Below are positions 1 to 64,000 of a stretch of DNA of 64,000 nucleotides, piece after piece. The stretch lies in NCBI RefSeq assembly GCF_024518575.1, contig NZ_JANIHG010000006.1:1-64000 (forward strand), read 5' to 3'. Positions within the stretch are counted from its first letter, which is position 1, and every line of letters begins with the position of its first letter. The position numbers and the translations under genes were made by a program. The stretch comes from Methanothrix sp. Its GTDB lineage: Archaea; Halobacteriota; Methanosarcinia; Methanotrichales; Methanotrichaceae. The notes beneath the pieces are model-generated. The model was not told the origin of the DNA. It ran no database searches and saw only the letters and a program-made list of their open reading frames with translations.

Positions 1-33
1 GCTATCGCGAAAAGCTTAATTTCTAAAGGCACC

Positions 34-171
34 TTATTCCTGCTGAATAGGGGTATGCTGGATAACACAGAAATCAAAGATGTGGATGTCATCCGGCATC
101 ACCTCTTTAAATTTCATTGAAGTAACATTATACTCAGCTCTTGCTTTTATCTTATTCGGGTCCCATATCAC
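34..171 (-). CDS. Possible 45-residue protein or gene remnant
   Basis: An open frame begins at a GTG (complement of 169-171) and ends at TAA. The product would be 45 residues, mildly acidic in its second half, with no signal peptide or membrane segment. Only a weak AAGGC lies upstream of the GTG. I do not recognise it. It could be a small gene, a decayed 3' fragment of a longer gene, or chance. The region otherwise holds nothing I can identify. Confidence 0.2.
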   Translation of the reverse strand: MIWDPNKIKARAEYNVTSMKFKEVMPDDIHIFDFCVIQHTPIQQE

Positions 172-255
172 AGGCGCAAGCCTTTAATAGTAGAATTGAG
201 ATGTGTTAACTGCGTAAAACTGGTTTTATCTGTTTTTCGCTCAGGACGTGAAGAG

Positions 256-486
256 ATGTTTAGAAGCAGGGAAGGCACACCTTCCATGTATGGTTCTGCT
301 CCCGCCGCCCCCGTGACGGTTGGCGCCGAATATGAGGCTAGGATTGAGGATACAGCGCGTGAGGGGGACGGCATCGCCAGGATCGAAGGCTTTGTCATCT
401 TTGTACCTGGGACCAAGGTTGGAGACCAGGTCAAGATCCAGATCGACCGCGTCATGCGCCGGTTTGCTATAGGCCATAAGGTCTGA
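256..486 (+). CDS. Small TRAM-domain protein
   Basis: A 76-residue protein made almost entirely of one TRAM domain: a small beta-barrel nucleic-acid-binding fold carrying the typical pattern of VG-x-EYEARIED, then REGDGIARIEGFVIFVPG and VGDQVKIQI. In methanogens stand-alone TRAM proteins bind RNA and have been proposed as RNA chaperones; here that role is inferred. I chose the ATG at 256 because the domain begins about 15 residues later; an in-frame ATG at 196 would add 20 residues that do not look like the family. A hairpin followed by T residues at 531-557 probably ends the transcript. It stands alone. Confidence 0.8.
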   Translation: MFRSREGTPSMYGSAPAAPVTVGAEYEARIEDTAREGDGIARIEGFVIFVPGTKVGDQVKIQIDRVMRRFAIGHKV

Positions 487-530
487 GCTGGATCTGAAAT
501 AGCAGTCCAGCATAGCTGGCAAAAAGGGGC

Positions 531-557
531 TGGCACCAGTTGCCATCCTCCAATTTT
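531..557 (+). terminator. Hairpin plus T-tract after the TRAM gene
   Basis: TGGCA (531-535) and TGCCA (541-545) form a 5-bp stem with a 5-base loop, followed about 10 bases later by a run of five T. The rest of 558-800 has no gene I can support; the next gene probably has its core promoter around 768-780. Confidence 0.4.
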
Positions 558-800
558 TGCATGTTTTTAGCTTCCATGATGCTGATGCGTTGAGAGCTTA
601 ATCCGGAATGGAAAAGCCCGGAAGGAGTCCTACGCGTGCGTGGATGCTGATCTCGCATAACAACCACTACACTTTTGTTTAACAGTCCTGCTGATTCTCA
701 CAGCAATCAGCCCGCATGCCCGGCATGGTGCTAAAAGATTGCGAAATGAGTGTTGTCATTAACCCAAAAGTAGAAATACGCAGCGATCTCATCCACCAGT

Positions 801-1319
801 ATGTCTCACGCCGACAGGATCATCAGGGCAGCATTCCAGTCGGATGAGGCTCTGAGAGAGACGATAAGATCGGTCATCTCAGAGATGGGGATGAGCACCA
901 GGGAGTTCAGCAAGATCTCATCCATACCCCAGAGCACCCTCTACAAGATACTCTCAGGACACCGGGAGCCAAACATAACCACCCTCCGGCAGATCGTGAA
1001 GACCATCCGGGATCTTGAGGGCGGAGGCGAGAGGTTCATAGCGATAATAGCTGCCAGGCCTGTTTTGGACAAGATCGAGGAGACAAAGATGCGTATCGGT
1101 GATAAGGTCTTCACTCTCCGTGAGTACTCCGCGACAAATATCGAGGAGGCGATCATCGCAGCGGTGAGGGCAGAATCTGACGGCGCTGCAGCGGTCGTCT
1201 GTGCCCCGATAGTCAGCCCGACGGTTGAAAAGCTTCTCACAATACCGGTCGCCACGATAATACCGAGGGAGAGCGTAAAGAGAGCGATAGAGGTCGCGGC
1301 AAAGAAGATAGAGGTATAA
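801..1319 (+). CDS. HTH (Cro/XRE-type) transcriptional regulator
   Basis: A 172-residue protein with an N-terminal helix-turn-helix (about residues 25-65: a TREFSKISSIPQSTLYKIL core, then a recognition and wing region) and a C-terminal alpha/beta domain of about 90 residues ending in a positively charged helix. The architecture fits the archaeal COG2522 predicted regulators; the ligand of the C-terminal domain is unknown. There is no clear Shine-Dalgarno before the ATG, and an AT-rich element at about 768-780 is placed for a leaderless transcript. The stop is 5 bases from fen, so the two are probably co-transcribed with dph2. Confidence 0.75.
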   Translation: MSHADRIIRAAFQSDEALRETIRSVISEMGMSTREFSKISSIPQSTLYKILSGHREPNITTLRQIVKTIRDLEGGGERFIAIIAARPVLDKIEETKMRIGDKVFTLREYSATNIEEAIIAAVRAESDGAAAVVCAPIVSPTVEKLLTIPVATIIPRESVKRAIEVAAKKIEV

Positions 1320-1324
1320 AGCGC

Positions 1325-2335
1325 ATGGGTGTCGATCTCGGGGATATTCTCGGCAGGAAGAAGGTCTCTATTGAAGATCTCACAGGAAGCTGGATCGCAG
1401 TAGACGGCTTCAACACGCTCTATCAGTTTCTGTCAATCATAAGACAGCCAGACGGCACGCCGCTCATGGACTCATCTGGAAGGATAACATCGCACCTCTC
1501 AGGACTCCTCTACCGCATGACAAACCTCCTGGAGTCCGGGATCCGGGTGGCATTCGTCTTCGATGGCAGGCCTCCAGAGCTCAAGGCCGGGACGCTGGCT
1601 GCCAGGGCTCAGATGAAGGAGACTGCGGAGATCCAGCTGCAGGAAGCGATAGCCACAGGCGCTGAGAGCTTCAGGTACGCGCAGGCCGCTACCAGGATAA
1701 ACAGCGAGATACTCTGTGACTCCATAAGGCTTCTGGACGCCATGGGAATCCCGTATGTACAGGCACCCTCAGAGGGCGAGGCGCAGGCTGCCTTCATGGC
1801 GATCCGCGGGGATGTTGATTATGTCGCGTCCCAGGACTACGACTCACTTCTTTTCGGCGCGCCCAGGGTCGTGAGAAACCTAGCGATCACCGGCAAGAGG
1901 AAGATGCCAAGGAAGAACGTGTACATCGATATCCCTCCTGAGGTCATCGTCCTCGAGGAGGAGCTCACAAGGCTCGGGATAAGCAGGGAGCAGCTCATAG
2001 ATATAGGGATAATGTGCGGCACAGATTACAACGAAGGGCTCCAGAAGGTGGGTCCGAAGAGGGCTCTAAAGCTGATAAGGGAGCATGGATGCCTGGAGGC
2101 TGTGCTCGATGCGCTGGGAGAGAGGATCGACAATCTTCAGGAGATAAGAGAGATCTTCCTCCATCCGGAGGTCACAGAGAGCTACGATCTCAGGATGAAA
2201 CGGCCCAGGATCGATGAGATTATCAGGTTTTTATGTGAAGAGCGGGACTTCTCGGAGGAGAGGGTCAGGAAGGCTGCAGAGCGCCTGAACGCATCGTACC
2301 GCGCAGGCCAGAGCACACTCGAGAGGTGGCTCTGA
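1325..2335 (+). CDS. fen: Flap endonuclease 1
   Basis: A 336-residue structure-specific 5' nuclease that removes RNA primers and 5' flaps in lagging-strand maturation and base-excision repair. The XPG-N block (GVDLGDILGRK, then VDGFNTLYQFL), the XPG-I block with the acidic metal ligands (APSEGEAQAAFMA, SQDYDSLLFG) and the H3TH segment (GTDYNEG) are all present. The C-terminus, QSTLERWL, matches the PCNA-binding PIP box (Q-x-x-L-x-x-W). Length is usual for archaeal FEN1. The stop TGA overlaps the ATG of dph2. Confidence 0.96.
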   Translation: MGVDLGDILGRKKVSIEDLTGSWIAVDGFNTLYQFLSIIRQPDGTPLMDSSGRITSHLSGLLYRMTNLLESGIRVAFVFDGRPPELKAGTLAARAQMKETAEIQLQEAIATGAESFRYAQAATRINSEILCDSIRLLDAMGIPYVQAPSEGEAQAAFMAIRGDVDYVASQDYDSLLFGAPRVVRNLAITGKRKMPRKNVYIDIPPEVIVLEEELTRLGISREQLIDIGIMCGTDYNEGLQKVGPKRALKLIREHGCLEAVLDALGERIDNLQEIREIFLHPEVTESYDLRMKRPRIDEIIRFLCEERDFSEERVRKAAERLNASYRAGQSTLERWL

Positions 2336-3333
2336 TGCTCATCTCCGGCTACGAGATCGATCTCGAGAGAGCTCTGAGAATCATAAAAAGGGCAGGAGTC
2401 AGAAGGGTCGGAGTTCAGGTTCCCGATGGCCTGAAGAGATCAGCCCCAGAGATCTCGAGGATCATAGAGGAGACAGGCGCTGAGGTTCTGGTCTCAGGAG
2501 ATCCATGCTATGGTGCATGCGATATCGATCTCCAGCTCTGCAGCATGGTCGATCTGATGGTGCACATAGGCCACTCGGAGATGTGCGAGAGCCTGAGCGA
2601 CAGGATCGTCTACATCGAGGCGAGGATGCCGGATGACGTCACCGATGTCGCGAAGAGATCCATTGGATTTTTCACTAAAAGCAGGGTGGCTGTCTGCACA
2701 ACCATCCAGCATGCACACACGATCGATAGTGTGATAGAGATAATGCGATCCCACGGCATAGAGGCCATCACAGGAGGGCCGTCTCCACGAACCAGGCACC
2801 GGGGGCAGGTTCTCGGCTGCTGCTACGCAGCCGCTAGGGTTGGGGCAGAGGAGGCTCTCTTCATAGGCACCGGCAGGTTCCATCCGCTGGGCCTCTCGAT
2901 GGCGACAGGCATGCGGGTTATAGCAGCGGACCCGCTCACAGGCTCGGTGGAGGAGATCGATACGCATGATTTCCTCCGGTGGAGGTACGGGATCATAGCA
3001 AGAGCATCGGATGCAAAGAGCATCGGGATCTTGATATCGAAGAAGCCAGGCCAGAGGAGATGCGTGACCGCTAAGAGGCTCAGCTCTCTCGGGAGATCTA
3101 AGGGAAGGAGCATGCTTGAGGTCTACATCGACAGAATCGAGCCTGAGAGGATACTCGATCTCGGCCTGGACGCAGTGGTCTCGACGGCATGCCCGCGCAT
3201 CGCTCTTGACGACGCGCCGAGATACAGCGTTCCAGTTCTCACGCCGCCGGAGTTCGAGATCGCGCTTGGCGTCAGGAGCGAGTACATCTTCGACGAGATC
3301 CTCGATGCATGCGGGGAGCCCGATAGCACGTGA
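2335..3333 (+). CDS. dph2: Diphthamide synthase Dph2 (radical SAM-like, 3-amino-3-carboxypropyl transferase)
   Basis: A 332-residue enzyme catalysing the first step of diphthamide synthesis: transfer of the 3-amino-3-carboxypropyl group of SAM to a histidine of elongation factor 2. The three dispersed cysteines typical of the family are visible in DPCYGACD, in GCCYAAARVGAEE and in VSTACPRIALDD. I chose the ATG at 2335, which overlaps the fen stop as TGATG and has GAGGTGG just upstream; a GTG at 2326 is the alternative. Confidence 0.93.
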   Translation: MLISGYEIDLERALRIIKRAGVRRVGVQVPDGLKRSAPEISRIIEETGAEVLVSGDPCYGACDIDLQLCSMVDLMVHIGHSEMCESLSDRIVYIEARMPDDVTDVAKRSIGFFTKSRVAVCTTIQHAHTIDSVIEIMRSHGIEAITGGPSPRTRHRGQVLGCCYAAARVGAEEALFIGTGRFHPLGLSMATGMRVIAADPLTGSVEEIDTHDFLRWRYGIIARASDAKSIGILISKKPGQRRCVTAKRLSSLGRSKGRSMLEVYIDRIEPERILDLGLDAVVSTACPRIALDDAPRYSVPVLTPPEFEIALGVRSEYIFDEILDACGEPDST

Positions 3334-3384
3334 TCTTATCCGCCAGCATCTCTCCAAAAGGGGACCGGCGGCGAGGATGTGCTT

Positions 3385-4533
3385 CTATCGCGACCTCTTG
3401 GAGAACACATCTTCCAGATCATTCAGGAAGAGATCGAGGTTCTCCTCGGTCATGTGCGGCATCAGTATGAGCCTCAGCGCCTTTGGCTCTCTGGTCATCG
3501 AGACGTGCCAGCCCCTCTCAAGCAGTGCCCTCCTGACCCCGGGCGGATCATCGATCTTCAGCGCGACGACGTTCATCACGGGCTCGATGACCGGCTCGAT
3601 GCCCATGGCACGGGCTTCTGATACGAGATGCTCAGTCATCTCCATGCATCTCCTGACGACCATTCTATAACCATCGATGCCGAGATGCATGATCACAGCG
3701 TACGTGGCTGCAGCCGCTGCCCCGCTTCTCGTGCCCGTCAGCGATGCCTGTCTCGAGACAGTGAGGTAGTACGTCTCCGTCTCAAGCCGCCTGACAGGAT
3801 CTGAGCTCCTGAAGATCAAACCGCCTGCCGGAATAGGGCTCATGCCCATCTTGTGCGGATCGATGGTTATCGACTGCACTCCATCAACCCTGAAATCCCA
3901 GCGGTAGTTTCTGTCAAGGAACGGCAGCACAAACCCGCCGAATGCAGCATCCACGTGGAGAGGTATGCAGTTCTCGATCGCGAGTTCTGAGAGATCCGCG
4001 ATGGGATCCACCTGGCCGAACTCTGTTGTCCCGGCGATGCCAACAATGCAGATTGTGCGCTCATCTATCAGCCTCTCGACATCCCCGAGATCAACCCTGA
4101 GCGTATCATCGAGCTCGGCCCTCCTCACCTCCAGATTGAGAAGATCCGCGATCTTATCGAAGGAGAAATGCGCCGATCTCGGAACGACTATGTTCCCATC
4201 GCGCCTGCCCGAGGAGTTCCTTGCGGCGCGTATAGCCTGGATGTTCGACTCGGTGCCGCCTGTCGATATGTAGCCTGCTGCATCAGAGCACCCCAGTAGA
4301 GATCCGAGGATGCCCACGACCCTGCGCTCTATCTCTGCAGTTCCTGGAAAGAGCCCGGGGTCGCCCAGGTTCGTCTCCAGGAACATGCTGTACGCCCTCA
4401 CAGCCACCGGATGGGGGCGGGTGCACATTGTGGAGAAGAGACGGTCGTAAGAGTGATCCTTGCTGCGCATCTCCCTCAGGAGATCTTCGACCCTCTCCTC
4501 TGACAGACCTTTCTCCGGGAACGTGTACATCAT
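3385..4533 (-). CDS. mfnA: L-tyrosine/L-aspartate decarboxylase MfnA
   Basis: A 382-residue PLP-dependent group II decarboxylase. The PLP lysine is in DPHKMGMSPIPAGG; the phosphate-binding STGGTESN stretch and the HVDAAFGGF block also match. In methanogens MfnA makes tyramine for methanofuran and can also make beta-alanine for coenzyme A; which activity dominates cannot be read from sequence. Its ATG overlaps the ppsA stop (ATGA), so it is translated from the ppsA message. An MfnD-like ligase lies about 5 kb away, which supports the methanofuran role. Confidence 0.93.
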   Translation of the reverse strand: MMYTFPEKGLSEERVEDLLREMRSKDHSYDRLFSTMCTRPHPVAVRAYSMFLETNLGDPGLFPGTAEIERRVVGILGSLLGCSDAAGYISTGGTESNIQAIRAARNSSGRRDGNIVVPRSAHFSFDKIADLLNLEVRRAELDDTLRVDLGDVERLIDERTICIVGIAGTTEFGQVDPIADLSELAIENCIPLHVDAAFGGFVLPFLDRNYRWDFRVDGVQSITIDPHKMGMSPIPAGGLIFRSSDPVRRLETETYYLTVSRQASLTGTRSGAAAAATYAVIMHLGIDGYRMVVRRCMEMTEHLVSEARAMGIEPVIEPVMNVVALKIDDPPGVRRALLERGWHVSMTREPKALRLILMPHMTEENLDLFLNDLEDVFSKRSR

Positions 4534-6794
4534 CGATTCCTTGCAGCCTCTAGAAGTATCGAGAGCTCCGCCCTTGCCACCGTCTCCCTCACAGTGGCCA
4601 CCGCGTCGATGTTAGCGGATATGCTGTCTATGCCAATCTCAACAAGCCGCCTGGCCATCTCCGGGTAGGATCCTGCCTGGCCGCAGATCGATGTCTTGAC
4701 TCCTGCCTTCTTGCACCGCTCCACGACGTACTCTATGAGCTTGATGACCGCGGGATGCATCTCAGAGTACAGGCCGGCGACGTTCTCGTTGTTCCTGTCC
4801 ACAGCGAGCGTGTACTGAGTGAGATCGTTTGTGCCAAACGATATGAAGTCCAGGCCCTCCTCGATGAAATCCTCGATTGTGAGCGCGGCAGCCGGCGTCT
4901 CGACCATTATTCCAACATCGATCTTATTCAGATCCAGACCCTCCTCGACCATGATCTCTTTTGCCCGCTTGAGCTCGCTCACATGCTGGACCATCGGCAG
5001 CATTATCCCCACGTTTGTGAGCCCGATCTCGTGGAGCTTCTTGAACGCCCTTATCTCCAGCCTGAAGTGCTCCACCTCTGCGAGATCCCTGCGTATACCG
5101 CGCCAGCCGAGCATCGGGTTGTGCTCAACCGGCTCGTTCTCGCCGCCCTCCATCGCCCGGAACTCATCAGTGGGCGCGTCCAGGGTTCTCACCCATACAG
5201 GCTTCGGATAAAACGCATCTGCCACTATCTTGATGTTCCTGACGAGCTCATCGACATACTCCTCGCTCCGCCCGGATCTTATGTAATAACCAGGTGTCTT
5301 TCCAAGCCCCAGGATCATGTGCTCTATTCTGAGAAGACCCACACCATCTGCCATCGTCGCGGCTGCTGCCTGTGCTCTCGTGGGCTCGCTGATGTTGACC
5401 TTGATCTCCGTCGCCGTAATCGGCTTGTAGGCCACAGCAGTCGGCTGAACCTTCTTCTCCTCCGCCACAGCCACCTTTCCCTCGTAGACCTGGCCCTTGG
5501 TGCCATCGACGGTGACAACCATTCCATCCTTGAGCACCTTTGTCGCGTTCTTTGTTCCCACAACAGCGGGACAGCCGAGCTCTCGGCTCACTATAGCTGC
5601 GTGGCAGGCCATGCCTCCCTCGTCCGTGACTATGGCGCCGGCTCGTCTCATTGCGGGAACCATATCTGGCATGGTCATGCGGGTGACCATTATGTCCCCG
5701 TCCTTTATCTTCTCCAGGTCCTTGACCCCGGAGATGATCCTCACAATGCCGGTTGCTGTGCCGGGAGATGCCCCGAGACCCGTGACCAGGACCTTGGCTG
5801 TGCCGGAAGCCTCTGCTCCGGCCTTTGGAGCGCCCTTGGCTATGGTGGTTATCGGCCTCGACTGGAGGATGTATATCTTGTTCTTCTGCACACCCCACTC
5901 GATATCCTGGGGTATGCCGTAGTGTCTCTCCAGGATCTCTGCATACTTCGCGAGATCCAGTATCTCACTTTCTGTAAGAACCTGCGCGTCCTTCTTCTCA
6001 GGTGGAACCGGAACTGTCACTGTCTTGGCTGTCACAGGATCCCTGACGATCATGATCTCCTTGGTGGCGATCATCTTGTGGACTATCTTCTTAGAGGATC
6101 TGTCGACCACATAGTTGTCGGGAGACACGCTGCCGCTGACCACCGCCTCCCCAAGGCCCCATGCAGCCTCTATCACAACAAGCGGCTCGCCTGTGCTCGG
6201 CTGTGAGCTGAACATCACCCCTGACTTCTCGGAGTCCACCATCTTCTGCACTATCGCGGAGAGGTTGACCTTCTCATGCTCGAAGCCCTGCTCGACCCTG
6301 TAGAAGATAGCTCTGGCCCCGTAAAGGGATGCCCAGCATTTTTTCACCGCCTCAAATACAGCATCAGCGCCCCTGACATTCAGGTAGGTCTCCTGCTGGC
6401 CGGCGAAGCTCGCGTCCGGAAGATCCTCTGCAGTCGCACTTGATCTCACAGCGACAAACACCTCCTCGCCCTCCCGCTCGCAGAGCTCTCTGTACCTCTC
6501 CTTTATCGCGTTCTCTATATCCTTCGGGACCTCTGCATCCATCACGATCTTCTTGGCCCTGGCCTCTGCCCTGAGAAGCTCCTCAGGATTGTTCACATCA
6601 ACTTTTAGAGCGTCGAAGAGCGCTTTCGCAATGCCTGCCCGCTCCAAGAACTGCCGGAAGGCCTGTGCTGTGACCGCAAACCCTCCAGGTACAGGTATGC
6701 CTATGTTTATCATCTCGCCCAGGCTCGCGCCCTTTCCTCCGACTACAGATATGTCCTCCTTCCCAACCTCTTCAAGCCAAACCACGATCGCCAT
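4530..6794 (-). CDS. ppsA: Phosphoenolpyruvate synthase
   Basis: A 754-residue enzyme making PEP from pyruvate and ATP, the gluconeogenic entry for cells growing on acetate. It has the N-terminal ATP-grasp domain (GGKGASLGEM, then AVRSSATAEDLPDASFAGQ), the swivelling phosphohistidine domain (GGMACHAAIVSRELG, catalytic His) and the PEP-binding barrel ending in TSICGQAGS with the catalytic Cys. Start: of two in-frame ATGs (6803 and 6794), the second leaves AGGATGAC as ribosome-binding site at proper spacing. A TATA-like TAATATATGG at about 6849-6858 on this strand is a likely promoter. Confidence 0.95.
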   Translation of the reverse strand: MAIVVWLEEVGKEDISVVGGKGASLGEMINIGIPVPGGFAVTAQAFRQFLERAGIAKALFDALKVDVNNPEELLRAEARAKKIVMDAEVPKDIENAIKERYRELCEREGEEVFVAVRSSATAEDLPDASFAGQQETYLNVRGADAVFEAVKKCWASLYGARAIFYRVEQGFEHEKVNLSAIVQKMVDSEKSGVMFSSQPSTGEPLVVIEAAWGLGEAVVSGSVSPDNYVVDRSSKKIVHKMIATKEIMIVRDPVTAKTVTVPVPPEKKDAQVLTESEILDLAKYAEILERHYGIPQDIEWGVQKNKIYILQSRPITTIAKGAPKAGAEASGTAKVLVTGLGASPGTATGIVRIISGVKDLEKIKDGDIMVTRMTMPDMVPAMRRAGAIVTDEGGMACHAAIVSRELGCPAVVGTKNATKVLKDGMVVTVDGTKGQVYEGKVAVAEEKKVQPTAVAYKPITATEIKVNISEPTRAQAAAATMADGVGLLRIEHMILGLGKTPGYYIRSGRSEEYVDELVRNIKIVADAFYPKPVWVRTLDAPTDEFRAMEGGENEPVEHNPMLGWRGIRRDLAEVEHFRLEIRAFKKLHEIGLTNVGIMLPMVQHVSELKRAKEIMVEEGLDLNKIDVGIMVETPAAALTIEDFIEEGLDFISFGTNDLTQYTLAVDRNNENVAGLYSEMHPAVIKLIEYVVERCKKAGVKTSICGQAGSYPEMARRLVEIGIDSISANIDAVATVRETVARAELSILLEAARNR

Positions 6795-6942
6795 TAAAGT
6801 CATCCTCTTAGCGTTATCATGAGAGATGGTGGTGCTTCAATTCGCGACCATATATTACTCTTTCCTTTCAGATCCATTGATCCGAAAAATGATGATCTGG
6901 CGAGAGGATCTGCGTGGTCTTCTCAGGCCAAGCCGAGAATGC

Positions 6943-6950
6943 ATAAATAT
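6943..6950 (+). promoter_or_regulatory. TATA box of the LysE-family gene
   Basis: ATAAATAT is centred about 26 bases before the ATG at 6973, the spacing expected if transcription starts at or next to the start codon (leaderless mRNA). No Shine-Dalgarno is present. Confidence 0.5.
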
Positions 6951-6972
6951 CTCATACAACAACCAGCTTCTG

Positions 6973-7599
6973 ATGAATGTAATGGAGATGCTTCTCGTCG
7001 CGTTTGCCATCGGGCTCACAGGCGCGCTCGCGCCAGGGCCCACTCTTGTTGCAACTGTGAACAGCTCACTGAAGAGCGGCTGGACCTCGGGGCCGAAGGT
7101 CTCTACAGGGCATGCATTTGTTGAGATGCTGATATTCGTGCTGATACTCATGGGCCTCAGCGGCGCCGCAGATGCATACAGAGTTCCGATATCATTGATC
7201 GGGGGCACCGCCCTCATATTATTTGGGGCGCTGACGCTGAGGGGAGCGAGCAATGCATCCATATCATCTCAGGGATCTGGGATATCCTCAAACCCGTACA
7301 TTGCCGGCGCCCTGACGAGCGCGGCCAACCCGTACTTCTGGATATGGTGGCTCTCCGTCGGCTCTGCCATGCTGCTGGACGGACTCAGAGGCGGATTTAT
7401 GCTCGCCGCAGCATTCATGATAGGCCACTGGGGCGCGGACTTCGGCTGGTACACGCTCGTATCGGCGAGCATTGACAGGGGGAAGAGCGTCCTATCCGAG
7501 AGGGGATACAGGTACGTCCTCTCAGCATGCGGCATATTCCTGATGATATTCGGACTGTACTACCTGAGCGGAGTGGCCGGGCATCTCGGATGGTGGTAG
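6973..7599 (+). CDS. LysE-family amino-acid exporter
   Basis: A 208-residue inner-membrane protein with about six hydrophobic segments. The N-terminal signature GLTGALAPGPTLVATVNSSL, followed by a GWTSGPKVSTGHAFVEM stretch, is that of LysE/RhtB exporters; the NPYFWIWWLSVGSA block in the middle is also typical of archaeal members. Substrate unknown. The start follows the leaderless TATA arrangement; a longer frame from 6826 lacks homologous character upstream. The next gene starts 1 base after its stop. Confidence 0.85.
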   Translation: MNVMEMLLVAFAIGLTGALAPGPTLVATVNSSLKSGWTSGPKVSTGHAFVEMLIFVLILMGLSGAADAYRVPISLIGGTALILFGALTLRGASNASISSQGSGISSNPYIAGALTSAANPYFWIWWLSVGSAMLLDGLRGGFMLAAAFMIGHWGADFGWYTLVSASIDRGKSVLSERGYRYVLSACGIFLMIFGLYYLSGVAGHLGWW

Positions 7600-7600
7600 T

Positions 7601-8179
7601 GTGAGATCCAGCGCATACCTGAGATCGATCAGAGGCTATATCGCGGTATCTGTCATTCTGTTCTTCGCAGCCGCTGTATCGGGATTCATGGCAGCTGAGC
7701 AGAATCCGGCGATGGCGGAGGAGTGGATGAAGGAGCTGGAGATGCTGAAATGGATCACAGATCTGCCGCCCCTCATGATACTGATCCTGATATTCGCAAA
7801 GAACCTTCTGTCATGCGCGATGGCCGTGCTTCTCGGGGTGGGCGCAGGCATAGTGCCTGTGCTTGTCGCCATCTCAAACGGAATTCTTGTGGGAATGGTA
7901 GCCTACCAGGTCATCCAGAAGGAGGGCGTTATCTATCTCCTGGCTGGCATCCTCCCGCACGGAATTGTGGAGCTTCCAACAGTGCTGGTGAGCATAGCGA
8001 TCGGCCTACGGCTCGGCCACATCTTCATCATGACAATGATCGAGAAAGATGGCGATCTCGGAGGGGAGGCACGCGATGCCATCAGATTCCTGATGTACAG
8101 GGTCGCTCCGCTGCTGTTCGTTGCGGCAGTGATTGAAACATTTATCACACCCCTTGCAATATCCCTTGCATCCCGGTAG
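7601..8179 (+). CDS. SpoIIM-family (DUF95) membrane protein
   Basis: A 192-residue integral membrane protein starting with GTG. About five membrane segments, with the family's conserved loop [15 protein letters not shown] and the [12 protein letters not shown] motif. In spore formers SpoIIM acts in engulfment; archaea do not sporulate and the archaeal role is unknown. It lies between LysE and proS with gaps of 1 and 2 bases, so the three form one operon without an obvious functional theme. Confidence 0.85.
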
Positions 8180-8181
8180 TG

Positions 8182-9648
8182 ATGAAGATGAATGATGCTC
8201 AAGAGACGCAGATAACAAGAAAAGATGAGAGGGAGGCAAAGCTTCCCCCAAAGTCGAACTTCAGCGAGTGGTACCATGAGCTTTTGAAGAGCGCAGAGAT
8301 AGTCGATGTCAGGTACCCTGTGAAGGGCATGAGCGTCTGGTACCCGTTCGGCTTTGCGCTCAGAAGCCATGTCTACCAGATAATAAAAGAGCTTCTTGAT
8401 GTCGATCACTACGAGACGCAGTTCCCGCTGCTCATCCCTGAGACCGAGTTCATGAAGGAGGCGGAGCACATAAAGGGCTTCGAGGATGAGGTCTACTGGG
8501 TGACTCACGGCGGCAGGGACCCGCTGGAGGTAAAGCTCGCGCTACGTCCGACCAGCGAGACCGCCATATATCCGATGCTCAAGCTCTGGATACGATCGCA
8601 TGCAGATCTCCCACTCAGGATATACCAGATAGTCAACACCTTCCGCTACGAGACGAAGCACACCCGCCCGCTCATCCGCCTCAGGGAGATAACCTCGTTC
8701 AAGGAGGCTCACACCGCGCACGCCACCTGGGAGGAGGCGGCGATGCAGGTCGAGATCGCTGTTCAGAGGTACATCGAGTTCTACAGGCGGCTTGCAATTC
8801 CATGTCTTGTGAGCAAGCGACCCTCCTGGGACAAGTTCCCAGGAGCTGATTACTCGATCGCACTGGATGTGATAATGCCTGACGGGAGGACCCTCCAGGT
8901 CGGTACAGCGCACCTGCTGGGAACAAACTTCGCAAAGACATATGAGATAACATATGAGGACGAGCACGGGGAGCAGAGGTATGTCAATCAGACATGCTAC
9001 GGGATCTCAGAGAGATGCATAGCAGCTCTCATAGCGGTTCATGGCGACGATAAAGGTCTGGTTTTGCCCTGGAGGGTCGCGCCTGTGCAGGTTGTCATAG
9101 TGCCCATCATCTTCGGCGACAGGGAGCCGATACTGGAGGTCTGCAGATCGATCGAATCGGCTCTTGCACGCAGAAACATCCGAGTCAGGCTCGATGATGG
9201 TGATGAACGTCCTGGCGCGAAGTTCTACAAGTGGGAGATGCGCGGTGTTCCTGTGCGCATTGAGATAGGCCCCAGGGACATCAAAAACGGCGTTGTAACA
9301 ATCGTCAGAAGGGATGGAGTGAGAAAGACCCTTCCGATGGGAGATGGGCTTGTTGATGCCATCCTCGCAGAGGCTGAGGAGCTGCAGGCCGTTCTCTACA
9401 ACCGCGCGAAGGAGTTCATGGACTCGAAGATAAAACTCGTGTCCTCCCTGGATGAGGCGAGGTCGCAGGTGCAGTCCGGCGTCGCCAGGGTCCCATGGTG
9501 CGGATCTGTGGAGTGCGGTCATGCTCTTGAGGATCAGGTCGGCGCGAACCTGCTCGGAGAGCCCAGAGGGGATGAGATACCGCCCATGGGTTGTCTCATA
9601 TGCGGCAGGGAGTCCACAGGGTCGACGTACATGGCCAGGCAGTACTGA
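8182..9648 (+). CDS. proS: Prolyl-tRNA synthetase (archaeal/eukaryotic type)
   Basis: A 488-residue class II synthetase charging tRNA-Pro. The PTSET block of motif 2 ([17 protein letters not shown]), RQTKH-like [13 protein letters not shown], and the C-terminal zinc-binding domain (WCGSVECG, then CLICG) are all there, and the protein ends in a tyrosine (ARQY) as archaeal/eukaryotic type ProRS does. An ATG at 8182 directly follows a GTG at 8179; either may be used. Confidence 0.96.
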
Positions 9649-9764
9649 GACAGAATGCGAAACAGAATGCGTCTTAGCAAGAGCTGGTTTATGGAGATTT
9701 ATTGTTCCGATGTGAAGATGAGGAATGGCGCAGCCCCAGATCCCCGCTCCGGAGAGTCTCGCGC

Positions 9765-10664
9765 ATGAAGATCCTGATAGCTGAGTATGCGGTCGCCACA
9801 GGCCTTGGCGGAACATACGAGATCGAGGGCAGGGCGATGCTCTCGACGATAGCCCGGAGCTTTGTGAGGTGCGGTCACAGGGTGGTGTATCCAACATCAG
9901 GACCTGTGGTCGATGCCGGCGTCCCTGTCCTTCTCGAGCGGAGCGACCTTAAGGGGTTTCTGAGCACCATCGATGCAGACGCGGGATTGATAGTGGCACC
10001 TGATCCCCTAGCGTCCGATCTCATCAAGGCAGTTGAAAACCGGATGGTCAATCTGGGATCGGACAGTGTAGCAGCCCAGCTGTGCGCTGACAAGCTCGAG
10101 TGCACTCTGACCCTGAAGAGAGCGGGAGTGCCGGTGGCGGATGTTGTCGAATCTCCGGAATGCGGATGCAATGTGTATGTCGTGAAGCCCAGGTATGGTT
10201 GCGGCTCAGATGGTGTCATAATCTCATCATTTCCCAACGCGCCGGAAGGCTACATCGCGACCAGATATCTCGAGGGCGTGCATCTCAGCGTCAGCTTCAT
10301 CCGGGGGAGAGAACGGTTCCTGCCGCTCACGATAAACAGGCAGATTATAGAGATGAATGGCAGCAGGTTTGTATATGCCGGTGGCCAGGTGCCATACAGA
10401 TCCCCGAGGGCGGATGAGATCTGGGAGGTGGCGAGGCGGGCCTCAGATGTGCTTGGATTGAAAGGTTATGCTGGCATCGATCTGGTTGTGGGCGATCTCC
10501 CCAGAGTCGTGGACGTGAATGCGCGCCTCACAACATCGATCGTCGGATGCGCTAAAGTCCTCAAATGGGAGCTGGCCGATCTCATACTCAGGGCGAGCTT
10601 CGGCGGGCTGCCGGAGAGTGTGGAAGTGGATGGGGAGATAACCTTCAGGCTGGATGAGCTCTAG
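9765..10664 (+). CDS. mfnD: ATP-grasp ligase, probably tyramine-L-glutamate ligase MfnD
   Basis: A 299-residue protein with an ATP-grasp fold: an N-terminal Rossmann-like part, the ATP-binding lysine region (NVYVVKPRYGCGSDG), and the metal-binding end (GYAGIDLVVG, then VVDVNARLTTS). Length and layout fit MfnD, which joins glutamate to tyramine in methanofuran synthesis; the specific substrate is inferred, supported by mfnA in the same window. The ATG at 9765 begins the family-like MKILIAEYA; an upstream in-frame start at 9702 would add 21 unlike residues. Its end overlaps the convergent sec61-beta stop by 4 bases. Confidence 0.72.
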   Translation: MKILIAEYAVATGLGGTYEIEGRAMLSTIARSFVRCGHRVVYPTSGPVVDAGVPVLLERSDLKGFLSTIDADAGLIVAPDPLASDLIKAVENRMVNLGSDSVAAQLCADKLECTLTLKRAGVPVADVVESPECGCNVYVVKPRYGCGSDGVIISSFPNAPEGYIATRYLEGVHLSVSFIRGRERFLPLTINRQIIEMNGSRFVYAGGQVPYRSPRADEIWEVARRASDVLGLKGYAGIDLVVGDLPRVVDVNARLTTSIVGCAKVLKWELADLILRASFGGLPESVEVDGEITFRLDEL

Positions 10665-10834
10665 GGCCAGAGCCCGAAGGTTATGTTCAGGGCCATTATC
10701 GCTACGCCAGATGCTATACCAGCGCCCACGACCATCTTCGGGTCGAGCTTTATAGATGTCTCTTCAGACTCGAAGTACCTCATCAGGCCGGCTGACGACA
10801 TCAAGCCCGGCCCCTCGCCTTTCTTCTTTGCCAT
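10661..10834 (-). CDS. Sec61-beta / SecG-like preprotein translocase subunit
   Basis: A 57-residue protein with a charged cytosolic N-terminus (MAKKKGEGPGLMSSAGLMRYF), a conserved proline/glycine-poor linker and one C-terminal membrane helix ending in ALNITFGLWP. This is the archaeal Sec61-beta pattern, the small tail-anchored partner of SecYE. I start it at the ATG at 10834; an in-frame extension upstream reads through an IS-end-like repeat and is not part of the gene. A CTTTAACC element at about 10855-10862 sits where the TATA box should be for a leaderless message. Confidence 0.85.
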   Translation of the reverse strand: MAKKKGEGPGLMSSAGLMRYFESEETSIKLDPKMVVGAGIASGVAIMALNITFGLWP

Positions 10835-10861
10835 GTACGGTCCTCTTACATATCGGTTAAA

Positions 10862-11075
10862 GTGAACGCTCCCCGCCCTGAAGGGCGGAGCTTCTGGGCT
10901 TACAGCCAGAGACTGCGTTCCCAGTCTCATATGTGATAGGTCCCTAGGCGGCACTTAAAGCCTTCCTAGATCACATCCTGGAGGGGAATTAGTCCTCGTG
11001 ATGCATATAGGTATCGCTCCGGGGTATTCGCTCTCATCCTCAGGCGGGGTCTTCCCGCTTCGCCCTCTCCACTCC
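10862..11075 (-). repeat. IS200/IS605 right-end-like hairpin repeat, copy A
   Basis: About 214 bp shared with 16428-16628. In plus-strand order it opens with GTGAACGCTCC, then three successive hairpins: CCGCCCT/AGGGCGG, CTGGGCT/AGCCAG around TAC, and AGACTG/CAGTCT. It ends with a conserved block (CATCCTCAGGCGGGGT, then CGCTTCGCCCT). Read on the minus strand it resembles the right end and guide-RNA (omega RNA) region that follows tnpB in IS200/IS605 elements. No tnpA or tnpB is present. The rest of 11076-11182 holds no gene I can see. Confidence 0.6.
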
Positions 11076-11182
11076 AAAAGGCAAATTTCGGCCAGATTCT
11101 GTTCTTTTGTTCGCAGGATCTCTCCATCGCTCAGGCGGTTAATGGAAATGCCCCTGGATCGAGCGCCTGCGCAGGGTGGTCT

Positions 11183-12442
11183 CTAGCCGAGATCCAGGGA
11201 TGATCTCGCAGTGGATCCGTGGATATCAGATGCGACCAGCACCGCGGTATACCGCGATGCTGCAGCTTCACGCTCAAGCCTCATATCGTAATGGAAGATC
11301 GGCGATCTCTTGAGGTAAATCGGTCTCTGGAACGAGAGTGTCTCGCCAATCGAGAGGAACCGCAGGGAGCTTCTGCCCTCGATGATCGTTATGTTGTCTC
11401 TCACATAATCAGAGTACCGCGCACCTGGCCTGAGCGCCTCGAAGAGCTCCTTTGAGAGATAATGGATTTTTCCATCAAGACCCTCGATCGCATGCAGCTC
11501 CATATCCTCTCCGAAGTACGCAATGGCATCTGAGAAAGGCCCCTCATCTGTCAAGTTCAGCAGGCAGGGCGAGGAGTAGCGCATGTATTTAGAGATGTTC
11601 TCCGGAACTCCCTTCGTCCCAACTGCCACTACGGGAGATACAAGCTCAGATCCGCAGCTCACGCTGTACACCACCCTGGGCCATATGAACCTGACCTCAG
11701 ATTCGCTGCCGCTTAAATCAGCCCTCTCCACCCATACAACCTCCCCGCTCTTCTGGTCGAATATGTAGAGGGAGACACCCCCGAGATCGCCGTCGGGATC
11801 TGATATATCTGACCTGATAACAACCCCATCAGTGAGGTTCTCGGAGGAGGCGTTGATCCGTGGGGGGCGGGATGAGATGTAACCGATAGCTGTAATCAGC
11901 CACTCGTAATCGCTGGGGGATACGAGCATGCTGGGGCTTCTGGACGCGACAAAAGAGCGATTGAGTGTTGTGTTTTTATCAATTCCGACGAACAGAGTGG
12001 AGTACTCAAAGAGCACAAGAAAGAATGGCCTCTCCAATTTTATATCAGGCACATCTATCTCAGCCCAGCTGAGGTTTCTCCCGAAGTAAGCCCCTGAGAG
12101 GTCTGTGGTTCTGTAAACCAGGTTGAGATCCGCATCCCATATCTCCAGGACGAATATCCCGTCGCGGTTGAGCATGCCGCAGACCGCAACCCTGGAGAGG
12201 GTCCAGTTGTCCGGGGGCGAGAAGAGGACCGCATGTCCCTGGTCGCCTGCGAGCCATACACCATCGTCAGGCGTGCCGTCGCTGTACTGGATCGCCAGAT
12301 CCACGGCACCTGAAATGGGAACAACGAGCAGCAACAGAATGACAGGCAGCGCGCCGAGTTTTGATACCAGGCCGCGAGGCATAAAGATCTGTCTCGATCT
12401 TGCAGAAGAATCATGGCCCTGCTTAACGACATTCAGACTCAT
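11183..12442 (-). CDS. Secreted or surface protein of unknown function
   Basis: A 419-residue protein. After about 20 residues comes a basic stretch and a hydrophobic core (LGALPVILLLLVVPISGA, about residues 27-44), a plausible signal peptide. The exported part is rich in beta-prone segments, aromatic residues and N-x-S/T sequons, and contains DPDGDLGG, a pattern common in Ig-like/cadherin-like surface repeats. I do not recognise the family. The ATG at 12442 overlaps the stop of the upstream gene (ATGA), so the two are translationally coupled; an ATG at 12382 directly before the signal peptide is an alternative start. Confidence 0.6.
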   Translation of the reverse strand: MSLNVVKQGHDSSARSRQIFMPRGLVSKLGALPVILLLLVVPISGAVDLAIQYSDGTPDDGVWLAGDQGHAVLFSPPDNWTLSRVAVCGMLNRDGIFVLEIWDADLNLVYRTTDLSGAYFGRNLSWAEIDVPDIKLERPFFLVLFEYSTLFVGIDKNTTLNRSFVASRSPSMLVSPSDYEWLITAIGYISSRPPRINASSENLTDGVVIRSDISDPDGDLGGVSLYIFDQKSGEVVWVERADLSGSESEVRFIWPRVVYSVSCGSELVSPVVAVGTKGVPENISKYMRYSSPCLLNLTDEGPFSDAIAYFGEDMELHAIEGLDGKIHYLSKELFEALRPGARYSDYVRDNITIIEGRSSLRFLSIGETLSFQRPIYLKRSPIFHYDMRLEREAAASRYTAVLVASDIHGSTARSSLDLG

Positions 12443-13413
12443 CTCACATCCCCAGAGCAGCTCCATATCGAATCCCTGAGAGCTCTAATTGTTCCTGTAT
12501 CACTTAACATGCAGCACGATAGCCATTCCGGCCCGGGAGATGGCACGGAAACGAGATCATACCCGAGGCATCCGCACATGTAAACTCCTCTCTCCGGCGC
12601 TTCATTTATTACAGCAGCATCGTATGTGTTCTTTCCGACCCAGGACTCTTCAAGCCCGAGGTTCTTTCCTCTGCTTTCCATATCTATGACGGAACGTATA
12701 TCGAAACTCCCCCAGTAGGTGTCGAATCCCTCGGAGGCCGGGGCTTTATCGGAGTACTGCCTGTACCTCTGCATGACAAGTCCAGAGGAGTGAGAACCTA
12801 TGCTGTAGTGGATCTTTTTGGTCGGACGGAAGAGATCTGATATGATGGTGTCTGTGCTGTCGTTCATCGAGAGCTGGAACCACGCGCTTTTAAGGTACAT
12901 ATCGCATGTGCGCTCCTTTCTCAGATCCTTTGTGTAAAGATAAGAAGTCCCAACACGATCGAGGTTGTTGATGAACGTCTCCCTGCTTGATATCCCGGCC
13001 CCTCTGTAGTCAATCGTGCTCGAGGTGTTAAGCACGACCGGCCAGACCTCATCCACAGAAAGCATGTAGTTCTGAGTCCCTGGCATCTTGACCAGCGTCG
13101 ATGTCGTATTGACATTGTCCCCTGCTGCCTTCAGGGCGATCATCTCCTCAGACTCCATGGTGCCGTTCTTCGCAGAGACGCGCTCGCTCATGCTGACATG
13201 ATTGATGTCGATCTCTGTGTATCTGCTGTGATCCCCGGTGCCGAGAGCGTACCCGTACAGGTCCATCGAGATGTTCATCGTGAACCTTCTTCCAGTGCTC
13301 CATCCGGTATCGTACTCGTGAATCTCATAGCTCCTCCAGCAGGATGCGGTGTCCAGATACATGAAGAGAAGAATCAGCAGAAGAGCTGAGCGCATGGGAC
13401 GCTTGGAAGACAT
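12439..13413 (-). CDS. Secreted protein of unknown function
   Basis: A 324-residue protein with an N-terminal signal peptide (MSSKRPMRSALLLILLFMYL) followed by a cysteine at about residue 25 that could be a lipidation or cleavage site. The remainder has many N-x-S/T sequons, several methionines and tyrosines, and a cluster of cysteines near the C-terminus (YMCGCLGYD, then WLSCCML). No transmembrane anchor at the end. No family recognised. It is the first gene of a coupled pair with the preceding entry, so the two probably act in the same surface structure or complex. Confidence 0.6.
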   Translation of the reverse strand: MSSKRPMRSALLLILLFMYLDTASCWRSYEIHEYDTGWSTGRRFTMNISMDLYGYALGTGDHSRYTEIDINHVSMSERVSAKNGTMESEEMIALKAAGDNVNTTSTLVKMPGTQNYMLSVDEVWPVVLNTSSTIDYRGAGISSRETFINNLDRVGTSYLYTKDLRKERTCDMYLKSAWFQLSMNDSTDTIISDLFRPTKKIHYSIGSHSSGLVMQRYRQYSDKAPASEGFDTYWGSFDIRSVIDMESRGKNLGLEESWVGKNTYDAAVINEAPERGVYMCGCLGYDLVSVPSPGPEWLSCCMLSDTGTIRALRDSIWSCSGDVR

Positions 13414-13485
13414 ACGAGTGTTTGTTTCATGTCATCCTATAAAAATTTCTCCGCAGTTCGGTTTCTGCGCAGTTGCTCAGCGCTG

Positions 13486-14634
13486 CTACCTTATCGCAGA
13501 TATGCTGCGGAACCGCTCCACAGCCTCTCGGATGCATTCGCCTGCGTAATCTACTTCCTCTTGTGTATTGTCCCTCCCCAGAGTTATCCTGAGAGAGCCG
13601 TGACATCTCACCGGATCCAGGCCTATGGCCCTGAGAACATGGCTCGGCTCCAGCTTCTTTGAGGAGCAGGCAGATCCTGTGGAGACTGCTATGCCCTTTG
13701 AGTCAAGATAGAGAAGCAGCGACTCCCCCTCCACCCTGCCGAAGCCGAAGTTCAGGTTGATCGGAAGTCTCTTAGTCGGATGGCCGTTGAGCCAGGAGTC
13801 ATCGATCTCCGATAACACAAAGCTCTTGAGCCTCTCGCGCAGCGCTGTGAGCCTCTCCGCCTCTCTCTCCATGATCTCGGATGCGAGCTCTGCAGCCCTG
13901 CCCATGCCCACGATCCCAGGCACGTTCTCGGTGCCCGACCTGAGCCCCCTCTCATGCCCTCCGCCCTGGATTATGCTCTCGATCCTCGTGCCCTTTCTGA
14001 CATACAGAGCGCCAACGCCCTTGGGACCGTAGAACTTGTGCGCAGATATGGAGAGCAGATCAACCCCCAGGCGGTTTACATCCACAGGTATCTTGCCCAC
14101 CGTCTGGACCGCATCCGTGTGAAGAGCTATCCCCCTCTCCGATGCAATCGCCGCGATGCTCTCTACAGGCTGTATCGTGCCTATTTCGTTGTTCGCATGC
14201 ATGACGGATATGAGCACGGTATCATCGCGTATCGCCCTCTCGATCTCTCCGGGATCAACTATGCCCTGATCGTCCACCGGTACGTACGTGACATCGAAAC
14301 CCACGCGCTCCAGAGACCTGCACACCTCCAGAACAGCCGGATGCTCTATCGATGTTGTGATGATATGCTTTCCCCTGCCGCTGAGCGCGATGCCCTTGAG
14401 CGCCAGGTTGTCCGACTCCGTGCCCCCGCTCGTGAAGTATATCTCCTCAGGGCTCGCGCCGATCAGCGCTGCCAGCTTCTCCCTCGCGCTCTCAACAGCA
14501 TCGCGCGCCTCCCGGCCGAACTCGTGGAGGCTCGACGCATTTCCGTACCTCTCCCGGAAGTACGGCAGCATCGCCTCCAGGACCTCGGGCGCGACCGGGG
14601 TCGTGGCCGAGTGGTCCATGTATATGCGCCTCAT
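13486..14634 (-). CDS. iscS: Cysteine desulfurase (IscS/NifS family)
   Basis: A 382-residue PLP enzyme that releases sulfur from cysteine for Fe-S clusters and other sulfur products. The family start YMDHSATTPVAPEVL, the PLP lysine in SISAHKFYGPKG and the catalytic cysteine loop STGSACSS are present, so it is a group I (NifS/IscS-type) enzyme. No iscU scaffold gene is next to it. The ATG at 14634 gives a short N-terminus; an upstream start at 14655 adds 7 residues. Many methanogens use other sulfur routes, so its presence is worth noting. Confidence 0.93.
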   Translation of the reverse strand: MRRIYMDHSATTPVAPEVLEAMLPYFRERYGNASSLHEFGREARDAVESAREKLAALIGASPEEIYFTSGGTESDNLALKGIALSGRGKHIITTSIEHPAVLEVCRSLERVGFDVTYVPVDDQGIVDPGEIERAIRDDTVLISVMHANNEIGTIQPVESIAAIASERGIALHTDAVQTVGKIPVDVNRLGVDLLSISAHKFYGPKGVGALYVRKGTRIESIIQGGGHERGLRSGTENVPGIVGMGRAAELASEIMEREAERLTALRERLKSFVLSEIDDSWLNGHPTKRLPINLNFGFGRVEGESLLLYLDSKGIAVSTGSACSSKKLEPSHVLRAIGLDPVRCHGSLRITLGRDNTQEEVDYAGECIREAVERFRSISAIR

Positions 14635-14923
14635 GATAGTCAGTTCATGCCACATGCGAGTTAAAGCTTCTCTCCATGAGCAGATCGCGGGCTCGGTTCA
14701 TCGGACACCTCTCAGGAATCGAATCCATTGAAAACAGTGCTGAATGCTTCCTGCTGGGCCCACATTCTGTTGATCTCGATATCTGCGATATCCACTGAAT
14801 GCGTTGAGCAGATATGCTGGTCTCACTAAAGCTGCCAGCCTGGATCCCGGAGCCCTTTCCTCCGTGTAGTATCGCCGAAACTCATAAGTATTACCAGCGC
14901 AATACTCCTGTGCGAGTGGGGTT

Positions 14924-15322
14924 ATGAGAAAAATTAGAAGATTCGCGCTTGTAGCTCTGGTGTTATCGATTCTGGCTATGCCGTGCCTGGCAGATGAGGT
15001 GACGCTGGAGTACGACTGGCTATCCCCCTGGTACAACCCGTTTCTGACCCATAGCTACCGGTGGGAGTACAGCTGGGTTTATCCGGTAGACCGGTTTTCT
15101 TACTACAGTCCCTATTACAGATACCCTGGGATATACTATCCGGTGTATGGAGCCTATCGCTATCCTGCCTCCCCGTATCTTGTTAGAACCACCTTCGATC
15201 CAGCAGAGTTCGGCATCGATCCATGGTGGGATGTCAACGTTTACGGGCTGAGGGGCATGACATTTTACTACACAACACCGCCAACGTTCTTTTATTCGGA
15301 CGGCGGATACACCATGCGGTGA
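14924..15322 (+). CDS. Small secreted tyrosine-rich protein
   Basis: A 132-residue protein with a signal peptide (basic MRKIRRF, hydrophobic core, cleavage near CLADEV). The mature part is strikingly aromatic: I count 21 tyrosines and several tryptophans, with repeated Y-Y-P and Y-R-Y-P motifs (SYYSPYYRYPGIYYPVYGAYR). No family recognised; such composition suits a wall, sheath or adhesive protein. A TATA-like ATAAGTATTA is at about 14883-14892 and GGGGTT just before the ATG. A perfect hairpin overlaps the stop. The interval 14635-14923 carries no other gene I can support. Confidence 0.6.
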   Translation: MRKIRRFALVALVLSILAMPCLADEVTLEYDWLSPWYNPFLTHSYRWEYSWVYPVDRFSYYSPYYRYPGIYYPVYGAYRYPASPYLVRTTFDPAEFGIDPWWDVNVYGLRGMTFYYTTPPTFFYSDGGYTMR

Positions 15323-15347
15323 ATCCTGAAGAGCAGCCTTCAGGATT
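15322..15347 (+). terminator. Perfect 10-bp hairpin after the tyrosine-rich gene
   Basis: AATCCTGAAG (15322-15331) and CTTCAGGATT (15338-15347) are exact inverted repeats with loop AGCAGC, beginning at the last base of the stop codon. Only a short T-stretch follows. From 15348 to 15600 I see no gene; there is a small hairpin TTAGCG/CGCTAA at 15361-15374. Confidence 0.55.
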
Positions 15348-15607
15348 GCTTTGAGCAAAATTAGCGGGCGCTAAATGAGATGTCGGAGCGGCAATCCTCC
15401 CGCTCGTCTCCGCGATGGTTGTGGTCTGGCCTTGGGCTTGATTCATCGAATAGCCTCTCAGGAATCTTCAAAGAGTGACATGATTGCTCATGAATTCTCC
15501 GAGTTCACATGCCGTTGAGTTCGATGATACAAGTACACAGCCATCCATACAATCGCCGCTGGATTTGTACTGTATGCATGCAATCATAAACAATAATACA
15601 ATGGAAA

Positions 15608-15628
15608 TCTCTTTATACTATAAAGAGA
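15608..15628. promoter_or_regulatory. Palindromic TATA box / putative operator
   Basis: A perfect 21-bp palindrome (arms TCTCTTTATA and TATAAAGAGA around one C) encloses a TATA box. Transcription starting about 25 bases downstream would leave a leader of roughly 10 bases with GGGTGAT before the TTG at 15652. A DNA-binding dimer sitting here would block TBP, so autoregulation by the HTH protein it precedes is an attractive inference. Confidence 0.5.
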
Positions 15629-15651
15629 GTATTTTCACGATGGGTGATTAA

Positions 15652-16248
15652 TTGAGCGGCAAGACCGATCATTTAAGAGAGCTCGTACTGAAGATCGCCC
15701 CCACGACCAAGGTTGTCGAGAAGCCTGCAAAAAAGCATGGTACTTTAAGAAGCACTTCTGAGATCGAGCAGGCCCTTCTTGGCGTCGTCTCTGAGATGAT
15801 AAAGACTTATAACATACAGACAAAGCTCACACCAAGACAGCTCGCGACTGTTGTAAGACTGTTTTACAAAGGTCTCAGCGATACTGAGATCGCAGAGCAG
15901 CTGGGGGACCGTGCGCTCAATAAGACCGTGAGCCGGGCCCGGATAAAGCTTCACCTTTTCCGTGATTCAGATCTCAAGCCGCCCTTCGACAGAGAGCTCT
16001 TCATAAAGCTCTGGGAGGAGGGAAAGTCTGTGAAGGAGATGAGCGAGATCCTTCACGTGGCTCCGTCCACCGTGAGCGAGTACAAGAACATATTCGAAAG
16101 CCAGAGGGCTTCTGAGAGAGACGGATACCTCAAGAGGTTCGAGGAGATACTGTCAGATCAGGATGTCTCTGAGAGAATGGTCTCCCACATATCCAAAGAC
16201 GGTCTACAGGATACAATGGACACAGACTACGAGGCGGCGGAGGCGTAA
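15652..16248 (+). CDS. Predicted DNA-binding protein with two helix-turn-helix segments
   Basis: A 198-residue protein starting with TTG, chosen because GGGTGAT lies 5 bases upstream and no ATG fits. Residues about 65-105 (LTPRQLATVVRLFYKGLSDTEI and the following AEQLG) form one HTH and residues about 125-155 (LWEEGKSVKEMSEILHVAPS) another. This resembles the haloarchaeal proteins annotated as conditioned-medium-induced protein 4, whose role is not settled. Its promoter is a palindrome that could be its own operator. Confidence 0.7.
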   Translation: MSGKTDHLRELVLKIAPTTKVVEKPAKKHGTLRSTSEIEQALLGVVSEMIKTYNIQTKLTPRQLATVVRLFYKGLSDTEIAEQLGDRALNKTVSRARIKLHLFRDSDLKPPFDRELFIKLWEEGKSVKEMSEILHVAPSTVSEYKNIFESQRASERDGYLKRFEEILSDQDVSERMVSHISKDGLQDTMDTDYEAAEA

Positions 16249-16427
16249 CTACAATCAGCTTCTCAACATGCACAGCGCTCGCGGAGAGCGGGTATCTGCA
16301 ATACAGCAGTTAGTTTTCGTTTTCAGATGCGCCGGCCAGACGTGCTGAGTGGAACTGCTGGGTTCTGAATGAAGAGGGCTGTTGGCTGGATCGCAGAACA
16401 GCCCCCTGATTCGGCGTTAAACAGAAT

Positions 16428-16628
16428 GTGAATGCTCCCAGCCCTGATGGGCGGAGCTTCTGGGCTTACAGCCAGAGACTGCGTTCACAGTCTCATAGTA
16501 ATAGATCCTCAGGCACCACCTTCAAGATCATACCTTGAAGTTGAGCGTCGTGATTTATACTATCGCTCCGAAGGGGGCTTCGCTCTCATCCTCAGGCGGG
16601 GTATTCTCGCTTCGCCCTATTCCATCCC
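16428..16628 (-). repeat. IS200/IS605 right-end-like hairpin repeat, copy B
   Basis: Second copy of the 10862-11075 repeat. The first hairpin has changed on both sides but still pairs (GCCC/GGGC), the second is identical, the third keeps its AGACTG/CAGTCT stem with a different loop, and a fourth stem CTTCAAG/CTTGAAG lies in the variable middle. The distal block CATCCTCAGGCGGGGTATT, then CGCTTCGCCCT, is nearly unchanged. Beyond about 16628 the two copies are unrelated. No transposase gene is adjacent. Confidence 0.6.
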
Positions 16629-16794
16629 TAAAGTTATGATGGAGTCAAATGCTTTGATCTCAGCGATATTAATAATGACCACTTTGATGGTTGAGCATAC
16701 AATGTCAGAGGTTTCGGGACTCTACAATTACGGAAATTACTCCAAATATGGGAGTTTCGCCTTGAACTCATCTATCGCGTTCAGCATCATTTTA

Positions 16795-16911
16795 TGCTGT
16801 GTTGAATAATTAAGAGCTCTAAGGTCGTAAGCTATCGATTTTTTACTAGAATTTCAATTCGTATGAATCCAGCCTCTGCTATCGGATTCTCAAACATTAT
16901 TCAACACAGCA
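16795..16911. mobile_element. MITE copy 1 (117 bp)
   Basis: A short element with perfect 16-bp terminal inverted repeats (TGCTGTGTTGAATAAT at the left, its complement at the right). It is flanked by TCATTTTA on the left and TCATTTTC on the right, an 8-bp target duplication with one mismatch. Copy 2 at 59257-59372 is about 92% identical by my count. It encodes nothing. The parent transposase is not in the window. The remainder of 16249-17311 has no gene I can support. Confidence 0.88.
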
Positions 16912-17246
16912 TCATTTTCGGAAAGTTTATACCTTAAGAGCACAAAGTGCACCGATGAATGGGTAGCATTGAAGGGTAATTGAAGCATTAGCCCCATAGG
17001 TTTGCGGCTTTTAGCTGCGCGAACAGTTTCTCTCAACCAACAGAATTAGCTTTGCTGTTCAGTTTTGAATATTATATTATAATAGTATACAAACGTTATT
17101 ACCAGAACCTGGGCCATTTTTGAGGCACCCAACTCTGTCGCATGAGCATTGCATTTATTATCCATCAGATTTAATAGCCGATACGCAGTTAGATCCATTC
17201 GATATCTTTATTAGAATATATAACCAAAACTTAAGAAAGTTACCAA

Positions 17247-17259
17247 AAAATATAAATAA
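17247..17259 (+). promoter_or_regulatory. TATA box of the 17.3 kb secreted-protein operon
   Basis: AAAATATAAATAA lies about 60 bases before the ATG at 17312, giving a leader of roughly 35 bases that carries GGTGGTGA as ribosome-binding site. The very AT-rich surroundings and good consensus suggest a strong promoter. Confidence 0.6.
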
Positions 17260-17311
17260 TTCCAAGTAGATTAACTCTTACATCTAAAGGATGTATGGGT
17301 GGTGAAAAAAC

Positions 17312-17731
17312 ATGAAAATAGCGATATTGCTGGCTGTGACACTGGCGCTGTTGACCACTGCCATGGCACAGGATTCCTTTGCCCCGATGGCTGGGATGGG
17401 CACATCTCAGACGGCGTTCATAGCTGCTAACGGCGTATACTCCGCGGGCGGCGCTGGCTTTGCGTTCCCGGTCATTCCTGGACAGAACTACAACTACGAT
17501 GATATATACTCCGCAGCTGGTCCTGATGTGGCGGTTGCGGCATTCGGCGCGGTTGCAGCGAACACGAAGACCGTGACGAAGAATCAGGATGCAAATGTCT
17601 GCTGTAATGTTGGTAACGCCGCACCAACTATCAACCTGGAGAGGATCGGACTCCCGCAGCAGGTTGCCCTTGGCGCTGGCGCCGGCAGCAGAGCCACAAA
17701 CACAGTCACAATAACCACACAGCAGAAGTGA
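17312..17731 (+). CDS. Small secreted Ala/Gly-rich protein
   Basis: A 139-residue protein with a clear signal peptide (MKIAILLAVTLALLTTAMA, cleavage before QDSF). The mature chain is rich in Ala, Gly, Asn and Thr, has a double cysteine (NVCCNVGN, about residues 96-103), a YNYDDIY patch and a C-terminal APTIN...ATNTVTIT segment. I do not recognise the family. It heads an operon with 17753-18214, whose C-terminal part looks related. A structural role in the cell envelope or filament sheath is possible but only inferred from composition and promoter strength. Confidence 0.65.
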   Translation: MKIAILLAVTLALLTTAMAQDSFAPMAGMGTSQTAFIAANGVYSAGGAGFAFPVIPGQNYNYDDIYSAAGPDVAVAAFGAVAANTKTVTKNQDANVCCNVGNAAPTINLERIGLPQQVALGAGAGSRATNTVTITTQQK

Positions 17732-17752
17732 GCCAGGGAGTAGCAGGAGGTT

Positions 17753-18214
17753 ATGAAAGATATGCAATCACCCGTCAGCGTTCTGATTCTGCTGACGGGT
17801 GTTGCACTGATTTTTCTTGCAGATGCATCAGCCCAGGAGAGCAGCCAGAGTCTCTCCATAGAGGATGTGAGGGCGTTTCATCAGGATTTTCTCCGTAAAT
17901 CAAGCAACCTGAGCCTCATGCAGACTGATCTCCCAGAGATACCGAGTGCATCTTTCGCCAAGCTCGCGCCTTCCAGCACAGGAGATCTAGTTGCTCTGAA
18001 CTCGAATATAGAGAGGGATCTCTCATACGGCGGAGAGATAGGAGAGAGCGCGCCGAGGATAAACTACATGGACATCTCTCTGGACAAGATCACAGTGATA
18101 GCGATCAACATGGGCAGAGGTGGAAGCGCTGTCGCGACATCAAACGTCATGATAACTCCAGTCCAGTCGATCGGCGGATACCCATCATGCTCAGCATTGG
18201 ACAAGCTGAGATGA
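17753..18214 (+). CDS. Small secreted protein, C-terminus related to its neighbour
   Basis: A 153-residue protein with a signal peptide (hydrophobic VSVLILLTGVALIFLADASA, cleavage near AQES). The C-terminal segment APRIN...ATSNVMIT (residues 100-135) parallels APTIN...ATNTVTIT (104-135) of the upstream protein. AGGAGG lies only 2 bases before the first ATG and 11 before a second in-frame ATG at 17762, so the start is uncertain. An 11-bp perfect hairpin lies inside the signal-peptide codons. No family recognised. Confidence 0.6.
   Translation: MKDMQSPVSVLILLTGVALIFLADASAQESSQSLSIEDVRAFHQDFLRKSSNLSLMQTDLPEIPSASFAKLAPSSTGDLVALNSNIERDLSYGGEIGESAPRINYMDISLDKITVIAINMGRGGSAVATSNVMITPVQSIGGYPSCSALDKLR
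17769..17801 (+). promoter_or_regulatory. Perfect 11-bp hairpin inside the signal-peptide codons
   Basis: CACCCGTCAGC (17769-17779) and GCTGACGGGTG (17791-17801) are exact inverted repeats with an 11-base loop, beginning 16 bases after the first possible start codon of the second secreted gene. On the mRNA this would be a stable stem near the ribosome entry site and could lower the level of the second protein relative to the first, or mark an RNA processing site. Confidence 0.45.
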
Positions 18215-18252
18215 GCTGTTTTGTGATTGTGAGTTCTTGATGCGGATCCCGG

Positions 18253-18277
18253 GCTCTTCGCGCTGCGATCGAAGAGC
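18253..18277 (+). terminator. Hairpin after the secreted-protein operon
   Basis: GCTCTTCG (18253-18260) and CGAAGAGC (18270-18277) form an 8-bp perfect stem with a 9-base loop, 38 bases past the stop. There is no strong T-run, so its role as terminator is likely but not certain. Confidence 0.4.
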
Positions 18278-18400
18278 ATCGCCCCAGAGAGCTGCAATGT
18301 TATATCTCTTCGGCCCGGGCGCTTCTTGGGAAGCAGCAGAGACCTCGCACGCGTCCGCACATGGCCAAGTTTGTTATACCAGCCGGTGAAATTTGCTTTT

Positions 18401-20116
18401 GTGAGAAACAAGGAGATCGCATCCATACTCTACGAGATGGGGGAGCTGCTGGAGCTGAGGGGGGAGAACCGCTTCAAGGTCATAGCGTACAGCAAAGCGG
18501 CAAGGGCAATTGAGTCTCTTAAAGAGGATATCGAAGAGGTCTGGAGGCGCGGAGAGCTCGACAGGATACCCGGGATAGGGAAGGCGATAGCAGAGAAGAT
18601 CTCTGAGTATCTCACGACAGGTCACATAAACGCTTATGATGAGCTTGTAGCCTCCACGCCGCAGGGAATGAAGGAGCTGCTCCAGCTTCAGGGTGTTGGC
18701 CCCAAGACCGTCGCGCTGCTCCACGAGAAGCTGAATGTCTCAACAATCGACGAGCTGGAGGCTGCTGCGAAGCAGCACAGAATCAGAAGGCTTCCAGGAA
18801 TGGGACCGACGAAGGAGGCAAACATACTGAAGGCGATAGAGAGGTACAGGAGGCGCTCCACGCGCATACCCATCGGCGCTGCCGAGCGTATAGTTGAGAG
18901 AATCATGCACTATCTGGGAGGTATTGAGGGGCTGAGCAACATCACCGTCGCCGGAAGCTTCCGAAGGGGAAAGGAGACCGTTGGGGATATAGACATCCTG
19001 GCGACATCATCAAGGCCTTCGGAATCGATAGCCGCATTTGTTCGCATGCCGATGGTCGACGAGATCCTGGGCCAGGGGCCGACGAAGGCGAGCATCATCG
19101 TCGAGGGCACTGTTCAGGTCGATCTGAGGATCGTTGAGCCGAGATCATATGGAACCCTGCTCCAGTACTTCACAGGCTCGAAGGAGCACAACGTGAAGCT
19201 GCGCGGCATAGCGCTCCAGCGCGGTTACTCCCTCTCAGAGTACTCCCTCAAGAGGCTGGATACAGGCGAGGAGCTCTTCTTCGATCGCGAGGAGGATGTG
19301 TACAGGGCACTTGGCATGCAGTACATACCTCCTGAGCTGAGGGAGGATCGCGGGGAGATCGAGGCAGCGCTTGCCAACCGGCTTCCCAATCTTGTGGATC
19401 TCCAGAGCATGAAGGGGGATCTCCATGTCCACAGCACATGGTCTGATGGCATCGGCTCTATCGAGGAGATTGCCTCTCGCGCAAGATCGCTGGGATATGA
19501 GTACATAGCAATCACCGACCACTCGCAGAGCGTCGGAATAGCTGGTGGTCTGTCCGATAAGAGGCTGCTGGAGAAGATAGAGGCGATATACAGGATGAAC
19601 GAGAGGCTCGACGGATTCAGGATACTTGCCGGCACAGAGGTGGACATAAGGGCGGATGGAAGCCTGGACTACACAGATGAGATCCTGGAGAGATGCGATA
19701 TTGTGGTGGCTGCGATCCACATGGCTCAGGGACAGAGGGAGCGCGAGATCAACAGCAGGCTTGTGGCCGCGATGGAGAACGAGCATGTAGATATAATCGC
19801 GCATCCCACAGGGCGGATCATAGGGAGGAGAGAGCCGTACCACGTCGACATGGATCTAATCCTGGAGACGGCTGCCAGGACCGGCACGATCATGGAGATA
19901 AACGCCTATCCTGAGAGGCTGGATCTCAGCGATGAATGGGCGAGGCGCGCGAAGGAGATCGGGGTGAAAATGGCGATCGACACAGACGCGCATTCGCCTG
20001 AGCAGCTCGGCTTCATGCGCTACGGGGTCACGGTCGCACGCCGGGGATGGCTGGAGCCATCTGATGTGATAAACACCCTGAGCGCAAAGGACTTTCTGAG
20101 ATACCTCGGAATCTGA
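18401..20116 (+). CDS. polX: Family X DNA polymerase with PHP domain (PolX)
   Basis: A 571-residue repair polymerase. Residues 1-80 form the 8-kDa lyase-like domain (NKEIASILYEMGELLELRG), followed by helix-hairpin-helix motifs (RIPGIGKAIAEKI, LQGVGPKTVALL), the nucleotidyltransferase palm (GSFRRGKETVGDIDIL with the catalytic DxD, VQVDLRIV) and the C-terminal PHP phosphoesterase (GDLHVHSTWSDG, ITDHSQS, DTDAHSPEQ). The PHP metal ligands look intact, so 3'-5' exonuclease activity is expected. GTG at 18401 gives the usual family N-terminus; GGTGA lies upstream. Confidence 0.93.
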   Translation: MRNKEIASILYEMGELLELRGENRFKVIAYSKAARAIESLKEDIEEVWRRGELDRIPGIGKAIAEKISEYLTTGHINAYDELVASTPQGMKELLQLQGVGPKTVALLHEKLNVSTIDELEAAAKQHRIRRLPGMGPTKEANILKAIERYRRRSTRIPIGAAERIVERIMHYLGGIEGLSNITVAGSFRRGKETVGDIDILATSSRPSESIAAFVRMPMVDEILGQGPTKASIIVEGTVQVDLRIVEPRSYGTLLQYFTGSKEHNVKLRGIALQRGYSLSEYSLKRLDTGEELFFDREEDVYRALGMQYIPPELREDRGEIEAALANRLPNLVDLQSMKGDLHVHSTWSDGIGSIEEIASRARSLGYEYIAITDHSQSVGIAGGLSDKRLLEKIEAIYRMNERLDGFRILAGTEVDIRADGSLDYTDEILERCDIVVAAIHMAQGQREREINSRLVAAMENEHVDIIAHPTGRIIGRREPYHVDMDLILETAARTGTIMEINAYPERLDLSDEWARRAKEIGVKMAIDTDAHSPEQLGFMRYGVTVARRGWLEPSDVINTLSAKDFLRYLGI

Positions 20117-20259
20117 AAATGCCAGATCTGGGAGATCCGATGCATTATTTGGTAATCTGCGATTGCGACCCTGCAAATGCCGTAGGTCGGGGCGCGGTGC
20201 TGAGCGATAGACATCGATAAGGGAGCTCTCTTGAGCAGAGGTTTAGAGCGCGCAGAGCA

Positions 20260-22293
20260 TCATCCGCCGCAGAACCTGCAGCCGTTCGCGAGAGCATCGG
20301 GCTCGCCGAGGTACAGGACCTGCTCCCTTGAGCCGTATCTGTACACAGTGATTCCCTTGCAGCCCAGCTTGTACGCAAGACTGTAGACTCTTATGACATC
20401 GCTAACAGACGCTTTTTCCGGAAGGTTCACGGTCTTCGAGACCGCATTGTCTGTATGCTTCTGAAACGCCGCCTGGATCCTGACGTGCTGCTCCGGGCTT
20501 ATGTCCAGGGCTGTAAGGAACAGCTCCTTCATATCTTCCGGAATCCCCGGAATCTCCTGTATCGAGCCCCTGCGCGCGACCTCAGCTCTCAGTGCTGGGG
20601 TCATTATGCCCCTCTCTGTTGCCATCCTCTCGAAGAGCGGAGAGCTCTCTATAAGCCTCGCCCCCTCAAGCACATGCCGGACAAAAGATACGGCGAAGAG
20701 CGGCTCTATGCCAGAGGAGGTGCCGGCGATTATGCTTATCGTGCCTGTGGGGGCGATTGTGGTGACGGTCGCGTTCCTCATCGCGTCCCAGCTCTTCAGG
20801 GAGGACTCCTCGAAGAGCGGGAACGATCCCCTCTCATGTCCCAGGGTGCACGACTCCTCGCGTGCTGTTTTTGTGACAAACGCCATCAGCTCCTCAGCGA
20901 TCCTGAGAGCATCCTGGGATGCATATGATACACCGAGCTGGATCAGCATCTCGGCGAACCCCATGACCCCCAGACCGATCTTTCTCGTGCGCAGAGTTGC
21001 CTCCTCAATCTGCTTCAGAGGGAACCTGTTCGCATCTATGACATCGTCGAGAAACCTGACTCCCAGCCTGACGGTCTCCTCAAGTCTCTCCCAGCAGATC
21101 TCCCCTCTCTCCACCATCCTGCTCAGGTTCACAGACCCCAGGTTGCACGACTCGAAGGGCAGGAGCGGCTGCTCTCCACATGGATTCGTAGCCTCTATTA
21201 CCCCCGGGAGAGGGTGGAGCGCATTTATCCTGTCTATGAATATCACCCCGGGATCGCCACGGCGCCATGCGTACGTCGCCATCATGACCATCAGATCTCT
21301 CGCATTTATCTCACCGGTTGATTCTCCGGTCCTGGGGTTTATCAGCTCTATCGACCCGTCGCGCTCGCACCGGCGCATGAACTCATCGGTGATCGCGACC
21401 GAGATGTTGAAGTTCTCCATGCCGCCGCGATCCTTGCATGCGATGAACTCTGTGATATCAGGGTGATCGACCCTCAAAACGCCCATGTTCGCGCCCCTTC
21501 TCCTCCCACCCTGCTTTATCACGTCTGTCGCGGCGTCGAATATGCGCATGAATGATATGGGACCGCTCGCAACGCCCCCGGTGCTTCTCACAACATCCCC
21601 CTTCGGGCGGAGCCTGGAGAAGCTGAAGCCCGTCCCCCCACCGCTCTGATGTATCAGCGCCATGTACTTCAGAGCGTCGAATATCCCAGCGATCGAGTCC
21701 TCCACCGGAACCACAAAGCATGCCGAGAGCTGGCCGAGGGGAAGGCCGGCGTTCATCAGCGTCGGGGAGTTCGGAAGGAAGCTGAGAGATCTCATCATCG
21801 AGAGAAACTTCTTCCTGACATCATCAACATCTCCACCGTAGCGCCTCTCCACTGCAGATACGGCCGAAGCGACACGTTCGAACATCTCCCCAGGGGTCTC
21901 GATGACATTCCCTGACTCGTCTCTCCTGAGATACCTCTTCTTGAGAACCTCGACCGCGTTGACGCTGAGCTTGAGATCGTCTGCAACGCCAAGGTAGTGC
22001 TTCGCCTCCCTGATCTCGGATCGCCTCTGCCTGTAGAGTATGTACGCCTTGGCGACCTGGGCGTAGCCCGCATCTATCAAAACCTCCTCGACGATATCCT
22101 GGACGTCCTCCACGGACGGTATTCCATCCCTGAAGCGTCCGTCCACGATGGCCACAACCCTTCCTGCGAGCTCCACAGGTGTCCTCTCATCCACAATGCC
22201 CAGCGCATCGAATGCCTTGGATATCGCTCTTGATATCCTTGAGGGATCGAAATCGACTATCCTCCCATCCCTCTTTCGTATCTTCTCGACCAG
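20260..22293 (-). CDS. nrdJ: Adenosylcobalamin-dependent (class II) ribonucleotide reductase; start codon non-canonical
   Basis: About 677 residues. Converts ribonucleotides to deoxyribonucleotides using a B12-derived thiyl radical. The active-site block NPCGEQPLLPFESCNLGS, the STGGVASGP region and a C-terminal redox pair (CRFCGG) are present. An ATP-cone-like N-terminus (RKRDGRIVDFDPSRISRAI) lies upstream of the first ATG/GTG/TTG, a GTG at 22194. The frame is open back to about 22329 with no canonical start. A CTG at 22293, with GGGGGAG 6-7 bases upstream and about 26 bases from a TATATAT box, is my best guess. If the GTG is used, half the cone is lost. Confidence 0.85.
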   Translation of the reverse strand: MVEKIRKRDGRIVDFDPSRISRAISKAFDALGIVDERTPVELAGRVVAIVDGRFRDGIPSVEDVQDIVEEVLIDAGYAQVAKAYILYRQRRSEIREAKHYLGVADDLKLSVNAVEVLKKRYLRRDESGNVIETPGEMFERVASAVSAVERRYGGDVDDVRKKFLSMMRSLSFLPNSPTLMNAGLPLGQLSACFVVPVEDSIAGIFDALKYMALIHQSGGGTGFSFSRLRPKGDVVRSTGGVASGPISFMRIFDAATDVIKQGGRRRGANMGVLRVDHPDITEFIACKDRGGMENFNISVAITDEFMRRCERDGSIELINPRTGESTGEINARDLMVMMATYAWRRGDPGVIFIDRINALHPLPGVIEATNPCGEQPLLPFESCNLGSVNLSRMVERGEICWERLEETVRLGVRFLDDVIDANRFPLKQIEEATLRTRKIGLGVMGFAEMLIQLGVSYASQDALRIAEELMAFVTKTAREESCTLGHERGSFPLFEESSLKSWDAMRNATVTTIAPTGTISIIAGTSSGIEPLFAVSFVRHVLEGARLIESSPLFERMATERGIMTPALRAEVARRGSIQEIPGIPEDMKELFLTALDISPEQHVRIQAAFQKHTDNAVSKTVNLPEKASVSDVIRVYSLAYKLGCKGITVYRYGSREQVLYLGEPDALANGCRFCGG

Positions 22294-22316
22294 CTCGCTC
22301 TCCCCCGGTGCAAACG

Positions 22317-22323
22317 ATATATA
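22317..22323 (-). promoter_or_regulatory. TATA box upstream of nrdJ
   Basis: TATATAT on the minus strand, centred about 27 bases from the CTG at 22293. Together with the plus-strand TATA 25 bp away it makes a compact divergent promoter. Confidence 0.5.
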
Positions 22324-22342
22324 CCACTATCCTTTACCTGGA

Positions 22343-22348
22343 TATAAA
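22343..22348 (+). promoter_or_regulatory. TATA box upstream of cooC
   Basis: TATAAA on the plus strand, centred about 26 bases before the ATA at 22372, the spacing expected for a leaderless message beginning at that codon. The same spacing is seen at other genes in this window (6973, 24955, 51476). Confidence 0.5.
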
Positions 22349-22371
22349 CTAAGACTCTGGGGGTCGTCGCA

Positions 22372-23148
22372 ATAAAGCTCGCTGTCTCAGGAAAGGGTGG
22401 TGTTGGCAAGACAACTCTTGCTGGAACGCTTGCGCGTCTGTTCGCCCGTGATGGCTACCGGGTTCTCGCGATAGATGCAGACCCTGACATGAACCTCGGA
22501 TCTGCCCTCGGCATAAAGGAGAATCCGAGGCCTATCACCGAGTACAAGGATCTCATCGAGGAGAGAGCGGGCATGCCGATGGGCATGTACCGCATGAATC
22601 CGAAGGTGGATGATGTGATAGAGAGATGCGGATGCACAGGTCCGGATGGTGTGAGGTTCGCTGTCATGGGCACCCTGGAGACTGGCGGGAGCGGATGCAT
22701 GTGCCCGGCGAGCGCGTTCCTGAAGGCGCTTCTCAGGCATGTCATCTCCAGGGAGAAGGACGTCGTGATACTCGATATGGAGGCTGGCATAGAGCATCTC
22801 GGCAGGGGCACCGCGAGGGGCGTCGATGCGATGATAGTGGTCGTCGAGCCCGGCCTGCGATCCATAGAGACCGTGGAGCGGATCAAAAGGCTGGGCGAGA
22901 ACATAGGAATAACAAACCTGCTGGCTGTGATCAACAAAACCGACGATCCTGGCATAGTGAAGGAGAAGCTTGAGGAGATGGGCATACCCGTTCTCGGGAC
23001 CATACCATTCGACAGGAATCTGATAGAGGCAGATCTTGGAGGAAAGGCGCCCATAGATGTGGGCGGGCCTGCTGTCGAGGCCATAAAGAGGATCAAGGAT
23101 GAGCTGGTCAAGAGGTTTGAGAGGGTGAAGGACGCCCCGATCTCTTGA
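22372..23148 (+). CDS. cooC: CO dehydrogenase nickel-insertion ATPase CooC; start codon non-canonical
   Basis: A 258-residue MinD/ParA-type P-loop ATPase that delivers nickel to CO dehydrogenase. The deviant Walker A motif GKGGVGKTT is at residues 7-15, the switch/Walker B region is DVVILDMEAGIEH, and the CooC Cys-X-Cys nickel motif is in GSGCMCP. No ATG, GTG or TTG occurs in frame between the upstream stop and an internal ATG at 22489 that lies after the P-loop. An ATA at 22372 gives exactly the usual MKLAVSGKGG start; a CTG at 22357 is the other option. Confidence 0.88.
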   Translation: MKLAVSGKGGVGKTTLAGTLARLFARDGYRVLAIDADPDMNLGSALGIKENPRPITEYKDLIEERAGMPMGMYRMNPKVDDVIERCGCTGPDGVRFAVMGTLETGGSGCMCPASAFLKALLRHVISREKDVVILDMEAGIEHLGRGTARGVDAMIVVVEPGLRSIETVERIKRLGENIGITNLLAVINKTDDPGIVKEKLEEMGIPVLGTIPFDRNLIEADLGGKAPIDVGGPAVEAIKRIKDELVKRFERVKDAPIS

Positions 23149-23234
23149 ATCTCCCTACACACGTCTCAGAAGACCCTCAATAGCATGGTAGAGGCGCTGC
23201 GCCTGTCGCAACCGTGTTCTGAGAAGGCCTACTG

Positions 23235-23522
23235 TCAGGGCAGATTGTCCTCGCCGCGCAGGCCGTGCTGCCTCTGCAGGCTCATATCGATGAGTATTCT
23301 GAATATGCTCTTTATGCTTCCCGGATCGAGACCGAGCTCAGTCGCCATATCCACAGCTCTGCTGAGCACCAGAGCCTCCTGGTCCGGATCAGATATCGAG
23401 AGACCGAGCGCTGCCTTATCCCTGTAAATCTCCTCTGCAAGAGCCATGCGCTTCTGTATCAGCCGCAGGATCTCCTCGTCTACCTTCTGAACCTCCAACC
23501 TGTGCTCAACCAATCCCATCAT
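23235..23522 (-). CDS. aroQ: Chorismate mutase (AroQ type)
   Basis: A 95-residue all-helical protein converting chorismate to prephenate for Phe/Tyr synthesis. The first long helix (LEVQKVDEEILRLIQKRMALAEEI), the catalytic-lysine region (RDKAALG) and the third helix (SIFRILIDMSLQRQ) fit AroQ mutases. The start ATGATG overlaps the stop of the shikimate kinase gene, so it is translationally coupled to it; both act in aromatic amino-acid synthesis. Confidence 0.85.
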   Translation of the reverse strand: MMGLVEHRLEVQKVDEEILRLIQKRMALAEEIYRDKAALGLSISDPDQEALVLSRAVDMATELGLDPGSIKSIFRILIDMSLQRQHGLRGEDNLP

Positions 23523-24385
23523 ATCCCCTCCTGAAAGAGATCTGCCTGGCCCATCCTGGCGCTTCTGTTCTCAACCGCTGTCCTTATGATACTTCCGCCG
23601 AGCGATGACCATGCCTCAGCAACATCATCCCCTGAGAGATCATCGACAAGTGCAGCGTAAGCGGGTCCAGTGCCGGAGAGCGTCGCTCCAGCAGCGCCCG
23701 CCCTGAGCGCGAGGAGTATCGGCTCCGGAGACCTGCGAAGCGCGGCGCAGTACAGGAGCCCGTTCACGGTCATGGCTCCCGCATAATCCCCCTCCATAGC
23801 CATCTCGAAAACAACATCAGCAACCCTGGAGAAGAGCCTGCACCGCTCCACATCGACATCGCGGGAGAAGAACCGCTCATCGGGAATGAGGAGCATGACC
23901 TCTGAGCGGAGCACATCTCTTTTTAAGAGAGCTCTCTTCAGATTGTCTGTCACCACAACACCGCCGAGCATTGAGGCGCAAGCGTCATCGAACGCGCCGG
24001 TCACCGTGACGCCCGCATCGAGAGCTGCCTCGACTCCGATGCGCACCGCATCTACCATATCGATCTTCTCCCCCAGCGCATCAAGAGTGGCGAGCACCAC
24101 GGCGTTCGCAGCAGCGCTGCTCGACTTTAGGCCGCTAGCAACCGGTATCTCGCTTCTGGTCCTCACAACGCCGCCGTAATCGAGGTCGAAGTGGCGCAGC
24201 ACGCGCTCAACGCATCTGACGATGAGCCTCGTGTCAACACCTGACACATCCCCCACAACTCCATCAGAATCGTCGAGCACCACTTCTGCTGATGTTCTGA
24301 GCGATATTCCGAACGCAGAGCCCTTCCAGTTTGCGATGGCATTCAGCACAGTGGCCGCGCCGTATGCAGTCGCGTATCCTCTCAT
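23519..24385 (-). CDS. aroK: Archaeal shikimate kinase (GHMP family)
   Basis: A 288-residue GHMP-superfamily kinase phosphorylating shikimate; archaea use this type in place of the bacterial P-loop enzyme. The ATP-binding motif PVASGLKSSSAAANA (about residues 82-96) and the C-terminal LSGTGPAYAAL motif are present. The ATG at 24385 has AGGATG upstream and gives MRGYATAYGAATVLNA, a typical start. Followed by chorismate mutase with an ATGA overlap. Confidence 0.92.
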   Translation of the reverse strand: MRGYATAYGAATVLNAIANWKGSAFGISLRTSAEVVLDDSDGVVGDVSGVDTRLIVRCVERVLRHFDLDYGGVVRTRSEIPVASGLKSSSAAANAVVLATLDALGEKIDMVDAVRIGVEAALDAGVTVTGAFDDACASMLGGVVVTDNLKRALLKRDVLRSEVMLLIPDERFFSRDVDVERCRLFSRVADVVFEMAMEGDYAGAMTVNGLLYCAALRRSPEPILLALRAGAAGATLSGTGPAYAALVDDLSGDDVAEAWSSLGGSIIRTAVENRSARMGQADLFQEGI

Positions 24386-24430
24386 GATGACATCCTCTTT
24401 GCCGGCATGGTTCATGATTCAGAGAAGATC

Positions 24431-24955
24431 TCACGCCAGACCGGTCTCTATCATCCTCTTCAGCTTCTCGAGATCCTTAACGAACTCTGGCTTCTCCTCG
24501 CGGGTGTACTTTGCCATGAGCTTCTCCAGGTAATCGAGCTCGCCGTATGTCGATACGAAAGCCGGCTCGTAGCTTCCCAGCATGTACAACGGAATGACAT
24601 CGACGCCGCCCCTCGATGTGATCTCCTGCAGGTCCTTCACGACGATGACGAAGCAGTATCTCCTGTACCCCAGCCCCCTCGCGATGTTCTTCGCCAGGCT
24701 GTCCATCTGCTGTATCCTTCTTGCTGAGAGGCTCTTGTATGCTGCCACAGAGTCCTTGTACTCCACGAACATAACCGAGTCCTCTGACCAGAGGATGGCA
24801 TCGTACTCCACTATCGCCACGGAGTTCTTTAGAGCGACGACATTGAAGAGAACGCCCCTGCACCATCCGATGTTCAGGTGCACCCTGAAATCGCTCTCCG
24901 TTGGTGGAGCCAGCCTCGGCTTGAGGACATAAGGATCGCTCCTGAGCTCGATCAT
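24431..24955 (-). CDS. Archaeal protein of unknown function, possible PD-(D/E)XK nuclease fold
   Basis: A 174-residue protein. The middle shows VEYDAILWSEDSVMFVEYKDS, an acidic residue followed by E-x-K, which is the shape of a PD-(D/E)XK nuclease-like core; the following basic helix (LSARRIQQMDSLAKNIARGLG) also fits. This is pattern reading, not a family assignment. The C-terminus is a charged helix. The ATG at 24955 is about 26 bases from a CTTTATAAAAG TATA box (about 24976-24986), indicating a leaderless transcript. It precedes aroK by 45 bases and may be in the same operon. Confidence 0.6.
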   Translation of the reverse strand: MIELRSDPYVLKPRLAPPTESDFRVHLNIGWCRGVLFNVVALKNSVAIVEYDAILWSEDSVMFVEYKDSVAAYKSLSARRIQQMDSLAKNIARGLGYRRYCFVIVVKDLQEITSRGGVDVIPLYMLGSYEPAFVSTYGELDYLEKLMAKYTREEKPEFVKDLEKLKRMIETGLA

Positions 24956-24975
24956 GAGCAAAGGTCTGATCCGAG

Positions 24976-24986
24976 CTTTTATAAAG
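24976..24986 (-). promoter_or_regulatory. TATA box of the nuclease-like / aroK / aroQ operon
   Basis: CTTTATAAAAG on the minus strand, 26 bases from the ATG at 24955. Upstream, at 25061-25084, two perfect copies of ATGTAAAGTTGC lie in tandem and could be a regulator site. Confidence 0.55.
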
Positions 24987-25060
24987 AAATTACCATATGG
25001 ATGAGGACCTCCGGAGGTCAAACTGCAGGGAGTTCGATTTTAAGGTGATATGATACAACA

Positions 25061-25084
25061 ATGTAAAGTTGCATGTAAAGTTGC
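25061..25084. repeat. Two tandem 12-bp repeats
   Basis: ATGTAAAGTTGC occurs twice head to tail, followed by ATGC. It sits between the end of cooT and the promoter of the gene starting at 24955. Two units are too few for a satellite; binding-site duplication or polymerase slippage are both possible. Confidence 0.5.
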
Positions 25085-25136
25085 ATGCGATGGGAGAAAA
25101 CACAGGATGAAAGAGCCATACACTGCATATACGCTT

Positions 25137-25322
25137 TCATGCCTCTATGAGGACCTCCTGCGAGAGTATGTTGATCTCCTTGAGCCTCCCATCGACCTCC
25201 TTCGATCCGCCAAGTATGCCCTCGAAGAGTATCCTTCCATCCAGGACGACTATCCTGACGACGCTATCCATTACAAGCTCCTTCTTGCCACCGGCAAGCA
25301 TGTAGACCGAGAGCTCACACAT
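25137..25322 (-). CDS. cooT: CooT-family nickel-binding protein
   Basis: A 61-residue protein starting MCELSVY, with the conserved Cys at position 2 and the family-like pattern GGKKELVMDSV, then EGILGGSKEVDGRLKEINIL. In Rhodospirillum CooT binds Ni(II) through the N-terminal region as part of CO dehydrogenase maturation; methanogens with CODH/ACS often carry relatives. GGTGAT is upstream of the ATG. It lies 20 bases downstream of tRNA-Arg on the same strand, and cooC is 2 kb away, so nickel handling genes are loosely clustered here. Confidence 0.82.
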   Translation of the reverse strand: MCELSVYMLAGGKKELVMDSVVRIVVLDGRILFEGILGGSKEVDGRLKEINILSQEVLIEA

Positions 25323-25342
25323 AGCATCACCGTGAATATGAC

Positions 25343-25416
25343 GGACCCGGCGGGACTCGAACCCGCGACCCCCGGGTTAGAAGCCCGGTGCTATATCCTG
25401 GCTAAGCCACGGGTCC
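25343..25416 (-). tRNA. tRNA-Arg (anticodon TCT)
   Basis: A 74-base cloverleaf on the minus strand: acceptor GGACCCG/CGGGTCC, a D-arm, anticodon stem CCGGG/CCCGG with loop CTTCTAA (anticodon TCT, reads AGA), and the T-arm with GTTCGAG. No intron and no encoded CCA. It separates pfdB from cooT and may be released from a common transcript. Confidence 0.95.
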
Positions 25417-25424
25417 ATTCAGTT

Positions 25425-25787
25425 TCAGCCGCCCCTCGGCGGCATCTGGCCAAGCGACTGCCTCAGCTGGTCCTGGAGCTGGTTGAACCTTGCCTGTATC
25501 CGCTCCTCCTGCTTGGCAACCGTCTTCAGGCGCAGATCCAGCAGATCCACCCTCTCCTTCAGCTCTGTCATCAGCGTCGCCTTGTCGGATCTGAGCATGA
25601 GCTCTCCGACATTCTTGTAGACGACAACATCATCCGGTGACTTGTCCAACTCCTTGATCGCAGCCTCTGCCTCCTTCTTGAGGAGCTCTATCTGGCTCTT
25701 CTGCGCAACCAGTGCCTGAGCCTGCTGCTGCAGCTGCTGCAGCTGAGCAAGCTGATTCTGCACCTGAGGGGGTAACTCTCCGCTCAT
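25425..25787 (-). CDS. pfdB: Prefoldin beta subunit
   Basis: A 120-residue coiled-coil chaperone subunit; the hexamer passes unfolded proteins to the thermosome. Two long heptad-rich helices (PPQVQNQLAQLQQLQQQAQ at the start and KQEERIQARFNQLQDQL near the end) flank a short beta hairpin (DDVVVYKNVGELMLRSDK). The N-terminal helix is very glutamine-rich. It is the last protein gene of the exosome superoperon; the start overlaps the pcc1 stop (ATGA). Confidence 0.93.
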   Translation of the reverse strand: MSGELPPQVQNQLAQLQQLQQQAQALVAQKSQIELLKKEAEAAIKELDKSPDDVVVYKNVGELMLRSDKATLMTELKERVDLLDLRLKTVAKQEERIQARFNQLQDQLRQSLGQMPPRGG

Positions 25788-26011
25788 ATCTCAACCATCT
25801 CCACACATATCCTGACCAGCCGCAGCCAGGTGTTCAGGGCCGCTCTCAGGGAGACCACATCATCGCCCTCGACAATCAGCACCATACCATCATCAGCGGC
25901 GCGGATCGCCACCTTCCCGCGATGGAGGTCATCATCAAGCTCCGGCTCCAGTGCACGGAATACTAACTCTGAATCCGGTAGCTCAAAGACTATCTCTGCA
26001 CGGCCCCTCAT
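25784..26011 (-). CDS. pcc1: KEOPS complex subunit Pcc1
   Basis: A 75-residue alpha/beta protein with the Pcc1 pattern: an opening strand (AEIVFELP), DDDLHRGKVAIRAADDGMVL and a helix with SLRAALNTWLRLV. Pcc1 is the dimerisation subunit of KEOPS, which makes t6A in ANN-decoding tRNAs. Placement between rpoP and pfdB is the usual archaeal order. Confidence 0.85.
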   Translation of the reverse strand: MRGRAEIVFELPDSELVFRALEPELDDDLHRGKVAIRAADDGMVLIVEGDDVVSLRAALNTWLRLVRICVEMVEI

Positions 26012-26015
26012 ACCA

Positions 26016-26153
26016 TCAGATCGCCTTCATCCGCTTTACGGTTGTGGGCCGTTCCTTCATAAGTATTCTGTGGCCGCAGTAGGGGCATCTCACGCCAGCA
26101 TACTCATAATCAACTTCCACAGTCCTCTTGCACCTGGCACACTTGTAGGCCAT
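26016..26153 (-). CDS. rpoP: DNA-directed RNA polymerase subunit P
   Basis: A 45-residue zinc-ribbon protein. It begins [14 protein letters not shown] and ends with [16 protein letters not shown] and a short basic tail, giving the two CxxC pairs that bind zinc, as in archaeal RpoP and eukaryotic Rpb12. The ATG immediately follows the TAG of rpl37ae. It is 4 bases before the pcc1 start. Confidence 0.95.
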
Positions 26154-26438
26154 CTACTCCGTCTCCATCGACCTCTTGATCATGGATCTCACAACAGATC
26201 TCCCAGCTGACGTCGCTGGAAGGTACGCACCGCCTGCGAACTCGTAGCCGCACTTGGAGCACTGCCATATCGCGGTGCCCACTCTCCTGACCCTGGTCCT
26301 GTTGCATCTCGGGCAGTCGTACTTGGCCCTGCTCTTCTCCTCGATATCGGCTACCAGCTTTCTGGCCTTCCTTCCGTACCTTGGCCCGAACCTGGCTGCG
26401 GACCTGGTCTTCCTTCCCTTCTTGAATTGCTTGACCAT
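26154..26438 (-). CDS. rpl37ae: Large ribosomal subunit protein eL43 (L37Ae)
   Basis: A 94-residue basic zinc-finger ribosomal protein. The C-C/C-C zinc motif is in [13 protein letters not shown] and [13 protein letters not shown], preceded by a basic N-terminus ([18 protein letters not shown]). Six bases after the rrp42 gene and abutting rpoP, in the standard superoperon order. Confidence 0.95.
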
Positions 26439-26444
26439 AATGCA

Positions 26445-27218
26445 TCATTCCAGAAACTTCTCTCGGATCTCCTTAGCATTCTCACATGCTATATCAACAA
26501 TGCGGTACACCTGCTCCTCTGAGAGCATTCCCGGCCCGCTCTTCTGCATCCCGCATATTATGCCGTCTGCCTTTGTTATCACGGTGAGCTTGGCATCTGC
26601 GATCGCCTCCTCGTCTATGTCCGGATCGAAGAGCACGACATCTCCGAACTCAACAGCTGTCGTGGCGATAGGTATGTCCCTGACCGGAAGCGGGAAATCA
26701 TCGCCGAGACCGAACCTGCTCGCCGGCACTGTGGCTCCGAGAAGAGCTGCGATGGCGCCGAGGCTGGAGGCGTCCATGATGTTCCCGCAGTCGTCAAGTA
26801 TGTGTATGTCTATGAATATTATCCAGACCTTCTCCCCCGGAACTATACAGAGCGCGTCAAGGTCCACAGCACCAGACTCGCGAACCCCCCTGTCGACGAC
26901 CCGCGCGAGCTCTATTCCGTACTCGTTCGGCGGTCCTGGCTCGAATATCGGCGATGCCAGTGGCACAAGCTCCGCGTTCGTCACTATCACTCCGCGGTTC
27001 GGAGCGTCCGGGAACGGCTCGCCAGGCTGTATCTTGACCCCGACCATGACCTGGGTCTTTCCTAGCTTGACAAGCGCGCTGCCCTCAGCCTTCTTTATTA
27101 TGTTCCTCTCGATCTCTATCGGCCTGTACTGTGTGAAGGATCTTCCATCCGCACGCTCGCCGCGCAGCAGCAGGTTGTATAGATAATCCTTTCTTATCTC
27201 AGATATCACGCTGCTCAT
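26445..27218 (-). CDS. rrp42: Exosome complex subunit Rrp42
   Basis: A 257-residue RNase PH-fold protein without its own catalytic site; it forms the hexameric exosome ring with Rrp41 and helps bind RNA. The RNase PH N-terminal part ([19 protein letters not shown]) and [19 protein letters not shown] are clear. The start overlaps the rrp41 stop (ATGA). Confidence 0.95.
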
Positions 27219-27952
27219 CTTCTGCTCCCCTCATCCTGAAGATCTTCGAACTGGCTGTATCTGTCTATTAGCACCTTTCTCTGGATCCTGTAGATCTCCT
27301 GGCACCCTTTCTTAGCGAGCTCTATCGCCTGGCGGAACTCGTCCCTGGTCATCATCCCGTCCATCTGCAGCAGCGTGATCTCTCCGGTAGGTGTTATTGC
27401 GATCGGCATATCCGCCTGGCCGAAGTTGTCCTCATCCTTCATGGGATCCAGGACTATCTGGCCATCAACCTTTCCGGCTGCGCATGATGATACAAGGCTC
27501 CTCATCGGAATGCCAGCGTCTGCGAGCGCGACAGATGCCGCATTTATCCCTGCAGTTCTGGTTCCGGCATCTGCCTGGAGCACCTCCACGAATATGTCTA
27601 TGACAGACTTCGGAAAGTATGATGTAAGTATCACAGGCTCCAGGGCCTCGCGGCTTACCTTCGATAGCTCGTAGCTCCTCCTGTCAGGCCCGGGCCTTCT
27701 CCGCTCCTCCACGGAGAAGGAGGCCATGTTGTATCTGTACCTTATTATGGCCCTGTTGACCTCCTGGAGATGCCTGGGATGGACCTCTCTGGGCCCGTAC
27801 ACAGCAGCTATGACCTTGTTATCCCCCATCTCCATGTAGCAGGAGCCATCGGCTCTTGAGAGCACGCCAACCTCCATCTTTATGGGCCGGAGCTCATCGA
27901 AGCGTCTGCCGTCAAGACGAATTCCATCCTTTATGAATACCCTCTCATCCAT
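27215..27952 (-). CDS. rrp41: Exosome complex exonuclease Rrp41
   Basis: A 245-residue catalytic RNase PH-fold subunit performing phosphorolytic 3'-5' RNA decay and tailing. [19 protein letters not shown], the GPREVHPRH loop and the catalytic region ([26 protein letters not shown]) are intact. The ATG at 27952 follows the rrp4 stop by 4 bases; a longer frame from 27979 overlaps rrp4 and is not needed. Confidence 0.95.
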
Positions 27953-27956
27953 ATGA

Positions 27957-28622
27957 TCATCCTCTGGCCCTTCTCGCATTCTTTATGTAATCGACAATCC
28001 TGTCTGTGAGGCCGTTAGTGTGGGCCTCCCTCTCGATCAGGAGTATGGTCTTCAAGGCCAGGTCCATATCCTCCTCGTTCCCGCTGACCCATATCCTGCC
28101 ATTCTGCCCGACGAATATGTTGCAGTTCAGCTCCTTCTTGAGCATGCTTATCATCGAGCCACCCTTTCCTATGAGCCTGGGAACCCTGGTGTGGCTGATC
28201 TCCACAACTCTGCCGGTCTTTATCACGCCGAGCCTCCTGTCGTTCAGTGTCAGCTCCACCTTCATCGCTGGATCGACATCCTTCACCCTGGCCATTACCG
28301 AGCTGCCTATGCGGAGATACTTAGACATATCCTCTACATCGATCTTCTTTGGAAACTCGGAGATGTGGAGCAGCCCATCGTAGGGCGAGTTGATATCCAG
28401 AATCCAGTTCGAGAACGTTATATCCTTTACAACTCCTATAACGTTATCCCCGATCGCAGGCAGATACTTCCCCGCCAAGGGGATCACGCTGATCTTCTCC
28501 CTGAAGCTGGCAATCCCGTAGAGAAGAGAGTACACCTTGCCGTTCCTCACGTATGTTCCTTCACCAGATCTCCTTGTGTCCTCAGAGAGCAGATCCCCAG
28601 GTATCACGATTTTGCGGTCCAT
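27957..28622 (-). CDS. rrp4: Exosome complex RNA-binding cap subunit Rrp4
   Basis: A 221-residue protein with an N-terminal beta domain, an S1 RNA-binding domain ([19 protein letters not shown]) and a KH domain ([19 protein letters not shown]). It caps the exosome ring and gates RNA entry. The ATG at 28622 has GAGGATC 7 bases upstream; a GTG at 28625 is the alternative. Confidence 0.94.
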
Positions 28623-28632
28623 CACAAGATCC

Positions 28633-29331
28633 TCAGTGTTTCAGCAGCTTGGTCTCAGCGTCACCCTTTGTGAGCCTGTTCACGAGAGAGTAGAACTCCG
28701 TCTGCATCCCAGCTGGGATCCTGATAACCCCGATCCAGGAGCCGTCGTTCTGCCATGCCTCCCTCACGAGCTTGCCGAAAGTTGATATCTCGCCGTAAGA
28801 CTTTGCGGCGTAGCTCGCAGGAACCTTCACAGCAACCTCAACCTCCTCGAATCTTATGGGGATTATGGGGCGTATGGCCTTCATCGTTATTGCAACAAGC
28901 TCCTCAAGGGACTTCGTCGGATCGATGTGAACCTTCGCCTCTGCCATCGCCTGCTCGATCCTCGATGGAGGGTGTGGTGTCCTGGTCTGCGGGTTTATGG
29001 CATTCCTCGCGATCAGCTCTATCACCTGTCGTTTCTTGGATTCTATGACCCTCCGACGCTGCTCTGCAGTGAGGCTGATCTCGCCCTTCTTTATGATGAT
29101 CTCCGCTATTGCGAGAGGATCTGTTGTGCCGAACGCCTTGAGGAGATCCTCCTCAGCGCTTCTATCTCCTCTGCTCGCGTTCTCGAAGACATCCTCGACC
29201 GCGAGTACGTCCTCGATTCTCACATCCTCCCCGCGGCGCATCGCAAGGGCTCCATCGGGATCAACAAGAACCTCGAAGACCGCTCCATGGCTCTTCAGCC
29301 GCGCGGGAACAGCCTCATCGAGCTTGACCAT
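28633..29331 (-). CDS. sbds: Ribosome maturation protein SBDS
   Basis: A 232-residue protein, orthologue of Shwachman-Bodian-Diamond protein, which with EF-2-like GTPase releases eIF6 from new large ribosomal subunits. The first domain (KLKSHG-like ARLKSHGAVFEVLVDP, then RRGEDVRIEDVLAVEDVFENA), the middle helical domain (EQRRRVIESKKRQVIELI) and the C-terminal ferredoxin-like domain are present. It abuts psmA. Confidence 0.94.
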   Translation of the reverse strand: MVKLDEAVPARLKSHGAVFEVLVDPDGALAMRRGEDVRIEDVLAVEDVFENASRGDRSAEEDLLKAFGTTDPLAIAEIIIKKGEISLTAEQRRRVIESKKRQVIELIARNAINPQTRTPHPPSRIEQAMAEAKVHIDPTKSLEELVAITMKAIRPIIPIRFEEVEVAVKVPASYAAKSYGEISTFGKLVREAWQNDGSWIGVIRIPAGMQTEFYSLVNRLTKGDAETKLLKH

Positions 29332-30072
29332 CTAGGCCTCTCCTCCGAGCTGGGATTTCAGCATCTCGATGTACTCAGCGACCTCAGACTCCTCGAGCTT
29401 GCGGAACGTCTTGTCCTCCAGCATTATAACCCCGATCTCTGTCGTGGAGGCATCGAGCTTCCCCTCTGATGCCCTGTAGAGGGCCTCAAGCCCAAGCAGT
29501 ATCGCCTCCCTCATGTTCATATCCTCTCGGTACTTAGCCTCGAAGACCTCCATTACAGCTGCTCTGCCAGCGCCTATGCCGGTCGCTTTGTACTCCAGCA
29601 ACGCGCCGCTGGGATCCGTCTCGAAGAGCCTCACCCTGTTATCCTCTGCCCCTATTATCAGCAGGGCTGTCCCGAATGGCCTGACACCGCCGTACTGGGT
29701 GTAGGTCTGCTTGAAATCGCATATCTTCTTCGAGAGAGCCTCGACGCCGATTCTCTCATCGTAGATCAGTCTGTTTATTTGACACTCGACCCTCGCCCTG
29801 TCAACCAGTATCCTGGCATCGGCCACAAGCCCGGATGTTGCAGCACCTATGTGAGTGTCTATCTGGAATATCTTCTCTATCGACTCCGGCTCCATGAGCC
29901 TGCTCGTTATTCTTTTATCAACAAGAACCGCGACCCCATCTGTCGCCTTTATGCCCACTGCAGTCGTGCCTCGCCTGACCGCCTCTCTCGCGTACTCAAC
30001 CTGAAAGAGCCGGCCGTCCGGGCTGAACACTGTGATCGCCCGGTCATACCCCATCTGAGGTGCCATCTGCAT
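29332..30072 (-). CDS. psmA: Proteasome subunit alpha
   Basis: A 246-residue alpha-ring subunit of the 20S proteasome. The N-terminal gate segment ([20 protein letters not shown]) and [19 protein letters not shown] are characteristic. The ATG at 30072 gives [12 protein letters not shown]; this start lies inside the last 29 bases of pop5, so the two overlap out of frame. Confidence 0.96.
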
Positions 30073-30568
30073 AATCACATCCTCCTTCCAAGTCAAAATA
30101 TGTAAGACCCAGATATCTGGTATCCAGCCCCTCTATATGGCCATCCGGAGATACATCGATCTCATGACCACGGGTGCTCACAATCACTCCAGAAATTCCC
30201 TTTAGGTCTACTCTTCTCCGATGCTCCTCCGGCTTTATGCTAGATTGCGGTATATACTTTTCTGTGGCGGTTTTGATCGTCCCAGAGACGCCGCGGACCC
30301 TTATCGCAGCCCTGAATCCCGCAATCGTATGAACGGTCGCGAGAGCTGCTCTGAGCTCTTCTGCATGTCCATTTCTGCATCTAACTATGCCGAATCGCCC
30401 ATCGAAGGATATGAGCCTGGGGTTCGCTCCTCCTGAGTCCCCGAAGAGGCTCAGATAAGAAGACTGAATCTCGAGCGAGATGTCCCTGGCATCGAGATGC
30501 CCTTCCGACTCGAGCTCAAAGACCATGTAGCGCCGTCTGTCACGCATCACCGGTAGCCTGCTTCTCAA
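30044..30568 (-). CDS. rnp2: RNase P protein component 2 (Pop5)
   Basis: A 174-residue protein; its first 110 or so residues match Pop5 (LRDRKRY-like [57 protein letters not shown]), a protein subunit of RNase P that matures tRNA 5' ends. The last 50 residues are an extension I cannot match. A TTG directly after the rpp30 stop is the start in this call; ATG at 30547 is the alternative but would shorten the first conserved strand. Confidence 0.87.
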
Positions 30569-31279
30569 TCAGATCCCGCCGTCGCGCTTAAGATAATTCG
30601 CCCTCTCCTCGAGCACCTCCACCCCTGGAGATGCCCACCTCCGCTGGTTCATCTCAAGGATCCTGCCGGGCAGCCGGAGCGCATCGAGAGCCTCCTCCCT
30701 GGTGATCCCAAGTATATGAGCCATTGCTATCATATCCCTCGGCGCTCTCAGATCCAGATGCGATCTCGGGCTTGCTGTTATCATAAGCGAAATCCCGAAC
30801 TTCCTTGCAACCCGGACGTTGTACCTCTGCAGGTCCAGCCATCTCGACCTCGAGGCCCCTCTCAGCCGGATCATCGGCTGAAGGTCGATGGCGAGAGCCA
30901 CCTGGTTCCGCTTAGCAGACCTTGCCTCGGGGACTGTTAGCCTGAATCCAGAATTCACAACGAGATCCACCCTGGGATCGTCAAGTGCCTCTCTGAGTAA
31001 AGACTCGTTGGTCGCATGAACTGCGAGAAACGGGTAGCGATCCCTAAGAGCGGATATCCTTCCCCGTAGGCTCCTCGGATCCTTTGAGGTGACCTCCACA
31101 CCAATGGCGAGGCTGATGCCTCCTATCCGGTGTGCAGCATCGAGCCCCTGGAGACCTCCGGATCCGTTGATGCTCATCACGATTATGCCACTGAACCCCA
31201 AACGTCGGGCGACAAGGGCCATCCTGCTGGGAGATGACGAACCATGGGGCAAGACATGGACCCTTGGCTCATAGTACAT
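30569..31279 (-). CDS. rnp3: RNase P protein component 3 (Rpp30)
   Basis: A 236-residue TIM-barrel-like protein. The start FYEPRVHVLPHGSSS-like segment, GISLAIGVEVTSKDPRSLRG, VDLVVNSGFRL and the NYNVRVARKFGISLMITASPRS-like block are typical of Rpp30. Together with Pop5 it forms the catalytic-domain-activating pair of archaeal RNase P. It abuts pop5. Confidence 0.92.
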   Translation of the reverse strand: MYYEPRVHVLPHGSSSPSRMALVARRLGFSGIIVMSINGSGGLQGLDAAHRIGGISLAIGVEVTSKDPRSLRGRISALRDRYPFLAVHATNESLLREALDDPRVDLVVNSGFRLTVPEARSAKRNQVALAIDLQPMIRLRGASRSRWLDLQRYNVRVARKFGISLMITASPRSHLDLRAPRDMIAMAHILGITREEALDALRLPGRILEMNQRRWASPGVEVLEERANYLKRDGGI

Positions 31280-31291
31280 GGAGGTGCCCCC

Positions 31292-31708
31292 TTAAATGAT
31301 CTCCCTCAGCAGCCTCACCGCTTCCTCATATCTGGATGGGTATGTTGCAACATGCAAAGACACATCGATCGCATCGCCTGCATCGGTGAGCCGGACCAGA
31401 CCCTTGTATGCAGCCTGCTTATCGAGCCTGAGGTGAAGTTTGCAATCTTCATCCACCCTTGCAGGGATCTCCCTGCGCAGCCGGGAGAGCTCGGCGGCAG
31501 GGAGCTGCTCTCTGAGCATATGAATGAACTGAATGCCCTCCTTCCTCCGCAGCTCAGCCTCCAGAATGGTTATCGGGTTTCCATAGTAACCGCTAGCCTT
31601 GGAAGACCTGATGTAATCGAGGGGTACGAAGATCGAGAGGGCCCTCCTGACCCTCTCCTCATCCTCCGTCGCCGATACAAATGCTCTGAAATGAACCCTG
31701 TGGATCAC
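31292..31708 (-). CDS. COG1325 RNA-binding protein (exosome-associated)
   Basis: A 138-residue alpha/beta protein with [19 protein letters not shown] at the start and [18 protein letters not shown] in the middle. This family is always found in the archaeal superoperon and has been predicted to bind RNA; no enzymatic role is known. The ATG overlaps nothing upstream but the rpl15e stop is 4 bases inside its start region (coupled). Confidence 0.8.
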
Positions 31709-32292
31709 TTACCCCTACCGTCGTGAGCCCTTATGCTGGGGCGGGTCTTCTCTGTCCCGAAGCCCTTCCTGCGCAGACCGCGTCCCTTCTTGCCTGCGCT
31801 GGTCTTGCCCCTCGCGGCCCTGCCTCTGTGAGAGTCGCCGCATATCCAGCCGAGATCCCTGTCGCTCTTTATCGCCGGATGGTGCGGATCGACCAGTATC
31901 ACCTCAAACCACTTGTGCCTGCCGTCCTGGCCCACCCAGTACGAGTTCAGGACCTCCATATTTCTGAAACGCCTGGCCGCCCTCTCCTCCGCGATCCTCT
32001 GGAGGCTCTTTCCCGGGTTCTGCCTGTGCATGGCCATGTGCTTCGTCCTTCTGTTCCTGACATACCTGGACTTCCTCAGGGCACCTCTCCTCACCCTCAC
32101 CCTGGCCAGCACTATGCCCTGCTTCGCCTTGTATCCAAGCGCCCTCGCCCTGTCGAGCCTTGTCGGCCGCTCGATCCTCTGAACGCTCATCTCACGCCGC
32201 CAGGCTATCATCCTCTGCGCTCTGAGCCTCCCCACATAGCTCTTCGCGGGGGAGTTCCAGGCATCTCTTATGTATCCGTAGAAAGACCTCAA
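31705..32292 (-). CDS. rpl15e: Large ribosomal subunit protein eL15 (L15e)
   Basis: A 195-residue, very basic ribosomal protein ([19 protein letters not shown], then the [18 protein letters not shown] block). I start it at the TTG at 32292, because GAGGTGAA lies just upstream and the eL15 family begins about there; an ATG at 32328 would add 12 unlike residues. First gene of the superoperon that runs to pfdB. Confidence 0.94.
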
Positions 32293-32387
32293 TCCGTTCA
32301 CCTCAGCCTGGTTCAACCTGCAGGTCACATCCCAGGCGTGGTTGGCAAAAGCGTTCCTAGAAGATAAACCTTTTCAGGGGATCGCCT

Positions 32388-33068
32388 TCAGAGAAGGTCT
32401 GAGAGCACGCTCTTTCTCAGCTCCGAGTCCCTCACGAGAAACCTGATTCTGAGCTTCCCGTTCTCCCTGGTCTTGGTCACGAAGATCTGCTGCTCGGATC
32501 CAGCCTCTGCGAGGATCTCCTCGATCTCAGCTCTAAGACCATCCGATACCTCCAGCTCCTCCTCGCGAGCTGTGATCCAGTTGTACACGCGCACCCTGTT
32601 CTTCCTGCCCAGGGGTTTGAGCCAGCCCCACTCTGGATGCTCGAGAGCGTATCCGACTGGCCAGGATATCTCTCTGCATCGCCCATCAGGCTCGCAGTAG
32701 CTCAATCCGTGAAGCCCCAGATCTGGGTATCCCCTGGCCTCGCTCTTTATCGTGCGGCACGAAGGACAGTGCATCCTGGCGAACCACTTCCTGAAAAGGG
32801 ATTCGTTCAGGCCGGTCCTCTCAGCGAACCTCTTCCAAAGGACGAGTGCATCACTCTCACGCCAGCCGGCCTGGCCGAGAAATGATGCGAGAACAGCTCC
32901 GGCCCTGTTGCTGCCCTCCTCTGATGGCCTGAGGAGCATGTTCCTCATGCACGGCGGGAACCGATCCTCTGGAATCCTCTCCATGGATATCCACAGATAC
33001 CTCTCGCGCGAATCTATCGAGATTACAGATACCGGTACCTCCGAGCCCTCTCTCAGCTTGAGCCTCAT
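32388..33068 (-). CDS. Stand-alone protein resembling the Fe-S C-terminal domain of DNA primase large subunit (PriL)
   Basis: A 226-residue protein. Residues 36-131 read like the PriL Fe-S domain: FPPC with Cys40, a helical NRAGAVLASFLGQAGW block, then Cys101/Cys104 in HCPSC, Cys125 and Cys131 in YCEPDGRC. PriL uses four such cysteines for a [4Fe-4S] cluster. The usual PriL N-terminal domain is absent, and about 95 residues of charged alpha/beta sequence follow instead. It overlaps the stop of the marker 14 gene by 4 bases. The assignment rests on my motif reading. Confidence 0.5.
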   Translation of the reverse strand: MRLKLREGSEVPVSVISIDSRERYLWISMERIPEDRFPPCMRNMLLRPSEEGSNRAGAVLASFLGQAGWRESDALVLWKRFAERTGLNESLFRKWFARMHCPSCRTIKSEARGYPDLGLHGLSYCEPDGRCREISWPVGYALEHPEWGWLKPLGRKNRVRVYNWITAREEELEVSDGLRAEIEEILAEAGSEQQIFVTKTRENGKLRIRFLVRDSELRKSVLSDLL

Positions 33069-34582
33069 CTTCTCAGGTGGCCCTCCGCGACATAATCGCT
33101 GACCACGTATCTCTTATCGGCCTGCGGTATTCCCGCCGTCGGGAGCTTGCTCTTCTCGTACTCAATCCTCTCCTTGAGTATGCACCTTCCTCCCCTGATC
33201 CCGCCCATGGGGTTCTTTGGTGTACCCATGGAGTTCATGCATCTCGCCATGACAGCAGCGCCGCGTGCGAGTCCGTCATCGACAAAAACGATGTTCTTCT
33301 CAGGCTCATCATACAGGCCCAGACTGCCGATCTCCTCGAGGATGAGCTCCGGCTTGTTCCCCGATATTCCAGCTCTCCCCGTGACGCCTATCGCAGTCCT
33401 CTTTGTGACCAGCCCCTCCTCGATCGCGACCTCGACGAGCCTCCTGGCGATCCTCGCGCTCACCAGATCGAGTGTTGCAGAGAGCATCTTCAGACCATCT
33501 CTCCTGTATATCTCCCTTCCGATCTCAGAGAGTCTATCGAGCTTCGATCCGTTCTCGCCGCAGTCGCAGCCTATAAGCACGACTCCAAGCTTCTGAGCCG
33601 CCGCGGCATCGAGGGGGACGTAGCCGTACCGCTTCATTCCAGCAGGCACGCGCTCCACTTTTATGAGGTGATCGATCTCCTCGGCATAGAGCCTTGCTTT
33701 CTTGTTAACGCCTGAGATCTTATCTTTAAAGAGATCGAGCGCTGTGCCTGTGGCCGCATCTACAAGGCCGGTGCCTCTCACGATAGCATCAGGTATGGCC
33801 CCTGCAATGCCGCAGAAGTTTCCTATCGTCCTGGCGTAGGGTATCTCCTCGCTGGTTATCCTCCCATCCAGGGTCGTGCCGAAGTCCATGGCGAGGCATG
33901 GGTTCCTGAAGTCGACATCCGTCCACTTTGCACCCTGCTTTATCCCTGCGGTCGCGAGCTCGCCCTCCATCTCGTTCGCAACGATCTCCACTCCAGTAGC
34001 GCCCATTGGCGGCCAGACCGATGCCACAGGCCCGTTGAAGACTATCTTCTCTATGAGCGAGTACCTGCGGAACCTCTCAGGGATGTTGTGTATGGACATC
34101 GCAGGGGTCATCAGTCTTGGAGGAACGCCAGCATCGAGACATCCCTGCGCCAGAGCCTGGATGAATATGCCAACCTCCTCAGGTGAGTCGAACTCGGCGA
34201 CGACGCCTGTGGACCTCACCACGAAGTTCAGGTCCTTCTCGATCATCAGGCCGGCTGCGCGGTGGCTCTCCAGCAATGTATCCTTCACAAGCTCGGCGAT
34301 CGATTCCTTTGTGAGTGGCGTGCCACATATGGTCCTGCCGAATATCTCCTCGCCAGGCTTCGGCGGCCTCACATCCCTGGTCATGCGGACGGTCTTGTTT
34401 ACTATCTGCGTCTTGCCCGTCTCCATATCAGTGGCTGTGAGTATCGATTTTGTCGTTGTATTTCCCACCTCCACGGATGCCACCAGGTAGTACGGCTTGC
34501 TCCTGAGCTCCAGCAGTTTCACCGGCGGGCTTTCAGCCATCCTTGGTTTGGGCTTGAAGAGACGACGGGAGATATTCATCAT
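33065..34582 (-). CDS. Methanogenesis marker protein 14
   Basis: A 505-residue ASKHA-like protein found in methanogens (YLVASVEVGNTTTKSILTAT is the phosphate-1-like start, and FVDDGLARGAAVMARCMNS lies near the end). Its function is not established; related ReductiveActivator-type ATPases re-reduce corrinoid proteins and CoM enzymes, so a reactivating role for a methanogenesis enzyme is a reasonable guess. I start at the ATG at 34582 (GGAAAGC upstream); a longer frame to 34636 is unneeded. Confidence 0.85.
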   Translation of the reverse strand: MMNISRRLFKPKPRMAESPPVKLLELRSKPYYLVASVEVGNTTTKSILTATDMETGKTQIVNKTVRMTRDVRPPKPGEEIFGRTICGTPLTKESIAELVKDTLLESHRAAGLMIEKDLNFVVRSTGVVAEFDSPEEVGIFIQALAQGCLDAGVPPRLMTPAMSIHNIPERFRRYSLIEKIVFNGPVASVWPPMGATGVEIVANEMEGELATAGIKQGAKWTDVDFRNPCLAMDFGTTLDGRITSEEIPYARTIGNFCGIAGAIPDAIVRGTGLVDAATGTALDLFKDKISGVNKKARLYAEEIDHLIKVERVPAGMKRYGYVPLDAAAAQKLGVVLIGCDCGENGSKLDRLSEIGREIYRRDGLKMLSATLDLVSARIARRLVEVAIEEGLVTKRTAIGVTGRAGISGNKPELILEEIGSLGLYDEPEKNIVFVDDGLARGAAVMARCMNSMGTPKNPMGGIRGGRCILKERIEYEKSKLPTAGIPQADKRYVVSDYVAEGHLRR

Positions 34583-34758
34583 GCTTTCCGCGTATACGTG
34601 ACAGACATTAAAACCTTTGGAGAATTCATATGGCACCGGCAGGCCTGGAGTTACATGAAGCTCCAGCGCGGTCCTTTTGCAGTGAGAGATGCCATCATGC
34701 CCCTCTGATCACACCAGCACCGAAAGCTTGATCGCCGAATATTCCCACACTGAAATAA

Positions 34759-35664
34759 GTGATACATGTGGCAGTCTACAACCGCATGCCCCCAGAGGAG
34801 CTTCAGTCCAGGGCTGAGGAGGCGATTCGCAGGCTCGAGCACTGCGAGATATGCCCCAGGAGATGTGGGGTGAATCGAGCTGAGGGGGAGCTGGGGTTCT
34901 GCAGGACGGGTCGACTGGCGAAGGTGAGCAGTGCGGGTCCACACTACGGGGAGGAGCCACCGCTCGTCGGATACCACGGCTCAGGAACCATATTCTTCGC
35001 CGGCTGCAACCTCGCATGCGTGTTCTGTCAGAACTATGAGATAAGCCAGCTCGACATGGGGGTCGAGGTCACCGCAGAACGCCTTGCCGGCATAATGATG
35101 CATCTCCAGCTCACAGGATGCCATAACGTCAATCTCGTCACTCCGGCGCATGTGGTGCCGCAGATACTCGAAGCTCTGGTCATCGCAAGAGAGATGGGCC
35201 TGAGCATACCTCTGGTTTACAACAGCGGCGGGTATGATTCCGTCGAGACGCTCCGCCTTCTGGATGGGATCATAGACATCTACATGCCTGACGCGAAATA
35301 TGGATCCGATGAAGTGGCAATCAGATACTCCAATGCGCCCGGATATGTTGAGGTGATGAAGGCCGCGATAAGCGAGATGCATCGCCAGGTTGGGGATTTA
35401 GTCATCGAGAACGGAATCGCAGTAAGAGGCTTGCTCGTGCGCCATCTGGTCCTTCCGAATAACCTGGCAGGCACAGAGGAGGTTGTGAGGTTCATATCAG
35501 AGCTGTCGAAGAACACGTACATCAACATCATGGACCAGTACAGGCCTGAGTACAGAGCAGATCGGTACAACGAGCTCTCGAGGCGCATAACGCTGAGCGA
35601 GTACAGGGAGGCCTTGAGGCTTGCAAGGGCTGCCGGCCTCTCGAGGGGACTGGAGGATATTTGA
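34759..35664 (+). CDS. Radical SAM protein, PflA-like (COG1313)
   Basis: A 301-residue protein starting with GTG. The radical SAM motif CxxxCxxC is in GCNLACVFCQNYEIS (about residues 83-97) and a second cysteine group precedes it (HCEICPRRCGVN, GFCRTG). It has the layout of PflX-type activating enzymes, whose targets in archaea are unknown. No glycyl-radical enzyme gene is next to it. It stands apart from marker 14, which is transcribed divergently. Confidence 0.87.
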   Translation: MIHVAVYNRMPPEELQSRAEEAIRRLEHCEICPRRCGVNRAEGELGFCRTGRLAKVSSAGPHYGEEPPLVGYHGSGTIFFAGCNLACVFCQNYEISQLDMGVEVTAERLAGIMMHLQLTGCHNVNLVTPAHVVPQILEALVIAREMGLSIPLVYNSGGYDSVETLRLLDGIIDIYMPDAKYGSDEVAIRYSNAPGYVEVMKAAISEMHRQVGDLVIENGIAVRGLLVRHLVLPNNLAGTEEVVRFISELSKNTYINIMDQYRPEYRADRYNELSRRITLSEYREALRLARAAGLSRGLEDI

Positions 35665-35708
35665 AGAGGGGGATAGACTCCGGTTCAGGCTTTTGGAGGT
35701 AGAGATAA

Positions 35709-36134
35709 ATGCGATACGAGTTTCTGGAGCACACAGCTGATGTCAAGTTCAGAGCCTACGGATCCAGCCCTGAGGAGATGCTCAAAAACGCTGCCCTGGC
35801 GATGTTCAGCGTCATGATAGATATTGAGACCGTCAGGCCTGAGAGCGTATGGGAGGTTGAGCTCGAGGCTGAGGATCTGGAGGGTCTCGCTTACAGATGG
35901 CTCTCTGAGCTTCTCTTCCTCTTCAGCGCAGAGCTCGCGGTCTTCAGCGATTTTGATATATCACTGAGCCATGATGGAGCATGGAGGCTGAATGCCAGGG
36001 TCCGTGGGGAGCATATAGACAGGAAGAGGCACTCATTTGAGACTGAGATCAAGGCTGTCACGCTACACCAGTTCGAGGTCAGGCCTGGTGATTCAGAGAG
36101 GCCCTGGATGCTGCAGGTGGTGCTCGATGTTTGA
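35709..36134 (+). CDS. Archease
   Basis: A 141-residue protein that activates the RtcB RNA ligase and can alter tRNA methylase specificity. The hallmark EHTADVKFRAYG, AYRWLSELLFLF and the C-terminal KAVTLHQFEV region are present. AGGTAGAG lies before the ATG. It overlaps the start region of rtcB by 4 bases, so partner and enzyme are made together. Confidence 0.93.
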   Translation: MRYEFLEHTADVKFRAYGSSPEEMLKNAALAMFSVMIDIETVRPESVWEVELEAEDLEGLAYRWLSELLFLFSAELAVFSDFDISLSHDGAWRLNARVRGEHIDRKRHSFETEIKAVTLHQFEVRPGDSERPWMLQVVLDV

Positions 36135-36145
36135 GGGGTGATCAC

Positions 36146-37567
36146 ATGCTCGACAAGATAGAGGAAAATATTTACGAGCTGCCGATAGGCTACAAGGAGG
36201 GGATGCGGGTCCCTGGCAGGATATTCATCTCCGAGTCCCTCCTGGAGATGGTGGAGCCAGGGACAATAGAACAGGTGGCGAATGTGGCCACCCTGCCGGG
36301 CATAGTTAAGTACTCCATGGCCATGCCGGATGCGCATCTCGGATACGGGTTTCCGATAGGCGGCGTCGCAGCATTCCGGGAGGATGGAGGGGTTATCAGC
36401 CCAGGCGGTGTCGGGTTTGATATAAACTGCGGCGTCCGTCTCCTGCGCACGGATCTAACAGTTGATGAGGTCAAGCCCTTGATCTCAGATCTGATCGAGT
36501 CGTTATTCGAGGAGATCCCGTCAGGGGTTGGAGCCACCAGCAGGCTTCATGTATCTGATAGCGAGCTCACAGAGGCGTTCATAGCGGGCGCGAGATGGGC
36601 TGTGGAGCAGGGATACGGCACAGATGAGGATCTGGAGCACTGCGAGGAGAACGGATGCCTTAAGGGCGCTGATCCATCACAGGTCAGCGCGAAGGCCAGA
36701 AAGCGCGGAAGGCCGCAGTTCGGTACGCTGGGCAGCGGCAACCACTTCCTCGAAGTCCAGTATGTGGGCCGTATATACGATGAGGATATCGCGAAGCGCT
36801 TCGGCCTCTTCAAGGGCCAGGTCACGGTCATGATCCACTGCGGATCCAGGGGTGCGGGACATCAGATATGCACAGATCACCTCGAGGTTCTATCGCGTGC
36901 TGTCAGGAAGTACAATATCGATCTGCCCGACAAACAGCTCGCATGCGCCCCCATCGGCACTCCCGAGGCGAGGAACTACTTCGGTGCGATGGCAGCAGCC
37001 GCAAACTACGCATGGGCTAACAGGCAGATAATAGCCCACTGGACCAGAGAGGTCTTCGCAAAGTACTTCGGAGACGTAGAGATGCCCCTCGTCTACGATG
37101 TGGCGCACAACGTCGCCAAGATAGAGGAGCACATGGTGGATAACAGGCTCGAAAGGCTCTACGTCCACAGGAAGGGCGCTACGAGGTCTTTCGGCCCCTC
37201 CCGGAAGGAGGTGCCCTCTGACTACAGAGGTGTCGGCCAGCCCCTGCTGATCCCGGGGAGCATGGGCACCCCATCATATGTCCTGTGTGGCCAGGACAGA
37301 GCGTTGGAGCTCACATTCGGCAGCGCATGCCACGGCTCAGGCAGGATAATGAGCAGGAGCCAGGCGAAGAAGACCTACAGGGGAGCCGATGTTAGAGCAA
37401 GTCTACAGCGCGAGGGCATCAAGGTGATGGCGACAGAGCCTGCAGTGCTCGCAGAGGAGGCGCCTGAGGTCTACAAGCCCAGCCATGAGGTGGTCGAGGT
37501 CGTGCATGCGCTGGGTCTTGCAAAGAAGGTAGCACAGATGATACCCCTAGGGGTCTCAAAGGGATGA
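36146..37567 (+). CDS. rtcB: RNA-splicing ligase RtcB
   Basis: A 473-residue GTP- and Mn-dependent ligase joining tRNA exons after intron removal. FDINCGVRLLRTDL (metal Cys), GTLGSGNHFLEVQ, MIHCGSRGAGHQ, YDVAHNVAKIEEH and the guanylylated-His block GSACHGSGRIMSR are all seen. No intein interrupts it, unlike some archaeal RtcB. I use the ATG at 36146 with GGGGTGAT upstream. The window also carries a tRNA-Gly with an intron, a direct substrate of this pathway. Confidence 0.96.
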   Translation: MLDKIEENIYELPIGYKEGMRVPGRIFISESLLEMVEPGTIEQVANVATLPGIVKYSMAMPDAHLGYGFPIGGVAAFREDGGVISPGGVGFDINCGVRLLRTDLTVDEVKPLISDLIESLFEEIPSGVGATSRLHVSDSELTEAFIAGARWAVEQGYGTDEDLEHCEENGCLKGADPSQVSAKARKRGRPQFGTLGSGNHFLEVQYVGRIYDEDIAKRFGLFKGQVTVMIHCGSRGAGHQICTDHLEVLSRAVRKYNIDLPDKQLACAPIGTPEARNYFGAMAAAANYAWANRQIIAHWTREVFAKYFGDVEMPLVYDVAHNVAKIEEHMVDNRLERLYVHRKGATRSFGPSRKEVPSDYRGVGQPLLIPGSMGTPSYVLCGQDRALELTFGSACHGSGRIMSRSQAKKTYRGADVRASLQREGIKVMATEPAVLAEEAPEVYKPSHEVVEVVHALGLAKKVAQMIPLGVSKG

Positions 37568-37604
37568 GTTAGATTTAAGGCCTATAAAGAAACCGCAACT
37601 GCGG

Positions 37605-38339
37605 ATGAACCTCAGGGTGGTCCTGGTAGAGCCCAGATATGAAGGGAATGTCGGCGCAGTGGCAAGGTCGATGAAGAACTTCGGCTTCAGCGACCTCTTT
37701 CTGGTCAGGCCATGCGATATCGGACCTTTCGGCATGGCCATGGCAGCGCATGCTAAGGACATCCTGGAATCCGCTGTGAGGGTGGACCGTCTTGAGGATG
37801 CCCTGGCAGGGGCGAATCTCGTCGTGGGCACGACCGGAAAGCGTCTGGGAAAGGATCACCACCATCTCCGGCTCCATCTCCGCGTCCCGTATCTGACGCC
37901 ATCAGAGCTCGCAGAGCGGTTGAGCGACAAGGACGGGACTGTAGCACTTCTCTTGGGCAGAGAGGACTGGGGGCTCACAAACGACGAGCTGATGATCTGC
38001 GATGTGCTCGTGTCGATACCCACAAGTGATGAGTATCCGGTCATGAATTTATCGCATGCAGCAACCGTGATCCTCTACGAGCTCGGCCAGGTCGACTCCA
38101 AGCTTGAGGTGAGGCTTGCGGATAGAGAGATGCTGGAGAGGATATTCGAGAGGACAGATCACCTTCTGAGGATCATCAACTACCCGGAGCACAAGATACG
38201 TTACGTGGTGCTGATGCTGCGCCGGATCTTCGGAAGAGCTGAGCTGACAGAGCGGGAGGCGAACACCCTTCTCGGCGTGATAAAGAAGGCGATATGGAAG
38301 GTCGAGGGTGAGGAAGATCAGGCGGTGGCACCTGACTGA
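37605..38339 (+). CDS. SPOUT RNA methyltransferase, TrmJ-like
   Basis: A 244-residue knotted methyltransferase. The N-terminal VVLVEPRYEGNVGAVARSMKNFGF, LLLGREDWGLTNDEL and the C-terminal PVMNLSHAATVILYEL motif place it in the TrmJ/LasT branch of SPOUT enzymes, which 2'-O-methylate tRNA position 32. The C-terminal extension (TEREANTLLGVIKKAI) is usual. It follows rtcB by 37 bases, so a tRNA-processing operon archease-rtcB-trmJ is likely. Confidence 0.88.
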   Translation: MNLRVVLVEPRYEGNVGAVARSMKNFGFSDLFLVRPCDIGPFGMAMAAHAKDILESAVRVDRLEDALAGANLVVGTTGKRLGKDHHHLRLHLRVPYLTPSELAERLSDKDGTVALLLGREDWGLTNDELMICDVLVSIPTSDEYPVMNLSHAATVILYELGQVDSKLEVRLADREMLERIFERTDHLLRIINYPEHKIRYVVLMLRRIFGRAELTEREANTLLGVIKKAIWKVEGEEDQAVAPD

Positions 38340-38373
38340 ATTCCGCGTGAAGGCATGGGGATCGGCTCTCGAT

Positions 38374-41300
38374 CTACGCGCCTCCGAGCAAGATATCGTC
38401 TGCGAAATCCACCCTGCACGTCAGACCCGCACGGAGCGCCTCGAGCAGGCACTCGACTGTTTTTATTGCAGAGAGCTCCGAGAGGTTCGCCCTCTCCCTG
38501 AGGATCTCCTGGAGGCTGTTGACTATGTTTCTTGTCAGCTCAGAGAGCAATCTCTTCGATACACCATCTGACTGCGCTATGTTCAGCGCCTCCAGGTATG
38601 TGCTCACGGCTGCGTCTGTTCTTGAGGTCGCCAGCTCACAGCCAGCCATCACCTCCAGCGCCTTGACCTGCAGATCCCTGTAGCCGAGCCTCCTCGCCTG
38701 CCGCTCCAGGAGCAGCGCTGTCTCCTCCGCCCTGGAGTGGTCTTTTCTGTTGAAGTACAGGGTCGCCATGAGCGCATATGTGGATAGGAGATCGTACATG
38801 GAGTTTATGGATTTGAAGAGCTCCAGGGCTTTCTGGAGGTGCTCCTCCGCATCGTCATAATCACCAGCGTTCAGAGATGCAGCACCAATGCTCCGAAGCG
38901 CCACGCCCTCATCTCTTGTAAGCCCCATCTTTCTCGCAAGCGCAAGGGCCTTGCTGTAGCAGCTCCTGGCCTCCGCGGCCGCCTGCGACAGGTAAAAATC
39001 GCCCCACTCGATGTAAAGCCTGATCCTCATGGAATCGTAACCCGTCTTCAATATGAGCGTCTCAGCCTCAGATAGGTAGAAGCGCGCCTCGCTCATCTCC
39101 CCTCTGTTCAGCTTGACCCTCGCCATCGCGAGGTATGCCTCGCAGAGATCCGGGACCGCGCCTATGCTCTCAAACGTGGCAATCGCAGAGAGAATGTCCT
39201 CCTCAGGATCCGATCCCCTCAGCTCCTTCAAAAGTCCTATGTTGAGACGCGACATGCTGTAGCATGGAGAGGCCTTCAGAGCTCTGAATTCGCTCATGCT
39301 TCTCGATAGAAGATCCTCGGCGATCGACCACTCCCCGCGATCCCTGTAGACCAGAGCCATGTTGAACATGGTCTCAGCGGCGCTGTACCTGTCCCCGGAG
39401 CGCTCGAAGAGCTCCAGGCTCTTCTGGTAATGATCCAGCGCCTCCTCCCAGCGGAAGATGTCAGCGTATGCATTTGCCAGTATCCCGTGCATCTCTGCAA
39501 CCGCCTCAAGATCCTCTGCCATCTCAAGCTCGCTGAGCTTTTTGAGATAGCCTTCGATGTCGACAGATGCTTCTCCGCGGCATGATCTCACCATGTCTAT
39601 GTTAGCCTGGAACTCCGTGGCAGCCTCGCGATCTCCGGAACGCATCGCGTACTCCACTGCCATCCTGAAGTGATCTACTGCCAGCGACCACTCGCCCCTC
39701 CTGTGATACAGTAGACCCAGGTTGTTGAGCACCATCGAGGATGCTCTGGAATCGTCGAGCCCCTCGAATATCTCGAGGCTTTTGTGGTAGAGCTCTATCG
39801 CCCTCTCCCACTCGCCCCTCCTGTAGTGTATGCTCGCCACGTTGCTCAGCGTGGCCCCATAGCTCTGCATATCTCCAACCTTCTTGAAGTGCTCCATCGC
39901 TTTTGTATAGAGCAGCAGAGCCCCGTCCCAGTCTCCCCTCCTGTAAAGCACATTTGCCATGTTGTTCGTGGTGACCGCTGTGCTGTAGCCGTCGCCGAGC
40001 CTCTCGAATATCTCAAGGCTCTCATTGTAGCGATCAAGGGCATCACCCCAGAGCCCCTGCTCCGCCAGGAGGTTGCCCATTGTGCTCAGAACTGCTGCCA
40101 CACCAAGAGAATCTCCCATCCCCCTGAACCTCTCGAGCACCTTCCTGTACTCCGCAAGGGCCTCCTGCCACATGCCCTTTCTCTCGTAAACGACCGCAAG
40201 GCTGCTCAGCGCCCTCATGGCATCAGCTGTATCCAGATTGAGATCCACACACCCCTTGAAGCAGTCTATGGCCTCGTCCCACAGGCCGCGCTCCAGCGCG
40301 ATGCTGCCCAGCCCCATGAGGGCGTAGGCCGCGCCCCTCTCATCTCCAACACTCTGGAACGCCTCCAGGCTGGCCCTGTAGCACTTCTCCGCGCTCTCCA
40401 CATCCCCAATCCTCTGGTACAGGCCCCCCAGATTCCATGATATCTTCGCGACGCTGGCATCACCACCATCGAGCTCCATGCTCATCCTGTAGCTCTTTAT
40501 CGCCTGCAGGATGTCCCCCTTCTCCTCGTACACATTTCCGAGGTTGTTCATCACCGCAGCCATGCCCCTGCGATCGCCGATTGCCTCAAACGTCTCCAGA
40601 GCATCCTGATAGTGAGTTATGGCATCGTCCCAGCGCCTCCGGATCTCGTAAAGGGTCGCGAGGTTTATGTGGGTGTTCGCAGCGCCGTGGACGTCCCCGA
40701 GCTGCTCCTTCATCTCGAGGCAGCGCATGTAGTGCCTCTCTGCCGCCTCGATCTCGCCCATGTGCTGGTAGACGAGCCCCATGTTGTTCAGGGTCTTAGA
40801 TGCGCCCTGCATATCGCCAAGCCGCTCCTGGAGCTGAAGCGCATCGTGATAAACCTCAAGCGCCCTCTCCAGATCCCCCATCATCTGATATACGCTCGCT
40901 ATGTTAGATGTGCATGCAGCAGCGCCCCTGAGATCTCCCAGCTCACGCAGGAGCTCGGCGCCCCTTTCATAGTGCTCAACAGCGCCATCCCACTCGCCGA
41001 GGTCGGAGAGGATGTGGCCAATGCCTATATGCGAAGCTGCCATGCCGTCCCTGTCTCCGAGGGCCTCGCTGAGCTCGAGAGACCTCAGGAAATACCTCTG
41101 AGCCGCCTCGTAATCTCTCAACCTGTAGCACGCGTTCCCCATCTCTCTGAGAGCCCTTGCGAGATCCTGCGACTGCTCCGACTGCATTGCATCGAGAGCC
41201 TCCTGATAGCACTCGACAGCTCTCTTCCACTCGCCCATGGAGCCGTAGAGCCTGGCCAGGCTCAGCAGTGTGCTCGCCACGCTCTCGCGATCTGATAACT

Positions 41301-42180
41301 CCCTAAAGCCCTCCAGCGCCTTCAGGTAGCACTCCTCGGATCTCGAGAACCTTCCCTCTATCGCGTGAAGGTCCCCGAGAAGCAGTGCCGTTCTTGAGGC
41401 CCCTGCTCTGTCATGGCAGTGCTCGTACCTGTGCATGGCCATATCGAAAAGATCTTCGGCTCTCCTCGAATCGCCTCGGAGCTGAGATATGCTGCCAAGC
41501 TTCTCCAAAGACCTACACACGAGCGGTATCTCCCCCAGCCGCTCGAACTCCTCGAGGCACGTCCTGTAGAGCTCCTCAGCAGATGATAAATCCCCCATCT
41601 CCCTCCGGATCTCAGCCTCCTCCATGAGCGCCTTCGCGACAGAGCTTCTGTCTCCTGAGGATCTGAAGGCATCTATTGCATCACAGCTGCACTGCAGTGC
41701 CTCATCCCATCTTCTGGCCTCTCTGTAGGCCCTGGAGAGGTCTGTGAGAATGCCAGCGCGTTCTGGATCCCCGCTTTCCAGCCGCGAGAGAGCATCTCTG
41801 TAGAGAGAGATCGCACGATCCCAGTCCTCCACATCCGCATAGATCGAGCCAAGGCGGGAGAGAACTCTGACCTCATCTGCTCCTGCTGCAAGCTCCAGGG
41901 CTCTTGAGAGATGGCTCACAGCCCGTTCGAGCGAACCGAGCCGTTGTGATATTGTGCCCAGTGAGAACCAGAGGGTGTAATCCTTGGATTCCGAGATCTG
42001 CTCTGCGATCTCATCCAGATGTGATAAGGCCATGGATGTATCTGAGGACAGCACCGCTCTTGCCAGCAATGATAAAGGCCCATGCGCATCCAGCGCGACC
42101 CTCTCTATCACCATTTGATCCTTAATATCACCATCCAGAAAGCCTGCGATGGCACTCAAAGCTCCGGCCTCATATACCAC
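38374..42180 (-). CDS. Giant TPR protein (1268 residues)
   Basis: Built almost wholly of 40-residue tetratricopeptide units (about 30), each near the pattern GD-x-x-A-A-x-T-L-x-N-M-G-x-V-Y, then x-G-x-x-x-x-A-x-x-x-Y. The 40-residue period and the NNMG/NNLG signature resemble the LGN/kinesin-light-chain type rather than 34-residue TPRs. No signal peptide, membrane segment or enzyme domain is visible, so it is probably a soluble scaffold. GTG start with GGAGGT upstream; a TTTTATAAAGG TATA box lies at about 42288-42298. Converges with the methyltransferase gene. Confidence 0.85.
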   Translation of the reverse strand: MVYEAGALSAIAGFLDGDIKDQMVIERVALDAHGPLSLLARAVLSSDTSMALSHLDEIAEQISESKDYTLWFSLGTISQRLGSLERAVSHLSRALELAAGADEVRVLSRLGSIYADVEDWDRAISLYRDALSRLESGDPERAGILTDLSRAYREARRWDEALQCSCDAIDAFRSSGDRSSVAKALMEEAEIRREMGDLSSAEELYRTCLEEFERLGEIPLVCRSLEKLGSISQLRGDSRRAEDLFDMAMHRYEHCHDRAGASRTALLLGDLHAIEGRFSRSEECYLKALEGFRELSDRESVASTLLSLARLYGSMGEWKRAVECYQEALDAMQSEQSQDLARALREMGNACYRLRDYEAAQRYFLRSLELSEALGDRDGMAASHIGIGHILSDLGEWDGAVEHYERGAELLRELGDLRGAAACTSNIASVYQMMGDLERALEVYHDALQLQERLGDMQGASKTLNNMGLVYQHMGEIEAAERHYMRCLEMKEQLGDVHGAANTHINLATLYEIRRRWDDAITHYQDALETFEAIGDRRGMAAVMNNLGNVYEEKGDILQAIKSYRMSMELDGGDASVAKISWNLGGLYQRIGDVESAEKCYRASLEAFQSVGDERGAAYALMGLGSIALERGLWDEAIDCFKGCVDLNLDTADAMRALSSLAVVYERKGMWQEALAEYRKVLERFRGMGDSLGVAAVLSTMGNLLAEQGLWGDALDRYNESLEIFERLGDGYSTAVTTNNMANVLYRRGDWDGALLLYTKAMEHFKKVGDMQSYGATLSNVASIHYRRGEWERAIELYHKSLEIFEGLDDSRASSMVLNNLGLLYHRRGEWSLAVDHFRMAVEYAMRSGDREAATEFQANIDMVRSCRGEASVDIEGYLKKLSELEMAEDLEAVAEMHGILANAYADIFRWEEALDHYQKSLELFERSGDRYSAAETMFNMALVYRDRGEWSIAEDLLSRSMSEFRALKASPCYSMSRLNIGLLKELRGSDPEEDILSAIATFESIGAVPDLCEAYLAMARVKLNRGEMSEARFYLSEAETLILKTGYDSMRIRLYIEWGDFYLSQAAAEARSCYSKALALARKMGLTRDEGVALRSIGAASLNAGDYDDAEEHLQKALELFKSINSMYDLLSTYALMATLYFNRKDHSRAEETALLLERQARRLGYRDLQVKALEVMAGCELATSRTDAAVSTYLEALNIAQSDGVSKRLLSELTRNIVNSLQEILRERANLSELSAIKTVECLLEALRAGLTCRVDFADDILLGGA

Positions 42181-42403
42181 GTAATACCTCCTTTACACAG
42201 AGAAGCGTGATCACGGACAAGATGAATCCCCACTTTGCGGAGCTCCCCACATATCCGCTCAGATATTCTCACTGTAGTAAATCTTCTCCTTTATAAAATC
42301 TACGTTTTTTGAAGTGCGCCCTGTTTCAGGGTATAGAGGTGATCAAATTGCTTCAAAATTCCAAAAAGAGATGTGAATATATGTGGTGCATTCAGTCAGT
42401 CGA

Positions 42404-43036
42404 TCACCTTGTCCGGGGTCCACCTGGCATGGTTCTGTACACCACAGCACCTGCCTTGATGGATCCTGATGCAATGAGCTCCTTTGTCTCGCAGGTGATG
42501 GCGTTCATGCGTCCTGTGAATATCTCCACCGCCAGCTCCCTGATCTTCCGCGTGTCAGCGTAATCCCCCTTTCCGATACCGGGGCAGCCCGGATTGTAAT
42601 CTATGCTGAGAACCACATCTCCCCCGATATCCCTTTCAGATATGCGGAATGGAAATAACCTGCATGCCCTGGGCCTGTGCGGGTATATCCTGCAGCCGTT
42701 ATCGTAAAAGATGCAGGTTGTATCCGCCCTGGATTTCAGCACAGGTATATCCAGCACCACCTTCAAACCATCATCTGAGACCCTGACGGTCCTCCCGTCG
42801 TAGGGATAAAGGGTATCCACGAACTGCTCAGGCCTGAGATCATAACTTCTCGATATTCTTGATATCTCATCCTCAGTCAGGTGTATTATATTCGACCGCT
42901 CGACGAACCTCTGCACCAGCTCTGGAGGGATCAGCTCTGAAAACTCAGATGGCCTGCGGTGGTGGCAGCATGCGCCGCAACGCTGGCATTTGAAGCGGAC
43001 CCTGTCAAAGGAGAGAGAGACGTAAACTCTGGGCAA
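42404..43036 (-). CDS. YkgJ-family cysteine-cluster protein
   Basis: A 210-residue protein with FKCQRCGACCHHR at residues 15-27 and CIFYDNGCRIYPHRPRACRLFP about 110-130, the CxxCxxCC...C...C pattern of the YkgJ (zinc/iron-chelating) family. Function is unknown. It stands downstream of the mtr operon with a terminator between. Confidence 0.85.
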   Translation of the reverse strand: MPRVYVSLSFDRVRFKCQRCGACCHHRRPSEFSELIPPELVQRFVERSNIIHLTEDEISRISRSYDLRPEQFVDTLYPYDGRTVRVSDDGLKVVLDIPVLKSRADTTCIFYDNGCRIYPHRPRACRLFPFRISERDIGGDVVLSIDYNPGCPGIGKGDYADTRKIRELAVEIFTGRMNAITCETKELIASGSIKAGAVVYRTMPGGPRTR

Positions 43037-43065
43037 AACAGAACTCCTGGAATGAAAATAAGAGC

Positions 43066-43083
43066 AGGGCGGGGAATCGCCCT
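43066..43083 (-). terminator. Terminator of the mtr operon
   Basis: AGGGCG and CGCCCT form a 6-bp stem that overlaps the mtrH stop codon; on the minus strand the T-rich CTCTTATTTTC follows within a few bases. This looks like an intrinsic terminator. Confidence 0.55.
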
Positions 43084-44017
43084 ACAGGGTCTTCTTTATC
43101 GGGTGGTTCGGATCCAGCACCTCGAGGCCGAGCTCCTGGATCGACTCAGCCTTCATGATGTCGACCATCGCTGCTGCCGGGAATATCATCGGCGCGTTCT
43201 CGATCGGGCCATAGAGGTAGAAGTCTGCGCCCACGATTCCGGCGACGAGGTTCGAGCCGATGTCAACAGGAGCGAAGGCCTCCTTGTGGGTCTTCTTCCA
43301 CTTCTTCATCCAGTCCCAGGCGGACGCTGCGTTGTGGAATCCGCCGCCGACCGGCAGGCCCAGCATCGCCTTGACAGCGATGCATGCTCTGTATGTGGCT
43401 CCTGAGCCAGCGCCCAGCGGCATCGCCGCTGTGTCTATGAGAACCCTAGTTATGCCGCAGTCCTTCGCGTACTCGAGCATGCCCTTCTTCGCGCCGCCTG
43501 CCGCCTTCGTGAGTATATCCATCTTCCCCTTGGTTCCCTTCTCCATCGCGTTGAACGCCAGGACTATCGCTGCGTCCAGATCGCTCTCCTTCAGCGCCAG
43601 AAGCTCCTCATCTGTTATGGAGGCGTTGATGGAGTTGTGTATCGCCCTGTCCGCGACCCCGATCTCTGTGGCGTACTTGACACCAAAGGCGCGAACCTCT
43701 GGAGCAGAGGAATCGATGAGGAACGGGTAGTCGGAGATCTCCACAAACCAGTCGATCTCCTTCTGCATAGCCTCGTTCGTCTCAGCCACGATCTGGTTCA
43801 TGCAGGTGTTCCCTGTGATCTCGCTCATCTCAACCTGCTGGTTCCAGAGCTTCTCAGCGGCATTCTTATCGAACACACCATGCTCCGGATCGGATACTAT
43901 CTTGTGCCTGGCATAGAACATAGTTCCGATGCAGCAAGTCGGGTACTCGCCAGGCTGACCCCCTATCTTGAACTTGCCGAAGTCGAAGACCTCCTGCTTT
44001 CTATCGAACCTGAACAT
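43082..44017 (-). CDS. mtrH: Methyl-H4MPT:CoM methyltransferase subunit H
   Basis: A 311-residue cytosolic TIM-barrel subunit that moves the methyl group from methyl-tetrahydrosarcinapterin/methanopterin to the cob(I)amide of MtrA. The start MFRFDRKQEVFDFGKFKIGGQPG and ACGVKYATEIGVADRAIHNSI-like region are typical. Last gene of the operon. Confidence 0.97.
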   Translation of the reverse strand: MFRFDRKQEVFDFGKFKIGGQPGEYPTCCIGTMFYARHKIVSDPEHGVFDKNAAEKLWNQQVEMSEITGNTCMNQIVAETNEAMQKEIDWFVEISDYPFLIDSSAPEVRAFGVKYATEIGVADRAIHNSINASITDEELLALKESDLDAAIVLAFNAMEKGTKGKMDILTKAAGGAKKGMLEYAKDCGITRVLIDTAAMPLGAGSGATYRACIAVKAMLGLPVGGGFHNAASAWDWMKKWKKTHKEAFAPVDIGSNLVAGIVGADFYLYGPIENAPMIFPAAAMVDIMKAESIQELGLEVLDPNHPIKKTL

Positions 44018-44263
44018 TCAAATCACCTTCACCCAGTTGCCGGCATACATGAAGAGTATGTACGCCAATATTATTATCAGTCCAGCACAGACGCCGTAGG
44101 CAACGCCAAGATCCCTGCCCACGGACTTTCCGGCTCTCAGGAACTTCTCAGCCGAGTAGAACTCGATCTTCTCCTCGATCTTATCGAGGCGCGCCATTAT
44201 CTCCCTGTACTGCTCGTGGTCGACCACTGCAACAGGGACCACAGGCTTTGTGTCCTCAGCCAC
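44018..44263 (-). CDS. mtrG: Methyl-H4MPT:CoM methyltransferase subunit G
   Basis: An 81-residue protein: an amphipathic helix (REIMARLDKIEEKIEFY) and a C-terminal membrane helix (GVCAGLIIILAYILFMYA). One of the small helical subunits around the MtrCDE membrane core. It abuts mtrH; the start is a GTG. Confidence 0.94.
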   Translation of the reverse strand: MAEDTKPVVPVAVVDHEQYREIMARLDKIEEKIEFYSAEKFLRAGKSVGRDLGVAYGVCAGLIIILAYILFMYAGNWVKVI

Positions 44264-44266
44264 GAC

Positions 44267-44494
44267 TCACACCCCCATCAGCAGGAAGGGGCCCAGCATC
44301 ATGGCCACAGCGAGGAAGAAGCCAATCGCGAATCCCTGCGGGGTTGCCGCAATAACGCCGGAGCTCAGCTTCGTCTCCCTGGCCAGGAGCTGCGCCTTGT
44401 ACTTGATGTCGTCCACGATCTGATCGAAGAGGGGCATTGCTGGCTCTATAACAGCCGGAGTTCCCTGCCCGTAAACTATCTCATCACCTGCCAT
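44267..44494 (-). CDS. mtrF: Methyl-H4MPT:CoM methyltransferase subunit F
   Basis: A 75-residue protein with a cytosolic N-terminal half and one membrane helix near the C-terminus (GFAIGFFLAVAMMLGPFLL). It resembles the N-terminal part of MtrA-associated F subunits and lies 3 bases before mtrG, in the canonical E-D-C-B-A-F-G-H order. Confidence 0.94.
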   Translation of the reverse strand: MAGDEIVYGQGTPAVIEPAMPLFDQIVDDIKYKAQLLARETKLSSGVIAATPQGFAIGFFLAVAMMLGPFLLMGV

Positions 44495-44495
44495 C

Positions 44496-45233
44496 TCAGC
44501 TCCCTCCTACCATCTTGAGTATAAGCCCGAATATGGCCAGGGTCAGGGTCATTCCAAGCGCGATCCCCTCTATCTTGCCCACGTAAACTCCAGCCTGGAA
44601 TTTATTGAGCAGGCCGTTGTTCGTCACGGCCATATCCATGGCCCGTATCCTGGATCTGACCTCGACGACCTCCGCGGCCATCGGTCTCAGGCCACCCTCA
44701 CCCTCCTCGGCGCCAGCCTCCTTGATCTCGACGATCATCGGCTCGACATCTAAAGCGCCGGGGTCTTTGGCGACGAGCTCCTTTATCTTCGCGGTGATGG
44801 CGCCCATGTCCTCTGTGTCGATCATGTTGATCGTGGTGATCTGCTGCCTCCACCGCTCTATCGCCTCAGGCGTCAGGTTCTGGATGAACGGGATGGCGCC
44901 CTTGGCCCCGACGATCCTGCCCTCCTTGTCTATTCCGTTTGCGGTGAACGCCTCTATCGCCTGCCCTGTGATGTGCCCCTTGACCTCCATACCTGTGATA
45001 AGCAGGTATCTGATATTCGGGTTGGAGATCACGTTGGCGACCATCTTCTCTATTCCTATGTTCTCGGTCTTGCACGGCCCGGCCAGAGCTGCACCAGCGG
45101 CTATCAGCTCCGAGTTCTTGAGGTGAGAACCGCAGGTCACAACCGCCACTGGGCTCTCCGGGTTGCCGACCTCATACTCGCCGGTTATCACAGGCCAGGG
45201 CTCAGCGGGTTTCTTCTTGAGCACCATAATCAC
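44496..45233 (-). CDS. mtrA: Methyl-H4MPT:CoM methyltransferase subunit A (corrinoid protein)
   Basis: A 245-residue subunit that carries the cobamide between MtrH and the membrane. The Rossmann-like corrinoid domain (VAVVTCGSHL, NIRYLLITGMEVKGHITGQ) is followed by a linker and a C-terminal membrane anchor (GIALGMTLTLAIFGLILKMV). The start overlaps the mtrB stop (ATGA). Confidence 0.97.
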   Translation of the reverse strand: MIMVLKKKPAEPWPVITGEYEVGNPESPVAVVTCGSHLKNSELIAAGAALAGPCKTENIGIEKMVANVISNPNIRYLLITGMEVKGHITGQAIEAFTANGIDKEGRIVGAKGAIPFIQNLTPEAIERWRQQITTINMIDTEDMGAITAKIKELVAKDPGALDVEPMIVEIKEAGAEEGEGGLRPMAAEVVEVRSRIRAMDMAVTNNGLLNKFQAGVYVGKIEGIALGMTLTLAIFGLILKMVGGS

Positions 45234-45580
45234 GCACCTCCCATCGCCTTTCTGAGCATCTCAAGCTTCGCCGGATCGCTGAAGACCATGCCGATCAGCA
45301 CGACGAATGAGATCACCAGACCTATTATGAAGCCGACCCAGATGTTGGTGTAAAGGCCGCCTATGAGAGAGGTCTTTCCTCTGTTCTTGTAAGACTCCAG
45401 CAGCTCGTTATCCGGGACCAGCTGGTTCATCAGGTCATCCGCGATCGCATCAAGCCTCTCAATCCTGTCCATAACCGGATCGAATGTGTACAGAACCACA
45501 TCCTCCCTCTGCTCAGCGACCACTCCCTTAAGTGGATCGAAGAGCAGCCCCAGTTCTGGAGATATTCTGACGAATCCCAT
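45230..45580 (-). CDS. mtrB: Methyl-H4MPT:CoM methyltransferase subunit B
   Basis: A 116-residue protein with a cytosolic beta-rich N-terminus (FVRISPELGLLFDPLKGVV), a helical middle and one C-terminal membrane helix (IWVGFIIGLVISFVVLIGMVF). Twelve bases after mtrC. Confidence 0.95.
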   Translation of the reverse strand: MGFVRISPELGLLFDPLKGVVAEQREDVVLYTFDPVMDRIERLDAIADDLMNQLVPDNELLESYKNRGKTSLIGGLYTNIWVGFIIGLVISFVVLIGMVFSDPAKLEMLRKAMGGA

Positions 45581-45592
45581 CTTTGTGCCTCC

Positions 45593-46420
45593 TCATAGTG
45601 CGCTCGGCGGCAGCAGACCTGTTCCAACGACTGCTGCGGCATCTCTCTTGACAAGCCTGTAGTACCAGACGTAGAAGTAGTACCACGCGGCCACGCCAAC
45701 GATTATCGTTATGATTGCTGCGATGGTGCTGAGCGTTGCCAGAGAGCACAGACCGACGGCGACGACTGCCAGAGAGCCGACCATGAGCCCATCCACCAGC
45801 GTCCTGTCCTGCTTCTCGTCCGGCCCCAGGTTCGCGTTGAACGGATGCAGAATCGCAAGGCCGCCACAGATGAATACTATCGCAAGGTACCCGGTGTTGA
45901 AAACCTTCGCCACCATGTCTGCATAAGCCAGAGATCCGGAGATCGCATAGGACCAGCCGATGATGGCCATCGCGCCTGCGCCTGAGAGGTCTGTAAGACC
46001 CTCTTCCATTATCGGTATGTTGAAGCCCATGACCTTGTTTGCGATCGCGCCCACGATGTAGCCGAAGACCATTGCGTAGATCAGAGCGATGATGACACCT
46101 GCCATCGACACGCCGAGCTGCTCAGCGGTCGAGAGGCCAAATGACGCACCGACTATTCCCATGCCCAGCGCCAGCATTCCTATCGATGGAACTCCAGTAC
46201 CGATACCATAGCCGCAGACCCTCCTTACAGCATTCGCCCCCATAACTGCAGCCGCGACGGCTCCTGCTGCGGCAAGGATCGAGAATATGTCTGTCCCGAG
46301 AACGCTGTTAAGAATGGCTGCGAGGTATATGCCTACGAGAGCTCCCCCAAGCCCGTAAATTCTGAGCTTCTTGGGATCTATTGCAGAGGGCGCTCCTCCT
46401 GCCCCCCCTCCTACTGTCAT
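45593..46420 (-). CDS. mtrC: Methyl-H4MPT:CoM methyltransferase subunit C
   Basis: A 275-residue polytopic membrane subunit with about seven hydrophobic helices; with MtrD and MtrE it forms the sodium-pumping core. I use the ATG at 46420, because AGGAGG sits 8 bases upstream within the end of mtrD; a GTG at 46429 is the alternative. Confidence 0.96.
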   Translation of the reverse strand: MTVGGGAGGAPSAIDPKKLRIYGLGGALVGIYLAAILNSVLGTDIFSILAAAGAVAAAVMGANAVRRVCGYGIGTGVPSIGMLALGMGIVGASFGLSTAEQLGVSMAGVIIALIYAMVFGYIVGAIANKVMGFNIPIMEEGLTDLSGAGAMAIIGWSYAISGSLAYADMVAKVFNTGYLAIVFICGGLAILHPFNANLGPDEKQDRTLVDGLMVGSLAVVAVGLCSLATLSTIAAIITIIVGVAAWYYFYVWYYRLVKRDAAAVVGTGLLPPSAL

Positions 46421-46421
46421 C

Positions 46422-47111
46422 TCATGCACCTCCTGTTATTGTAACGGCCACGAGCGCCAGAATCAGTGTGGCGACGAGGCATGATCTGAACGCCTTCGGC
46501 CATCTCTTGAACTTCGGATCGTGGAACCCCTCGATCGTTCCCTGGATGTTCCATGATGCAAGGACAGCGTTCACCAGGAATATGCCGATTGCGAAGAGCG
46601 CGCTCAGAGACGGGTTGTGATTCGTCATCATCAGCGGGTAGTATATCATCGCACCTCCGAGGCCTCCCATGAAGGCTCCGATCGTGCCGCTCACGAAGCA
46701 GACTGTGGGTATACCCTGGCCGACTGTGCCCGGAGCGACATACGGCGGCTGGGAGTATCCGGTGATCGGATCGTAGTTGACCTTGGCAGATGCGAATGGA
46801 GCGCCCACTGCGTAAGCATAAATCCATCCACCCGTCATCATCGTGGCATCCATCATTATCATTGCTCCGACTGCGCCTGATGCCAGGATGGGCCATATGT
46901 TATCGGTGACCGACATCATGAGGCCTGCAGCAAGCAGTCCTGTGAGACCCGAGCCAGCGGCCAGCTGGACTGTGCCTGTGCCGATGCCCGTGGCCTGTGC
47001 CATGGCCGCAGGAGCACCGCCGACCGGCACGAAGTGGACGCCTATACCGACCAGAAGGCCACCCACTATGATCTCCAAAATGTATACAATGGTTAAAGCA
47101 TCAAAGTTCAT
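46422..47111 (-). CDS. mtrD: Methyl-H4MPT:CoM methyltransferase subunit D
   Basis: A 229-residue membrane subunit with about six helices (VYILEIIVGGLLVGIGVHFVP near the start). Part of the MtrCDE trimer thought to translocate sodium. The start overlaps the mtrE stop (ATGA). Confidence 0.96.
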   Translation of the reverse strand: MNFDALTIVYILEIIVGGLLVGIGVHFVPVGGAPAAMAQATGIGTGTVQLAAGSGLTGLLAAGLMMSVTDNIWPILASGAVGAMIMMDATMMTGGWIYAYAVGAPFASAKVNYDPITGYSQPPYVAPGTVGQGIPTVCFVSGTIGAFMGGLGGAMIYYPLMMTNHNPSLSALFAIGIFLVNAVLASWNIQGTIEGFHDPKFKRWPKAFRSCLVATLILALVAVTITGGA

Positions 47112-48013
47112 GCTGCTATGTCCCCCTTGTACCCTGGATACGGGCCGTACTTCTTTCTTATCGAGGTCTCAACGTAGAAGTTGTACAGGTTCATAAGTAT
47201 CACGAAGAGGAGACCCATGCCAATGGCCAGACCTGCCTGCGTCACTGGGTCGAATACCGTGGTGCGCCAGTTATCCAGGAAGACCGTCAGGCCAAATCCG
47301 AGACCTGTGAGGGGCCCGCCGAGCTTCGTGCAGAACCATGCGTTGTCTATCGAGTTCCTCAGTCCAGCCTCCGCCTTCCTCACAATCTGGCCGGAGAGCA
47401 TCGTGTTGAGACCCTGACCGAAGAGCCTCCACTGGAACTCACGCTCACCGCCATAATGAATATCACCCACAGAAGAGCCGATCGCACCAACGGTCAAACC
47501 CCAGATCAGAGCAATAACAGGCATCGGGAATGGGTGATGCGGCGTCAAAAGCTGAGTCTGTATGTATGCTATACATGTGATGCAGAACGCGGTTATCCAT
47601 GCATGCGCCATTATTGATGTTGTGGTGTAACGCACTATATCCAGATATATCCACTGGTTGAACCTGCGCTGGCTTGCGTTCCTGCCGAAGTAAGCGCTGG
47701 TCGAGAAGACTCCGTTGAAGAGCGCTGCAACCGACGCGCCTATGGCTATCGCGAAGAGCGCAGGCATTGCGAACTTTGTTATCAGCGTGTAAGCCACAAC
47801 AGCAGCGGTTGTAGCCCAAAGGGCGTTCGCCGGTGGCTCGCCTGATATAGCCTTGTTGTAAATCCTGTGGGGGTTTCCGACCTGAGCAGCAAGCTGGACC
47901 TGCGAGTTCGGATTGCTCTGAGAGCCCACATCAGACTCGATATCCTCGCTGGCTCCAGCAACGGTCGCAAGGGCCCCCATGGCAGCGACGAGCCCCATGC
48001 TCAATGCGTCCAT
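47108..48013 (-). CDS. mtrE: Methyl-H4MPT:CoM methyltransferase subunit E
   Basis: A 301-residue membrane subunit, first gene of the operon, with about six helices. The acidic residue-containing membrane stretches and SSVGDIHYGGEREFQWRLF match the family. A strong ribosome-binding site AGGAGGAGG lies before the ATG. Confidence 0.97.
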   Translation of the reverse strand: MDALSMGLVAAMGALATVAGASEDIESDVGSQSNPNSQVQLAAQVGNPHRIYNKAISGEPPANALWATTAAVVAYTLITKFAMPALFAIAIGASVAALFNGVFSTSAYFGRNASQRRFNQWIYLDIVRYTTTSIMAHAWITAFCITCIAYIQTQLLTPHHPFPMPVIALIWGLTVGAIGSSVGDIHYGGEREFQWRLFGQGLNTMLSGQIVRKAEAGLRNSIDNAWFCTKLGGPLTGLGFGLTVFLDNWRTTVFDPVTQAGLAIGMGLLFVILMNLYNFYVETSIRKKYGPYPGYKGDIAA

Positions 48014-48090
48014 TTTTCCTCCTCCTATTCATTTTCGCCAAATCACTATGACAAATTTGGCTAATAACGCTGTCTTATCCTTTAGTCAGG

Positions 48091-48099
48091 CTTATAAAG
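48091..48099 (-). promoter_or_regulatory. Promoter of the mtr operon (TATA box)
   Basis: CCTTTATAAG on the minus strand, about 80 bases before the mtrE ATG, leaving a leader of roughly 55 bases that ends in AGGAGGAGG. The region upstream to 48180 is AT-rich. Between 48100 and 48321 no gene is visible on either strand. Confidence 0.7.
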
Positions 48100-48309
48100 G
48101 TTTCGCGAACAAAAACCATTGCTGCATATCAGAATTAAGATTCATATTAACATAAATTTTATTTTGCGCAACCACTGGTCGTGCGACTCGATCACAGACT
48201 AACAGTTGACGAGTTAATGGTTTATGGTGATGTGAGGATCGGATGTCATGGTGAGTTAAAAGCCCACGATCCAGAGCCATTGTCTTCACACCACGATACG
48301 GAGAATATG

Positions 48310-48339
48310 AAGATGCCGGTCTCAGGAGGCCAGCATCTT
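48310..48339 (-). terminator. Hairpin at the end of the 50-residue membrane protein gene
   Basis: AAGATGCCGG and CCAGCATCTT pair (one G-T) over 10 bp around the stop codon at 48322-48324. On the minus strand it is followed by TTCATATTC. It insulates the mtr promoter from carS-side transcription. Confidence 0.45.
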
Positions 48340-48474
48340 GACCATATATGCGACTATCAGGGAGAAAACGCCGAACCCGAGGATGGCTATCAGCGGGAGA
48401 TACGCCATCTTTCCAGAATCCTCGCCCATAGGCGGGATGCCCTTCTGCTCAAAACCTCGCATGTAATCAGCCAC
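48322..48474 (-). CDS. Small single-span membrane protein (50 residues)
   Basis: Starts at GTG with a near-perfect AGGAGGT 7 bases upstream. The sequence opens MADYMRGFEQKGIPPMGEDS, then a membrane helix AYLPLIAILGFGVFSLIVAY, then KMLAS. Such a good ribosome-binding site and clean topology argue that it is expressed. It lies 53 bases after carS and just ahead of the mtr promoter on the same strand. I do not recognise it. It could be a minor subunit of a membrane complex; a link to Mtr is only positional. Confidence 0.65.
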   Translation of the reverse strand: MADYMRGFEQKGIPPMGEDSGKMAYLPLIAILGFGVFSLIVAYMVKMLAS

Positions 48475-48527
48475 AATCTCACCTCCTGAAGATCAGAGAT
48501 ACATGATATGTATTCAATCTTTTGATC

Positions 48528-49064
48528 TCACCATGGCTCCTTCTTCGCTCCAATCATATAGCCTATCACATTTGCAAAACGATGGAGAACAGGAGTTATA
48601 AGGAGAACGAGGATTATGACGGGAGAGGTGAAATGTGCGTTGAACCATTCTGGGGCGAGCAGAAATGTCAGAGCCCATGCGCCCATGACGAAGTCGAGCT
48701 GATCGACGAGAAAGAACGATGCTCCCCGTTCCATGCCGAGTCTCCGTTTAAGGAAGCTGGCTGCCAGATCTCCGAGCATCGATCCCGCTGAGAGTCCGAA
48801 TAGAACCAGAAACATCTCCATCCCATCGCCGAAGCTCGGTAGGCCGAAGACTCCGGCGATGCTGTTCTGGAGCACTCCTACGGTAATTCCCCCCATGATT
48901 CCGGCGATCGTGCCACGAATCGTCTTTCCATTTCCAAACACACGGTGCCCATCGGGAAGGCTCATCCCAAGATCGAGAGGCCTGCCGCCACCGAAAAGCG
49001 CTGCGAAGTTGTTGGGGAGATACGCAGGCAGCATCAGCCAGATGGAGTGTATGATTATATTCAT
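48528..49064 (-). CDS. carS: CDP-archaeol synthase CarS
   Basis: A 178-residue membrane enzyme activating digeranylgeranylglyceryl phosphate with CTP for archaeal polar lipids. [20 protein letters not shown] and [10 protein letters not shown], then [20 protein letters not shown] are the family blocks. About five membrane helices. Confidence 0.92.
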
Positions 49065-49239
49065 TGCCTTACATAACCAGCAGCAACCGCTATATCAAGG
49101 TATCTGAATGAGATGTGGTCTGAGAAAGATAAGCGTTCACTGGCAGAGTATGAATACACAAGTTCGATGCCTCTGAACTCATACAAGCACGCCTGCCAAT
49201 TCCCCGTCTGCATCACCTCCTCCGCTTCTGACAGCCATT

Positions 49240-49752
49240 TCAGTCGGATGTTATCTTCCCGTACTCCAGCTCTTCCGCTGGCACTGGCGGCTTGATCTCA
49301 TCGGGGTAGCCGAATGCTATGATCGACTCCACGCGGAGGTCTCCAGTAAGACCAAGAACCTCCCTGACGTACTCCTCAGATGTTTTGTGCGCGCTGTGCA
49401 TCCTGTTTCTTATCTGTATCCAGCAGGATCCAAGGCCGAGGCTGTGAGCTGTGAGCTGCATGATTATGGATGCTATCGAGCAGTCCTCTATCCAGACATC
49501 AGACTCGCTCTCTCTGGCGCAGACGACGACCCCCAGACGGGCGTCCCTGAGAAACGACGAGCCGCTCTCCTTCGCCCTCGATAGCTCCCCGAGCTTCCTC
49601 CTGTCTCTTATGAAGAAGAACCTCCACGGGTTTATTCCCCGAGATGTCGGAGATCGGAGAGCAGCTTCCTTCAAGATCTCAATCTTCTCAGGCTCGATGT
49701 CCTTTGCCTTGTACCTCCTTATGCTCCTCCTGCTTCTGAGCAGCTCTATCAT
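49240..49752 (-). CDS. Nitroreductase-family flavoprotein
   Basis: A 170-residue FMN-binding oxidoreductase. RSRRSIRRYKAKDI, RSPTSRGINPWRFFFI and the C-terminal ESIIAFGYPDEIKPP are the typical FMN-site blocks. The substrate is unknown. Transcribed divergently from the COG2403 gene. Confidence 0.9.
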   Translation of the reverse strand: MIELLRSRRSIRRYKAKDIEPEKIEILKEAALRSPTSRGINPWRFFFIRDRRKLGELSRAKESGSSFLRDARLGVVVCARESESDVWIEDCSIASIIMQLTAHSLGLGSCWIQIRNRMHSAHKTSEEYVREVLGLTGDLRVESIIAFGYPDEIKPPVPAEELEYGKITSD

Positions 49753-49823
49753 GCCTGATCACCGTGATAATCATGATTGATCCCCTGGAAAAAGTTATTG
49801 TCGCGCTCATCGCACAAACGATC

Positions 49824-51140
49824 ATGTCCATAAAGAGGGTTCTGATCTTAGGGGCAGCAGGGCGGGACTTCCATAACTTCAACGTGATATATCGCTCCGA
49901 TCCTGAGCATCTGGTCGTGGGGTTCACGGCCGCCCAGATACCGAACATCGCATTTCGCGTGTATCCAGCAGAGCTCGCTGGTCCACTCTACCCCAAAGGC
50001 ATACCTATCTTCCCTGAGAGCGATCTCGAGAGGCTGATCGGAGAGCTGGATGTCGACCTATGCGTTTTGTCGTACAGCGATCTGAGCAACCAGGAGGCCA
50101 TGGAGATCGCGTCCAGGGTGCTCTCCTGCGGTGCGGATTTCGAGCTCTTTGGCAAGAGAACGATGTTACGCTCACGCAAACCCGTTGTCGCCGTGTGCGC
50201 GGTGAGAACCGGCGCAGGAAAGAGCCAGACCACCCGTTATGTGGTAGATGTCCTGAAATCATCCCGTCTGAATCCCGTGGTGATCAGGCATCCGATGCCG
50301 TACAGGGATTTCCGCGCGGTCCAGAGGTTCTCAGCTCCCGGTGATCTGGATTCCCTGAGCATCGAGGAGCGGGAGGAGTATGAACCACATGTCATGAGGG
50401 GCACACCCGTCTATTCCGGAGTGGATCTCGAGAGGGTCATCAGAGAGGCTGAGGATGAGGCGGACATCATAGTCTGGGACGGCGGGAATAACGACATACC
50501 GTTTGTCAGGCCGGATCTCTGGATCACAGTGGCTGACGCGATGCGCCCCGGGCACGAGCTCGCATACTATCCAGGAAGCGTCAACTTCAGATGCGCTGAC
50601 ATCATAGTGATAAACAAAGTGAACACAGCTCCTGAAAATGCTGCTGCATCCATAGAGAGCAACGCTGCAAAGCTCAATCCCAGAGCAGTTGTGTTCAGAG
50701 CCGCCTCTGCCATACGCATTGAGAATCCGGATCTCATAAAGGGCAGGAGGGTTCTGGTGATCGAGGACGGCCCAACCCTGACACACGGAGGCATGCCATC
50801 AGGGGCCGGCAGGATCGCAGCGGAGACCTGCGGCGCCTCGGAGATCGTGGATCCGAGGCCATTCGCTCTCGGCAGTATCCGTGAGGCACTCGAAAGGTAC
50901 AGTCACATCAGAGATGCCCTTCCCGCGCTCGGCTATTACCCGGAGCAGATGAAAGAGCTCGAGGAGAGCATAAACAGATGCGACTGCGACACAGTGGTCA
51001 TCGCCACGCCGGTTGACCTGCGCCGCGTGATAAACATAAACAAACCATCGACCTATGTGAGATATGATCTCCTCGATCCTGAGCAGATGCTTGCTGACGC
51101 GATACGCAAACACCTGAATCATATGGCAGTATCAGCTTAA
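49824..51140 (+). CDS. COG2403 P-loop protein related to cyclic 2,3-diphosphoglycerate synthetase
   Basis: A 438-residue protein: N-terminal Rossmann region (KRVLILGAAGRDFHNFNV), P-loop AVRTGAGKSQTTRYV (about residues 130-144), IIVWDGGNNDIPF as Walker B, and INKVNT as the NKxD-like motif. The family is annotated as predicted GTPase and resembles cPGS, which makes a thermoprotectant solute; that activity is not proven for this branch. Start: ATG at 49824 in front of the fold; a longer frame from 49764 is disfavoured. Confidence 0.8.
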   Translation: MSIKRVLILGAAGRDFHNFNVIYRSDPEHLVVGFTAAQIPNIAFRVYPAELAGPLYPKGIPIFPESDLERLIGELDVDLCVLSYSDLSNQEAMEIASRVLSCGADFELFGKRTMLRSRKPVVAVCAVRTGAGKSQTTRYVVDVLKSSRLNPVVIRHPMPYRDFRAVQRFSAPGDLDSLSIEEREEYEPHVMRGTPVYSGVDLERVIREAEDEADIIVWDGGNNDIPFVRPDLWITVADAMRPGHELAYYPGSVNFRCADIIVINKVNTAPENAAASIESNAAKLNPRAVVFRAASAIRIENPDLIKGRRVLVIEDGPTLTHGGMPSGAGRIAAETCGASEIVDPRPFALGSIREALERYSHIRDALPALGYYPEQMKELEESINRCDCDTVVIATPVDLRRVININKPSTYVRYDLLDPEQMLADAIRKHLNHMAVSA

Positions 51141-51303
51141 AGCGCATGCCGCATTCAGGCTGCCTGCGAGCACCCAGCGGTTGCCTGGAAGAGTGCATTA
51201 AGGATGGTATTCGTTGGGCCCATGAAGCCATGTGGGGGATCAGGCAATCCAGATTTGCTCGATCGAAAGCATTAAAAGTCTGGCATGAGATAGAGTGGCG
51301 GGC

Positions 51304-51389
51304 GCGCCGATGGTCTAGCGGTTATGACTTGGGCCTTCCAAGCATCCCGAAGAAAGCCTACAACCCGGGTTCGAATCCCGGTCGGCGCA
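51304..51389 (+). tRNA. tRNA-Gly (anticodon TCC) with a 14-base intron
   Basis: Acceptor GCGCCGA pairs with TCGGCGC, discriminator A, T-arm GTTCGAA. The anticodon arm is split: TGGGC/GCCTA stem, loop CTTCCA, then a 14-base intron (51341-51354), then A. CTTC and GAAG form the 4-bp central helix of a bulge-helix-bulge with 3-base bulges CAA and AAA; cutting in them leaves position 37/38 joined. The archaeal endonuclease and RtcB (also in this window) would process it. Confidence 0.93.
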
Positions 51390-51445
51390 TCTCTCTTTTT
51401 GGTCCCCCGTCACTTTCGTTAAATGACGAACGACATTTCGCCATC

Positions 51446-51453
51446 TTTATATT
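51446..51453 (+). promoter_or_regulatory. TATA box of the mevalonate-entry operon
   Basis: TTTATATT, centred 26 bases before the ATG at 51476; leaderless arrangement, no Shine-Dalgarno. Confidence 0.55.
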
Positions 51454-51475
51454 CTAGTTGCTCGAGTTAACTGGC

Positions 51476-52195
51476 ATGAATTCTGAGGGGGAGTTCTCAA
51501 ACATCAGGGGCTTGCTGGCCGAGAAGATCGCCGGCGAGATAACGCTTTCCCAGAACCCTGGCGAGACCCTCAGAAAGTGGCGCCGGAACTTCGGGATAAG
51601 CCAGACAGAGCTCTCGAACTACCTGGGCATATCACCGAGCGTGATAAGCGACTACGAGAGCGGAAGACGACGATCACCCGGCATACTGATAGTCAGCAAG
51701 ATCATCGATGCGCTTCTCAAGATCGACGAGCTGAGAGGGTGTAACGTGCTGCGCGCGTACGAGAGCATGTTCGGTGACATGGTCGGACTGAGCGCGATAT
51801 GCTCTGTCTGCGAGTATGCCAGACCGGTCACGCTTGCGGAGTTCATGGCAGAGATCGATGCAACGCTTATATGCGGAAGCACGGATGTGCAGATCAACGG
51901 CTACACGATAATCGATAGCATAAAGGCGATACTGGAGCTTCTGCCTGAGCAGTTCTACAAGATCTACGGCCGAAGCACTGCCAGAGCGCTTATATTCACA
52001 GGTGTCACAAGGGGGAGATCGCCGCTTGTCGCGATAAGGGTGTCAAACCTGAAACCAGGAGCGGTCATCCTCCAGGGCATAGAGGCTGAGCGCGTGGATC
52101 CGGTGGCTGTGAAGATCGCAAGGGTGGAGAACATACCCCTTCTTACCACGCTGCTCTCGCCAGAGGAGCTGTCCAGCAGCCTGAGCAGGATATGA
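51476..52195 (+). CDS. HTH regulator (COG1709 type) at the head of the HMG-CoA synthase operon
   Basis: A 239-residue protein with a Cro/XRE helix-turn-helix (residues about 30-65: [20 protein letters not shown] and [12 protein letters not shown]) and a C-terminal alpha/beta domain of about 120 residues ([19 protein letters not shown]). The same regulator precedes HMG-CoA synthase in many archaea, so it probably controls mevalonate-pathway entry; the effector is unknown. Its stop overlaps the downstream ATG (ATGA) at 52192. Confidence 0.82.
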
Positions 52196-52206
52196 GAGGG
52201 GATCAC

Positions 52207-53244
52207 TTGGGCGTAGGTATAGTCAGCTACGGTGTTTACATTCCGAGGTACAGGATAAAGGTCGATGAGATCGCCAGGGTCTGGGGGGAAGTGGAGGATG
52301 TCGCGAGGAGCCTCAACGTCTACGAGAAGGCAGTTCCGGATCTCGATGAGGATACCGCCACGATCGCGGTTGAGGCGGCGAGGAACGCTATATCCAGGGC
52401 GGATCTCGACCCACGCAGGATAGGTGCGATATACACGGGCTCCGAGAGCCATCCATACGCTGTGAAGCCGACGGGGACGATAGTCGGCGAGGCCATCGGA
52501 TGCTCTCATTCTCATACGGTCGCTGATATGGAGTTCGCATGCAAGGCAGGCACAGCTGCGATCCAGGCATGTCTGGGTCTCGTCCGGTCGGGCATGATCG
52601 ACCTGGGGCTGGCGATAGGCGCTGATGTGAGCCAAGGAGCCCCGGGCGATGCGCTGGAGTACACAGCAGCTGCTGGCGGTGCCGCATATGTTGTAGGGTC
52701 CAAGGATCTGATAGCCGAGATCGAGGGCACATACTCATTCACCACCGATACACCGGATTTCTGGAGGAGAGAGGGAATGCCGTATCCGGAGCACGGCGGA
52801 AGGTTCACAGGTGAACCGGCATACTTCAAGCATGTGACATCGGCGGCAAAAGGGCTGATGGAGATTCTGGGGAGAGGGCCAGAGGATTATGATTATGCGG
52901 TCTTCCACCAGCCCAACGGCAAGTTCCCGGTAAGGGTCGCGGCAAAGCTCGGATTCAAAAAGGAGCAGATCGCTCCAGGGCTCGTGGTGCCTCTCATAGG
53001 AAATACCTACTCCGGCTCGACGCTGATCGGACTGGCAGCGACACTCGACCAGGCTAAACCAGGGGAGAGCATATTCGTCACCAGCTTCGGCTCCGGCGCG
53101 GGAAGCGATGCCTTCAGCATCAGGGTCACTGAGAGGATAGATGATATCAGGGATCGAGCCCCGAGCGTGAGGGATTACATAGCAATAGCGGAGTACATCG
53201 ACTACGCGAGGTACGCGAAGCACAAGGGGAAGCTCAGACTATGA
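52207..53244 (+). CDS. Hydroxymethylglutaryl-CoA synthase
   Basis: A 345-residue thiolase-fold enzyme condensing acetoacetyl-CoA with acetyl-CoA, the committed step to isoprenoid lipids. The catalytic cysteine is in [12 protein letters not shown], and the FHQPNGKFP and [12 protein letters not shown] motifs are present. TTG at 52207 fits the family start [12 protein letters not shown] and has AGGGGAT upstream; ATG at 52192 is the alternative. Confidence 0.95.
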
Positions 53245-54404
53245 GGGCTGTATCAATCATCGGGGTCGGATGCACACGCTTCGGCGAGCGGTGGGATAGC
53301 TCCCTGCGCGATCTGGTCGTGGAGACGGGCATAGCCGCGATAGAGGATGCTGGAGTCACAGGAGAGACGATAGATGCGCTCTACGTTGGGAATATGAGCG
53401 GCGGCAGGTTCGTGGAGCAGGAGCACATAGGAGCTCTGATAGCGGATTATGCAGGCCTCTCAAGCCTGCACATACCATCGACCAGGGTCGAGGCTGCATG
53501 CGCCTCTGGAGGCCTCGCGCTCAGGGAGGCGTTTCTCGCGGTCGCGAGCGGCTATGCTGACATAGTCATAGCAGCCGGCGTTGAGAAGATGACCGACGTC
53601 TCAAGCGGCGTAGCAGCGGATGCTCTTGCTGCAGCCGCTGACAGAGAATGGGAGTGCTTCTTCGGGGCAACATTTCCAGCGCTGTATGCGATGATCGCAA
53701 GGCTTCACATGCGGAAATACGGCACGACAAGAGAGCAGCTAGCTCAGGTCGCTGTGAAGAACCACCATCACGGCCACATGAACCCTATCGCGCAGTACCA
53801 TACTGAGATATCAGTGGAGGATGTCATGAATTCCCCCCTGGTCGCAGATCCTCTCAGGGTTCTGGACTGCTCGCCGATAACAGACGGCGCGGCTGCGGTT
53901 GTTCTGGCGCCCTCTGAGATAGCATCCAGATACTCCGACACCCCTATCAGGATCCTGGCGAGCGCGCAGGCGAGCGACAGCCTTGCGCTCCACGACCGGA
54001 GAGATATAACGACACTTGACTCGACTGTGCATGCGGCGAAGAGGGCGTTCTCCCAGGCACGGCTGACACCAGAGGAGATAGATGTGGCTGAGGTCCATGA
54101 CTGCTTCACTATAGGAGAGATCCTGGCCATCGAGGATCTCGGCTTCTTCCCGAAAGGCGAGGGGGGGATCGCAACGGAGGAGGGGCGGACCTCAATAGGC
54201 GGGGATGTGGCGGTAAACACCTCTGGAGGGCTGAAGGCATGCGGCCATCCTGTGGGCGCCACGGGCATAAAGCAGGCATGCGAGATCGTGCTCCAGCTCA
54301 GAGGCGAGGCCGGCAAGCGTCAGGTCGATGAAGCTGAGATAGGATTGACGCACAACGTCGGCGGCTCTGGGGGGACAGCGTTGGTACATATACTCTCGAG
54401 GTGA
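53241..54404 (+). CDS. Thiolase (acetoacetyl-CoA-forming)
   Basis: A 387-residue thiolase. The nucleophilic cysteine is in [12 protein letters not shown] and the C-terminal His/Cys in [14 protein letters not shown]. It forms, with HMG-CoA synthase and the DUF35 protein, the archaeal channelled complex that makes HMG-CoA. ATG overlaps the synthase stop (ATGA). Confidence 0.95.
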
Positions 54405-54408
54405 TACC

Positions 54409-54816
54409 ACGACGACAAATGCTCCGAGGTTCTGGAGGTGCATACCCCAGAGGTACAATTTGATAGGGACGCACTGCAAGAGCTGCGGCGAGTACTATTT
54501 CCCGCCCCGGACTCTGTGCCCCAACTGCAGGAGAACGGGCCAGATGGAGGAGCACAAGTTCAGAGGCACGGGCACTGTGATCACATACACGACAATATAC
54601 AGCGCGACGGAGGACTTCGAGAGGCTCACCCCGTACAATCTCGCGATAATCCAGCTTGACGAGGGGCCGAAGCTCACGGGACAGGTGGTCTGCTCGCCTG
54701 AGAACATGAAGATAGGCATGCGCGTGAGGCCTGTTTTCAGGATACTCGGAAAGGAGGGGGAGAGGGGCATAATATACTACGGGACGAAGTTCGCCCCTGC
54801 AGAAGATGCTCCTTAG
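54409..54816 (+). CDS. DUF35 OB-fold/Zn-ribbon protein; start codon uncertain
   Basis: About 135 residues: an N-terminal helix (RFWRCIPQRYNLIG), a zinc ribbon (CKSCGEYYFPPRTLCPNC) and an OB-fold. It holds thiolase and HMG-CoA synthase together. The family helix lies upstream of the only canonical start, a TTG at 54460 with AGAGGT before it. No ATG, GTG or TTG precedes; an ACG at 54409 comes 2-3 bases after GAGGTGAT, an excellent ribosome-binding site. If the TTG is used the helix is lost. Confidence 0.8.
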   Translation, partial: TTTNAPRFWRCIPQRYNLIGTHCKSCGEYYFPPRTLCPNCRRTGQMEEHKFRGTGTVITYTTIYSATEDFERLTPYNLAIIQLDEGPKLTGQVVCSPENMKIGMRVRPVFRILGKEGERGIIYYGTKFAPAEDAP

Positions 54817-54832
54817 AGACGGCGGCTGATAG

Positions 54833-54844
54833 AGCGGTACCGCT
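54833..54844. promoter_or_regulatory. 12-bp palindrome upstream of gyrB
   Basis: AGCGGTACCGCT, about 60 bases before the gyrB start. It could be an operator or part of a terminator of the previous operon; no T-run follows. Confidence 0.25.
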
Positions 54845-54902
54845 TCAGCACGCATTTGAGTCAACAGGCCCGGGATTAGATACTTATTGTAGTAGCCCGT
54901 AA

Positions 54903-56825
<1,923 letters not shown>

Positions 56826-56829
56826 TCGC

Positions 56830-59220
56830 ATGGCAGAGATAGATGTCGATGTAACAGAGGAGATGAAGTCCTCCTACATAGATTACGCGATGAGCGTGAT
56901 CGTCGGGCGGGCTCTTCCAGATGTCAGGGACGGCCTGAAGCCTGTTCACAGGCGCATCCTCTACGCCATGTATGAGCAGGGCGTGACATTCGACCAGCCG
57001 TACAAGAAGTCTGCCCGCATCGTCGGCGATGTTATGGGTAAGTATCACCCGCATGGCGACGCAGCGATCTACGAGACCATGGTCAGGATGGCCCAGGACT
57101 TCTCGATGCGCTACACACTGATCGATGGCCAGGGAAACTTCGGCTCGGTCGATGGGGATCCGCCTGCTGCGATGCGATACACAGAGGTCCGGTTATCGAA
57201 GATCGCGGGCGAGATGCTCGCGGATATCGAGAAGAACACCGTGGATTTCGTGCCGAACTACGACGGCTCTATGAAGGAGCCGACGGTGCTGCCCTCAAGG
57301 CTTCCCAACCTGCTCGTAAACGGATCCACAGGCATCGCTGTTGGAATGGCGACGAACATACCGCCCCACAACCTCAGGGAGGTCGTGTACGCGCTTATCC
57401 ATCTGATCGAGAACCCCGAAGCCTCTGTGGCGGATCTCATGAACTTCATCCAGGGCCCGGATTTTCCCACCGGAGGATACATAGTGGGAAAAAGCGGCAT
57501 AGAGAGCGCCTATGCCACAGGCAGAGGCACTATAACAATAAGGGCAAGATCCGAGATTGAGGAGGGGCGCAGGGGCTCTAGGATAGTATTCACAGAGCTC
57601 CCCTATCAGGTCAACAAGGCCAAGGTCGTGGAGGACATCGCGGAGCTCGTCAAGACCGGAAGGGTGGATGGGATCTCGGAGATCCGGGATGAGTCTGATC
57701 GGGAGGGGATAAGGCTGGTAGTGGAGCTGAAGCAGGGCGTGAATCCCCAGGTTGTGCTCAATCAGCTCCACAAGCACACACAGCTAGAGACAACATACGG
57801 CATAATCAACCTCGTACTCGTCGACGGCCAGCCCAGGACCCTGACGCTCAAGGAGACCCTGGAGCACTACATCAACTACAGGGCTGAGGTGATCGAGAGG
57901 AGGACCCGCTTCGAGCTCGACCAGGCTGAGAAAAGAGCTCACATACTCGCGGGAATTCTGATCGCCCTCAGGAACATAGATGATGTCATAGCCCTGATCA
58001 GGGGCTCGCCATCGCCCTCAGAGGCCAGGGATCTGCTCATGGAGCGGTTCGGGCTCAGCGAGGAGCAGGCAAGGGCGATTCTGGATATGAGGCTGCAGCG
58101 GTTGACGGGTCTGGAGCAGGAGAAGATCGCATCCGAGGCCAGAGAGCTGGAAGCCACGATCGCAAAACTGAAGGGGATACTCGCGAGCAGGGCTGAGGTC
58201 CTTGATATAATTAAGAATGAGCTGAGGGAGCTCGCTGAGAGCTACGGCGATGAAAGAAGAACAGAGATTGTGGAGTCTGTGGAGTCTGTGAGGCCAGAGG
58301 ACCTCATCCAGGAGGAGGAGGTCGCTGTGATAATAACAAAGAACGGCTACATCAAACGCCAGCCGCTCTCTGTGTACAGAATGCAGAGGCGAGGGGGTAA
58401 GGGCAGCATCGGGGCCGAGACGAAGAGCGAGGATTTCGTCACGGACATATTCACAGCATCGACGCTGGATTACCTCCTGATCTTCACAGACAAGGGCAAG
58501 GCGCACTGGCTCAGGGTCTATGAGATACCTATGGCCTCAAAGGTAGCCAGAGGCAGATCGATAGCTAGCCTGCTGCAGCTCGAGGAGAACGAGAGGATCA
58601 CCGAGGCGATACCTGTCGAGAGCTTCAATAGAGATGGTTACATTGTGCTCGCCACACGCATGGGCAGCATCGTGAAGACCCCGATAAGGGCTTTCAGCAA
58701 TCCGAGAAGGGGCGGGATCAAGGCCGTCAACCTACGCGGCGACTCTCTTGTGGCCGCCAGGCTCACAGACGGCTCGAGGGAGCTTATCGTCGCCACAAAG
58801 AAAGGAAAGGCGATAAGGTTCCACGAGAGCGATGTGAGATCGAGCGGGAGGGGCTCGATGGGTGTGAAGGCGATAAACCTCTCCGAAGGGGATGAGCTGA
58901 TCTCCATGGATGTGGTAAAAGAGGGGGAGACGCTCTTCACCATAACCACACAGGGATACGGAAAGAGGACGGACCTGAGCGAGTATCCGCTACAGAGGCG
59001 CGGCGGCAAGGGGGTCAAGAACATAGATACGCGAAGAGGAGATGCGGTGGCCGCGATAACCGTATCAGACGACGATGGTCTCCTGATAACCACAAAGGAG
59101 GGCGTGATGATCCGGATCGCCGCGTCCGATGTGAGGGTACAGGGCAGGGCAACACAGGGCGTGAAGATAATGGATGTGAAGCCCGAGGACGAGATATCGG
59201 ATGTGGCAAGGGTCGATTAG
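56830..59220 (+). CDS. gyrA: DNA gyrase subunit A
   Basis: A 796-residue breakage-reunion subunit. The catalytic tyrosine is in [11 protein letters not shown], and the C-terminal beta-pinwheel carries the GyrA box QRRGGKG (in [10 protein letters not shown]) needed for negative supercoiling, with a second QRRGGKG near the end. Four bases after gyrB, so the two are made as an operon. Confidence 0.95.
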
Positions 59221-59248
59221 AGGCTGTGTGAATCGCTGATAGAGAATA

Positions 59249-59256
59249 GCGGTGTG
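59249..59256. repeat. Target-site duplication, left copy
   Basis: GCGGTGTG, identical to 59373-59380 on the other side of the MITE. Confidence 0.9.
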
Positions 59257-59372
59257 TGCTGTGTTGAATAGTTAAGAGCTCTAAGGTCGATAGCTATTGA
59301 TTTTTACTAGGATTGCAATTCGTATGAATCCAGAATCTGCTATCGGATTCTCAAACATTATTCAACACAGCA
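59257..59372. mobile_element. MITE copy 2 (116 bp)
   Basis: Same element as 16795-16911, about 92% identical (8 substitutions and one indel by my count). Terminal repeats TGCTGTGTTGAATA and complement, 15 of 16 matching; perfect 8-bp target duplication GCGGTGTG. It is inserted 36 bases after gyrA. From 59381 to 59600 no gene is visible. Confidence 0.92.
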
Positions 59373-59380
59373 GCGGTGTG
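59373..59380. repeat. Target-site duplication, right copy
   Basis: GCGGTGTG, duplicate of 59249-59256. Confidence 0.9.
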
Positions 59381-59628
59381 CAGATCCGGCCCTCAGGACT
59401 GAGAGAGAGTCGCATCTGCACTCCATCGCTGGACTCACAGAATTCGCCAGAGATATGGGCAGGCGGTTCAGGGGCTCCGCGATGGTCGGCTATCAAAATA
59501 ATGATTAATAATTACAGATTCTCCTTAACATGTTAAACGGTCTGCGAATAACTTATCAATCATGTCAAAAGGTTTAAGTTCTAGTGGATCGTAGGGTGTA
59601 CAGCTCTGTCTCTCAGGAGGTGACATCG

Positions 59629-59736
59629 ATGAGCATCATGGATCATGTGCTTGTTGTGGTGATATTCGGAGTCCTGGTCGTTGCGCTGCCATGGCTATCG
59701 AACAAGTGGTCCGACAGCAGGTCGGGCGTTAGGTAG
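59629..59736 (+). CDS. Tiny membrane protein (35 residues)
   Basis: ATG preceded by AGGAGGTGAC at good spacing. The product opens MSIMDHVLVVVIFGVLVVAL and ends in a polar PWLSNKWSDSRSGVR tail: one membrane helix with a basic tail. A GC-rich hairpin follows. Too short for family assignment, but the ribosome-binding site, topology and terminator together suggest a real gene. Confidence 0.55.
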   Translation: MSIMDHVLVVVIFGVLVVALPWLSNKWSDSRSGVR

Positions 59737-59759
59737 GTCTTTTCACACAGGGCTAATCC

Positions 59760-59777
59760 CGCGGGGAACAGCCCGCG
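59760..59777 (+). terminator. Hairpin after the 35-residue gene
   Basis: CGCGGG (59760-59765) pairs with CCCGCG (59772-59777) across a 6-base loop and is followed by TCTGTATTTATAT. Confidence 0.5.
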
Positions 59778-59823
59778 TCTGTATTTATATGAAATCATGC
59801 AGAAGGCCCCCCTTGGAAGGAGG

Positions 59824-60066
59824 TCACCGCATTTTGCATCTTTTTCCGTAATGCGGGCACTTCGTGTTTGTGCATGCATCCCTTGCTGCCTCTGTCAGCT
59901 CCATGAGCAGCATCTCCAGCCTGCCCTCCAGCTCAGGCGGCACATCCTCACGCACTGCGAGAACCTCCACCCTGTGGAGCAGAGAGTGTGCGGTCACGCT
60001 GCTCTCAGAGGACCTTGCCATCTCCTCGAGCTCGTTCAGTACCTCAATCCACTCATCATATCTCAT
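59824..60066 (-). CDS. Small helical protein with C-terminal cysteines
   Basis: An 80-residue protein: several helices (YDEWIEVLNELEEMARSSE, then PPELEGRLEMLLMELTEAAR) and a cysteine-rich tail (CTNTKCPHYGKRCKM) that could bind a metal. I do not recognise the family. It overlaps the end of the marker 12 gene by 11 bases; a start at 60093 is possible. Coupled to marker 12, it may belong to the same process. Confidence 0.6.
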   Translation of the reverse strand: MRYDEWIEVLNELEEMARSSESSVTAHSLLHRVEVLAVREDVPPELEGRLEMLLMELTEAARDACTNTKCPHYGKRCKMR

Positions 60067-60997
60067 GGTTTCTGAAAACACGTTCATCGACATCTATCCC
60101 CATGATGGATCTCATCCCCCCGGATATATCCTCTGCTATCCAGGCGCAGCCGGTGGCCGAAGCAAATGATGGCAGTGGATTGACATCAACGCCCAGAAGC
60201 TCAGAGACACGTCCAGCGATGCGCGCGGCAGGATCTCCTGCAATAAACATATCTGGAGATCCAGCGCCGAGGTCTCTGAGAAGAACAGACATCGCGCTCA
60301 TCTCCATCGCTGCGAACAGGGCCAGGGTCTCCAGCGCGAGCTCGTCACGCTCATCCGGGATATTCATCCTTCTGAGGATGCCGCCATGCGAGAATGCCTC
60401 GTTCGCCGTCATCATTCCATCATCAACAGCTCGTATCGCATCTACATCCAGAGGCCCCTGAAGCAGGCCAGGGGCGAATATCGGCGCATCTATCGCGCCG
60501 GCAATCCTCCCATCGTTTATGCCGATCGTGACGGTGTTGGAGCTAGCATCGGCTATCACAGCATTCTCCACACCTCTGCGCACCACATAGTACCCAAGGC
60601 CGACCTTCTCAGGGCTTGCTCCATGTGAAAAGACCTTCATTCTGACGTCGATTTTGGAGCCCCTGTGCACACCGGGGAGCAGGACAACGGGCCAGCCTGA
60701 GATCATCATGGCCTCGTAGACCCTGGTGCCGCCACCGACCTCGATCCCGGCGCCGCTGAGCCTTGCGAGCCCCCTGTTCTCAGCATCCTGGATTCTGGTT
60801 ATGCGCGTTATGCCGTCGCCCATCGAGTAGCATAGCGCCACAAGATCGAACGATCCAGCATGAAAATGATCCTTTATCCTCTCCAGTATCCCCTCCGGCT
60901 TAAGCGATCCGGCCTCAGATCTGGGTATTGCGATGCCATCACCATGATGGTTCGCAAACCTTATCGCTCTCGTCCCGTGATCGACGCCTATGAACAT
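60056..60997 (-). CDS. Methanogenesis marker protein 12
   Basis: A 313-residue sugar-kinase/Hsp70-like (ASKHA) protein with FIGVDHGTRAIRFA at the start and an adenosine-type region near the end (SPDMFIAGDPAARIAG). The family is restricted to methanogens; function unknown. ATG at 60997 chosen; upstream in-frame start at 61078 adds unlike residues. Confidence 0.8.
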   Translation of the reverse strand: MFIGVDHGTRAIRFANHHGDGIAIPRSEAGSLKPEGILERIKDHFHAGSFDLVALCYSMGDGITRITRIQDAENRGLARLSGAGIEVGGGTRVYEAMMISGWPVVLLPGVHRGSKIDVRMKVFSHGASPEKVGLGYYVVRRGVENAVIADASSNTVTIGINDGRIAGAIDAPIFAPGLLQGPLDVDAIRAVDDGMMTANEAFSHGGILRRMNIPDERDELALETLALFAAMEMSAMSVLLRDLGAGSPDMFIAGDPAARIAGRVSELLGVDVNPLPSFASATGCAWIAEDISGGMRSIMGIDVDERVFRNHEI

Positions 60998-61082
60998 GTG
61001 CTTCCCTGCTTTTCTCCTGCCGAGCACCTCAGCCCTGAGTTGGATCTTGACTTGCGCTCCCAGGAAACTCGGAACCAACCAC

Positions 61083-61979
61083 CTACTTGCCCCCTCCTGC
61101 GAGCTTCACTATCTCCTTCGCTAGCCTTACGCTCTCATCAATGCTGTCGATGCGTGTGTCAGTGCGGATGCATCTTCCTGGATAGCTGCTGCTCCTCGAT
61201 ACCATGAAATGATCAACCCCTCCAAGAATCGAGATGACGCCTTCATCACTCGGCTCGATCCCCACTGCCCTCATGAACCTGGCCGCAGGCCCGCTGAACG
61301 GTCTGTCGCCATCTAGAGGGCTCACCGCCACTGTCGTCTTCTCCGCAATCAAGTCCCTCACCCCCTTCAGCGAGAGGATCGGGCCGATGCTCGTCACCGG
61401 GTTGCTGGGTCCGATTACGACTGTATCCTCTTTTCGAAGTGCTTCAAGAAATCCACTGCTGGGTCTCGCATCATCGATCCCCTCAAAGCGGATCCCCAGG
61501 ACCTCAGGCTCCCCCCGCCTCTCGACCCAGAACTCCTGGAAGTGCATGTCGCCCAGTGGCGTCTTGATGATCGTGGATACGCTGTCATCGCTCATCGGGA
61601 ATATCCTGGACCTGATCCCCAGCGCTTCTCTCATCATCTCAGTGGCGTCGCTGAGCGTTCCCCCTCTGCGAATGAGATCGGATCTGAGTATATGAAATGC
61701 CCGGTCGGCATCGCCTATTGCGAGCCTCTCCCTAACCCCCAGCCCGCTCAGCCGGGTGTGGGTGATGAAGCTGTCCCCCCTGATGCCCCACCACCTCTCT
61801 TCATCGATCAACCCCGCGAGGGTGTAGATGACAGTATCCAGGTCGGGGGAGACAAGGTTTCCGGAGACCCAGATGTCCTCGGCTGTGTTGACAACAACTG
61901 TGATCTCCTCTGGATCCAGAACCCTTGCAAGGCCGCGAAGCAGCTTCGGTGTGCCGGTGCCGCCACTGAGTATCAGCAT
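61083..61979 (-). CDS. cofD: 2-phospho-L-lactate transferase (CofD)
   Basis: A 298-residue enzyme making dehydro/coenzyme F420-0 from Fo and lactyl-PP-guanosine (or enolpyruvyl). MLILSGGTGTPKLLRGL, VNTAEDIWVSGNLVSPDLDT and GPSNPVTSIGPIL are hallmark blocks. ATG at 61979 follows the ZPR1-like stop; GTG at 61985 is also possible. Confidence 0.95.
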   Translation of the reverse strand: MLILSGGTGTPKLLRGLARVLDPEEITVVVNTAEDIWVSGNLVSPDLDTVIYTLAGLIDEERWWGIRGDSFITHTRLSGLGVRERLAIGDADRAFHILRSDLIRRGGTLSDATEMMREALGIRSRIFPMSDDSVSTIIKTPLGDMHFQEFWVERRGEPEVLGIRFEGIDDARPSSGFLEALRKEDTVVIGPSNPVTSIGPILSLKGVRDLIAEKTTVAVSPLDGDRPFSGPAARFMRAVGIEPSDEGVISILGGVDHFMVSRSSSYPGRCIRTDTRIDSIDESVRLAKEIVKLAGGGK

Positions 61980-61981
61980 GC

Positions 61982-62557
61982 TCACTCGGAGAGATCAAGG
62001 ACTATCATGCCCGTCTTCAGAGTGCTGGCCTCCTCTATCGAGAGAGGTGTTGCCACAACGCGATCCGATATTATGGCGCTGTTTCCGAAAGGATCCTCCA
62101 GGATCACCGTGAGGCTGAACTCACCCCTGAGCGCCATCTCTATCTTAGAGAGAATCTCCTCGCCCTTTGCGGTCCTCTCGGTATCCATGGCCTGTCTCGC
62201 CGCGTTCGTTGCGAACTCGACTATGCCCTTAACCCTGACAAGAACGCCCTCGATGTTTGTTATGTAAGCCTCAGATGCGTATCCTGGCTCTATATCCACT
62301 CCGATCTCAGGTATGTGGATCGTGCCGCTGGAGGATCTGAGAACCCGGGCGTTCAGGTCCTCGAGCTCTCTGATGACAAGAGTGTGCCTGCACGGCTCAC
62401 GCTGGCTCAGGAGCATCGTATCGCTGTGCCTGAAGCCGCACTCGCAGACCCCTGCTATGATCAGAGCGTCCCCGAAGTATGGCAGCTCTATCGTCTCCCA
62501 GTTGAACTCCATCGGCGCCCCGCACATGGGGCAGCTAGCCTTCGTCTTGAGCTTCAA
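61982..62557 (-). CDS. ZPR1-type zinc-finger protein
   Basis: A 191-residue protein with a CPMCG...CECG zinc finger near the N-terminus (SCPMCGAPMEFNWETIELPYF, then GVCECGFRHSD) and a beta-helix-like region after it, as in archaeal single-domain ZPR1 proteins. The eukaryotic ZPR1 assists EF-1A folding; the archaeal function is not proved. Overlaps sepF and cofD ends by 4 bases or so. Confidence 0.87.
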   Translation of the reverse strand: MKLKTKASCPMCGAPMEFNWETIELPYFGDALIIAGVCECGFRHSDTMLLSQREPCRHTLVIRELEDLNARVLRSSSGTIHIPEIGVDIEPGYASEAYITNIEGVLVRVKGIVEFATNAARQAMDTERTAKGEEILSKIEMALRGEFSLTVILEDPFGNSAIISDRVVATPLSIEEASTLKTGMIVLDLSE

Positions 62558-62913
62558 TCTCTTCCTCCCACAACCTTCTCCCTGTCGATCCTTATGCCGC
62601 TCGGAACTATGACGACCAGGTCGTCTCCGACTCCGGCTATATCTCCAGCCATATCCTCGACGATCTTCCTCAGCTCGCCTATCGCCCTGTCGAGAGATGC
62701 CTTGTCCCTCTTCATGGGCGCTATATCAATCAGCAGTATGTTGCGGGATCGTATCTCCTGCTTTATCTCCGGCAACACATCGAGAGACGTGAGCTCGGCC
62801 ACTCTGAGATACGCCCTGGGCCCCTCCGGCTCATCCTCGAACTGGCCCAGGTCCACCTCCACATACTCATCTGTGGCAGGCCTGCCCATCAGTCTTTCAA
62901 GGAACTTCACCAT
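62554..62913 (-). CDS. sepF: SepF-like cell-division protein
   Basis: A 119-residue protein: a short amphipathic N-terminal helix (MVKFLERLMGR) for membrane binding and a DUF552 fold (YLRVAELTSLDVLPEIKQEI, then AGVGDDLVVIVPSGIRID). In archaea SepF anchors FtsZ to the membrane. Stop overlaps the ZPR1 start (ATGA). Confidence 0.88.
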   Translation of the reverse strand: MVKFLERLMGRPATDEYVEVDLGQFEDEPEGPRAYLRVAELTSLDVLPEIKQEIRSRNILLIDIAPMKRDKASLDRAIGELRKIVEDMAGDIAGVGDDLVVIVPSGIRIDREKVVGGRD

Positions 62914-62949
62914 CTCAAACCCTCAAGGATGTGATGATTATTATTATAT

Positions 62950-63141
62950 TTAGATCTGCTGGCGTGCACCCACCAGCTTTAGCCCGATCAGCGACATCAT
63001 AATTATGTAAAGGGCCACAGCCCCGACGAAACCGGTGGGTCTGAGATTCTCAGGGAGCACAAGCTGTATCGCAAGCAACATAACTATCAGTGCCAGAACC
63101 ATGCCGGTGCTTGTTATTATCTCCAGCTGCTTTCTATCCAT
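62950..63141 (-). CDS. Small two-span membrane protein
   Basis: A 63-residue protein with two hydrophobic helices (TGMVLALIVMLLAIQLVLP and VGAVALYIIMMSLIGL) joined by a short NLRPTG loop. No family recognised. Its promoter, ACAATATCTTT, lies about 25-30 bases upstream. It precedes sepF by 36 bases and might be co-transcribed. Confidence 0.65.
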   Translation of the reverse strand: MDRKQLEIITSTGMVLALIVMLLAIQLVLPENLRPTGFVGAVALYIIMMSLIGLKLVGARQQI

Positions 63142-63159
63142 GATGAGATCTCAAGATGA

Positions 63160-63640
63160 TCTCAAAGATATTGTTTGCGGGCGCTCAGGGATATAGCTGC
63201 AGGAACGACGGAAACCCCCACATGCGACAGCAGAGGCGTGCCAAAGGATGAAACCCCAGAACCCGTCTAGGAACCGCTTCCGCTCTAATCCACCCCATAC
63301 CCACAGTATTGCTGCCTCTTCCATGTGACCTGGCGAGCAGATGAGTGCGTTCAGCAATATGCCTGCATGAGTCTCTTGCGGATCTGCAGAGGCGGAAGCT
63401 GGATTCCTTTCAGGCAGTCGCACATGATTGTGTTGCCAAGCCTGTGGCCCATCCATGAGCAGCCGGACACTGCTCTGCACGCCCTCAGAATCGCTTACCG
63501 GATGACCCCCTTGCACCATCATGTGCGTCCATCGGCTGGAACTGAGGTTTTGCTGTGTACAATATTGCGTTTGCTTATCCATCACAACATGAGCCAGATC
63601 GCATTGTACAAAAACATGGAGAGAGGCATGATCAAAAATT
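63160..63640. other. About 480 bases with no recognised gene
   Basis: Frames are open on both strands (minus 63151-63666 and plus 63325-63642), but both read as low-complexity, His/Cys/Trp-rich text with no family resemblance, no good start and no ribosome-binding site. I looked for RNase P RNA and SRP RNA signatures and did not find them. It may be a decayed insertion or a non-coding RNA. Confidence 0.4.
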
Positions 63641-63644
63641 AGAA

Positions 63645-63659
63645 GGGCCTGAAAGGCCC
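63645..63659 (-). terminator. Terminator of the secD transcript
   Basis: GGGCCT and AGGCCC form a 6-bp stem with a 3-base loop just after the secD stop; on the minus strand TTCTAATTTTTG follows, the T-run of an intrinsic terminator. Confidence 0.7.
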
Positions 63660-63662
63660 AGT

Positions 63663-64000
63663 TCATACGGCCTCACCCAGGATGTAGCCGATTATCCTGC
63701 CGTATGCAGGCCTTGCGATGCCCACACCTATCAGAACGCCGATTATGGTGATCAGGGCGAAGCCCATCAGCGCGCCGAAGCCCATCCAGAGGAGCGGGAT
63801 CATCGCGGCAATGGTGGTTGCAGCCGCTCCCAGGATGATGTAGAACGCCCTGGAGAGCCTCGAGAGGTATATCTTGCCTGTGAGCAGAACGCCCTTCGCC
63901 TCCTGCTCGTTCCTCTCTGTGATCCTCTCTCCATGGAGGAGCTCATCTGTTATTATGAATAGGTGATCAACACCAGTGCCTATCACCATTATTATACCAG
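63663..64000 (-). CDS. secD: Protein-export membrane protein SecD, C-terminal part (cut by the window)
   Basis: The last 112 or so residues of SecD, still open at the window edge. The RND-type membrane region GTGVDHLFIITDELLHGE, then YIILGAAATTIAAMIPLLWMG and TIIGVLIGVGIARPAYGRI, matches SecD. It works with SecF (presumably upstream, outside) to drive late steps of protein export; Sec61-beta is also in the window. Confidence 0.88.
   Translation of the reverse strand, partial: GIIMVIGTGVDHLFIITDELLHGERITERNEQEAKGVLLTGKIYLSRLSRAFYIILGAAATTIAAMIPLLWMGFGALMGFALITIIGVLIGVGIARPAYGRIIGYILGEAV

Follow-up and report, generated by a model that had tools for sequence, protein, structure and literature searches.

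An inherited omega-RNA core in a probable non-autonomous IS200/IS605 tnpB derivative from Methanothrix

Introduction

Transposons of the IS200/IS605 type insert at a short motif without duplicating their target. Their accessory nuclease TnpB guides the copy-back of its own insertion sequence at the cleaved empty site, and stand-alone omega RNAs have been reported for IscB. Non-autonomous relatives of such elements are represented by the palindrome-associated transposable elements (PATEs) of Haloquadratum walsbyi (PMC3119063). As for the guide RNAs, the omega RNA of ISDra2 has a pseudoknot partner in the loop of its stem 1, the same topology as that described below (PMC10097598), and haloarchaeal sense-overlapping RNAs such as sot0042 are regarded as omega RNAs (PMC12558985).

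Here we describe a repeat in Methanothrix sp., analyzed within a window (the whole stretch of DNA under study) of 64,000 nt. Judged from its sequence, it is very probably a PATE- or MITE-like non-autonomous derivative of an IS200/IS605 tnpB element that was probably moved in trans and whose inherited omega-RNA core is mostly decaying.

Results

A multicopy element that lacks a transposase gene

An earlier note on this DNA had placed a repeat at 10862 to 11075 and pointed to a second copy; both exist (Table 1). The left limit, as judged from the empty site, lies a few bases farther out, so that copy A extends from 10862 to about 11080 on the minus strand. Its left end is at the high coordinate, and its right end, ...GCGTTCAC, is at 10862. 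Searching the window's genome returned ten full-length, interspersed copies, A and B included, with E values (4e-32 to 2e-120) far beyond chance; the other full copies share 74 to 86% identity with copy A, and there is one additional copy of the right end only. Using a 63-nt query that joins both ends alone, we also found about a dozen short versions of 45 to 63 nt, composed of the left-end and right-end hairpins only. No transposase gene is contained in this multicopy element.

Table 1. Coordinates of the element, its parts and its neighbors
Feature	Position in window	Strand	Basis or remark
Sec61-beta (secG), protein-export gene	10661..10834	-	PF03911, E 1.3e-15
Would-be guide, flank TTTAACCGATATGTAAG	10845..10861	-	equals the sequence after TTTAC at empty sites; unique in genome
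Copy A, complete non-autonomous IS200/IS605-type element	10862..11080	-	ten full genome copies; empty site in five congeners
Omega-RNA core, homologous to tnpB 3' terminus plus right end	10862..10928	-	covariance model of tnpB-linked loci
Pseudoknot 3' arm CGTTC, right-end tip	10864..10868	-	pseudoknot covarying in tnpB-linked loci
Hairpin 1, right-end hairpin (CTCCGCCC TTCA GGGCGGGG)	10871..10890	-	also retained in ~60-nt copies
Hairpin 2 (GGC/GCC)	10897..10907	-	
Hairpin 3, stem 1 (GAGACTG/CAGTCTC), loop GGAACG	10909..10928	-	
Pseudoknot 5' arm GAACG, inside stem-1 loop	10916..10920	-	pairs with CGTTC at 10864-10868
Internal segment, ~93 nt	10929..11021	-	contains TATA-like CCTATAT; no structure conserved from copy to copy
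Left-end stem-loop region (GGGCGAAGCG...GAGCGAATACCC)	11022..11065	-	also present in short end-only copies and, in relatives, at the left ends that precede tnpB
Copy B of the same element	16425..16633	-	omega-RNA core 16428-16494; site empty in congeners
Resident IS605, intact tnpA, tnpB cut at contig ends	contigs C69, C66, C41, C49, C60 (G000)		loci L041, L036, L037, L039, L203

Another repeat of the window is a 117-nt MITE (16795-16911 and 59257-59372) with terminal inverted repeats TGCTGTGTTGAATAAT/ATTATTCAACACAGCA. This genome holds about 40 copies of it, mostly 91 to 97% identical, and more diverged copies occur in at least three congeners.

Both ends of the repeat match tnpB elements

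The left part of the repeat matches IS200/IS605 left-end stem-loops that lie upstream of tnpB in the same archaeal family, and in related archaea its last 67 nt (about 70) correspond to the end of tnpB (final codons NILRLGxQSL) plus the right end. These matches bear out the suggestion of the earlier note that the repeat has IS200/IS605 ends and that its minus strand resembles the tnpB 3' region serving as guide RNA, the latter through homology to an omega-RNA core. Each end carries a near-terminal palindrome, the left-end stem-loop and the right-end hairpin, respectively. The aligned ends differ; terminal inverted repeats were not found, and none of 40 nt or longer was reported in the window. 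As its sequence shows, the element retains the stem-loop of the left end, a short piece of internal sequence, the last tnpB codons and the right end.

Across 50 genomes of the order, the internal stretch had no convincing match outside the full-length copies of this genome. Scanning named genomes by exact pattern revealed neither the internal motif nor a parent that shares the pseudoknot of the element. We considered the internal segment as a retained tnpB promoter and rejected this idea, its promoter-like similarity to tnpB leaders being weak (P 0.015 to 0.7) and significant for only one of five.

The window had been described as free of tnpB, which is correct for its entire contig: every PF07282 (tnpB) match in the genome maps to another contig. 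An orphan status in the strict sense is not supported, the genome having related tnpA/tnpB IS605 copies on other contigs. One intact tnpA lies beside the beginning of a tnpB where a contig stops, and at the ends of other contigs there are four related sequences, each a tnpB 3' end or its right end. Since tnpB is cut at several contig ends, the resident IS605 is probably a multicopy element collapsed by assembly. The proposed genome search for a TnpB with a matching right end turned up related tnpB 3' ends, but no parent in this genome whose ends match exactly. A diverged solo right end resembling an omega RNA was seen at G000:C66:39306-39371 (L202), with no tnpB found upstream.

The omega-RNA core is covariation-supported in tnpB-linked loci

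The structure of the core was named on 25 distinct right ends linked to tnpB. It comprises stem 1, whose loop forms a pseudoknot with the pentamer preceding the final AC, as well as stem 2 and the right-end hairpin. In this alignment, 96.7% of the cells pair as compared to 77.3% in shuffles, 14 pairs are changed on both sides, and the covariation score is 0.497 versus 0.168. The pseudoknot types include GACUA/UAGUC, GACUU/AAGUC, GAACA/UGUUC, GAAUG/CAUUC, and GAUUG/CAGUC. The omega RNA of the tnpB-linked loci therefore covaries strongly, its pseudoknot included.

Copy A displays three serial hairpins (7/7, 3/3 and 8/8 pairs) and, with the pseudoknot GAACG/CGUUC, has all 23 pairs intact. Three stacked hairpins had been noticed before, and they are indeed present in the final 67 nt of the minus strand; the pseudoknot had been missed. 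In the core of copy B, there is one mismatch in the pseudoknot and one in the right-end hairpin. A covariance model (R1), built from the tnpB-linked loci only and leaving out both the pseudoknot and the element copies, found both copies of the window, A with 71.3 bits (E 1.9e-16) and B with 59.6 bits. With Rfam, no match within the element reached the gathering threshold; the 3' end of sot0042 matched the copy A core weakly and below the cut-off (16.7 bits, E 0.026). We also considered, and dropped, a fold shared by the copies over the entire 220-nt element, RNAalifold being unconvincing outside the right end and an internal stem being deleted in several copies. Since the omega-RNA core of these TnpB systems fits within the last 67 nt, the element holds a complete-looking core and abuts a would-be guide. 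Within its own genome, the would-be guide of copy A has no second target with two or fewer mismatches.

Compensatory changes among copies are confined to the right-end hairpin

The earlier note had read a compensatory change (CCGCCCT/AGGGCGG versus GCCC/GGGC) and, from it, selection on RNA structure out of a comparison of hairpin 1 in copies A (CTCCCCGCCCTGAAGGGCGGAG) and B (CTCCCAGCCCTGATGGGCGGAG). The compensatory change is rejected, and the selection deduced from it is not supported. The differences, C to A and A to T, fall in different pairs and break each of them (A.G and T.T), and no double change separates the two copies. Among 11 copies, where the power is low, pairing amounted to 92.8% compared with 91.6% in shuffles. 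Two compensated pairs, one each in the copies L004 and L008, were the only such changes and both reside in the right-end hairpin, whereas nearly every substitution in the RNA-specific helices is disruptive: stem 1 and the pseudoknot have 12 broken cells and no compensated change. Stem 1 and the pseudoknot are both complete in 4/11 copies, and copy A alone keeps every pair.

As to sequence divergence, the right-end hairpin is the best-conserved part (mean pairwise difference 0.107), and it would also be needed by a DNA transposase. Divergence from stem 1 to stem 2 is lower than in the internal segment (0.156 versus 0.229, P 0.03), a possible hint of constraint, although it is not significantly lower than in the adjacent segment (P 0.22). 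Overall, the pattern fits a transposon with important ends and a mostly decaying omega core, which in most copies would be decaying cargo. It is also compatible with function in intact copies such as copy A.

The hairpins might instead serve single-stranded DNA recognition by TnpA only, their RNA likeness being incidental. This would agree with the confinement of compensated changes to the right-end hairpin, and with the spread of end-only copies that lack the other hairpins. We nonetheless regard it as very unlikely, for the tnpB-linked homologues of the core show covariation in stem 1, the pseudoknot and stem 2, which goes beyond anything the end-only copies keep. A derivative with an inherited core remains our preferred reading.

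Empty sites in congeners indicate insertion without target duplication

In five congeners, the site of copy A is devoid of the element: CCGAAATTTAC runs directly into TTTAACCG, the target is not duplicated, and the flank common to all five is CCGAAATTTAC followed by TTTAACCGATATGTAAG. In the window, the left flank ends with CCGAAATTTGC, the element stretches from CTTTTGGAG to GCGTTCAC, and TTTAACCG follows. The site of copy B is likewise without the element in congeners, and TTTATC or a similar motif precedes many other copies. The element occupies many sites, with no duplicated target.

Copy A inserted at an ancestral TTTAC site, immediately before the start codon of Sec61-beta. The element probably moved in trans: a Y1 transposase (TnpA) supplied from another locus of the genome would recognize the end hairpins as single-stranded DNA and mobilize the element. 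That the short copies retain only these end hairpins shows that the omega core is dispensable for spread.

Copy A lies in the apparent promoter region of Sec61-beta

From the right end of copy A to the ATG of Sec61-beta there are 27 nt, and the insertion splits a block conserved upstream of this gene in all five congeners (window 10834-10880), which places the element in an apparent Sec61-beta promoter region. The split block resembles an archaeal promoter (CGAAATTTACTTTAA).

This position raises the question of whether sec61-beta has taken over the element as a regulatory leader, its insertion having split the old promoter so that promoter or 5' leader is now supplied by the element. The insertion does fall within the five-congener block (CCGAAATTTACTTTAACC...ATG), with TTCACTTTAA now replacing TTTACTTTAA, and the right ends of two more copies, L007 and L008, also lie 27 nt upstream of same-strand ORFs. 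However, the element occupies this site in one species only and its other copies are located elsewhere. Moreover, the preference for TTTAC/TTTAT targets, which may steer the element into TATA boxes, accounts for insertion near them with no need for recruitment, making the latter a highly doubtful explanation.

Could copy A act as a stand-alone guide RNA?

The intact-core copies, copy A above all, might be transcribed and loaded in trans into the TnpB of the resident IS605 as a stand-alone omega RNA, leading to cleavage of the empty site; we think this unlikely. That such cleavage at TTTAC plus flank would in turn let the non-autonomous element be retained, or copied back by recombination, is an equally slim prospect. 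Several features speak for this scenario. Copy A combines its 23/23 intact pairs with a score of 71 bits against the tnpB-linked omega RNA model, its guide-equivalent flank is identical to the empty sites of five congeners and stands behind TTTAC, and tnpB copies reside in the genome. Within its own genome, the would-be guide of copy A has no second target with two or fewer mismatches.

Further support comes from G011, a genome of another genus, in which the left-end leader of the element L196 is joined straight to an omega core, with no tnpB. Two or more sites of G011 (L198 and L199) carry tnpB elements that lost internal parts but kept their left end and omega core. All three are independent internally deleted elements. 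Derivatives that bear an omega core thus appear again and again, as a core within 67 nt of the right end would lead one to expect. Additional omega cores of G011 were examined and set aside: those at contig ends are cut tnpB loci, and the internal ones are mostly tnpB deletions or remnants.

On the other side, a core so close to the right end would survive most internal deletions anyway. Stem 1 and the pseudoknot show the decay described above, and the internal segment is promoter-like only weakly. Furthermore, the pseudoknot in the omega RNA of the resident IS605 is of another type (GGCUA/UAGUC), and that of copy A may not be accepted by the resident TnpB. Among the openly accessible papers searched, we found none on stand-alone TnpB omega RNAs or on guide-RNA-bearing PATEs.

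Discussion

The element provides a concrete case of an internally deleted IS200/IS605 element that keeps a complete-looking TnpB guide-RNA core next to a would-be guide directed at the empty site of the element itself, and hence a testable case for non-autonomous elements exploiting TnpB in trans. If this were true, it would be a transposon without genes that keeps its own guide RNA and borrows TnpB from a resident IS605. Independently of this, the family alignment yields a compact, covariation-supported 67-nt omega-RNA core with a pseudoknot for Methanothrix-type TnpBs.

How does the element relate to described systems? The IS1341/IS605-type tnpB elements of the same archaeal family (for example L063, L107 and L122) share its type of left-end stem-loop, the last tnpB codons, the right end, and the TTTA-type flank; in the present element, by contrast, the tnpB body is gone and about 93 nt separate the ends instead. 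With the TnpB omega RNA or reRNA of IS200/IS605 (ISDra2, PMC10097598; sotRNA, Rfam RF02656) it has in common a stem-1 loop that pseudoknots with the 3' end of the scaffold, a right-end hairpin beside the guide, and, in homologous loci, the position at the 3' end of tnpB. Unlike that RNA, it has no tnpB upstream, and its scaffold core measures only 67 nt and matches Rfam sot0042 below the cut-off. Because no tnpB is attached, the element is no strict member of the tnpB-linked omega RNAs; it contains a homologue of their core. As with the PATEs of H. walsbyi (PMC3119063), terminal inverted repeats are missing, near-terminal palindromes are related to IS605-type ends, the target is not duplicated, the many copies are too short to encode a transposase, and end-only versions of about 50 to 60 bp exist. 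It departs from PATEs in that its longer version keeps a covariation-supported omega-RNA core, its copies are more diverged, and its host belongs to another archaeal class.
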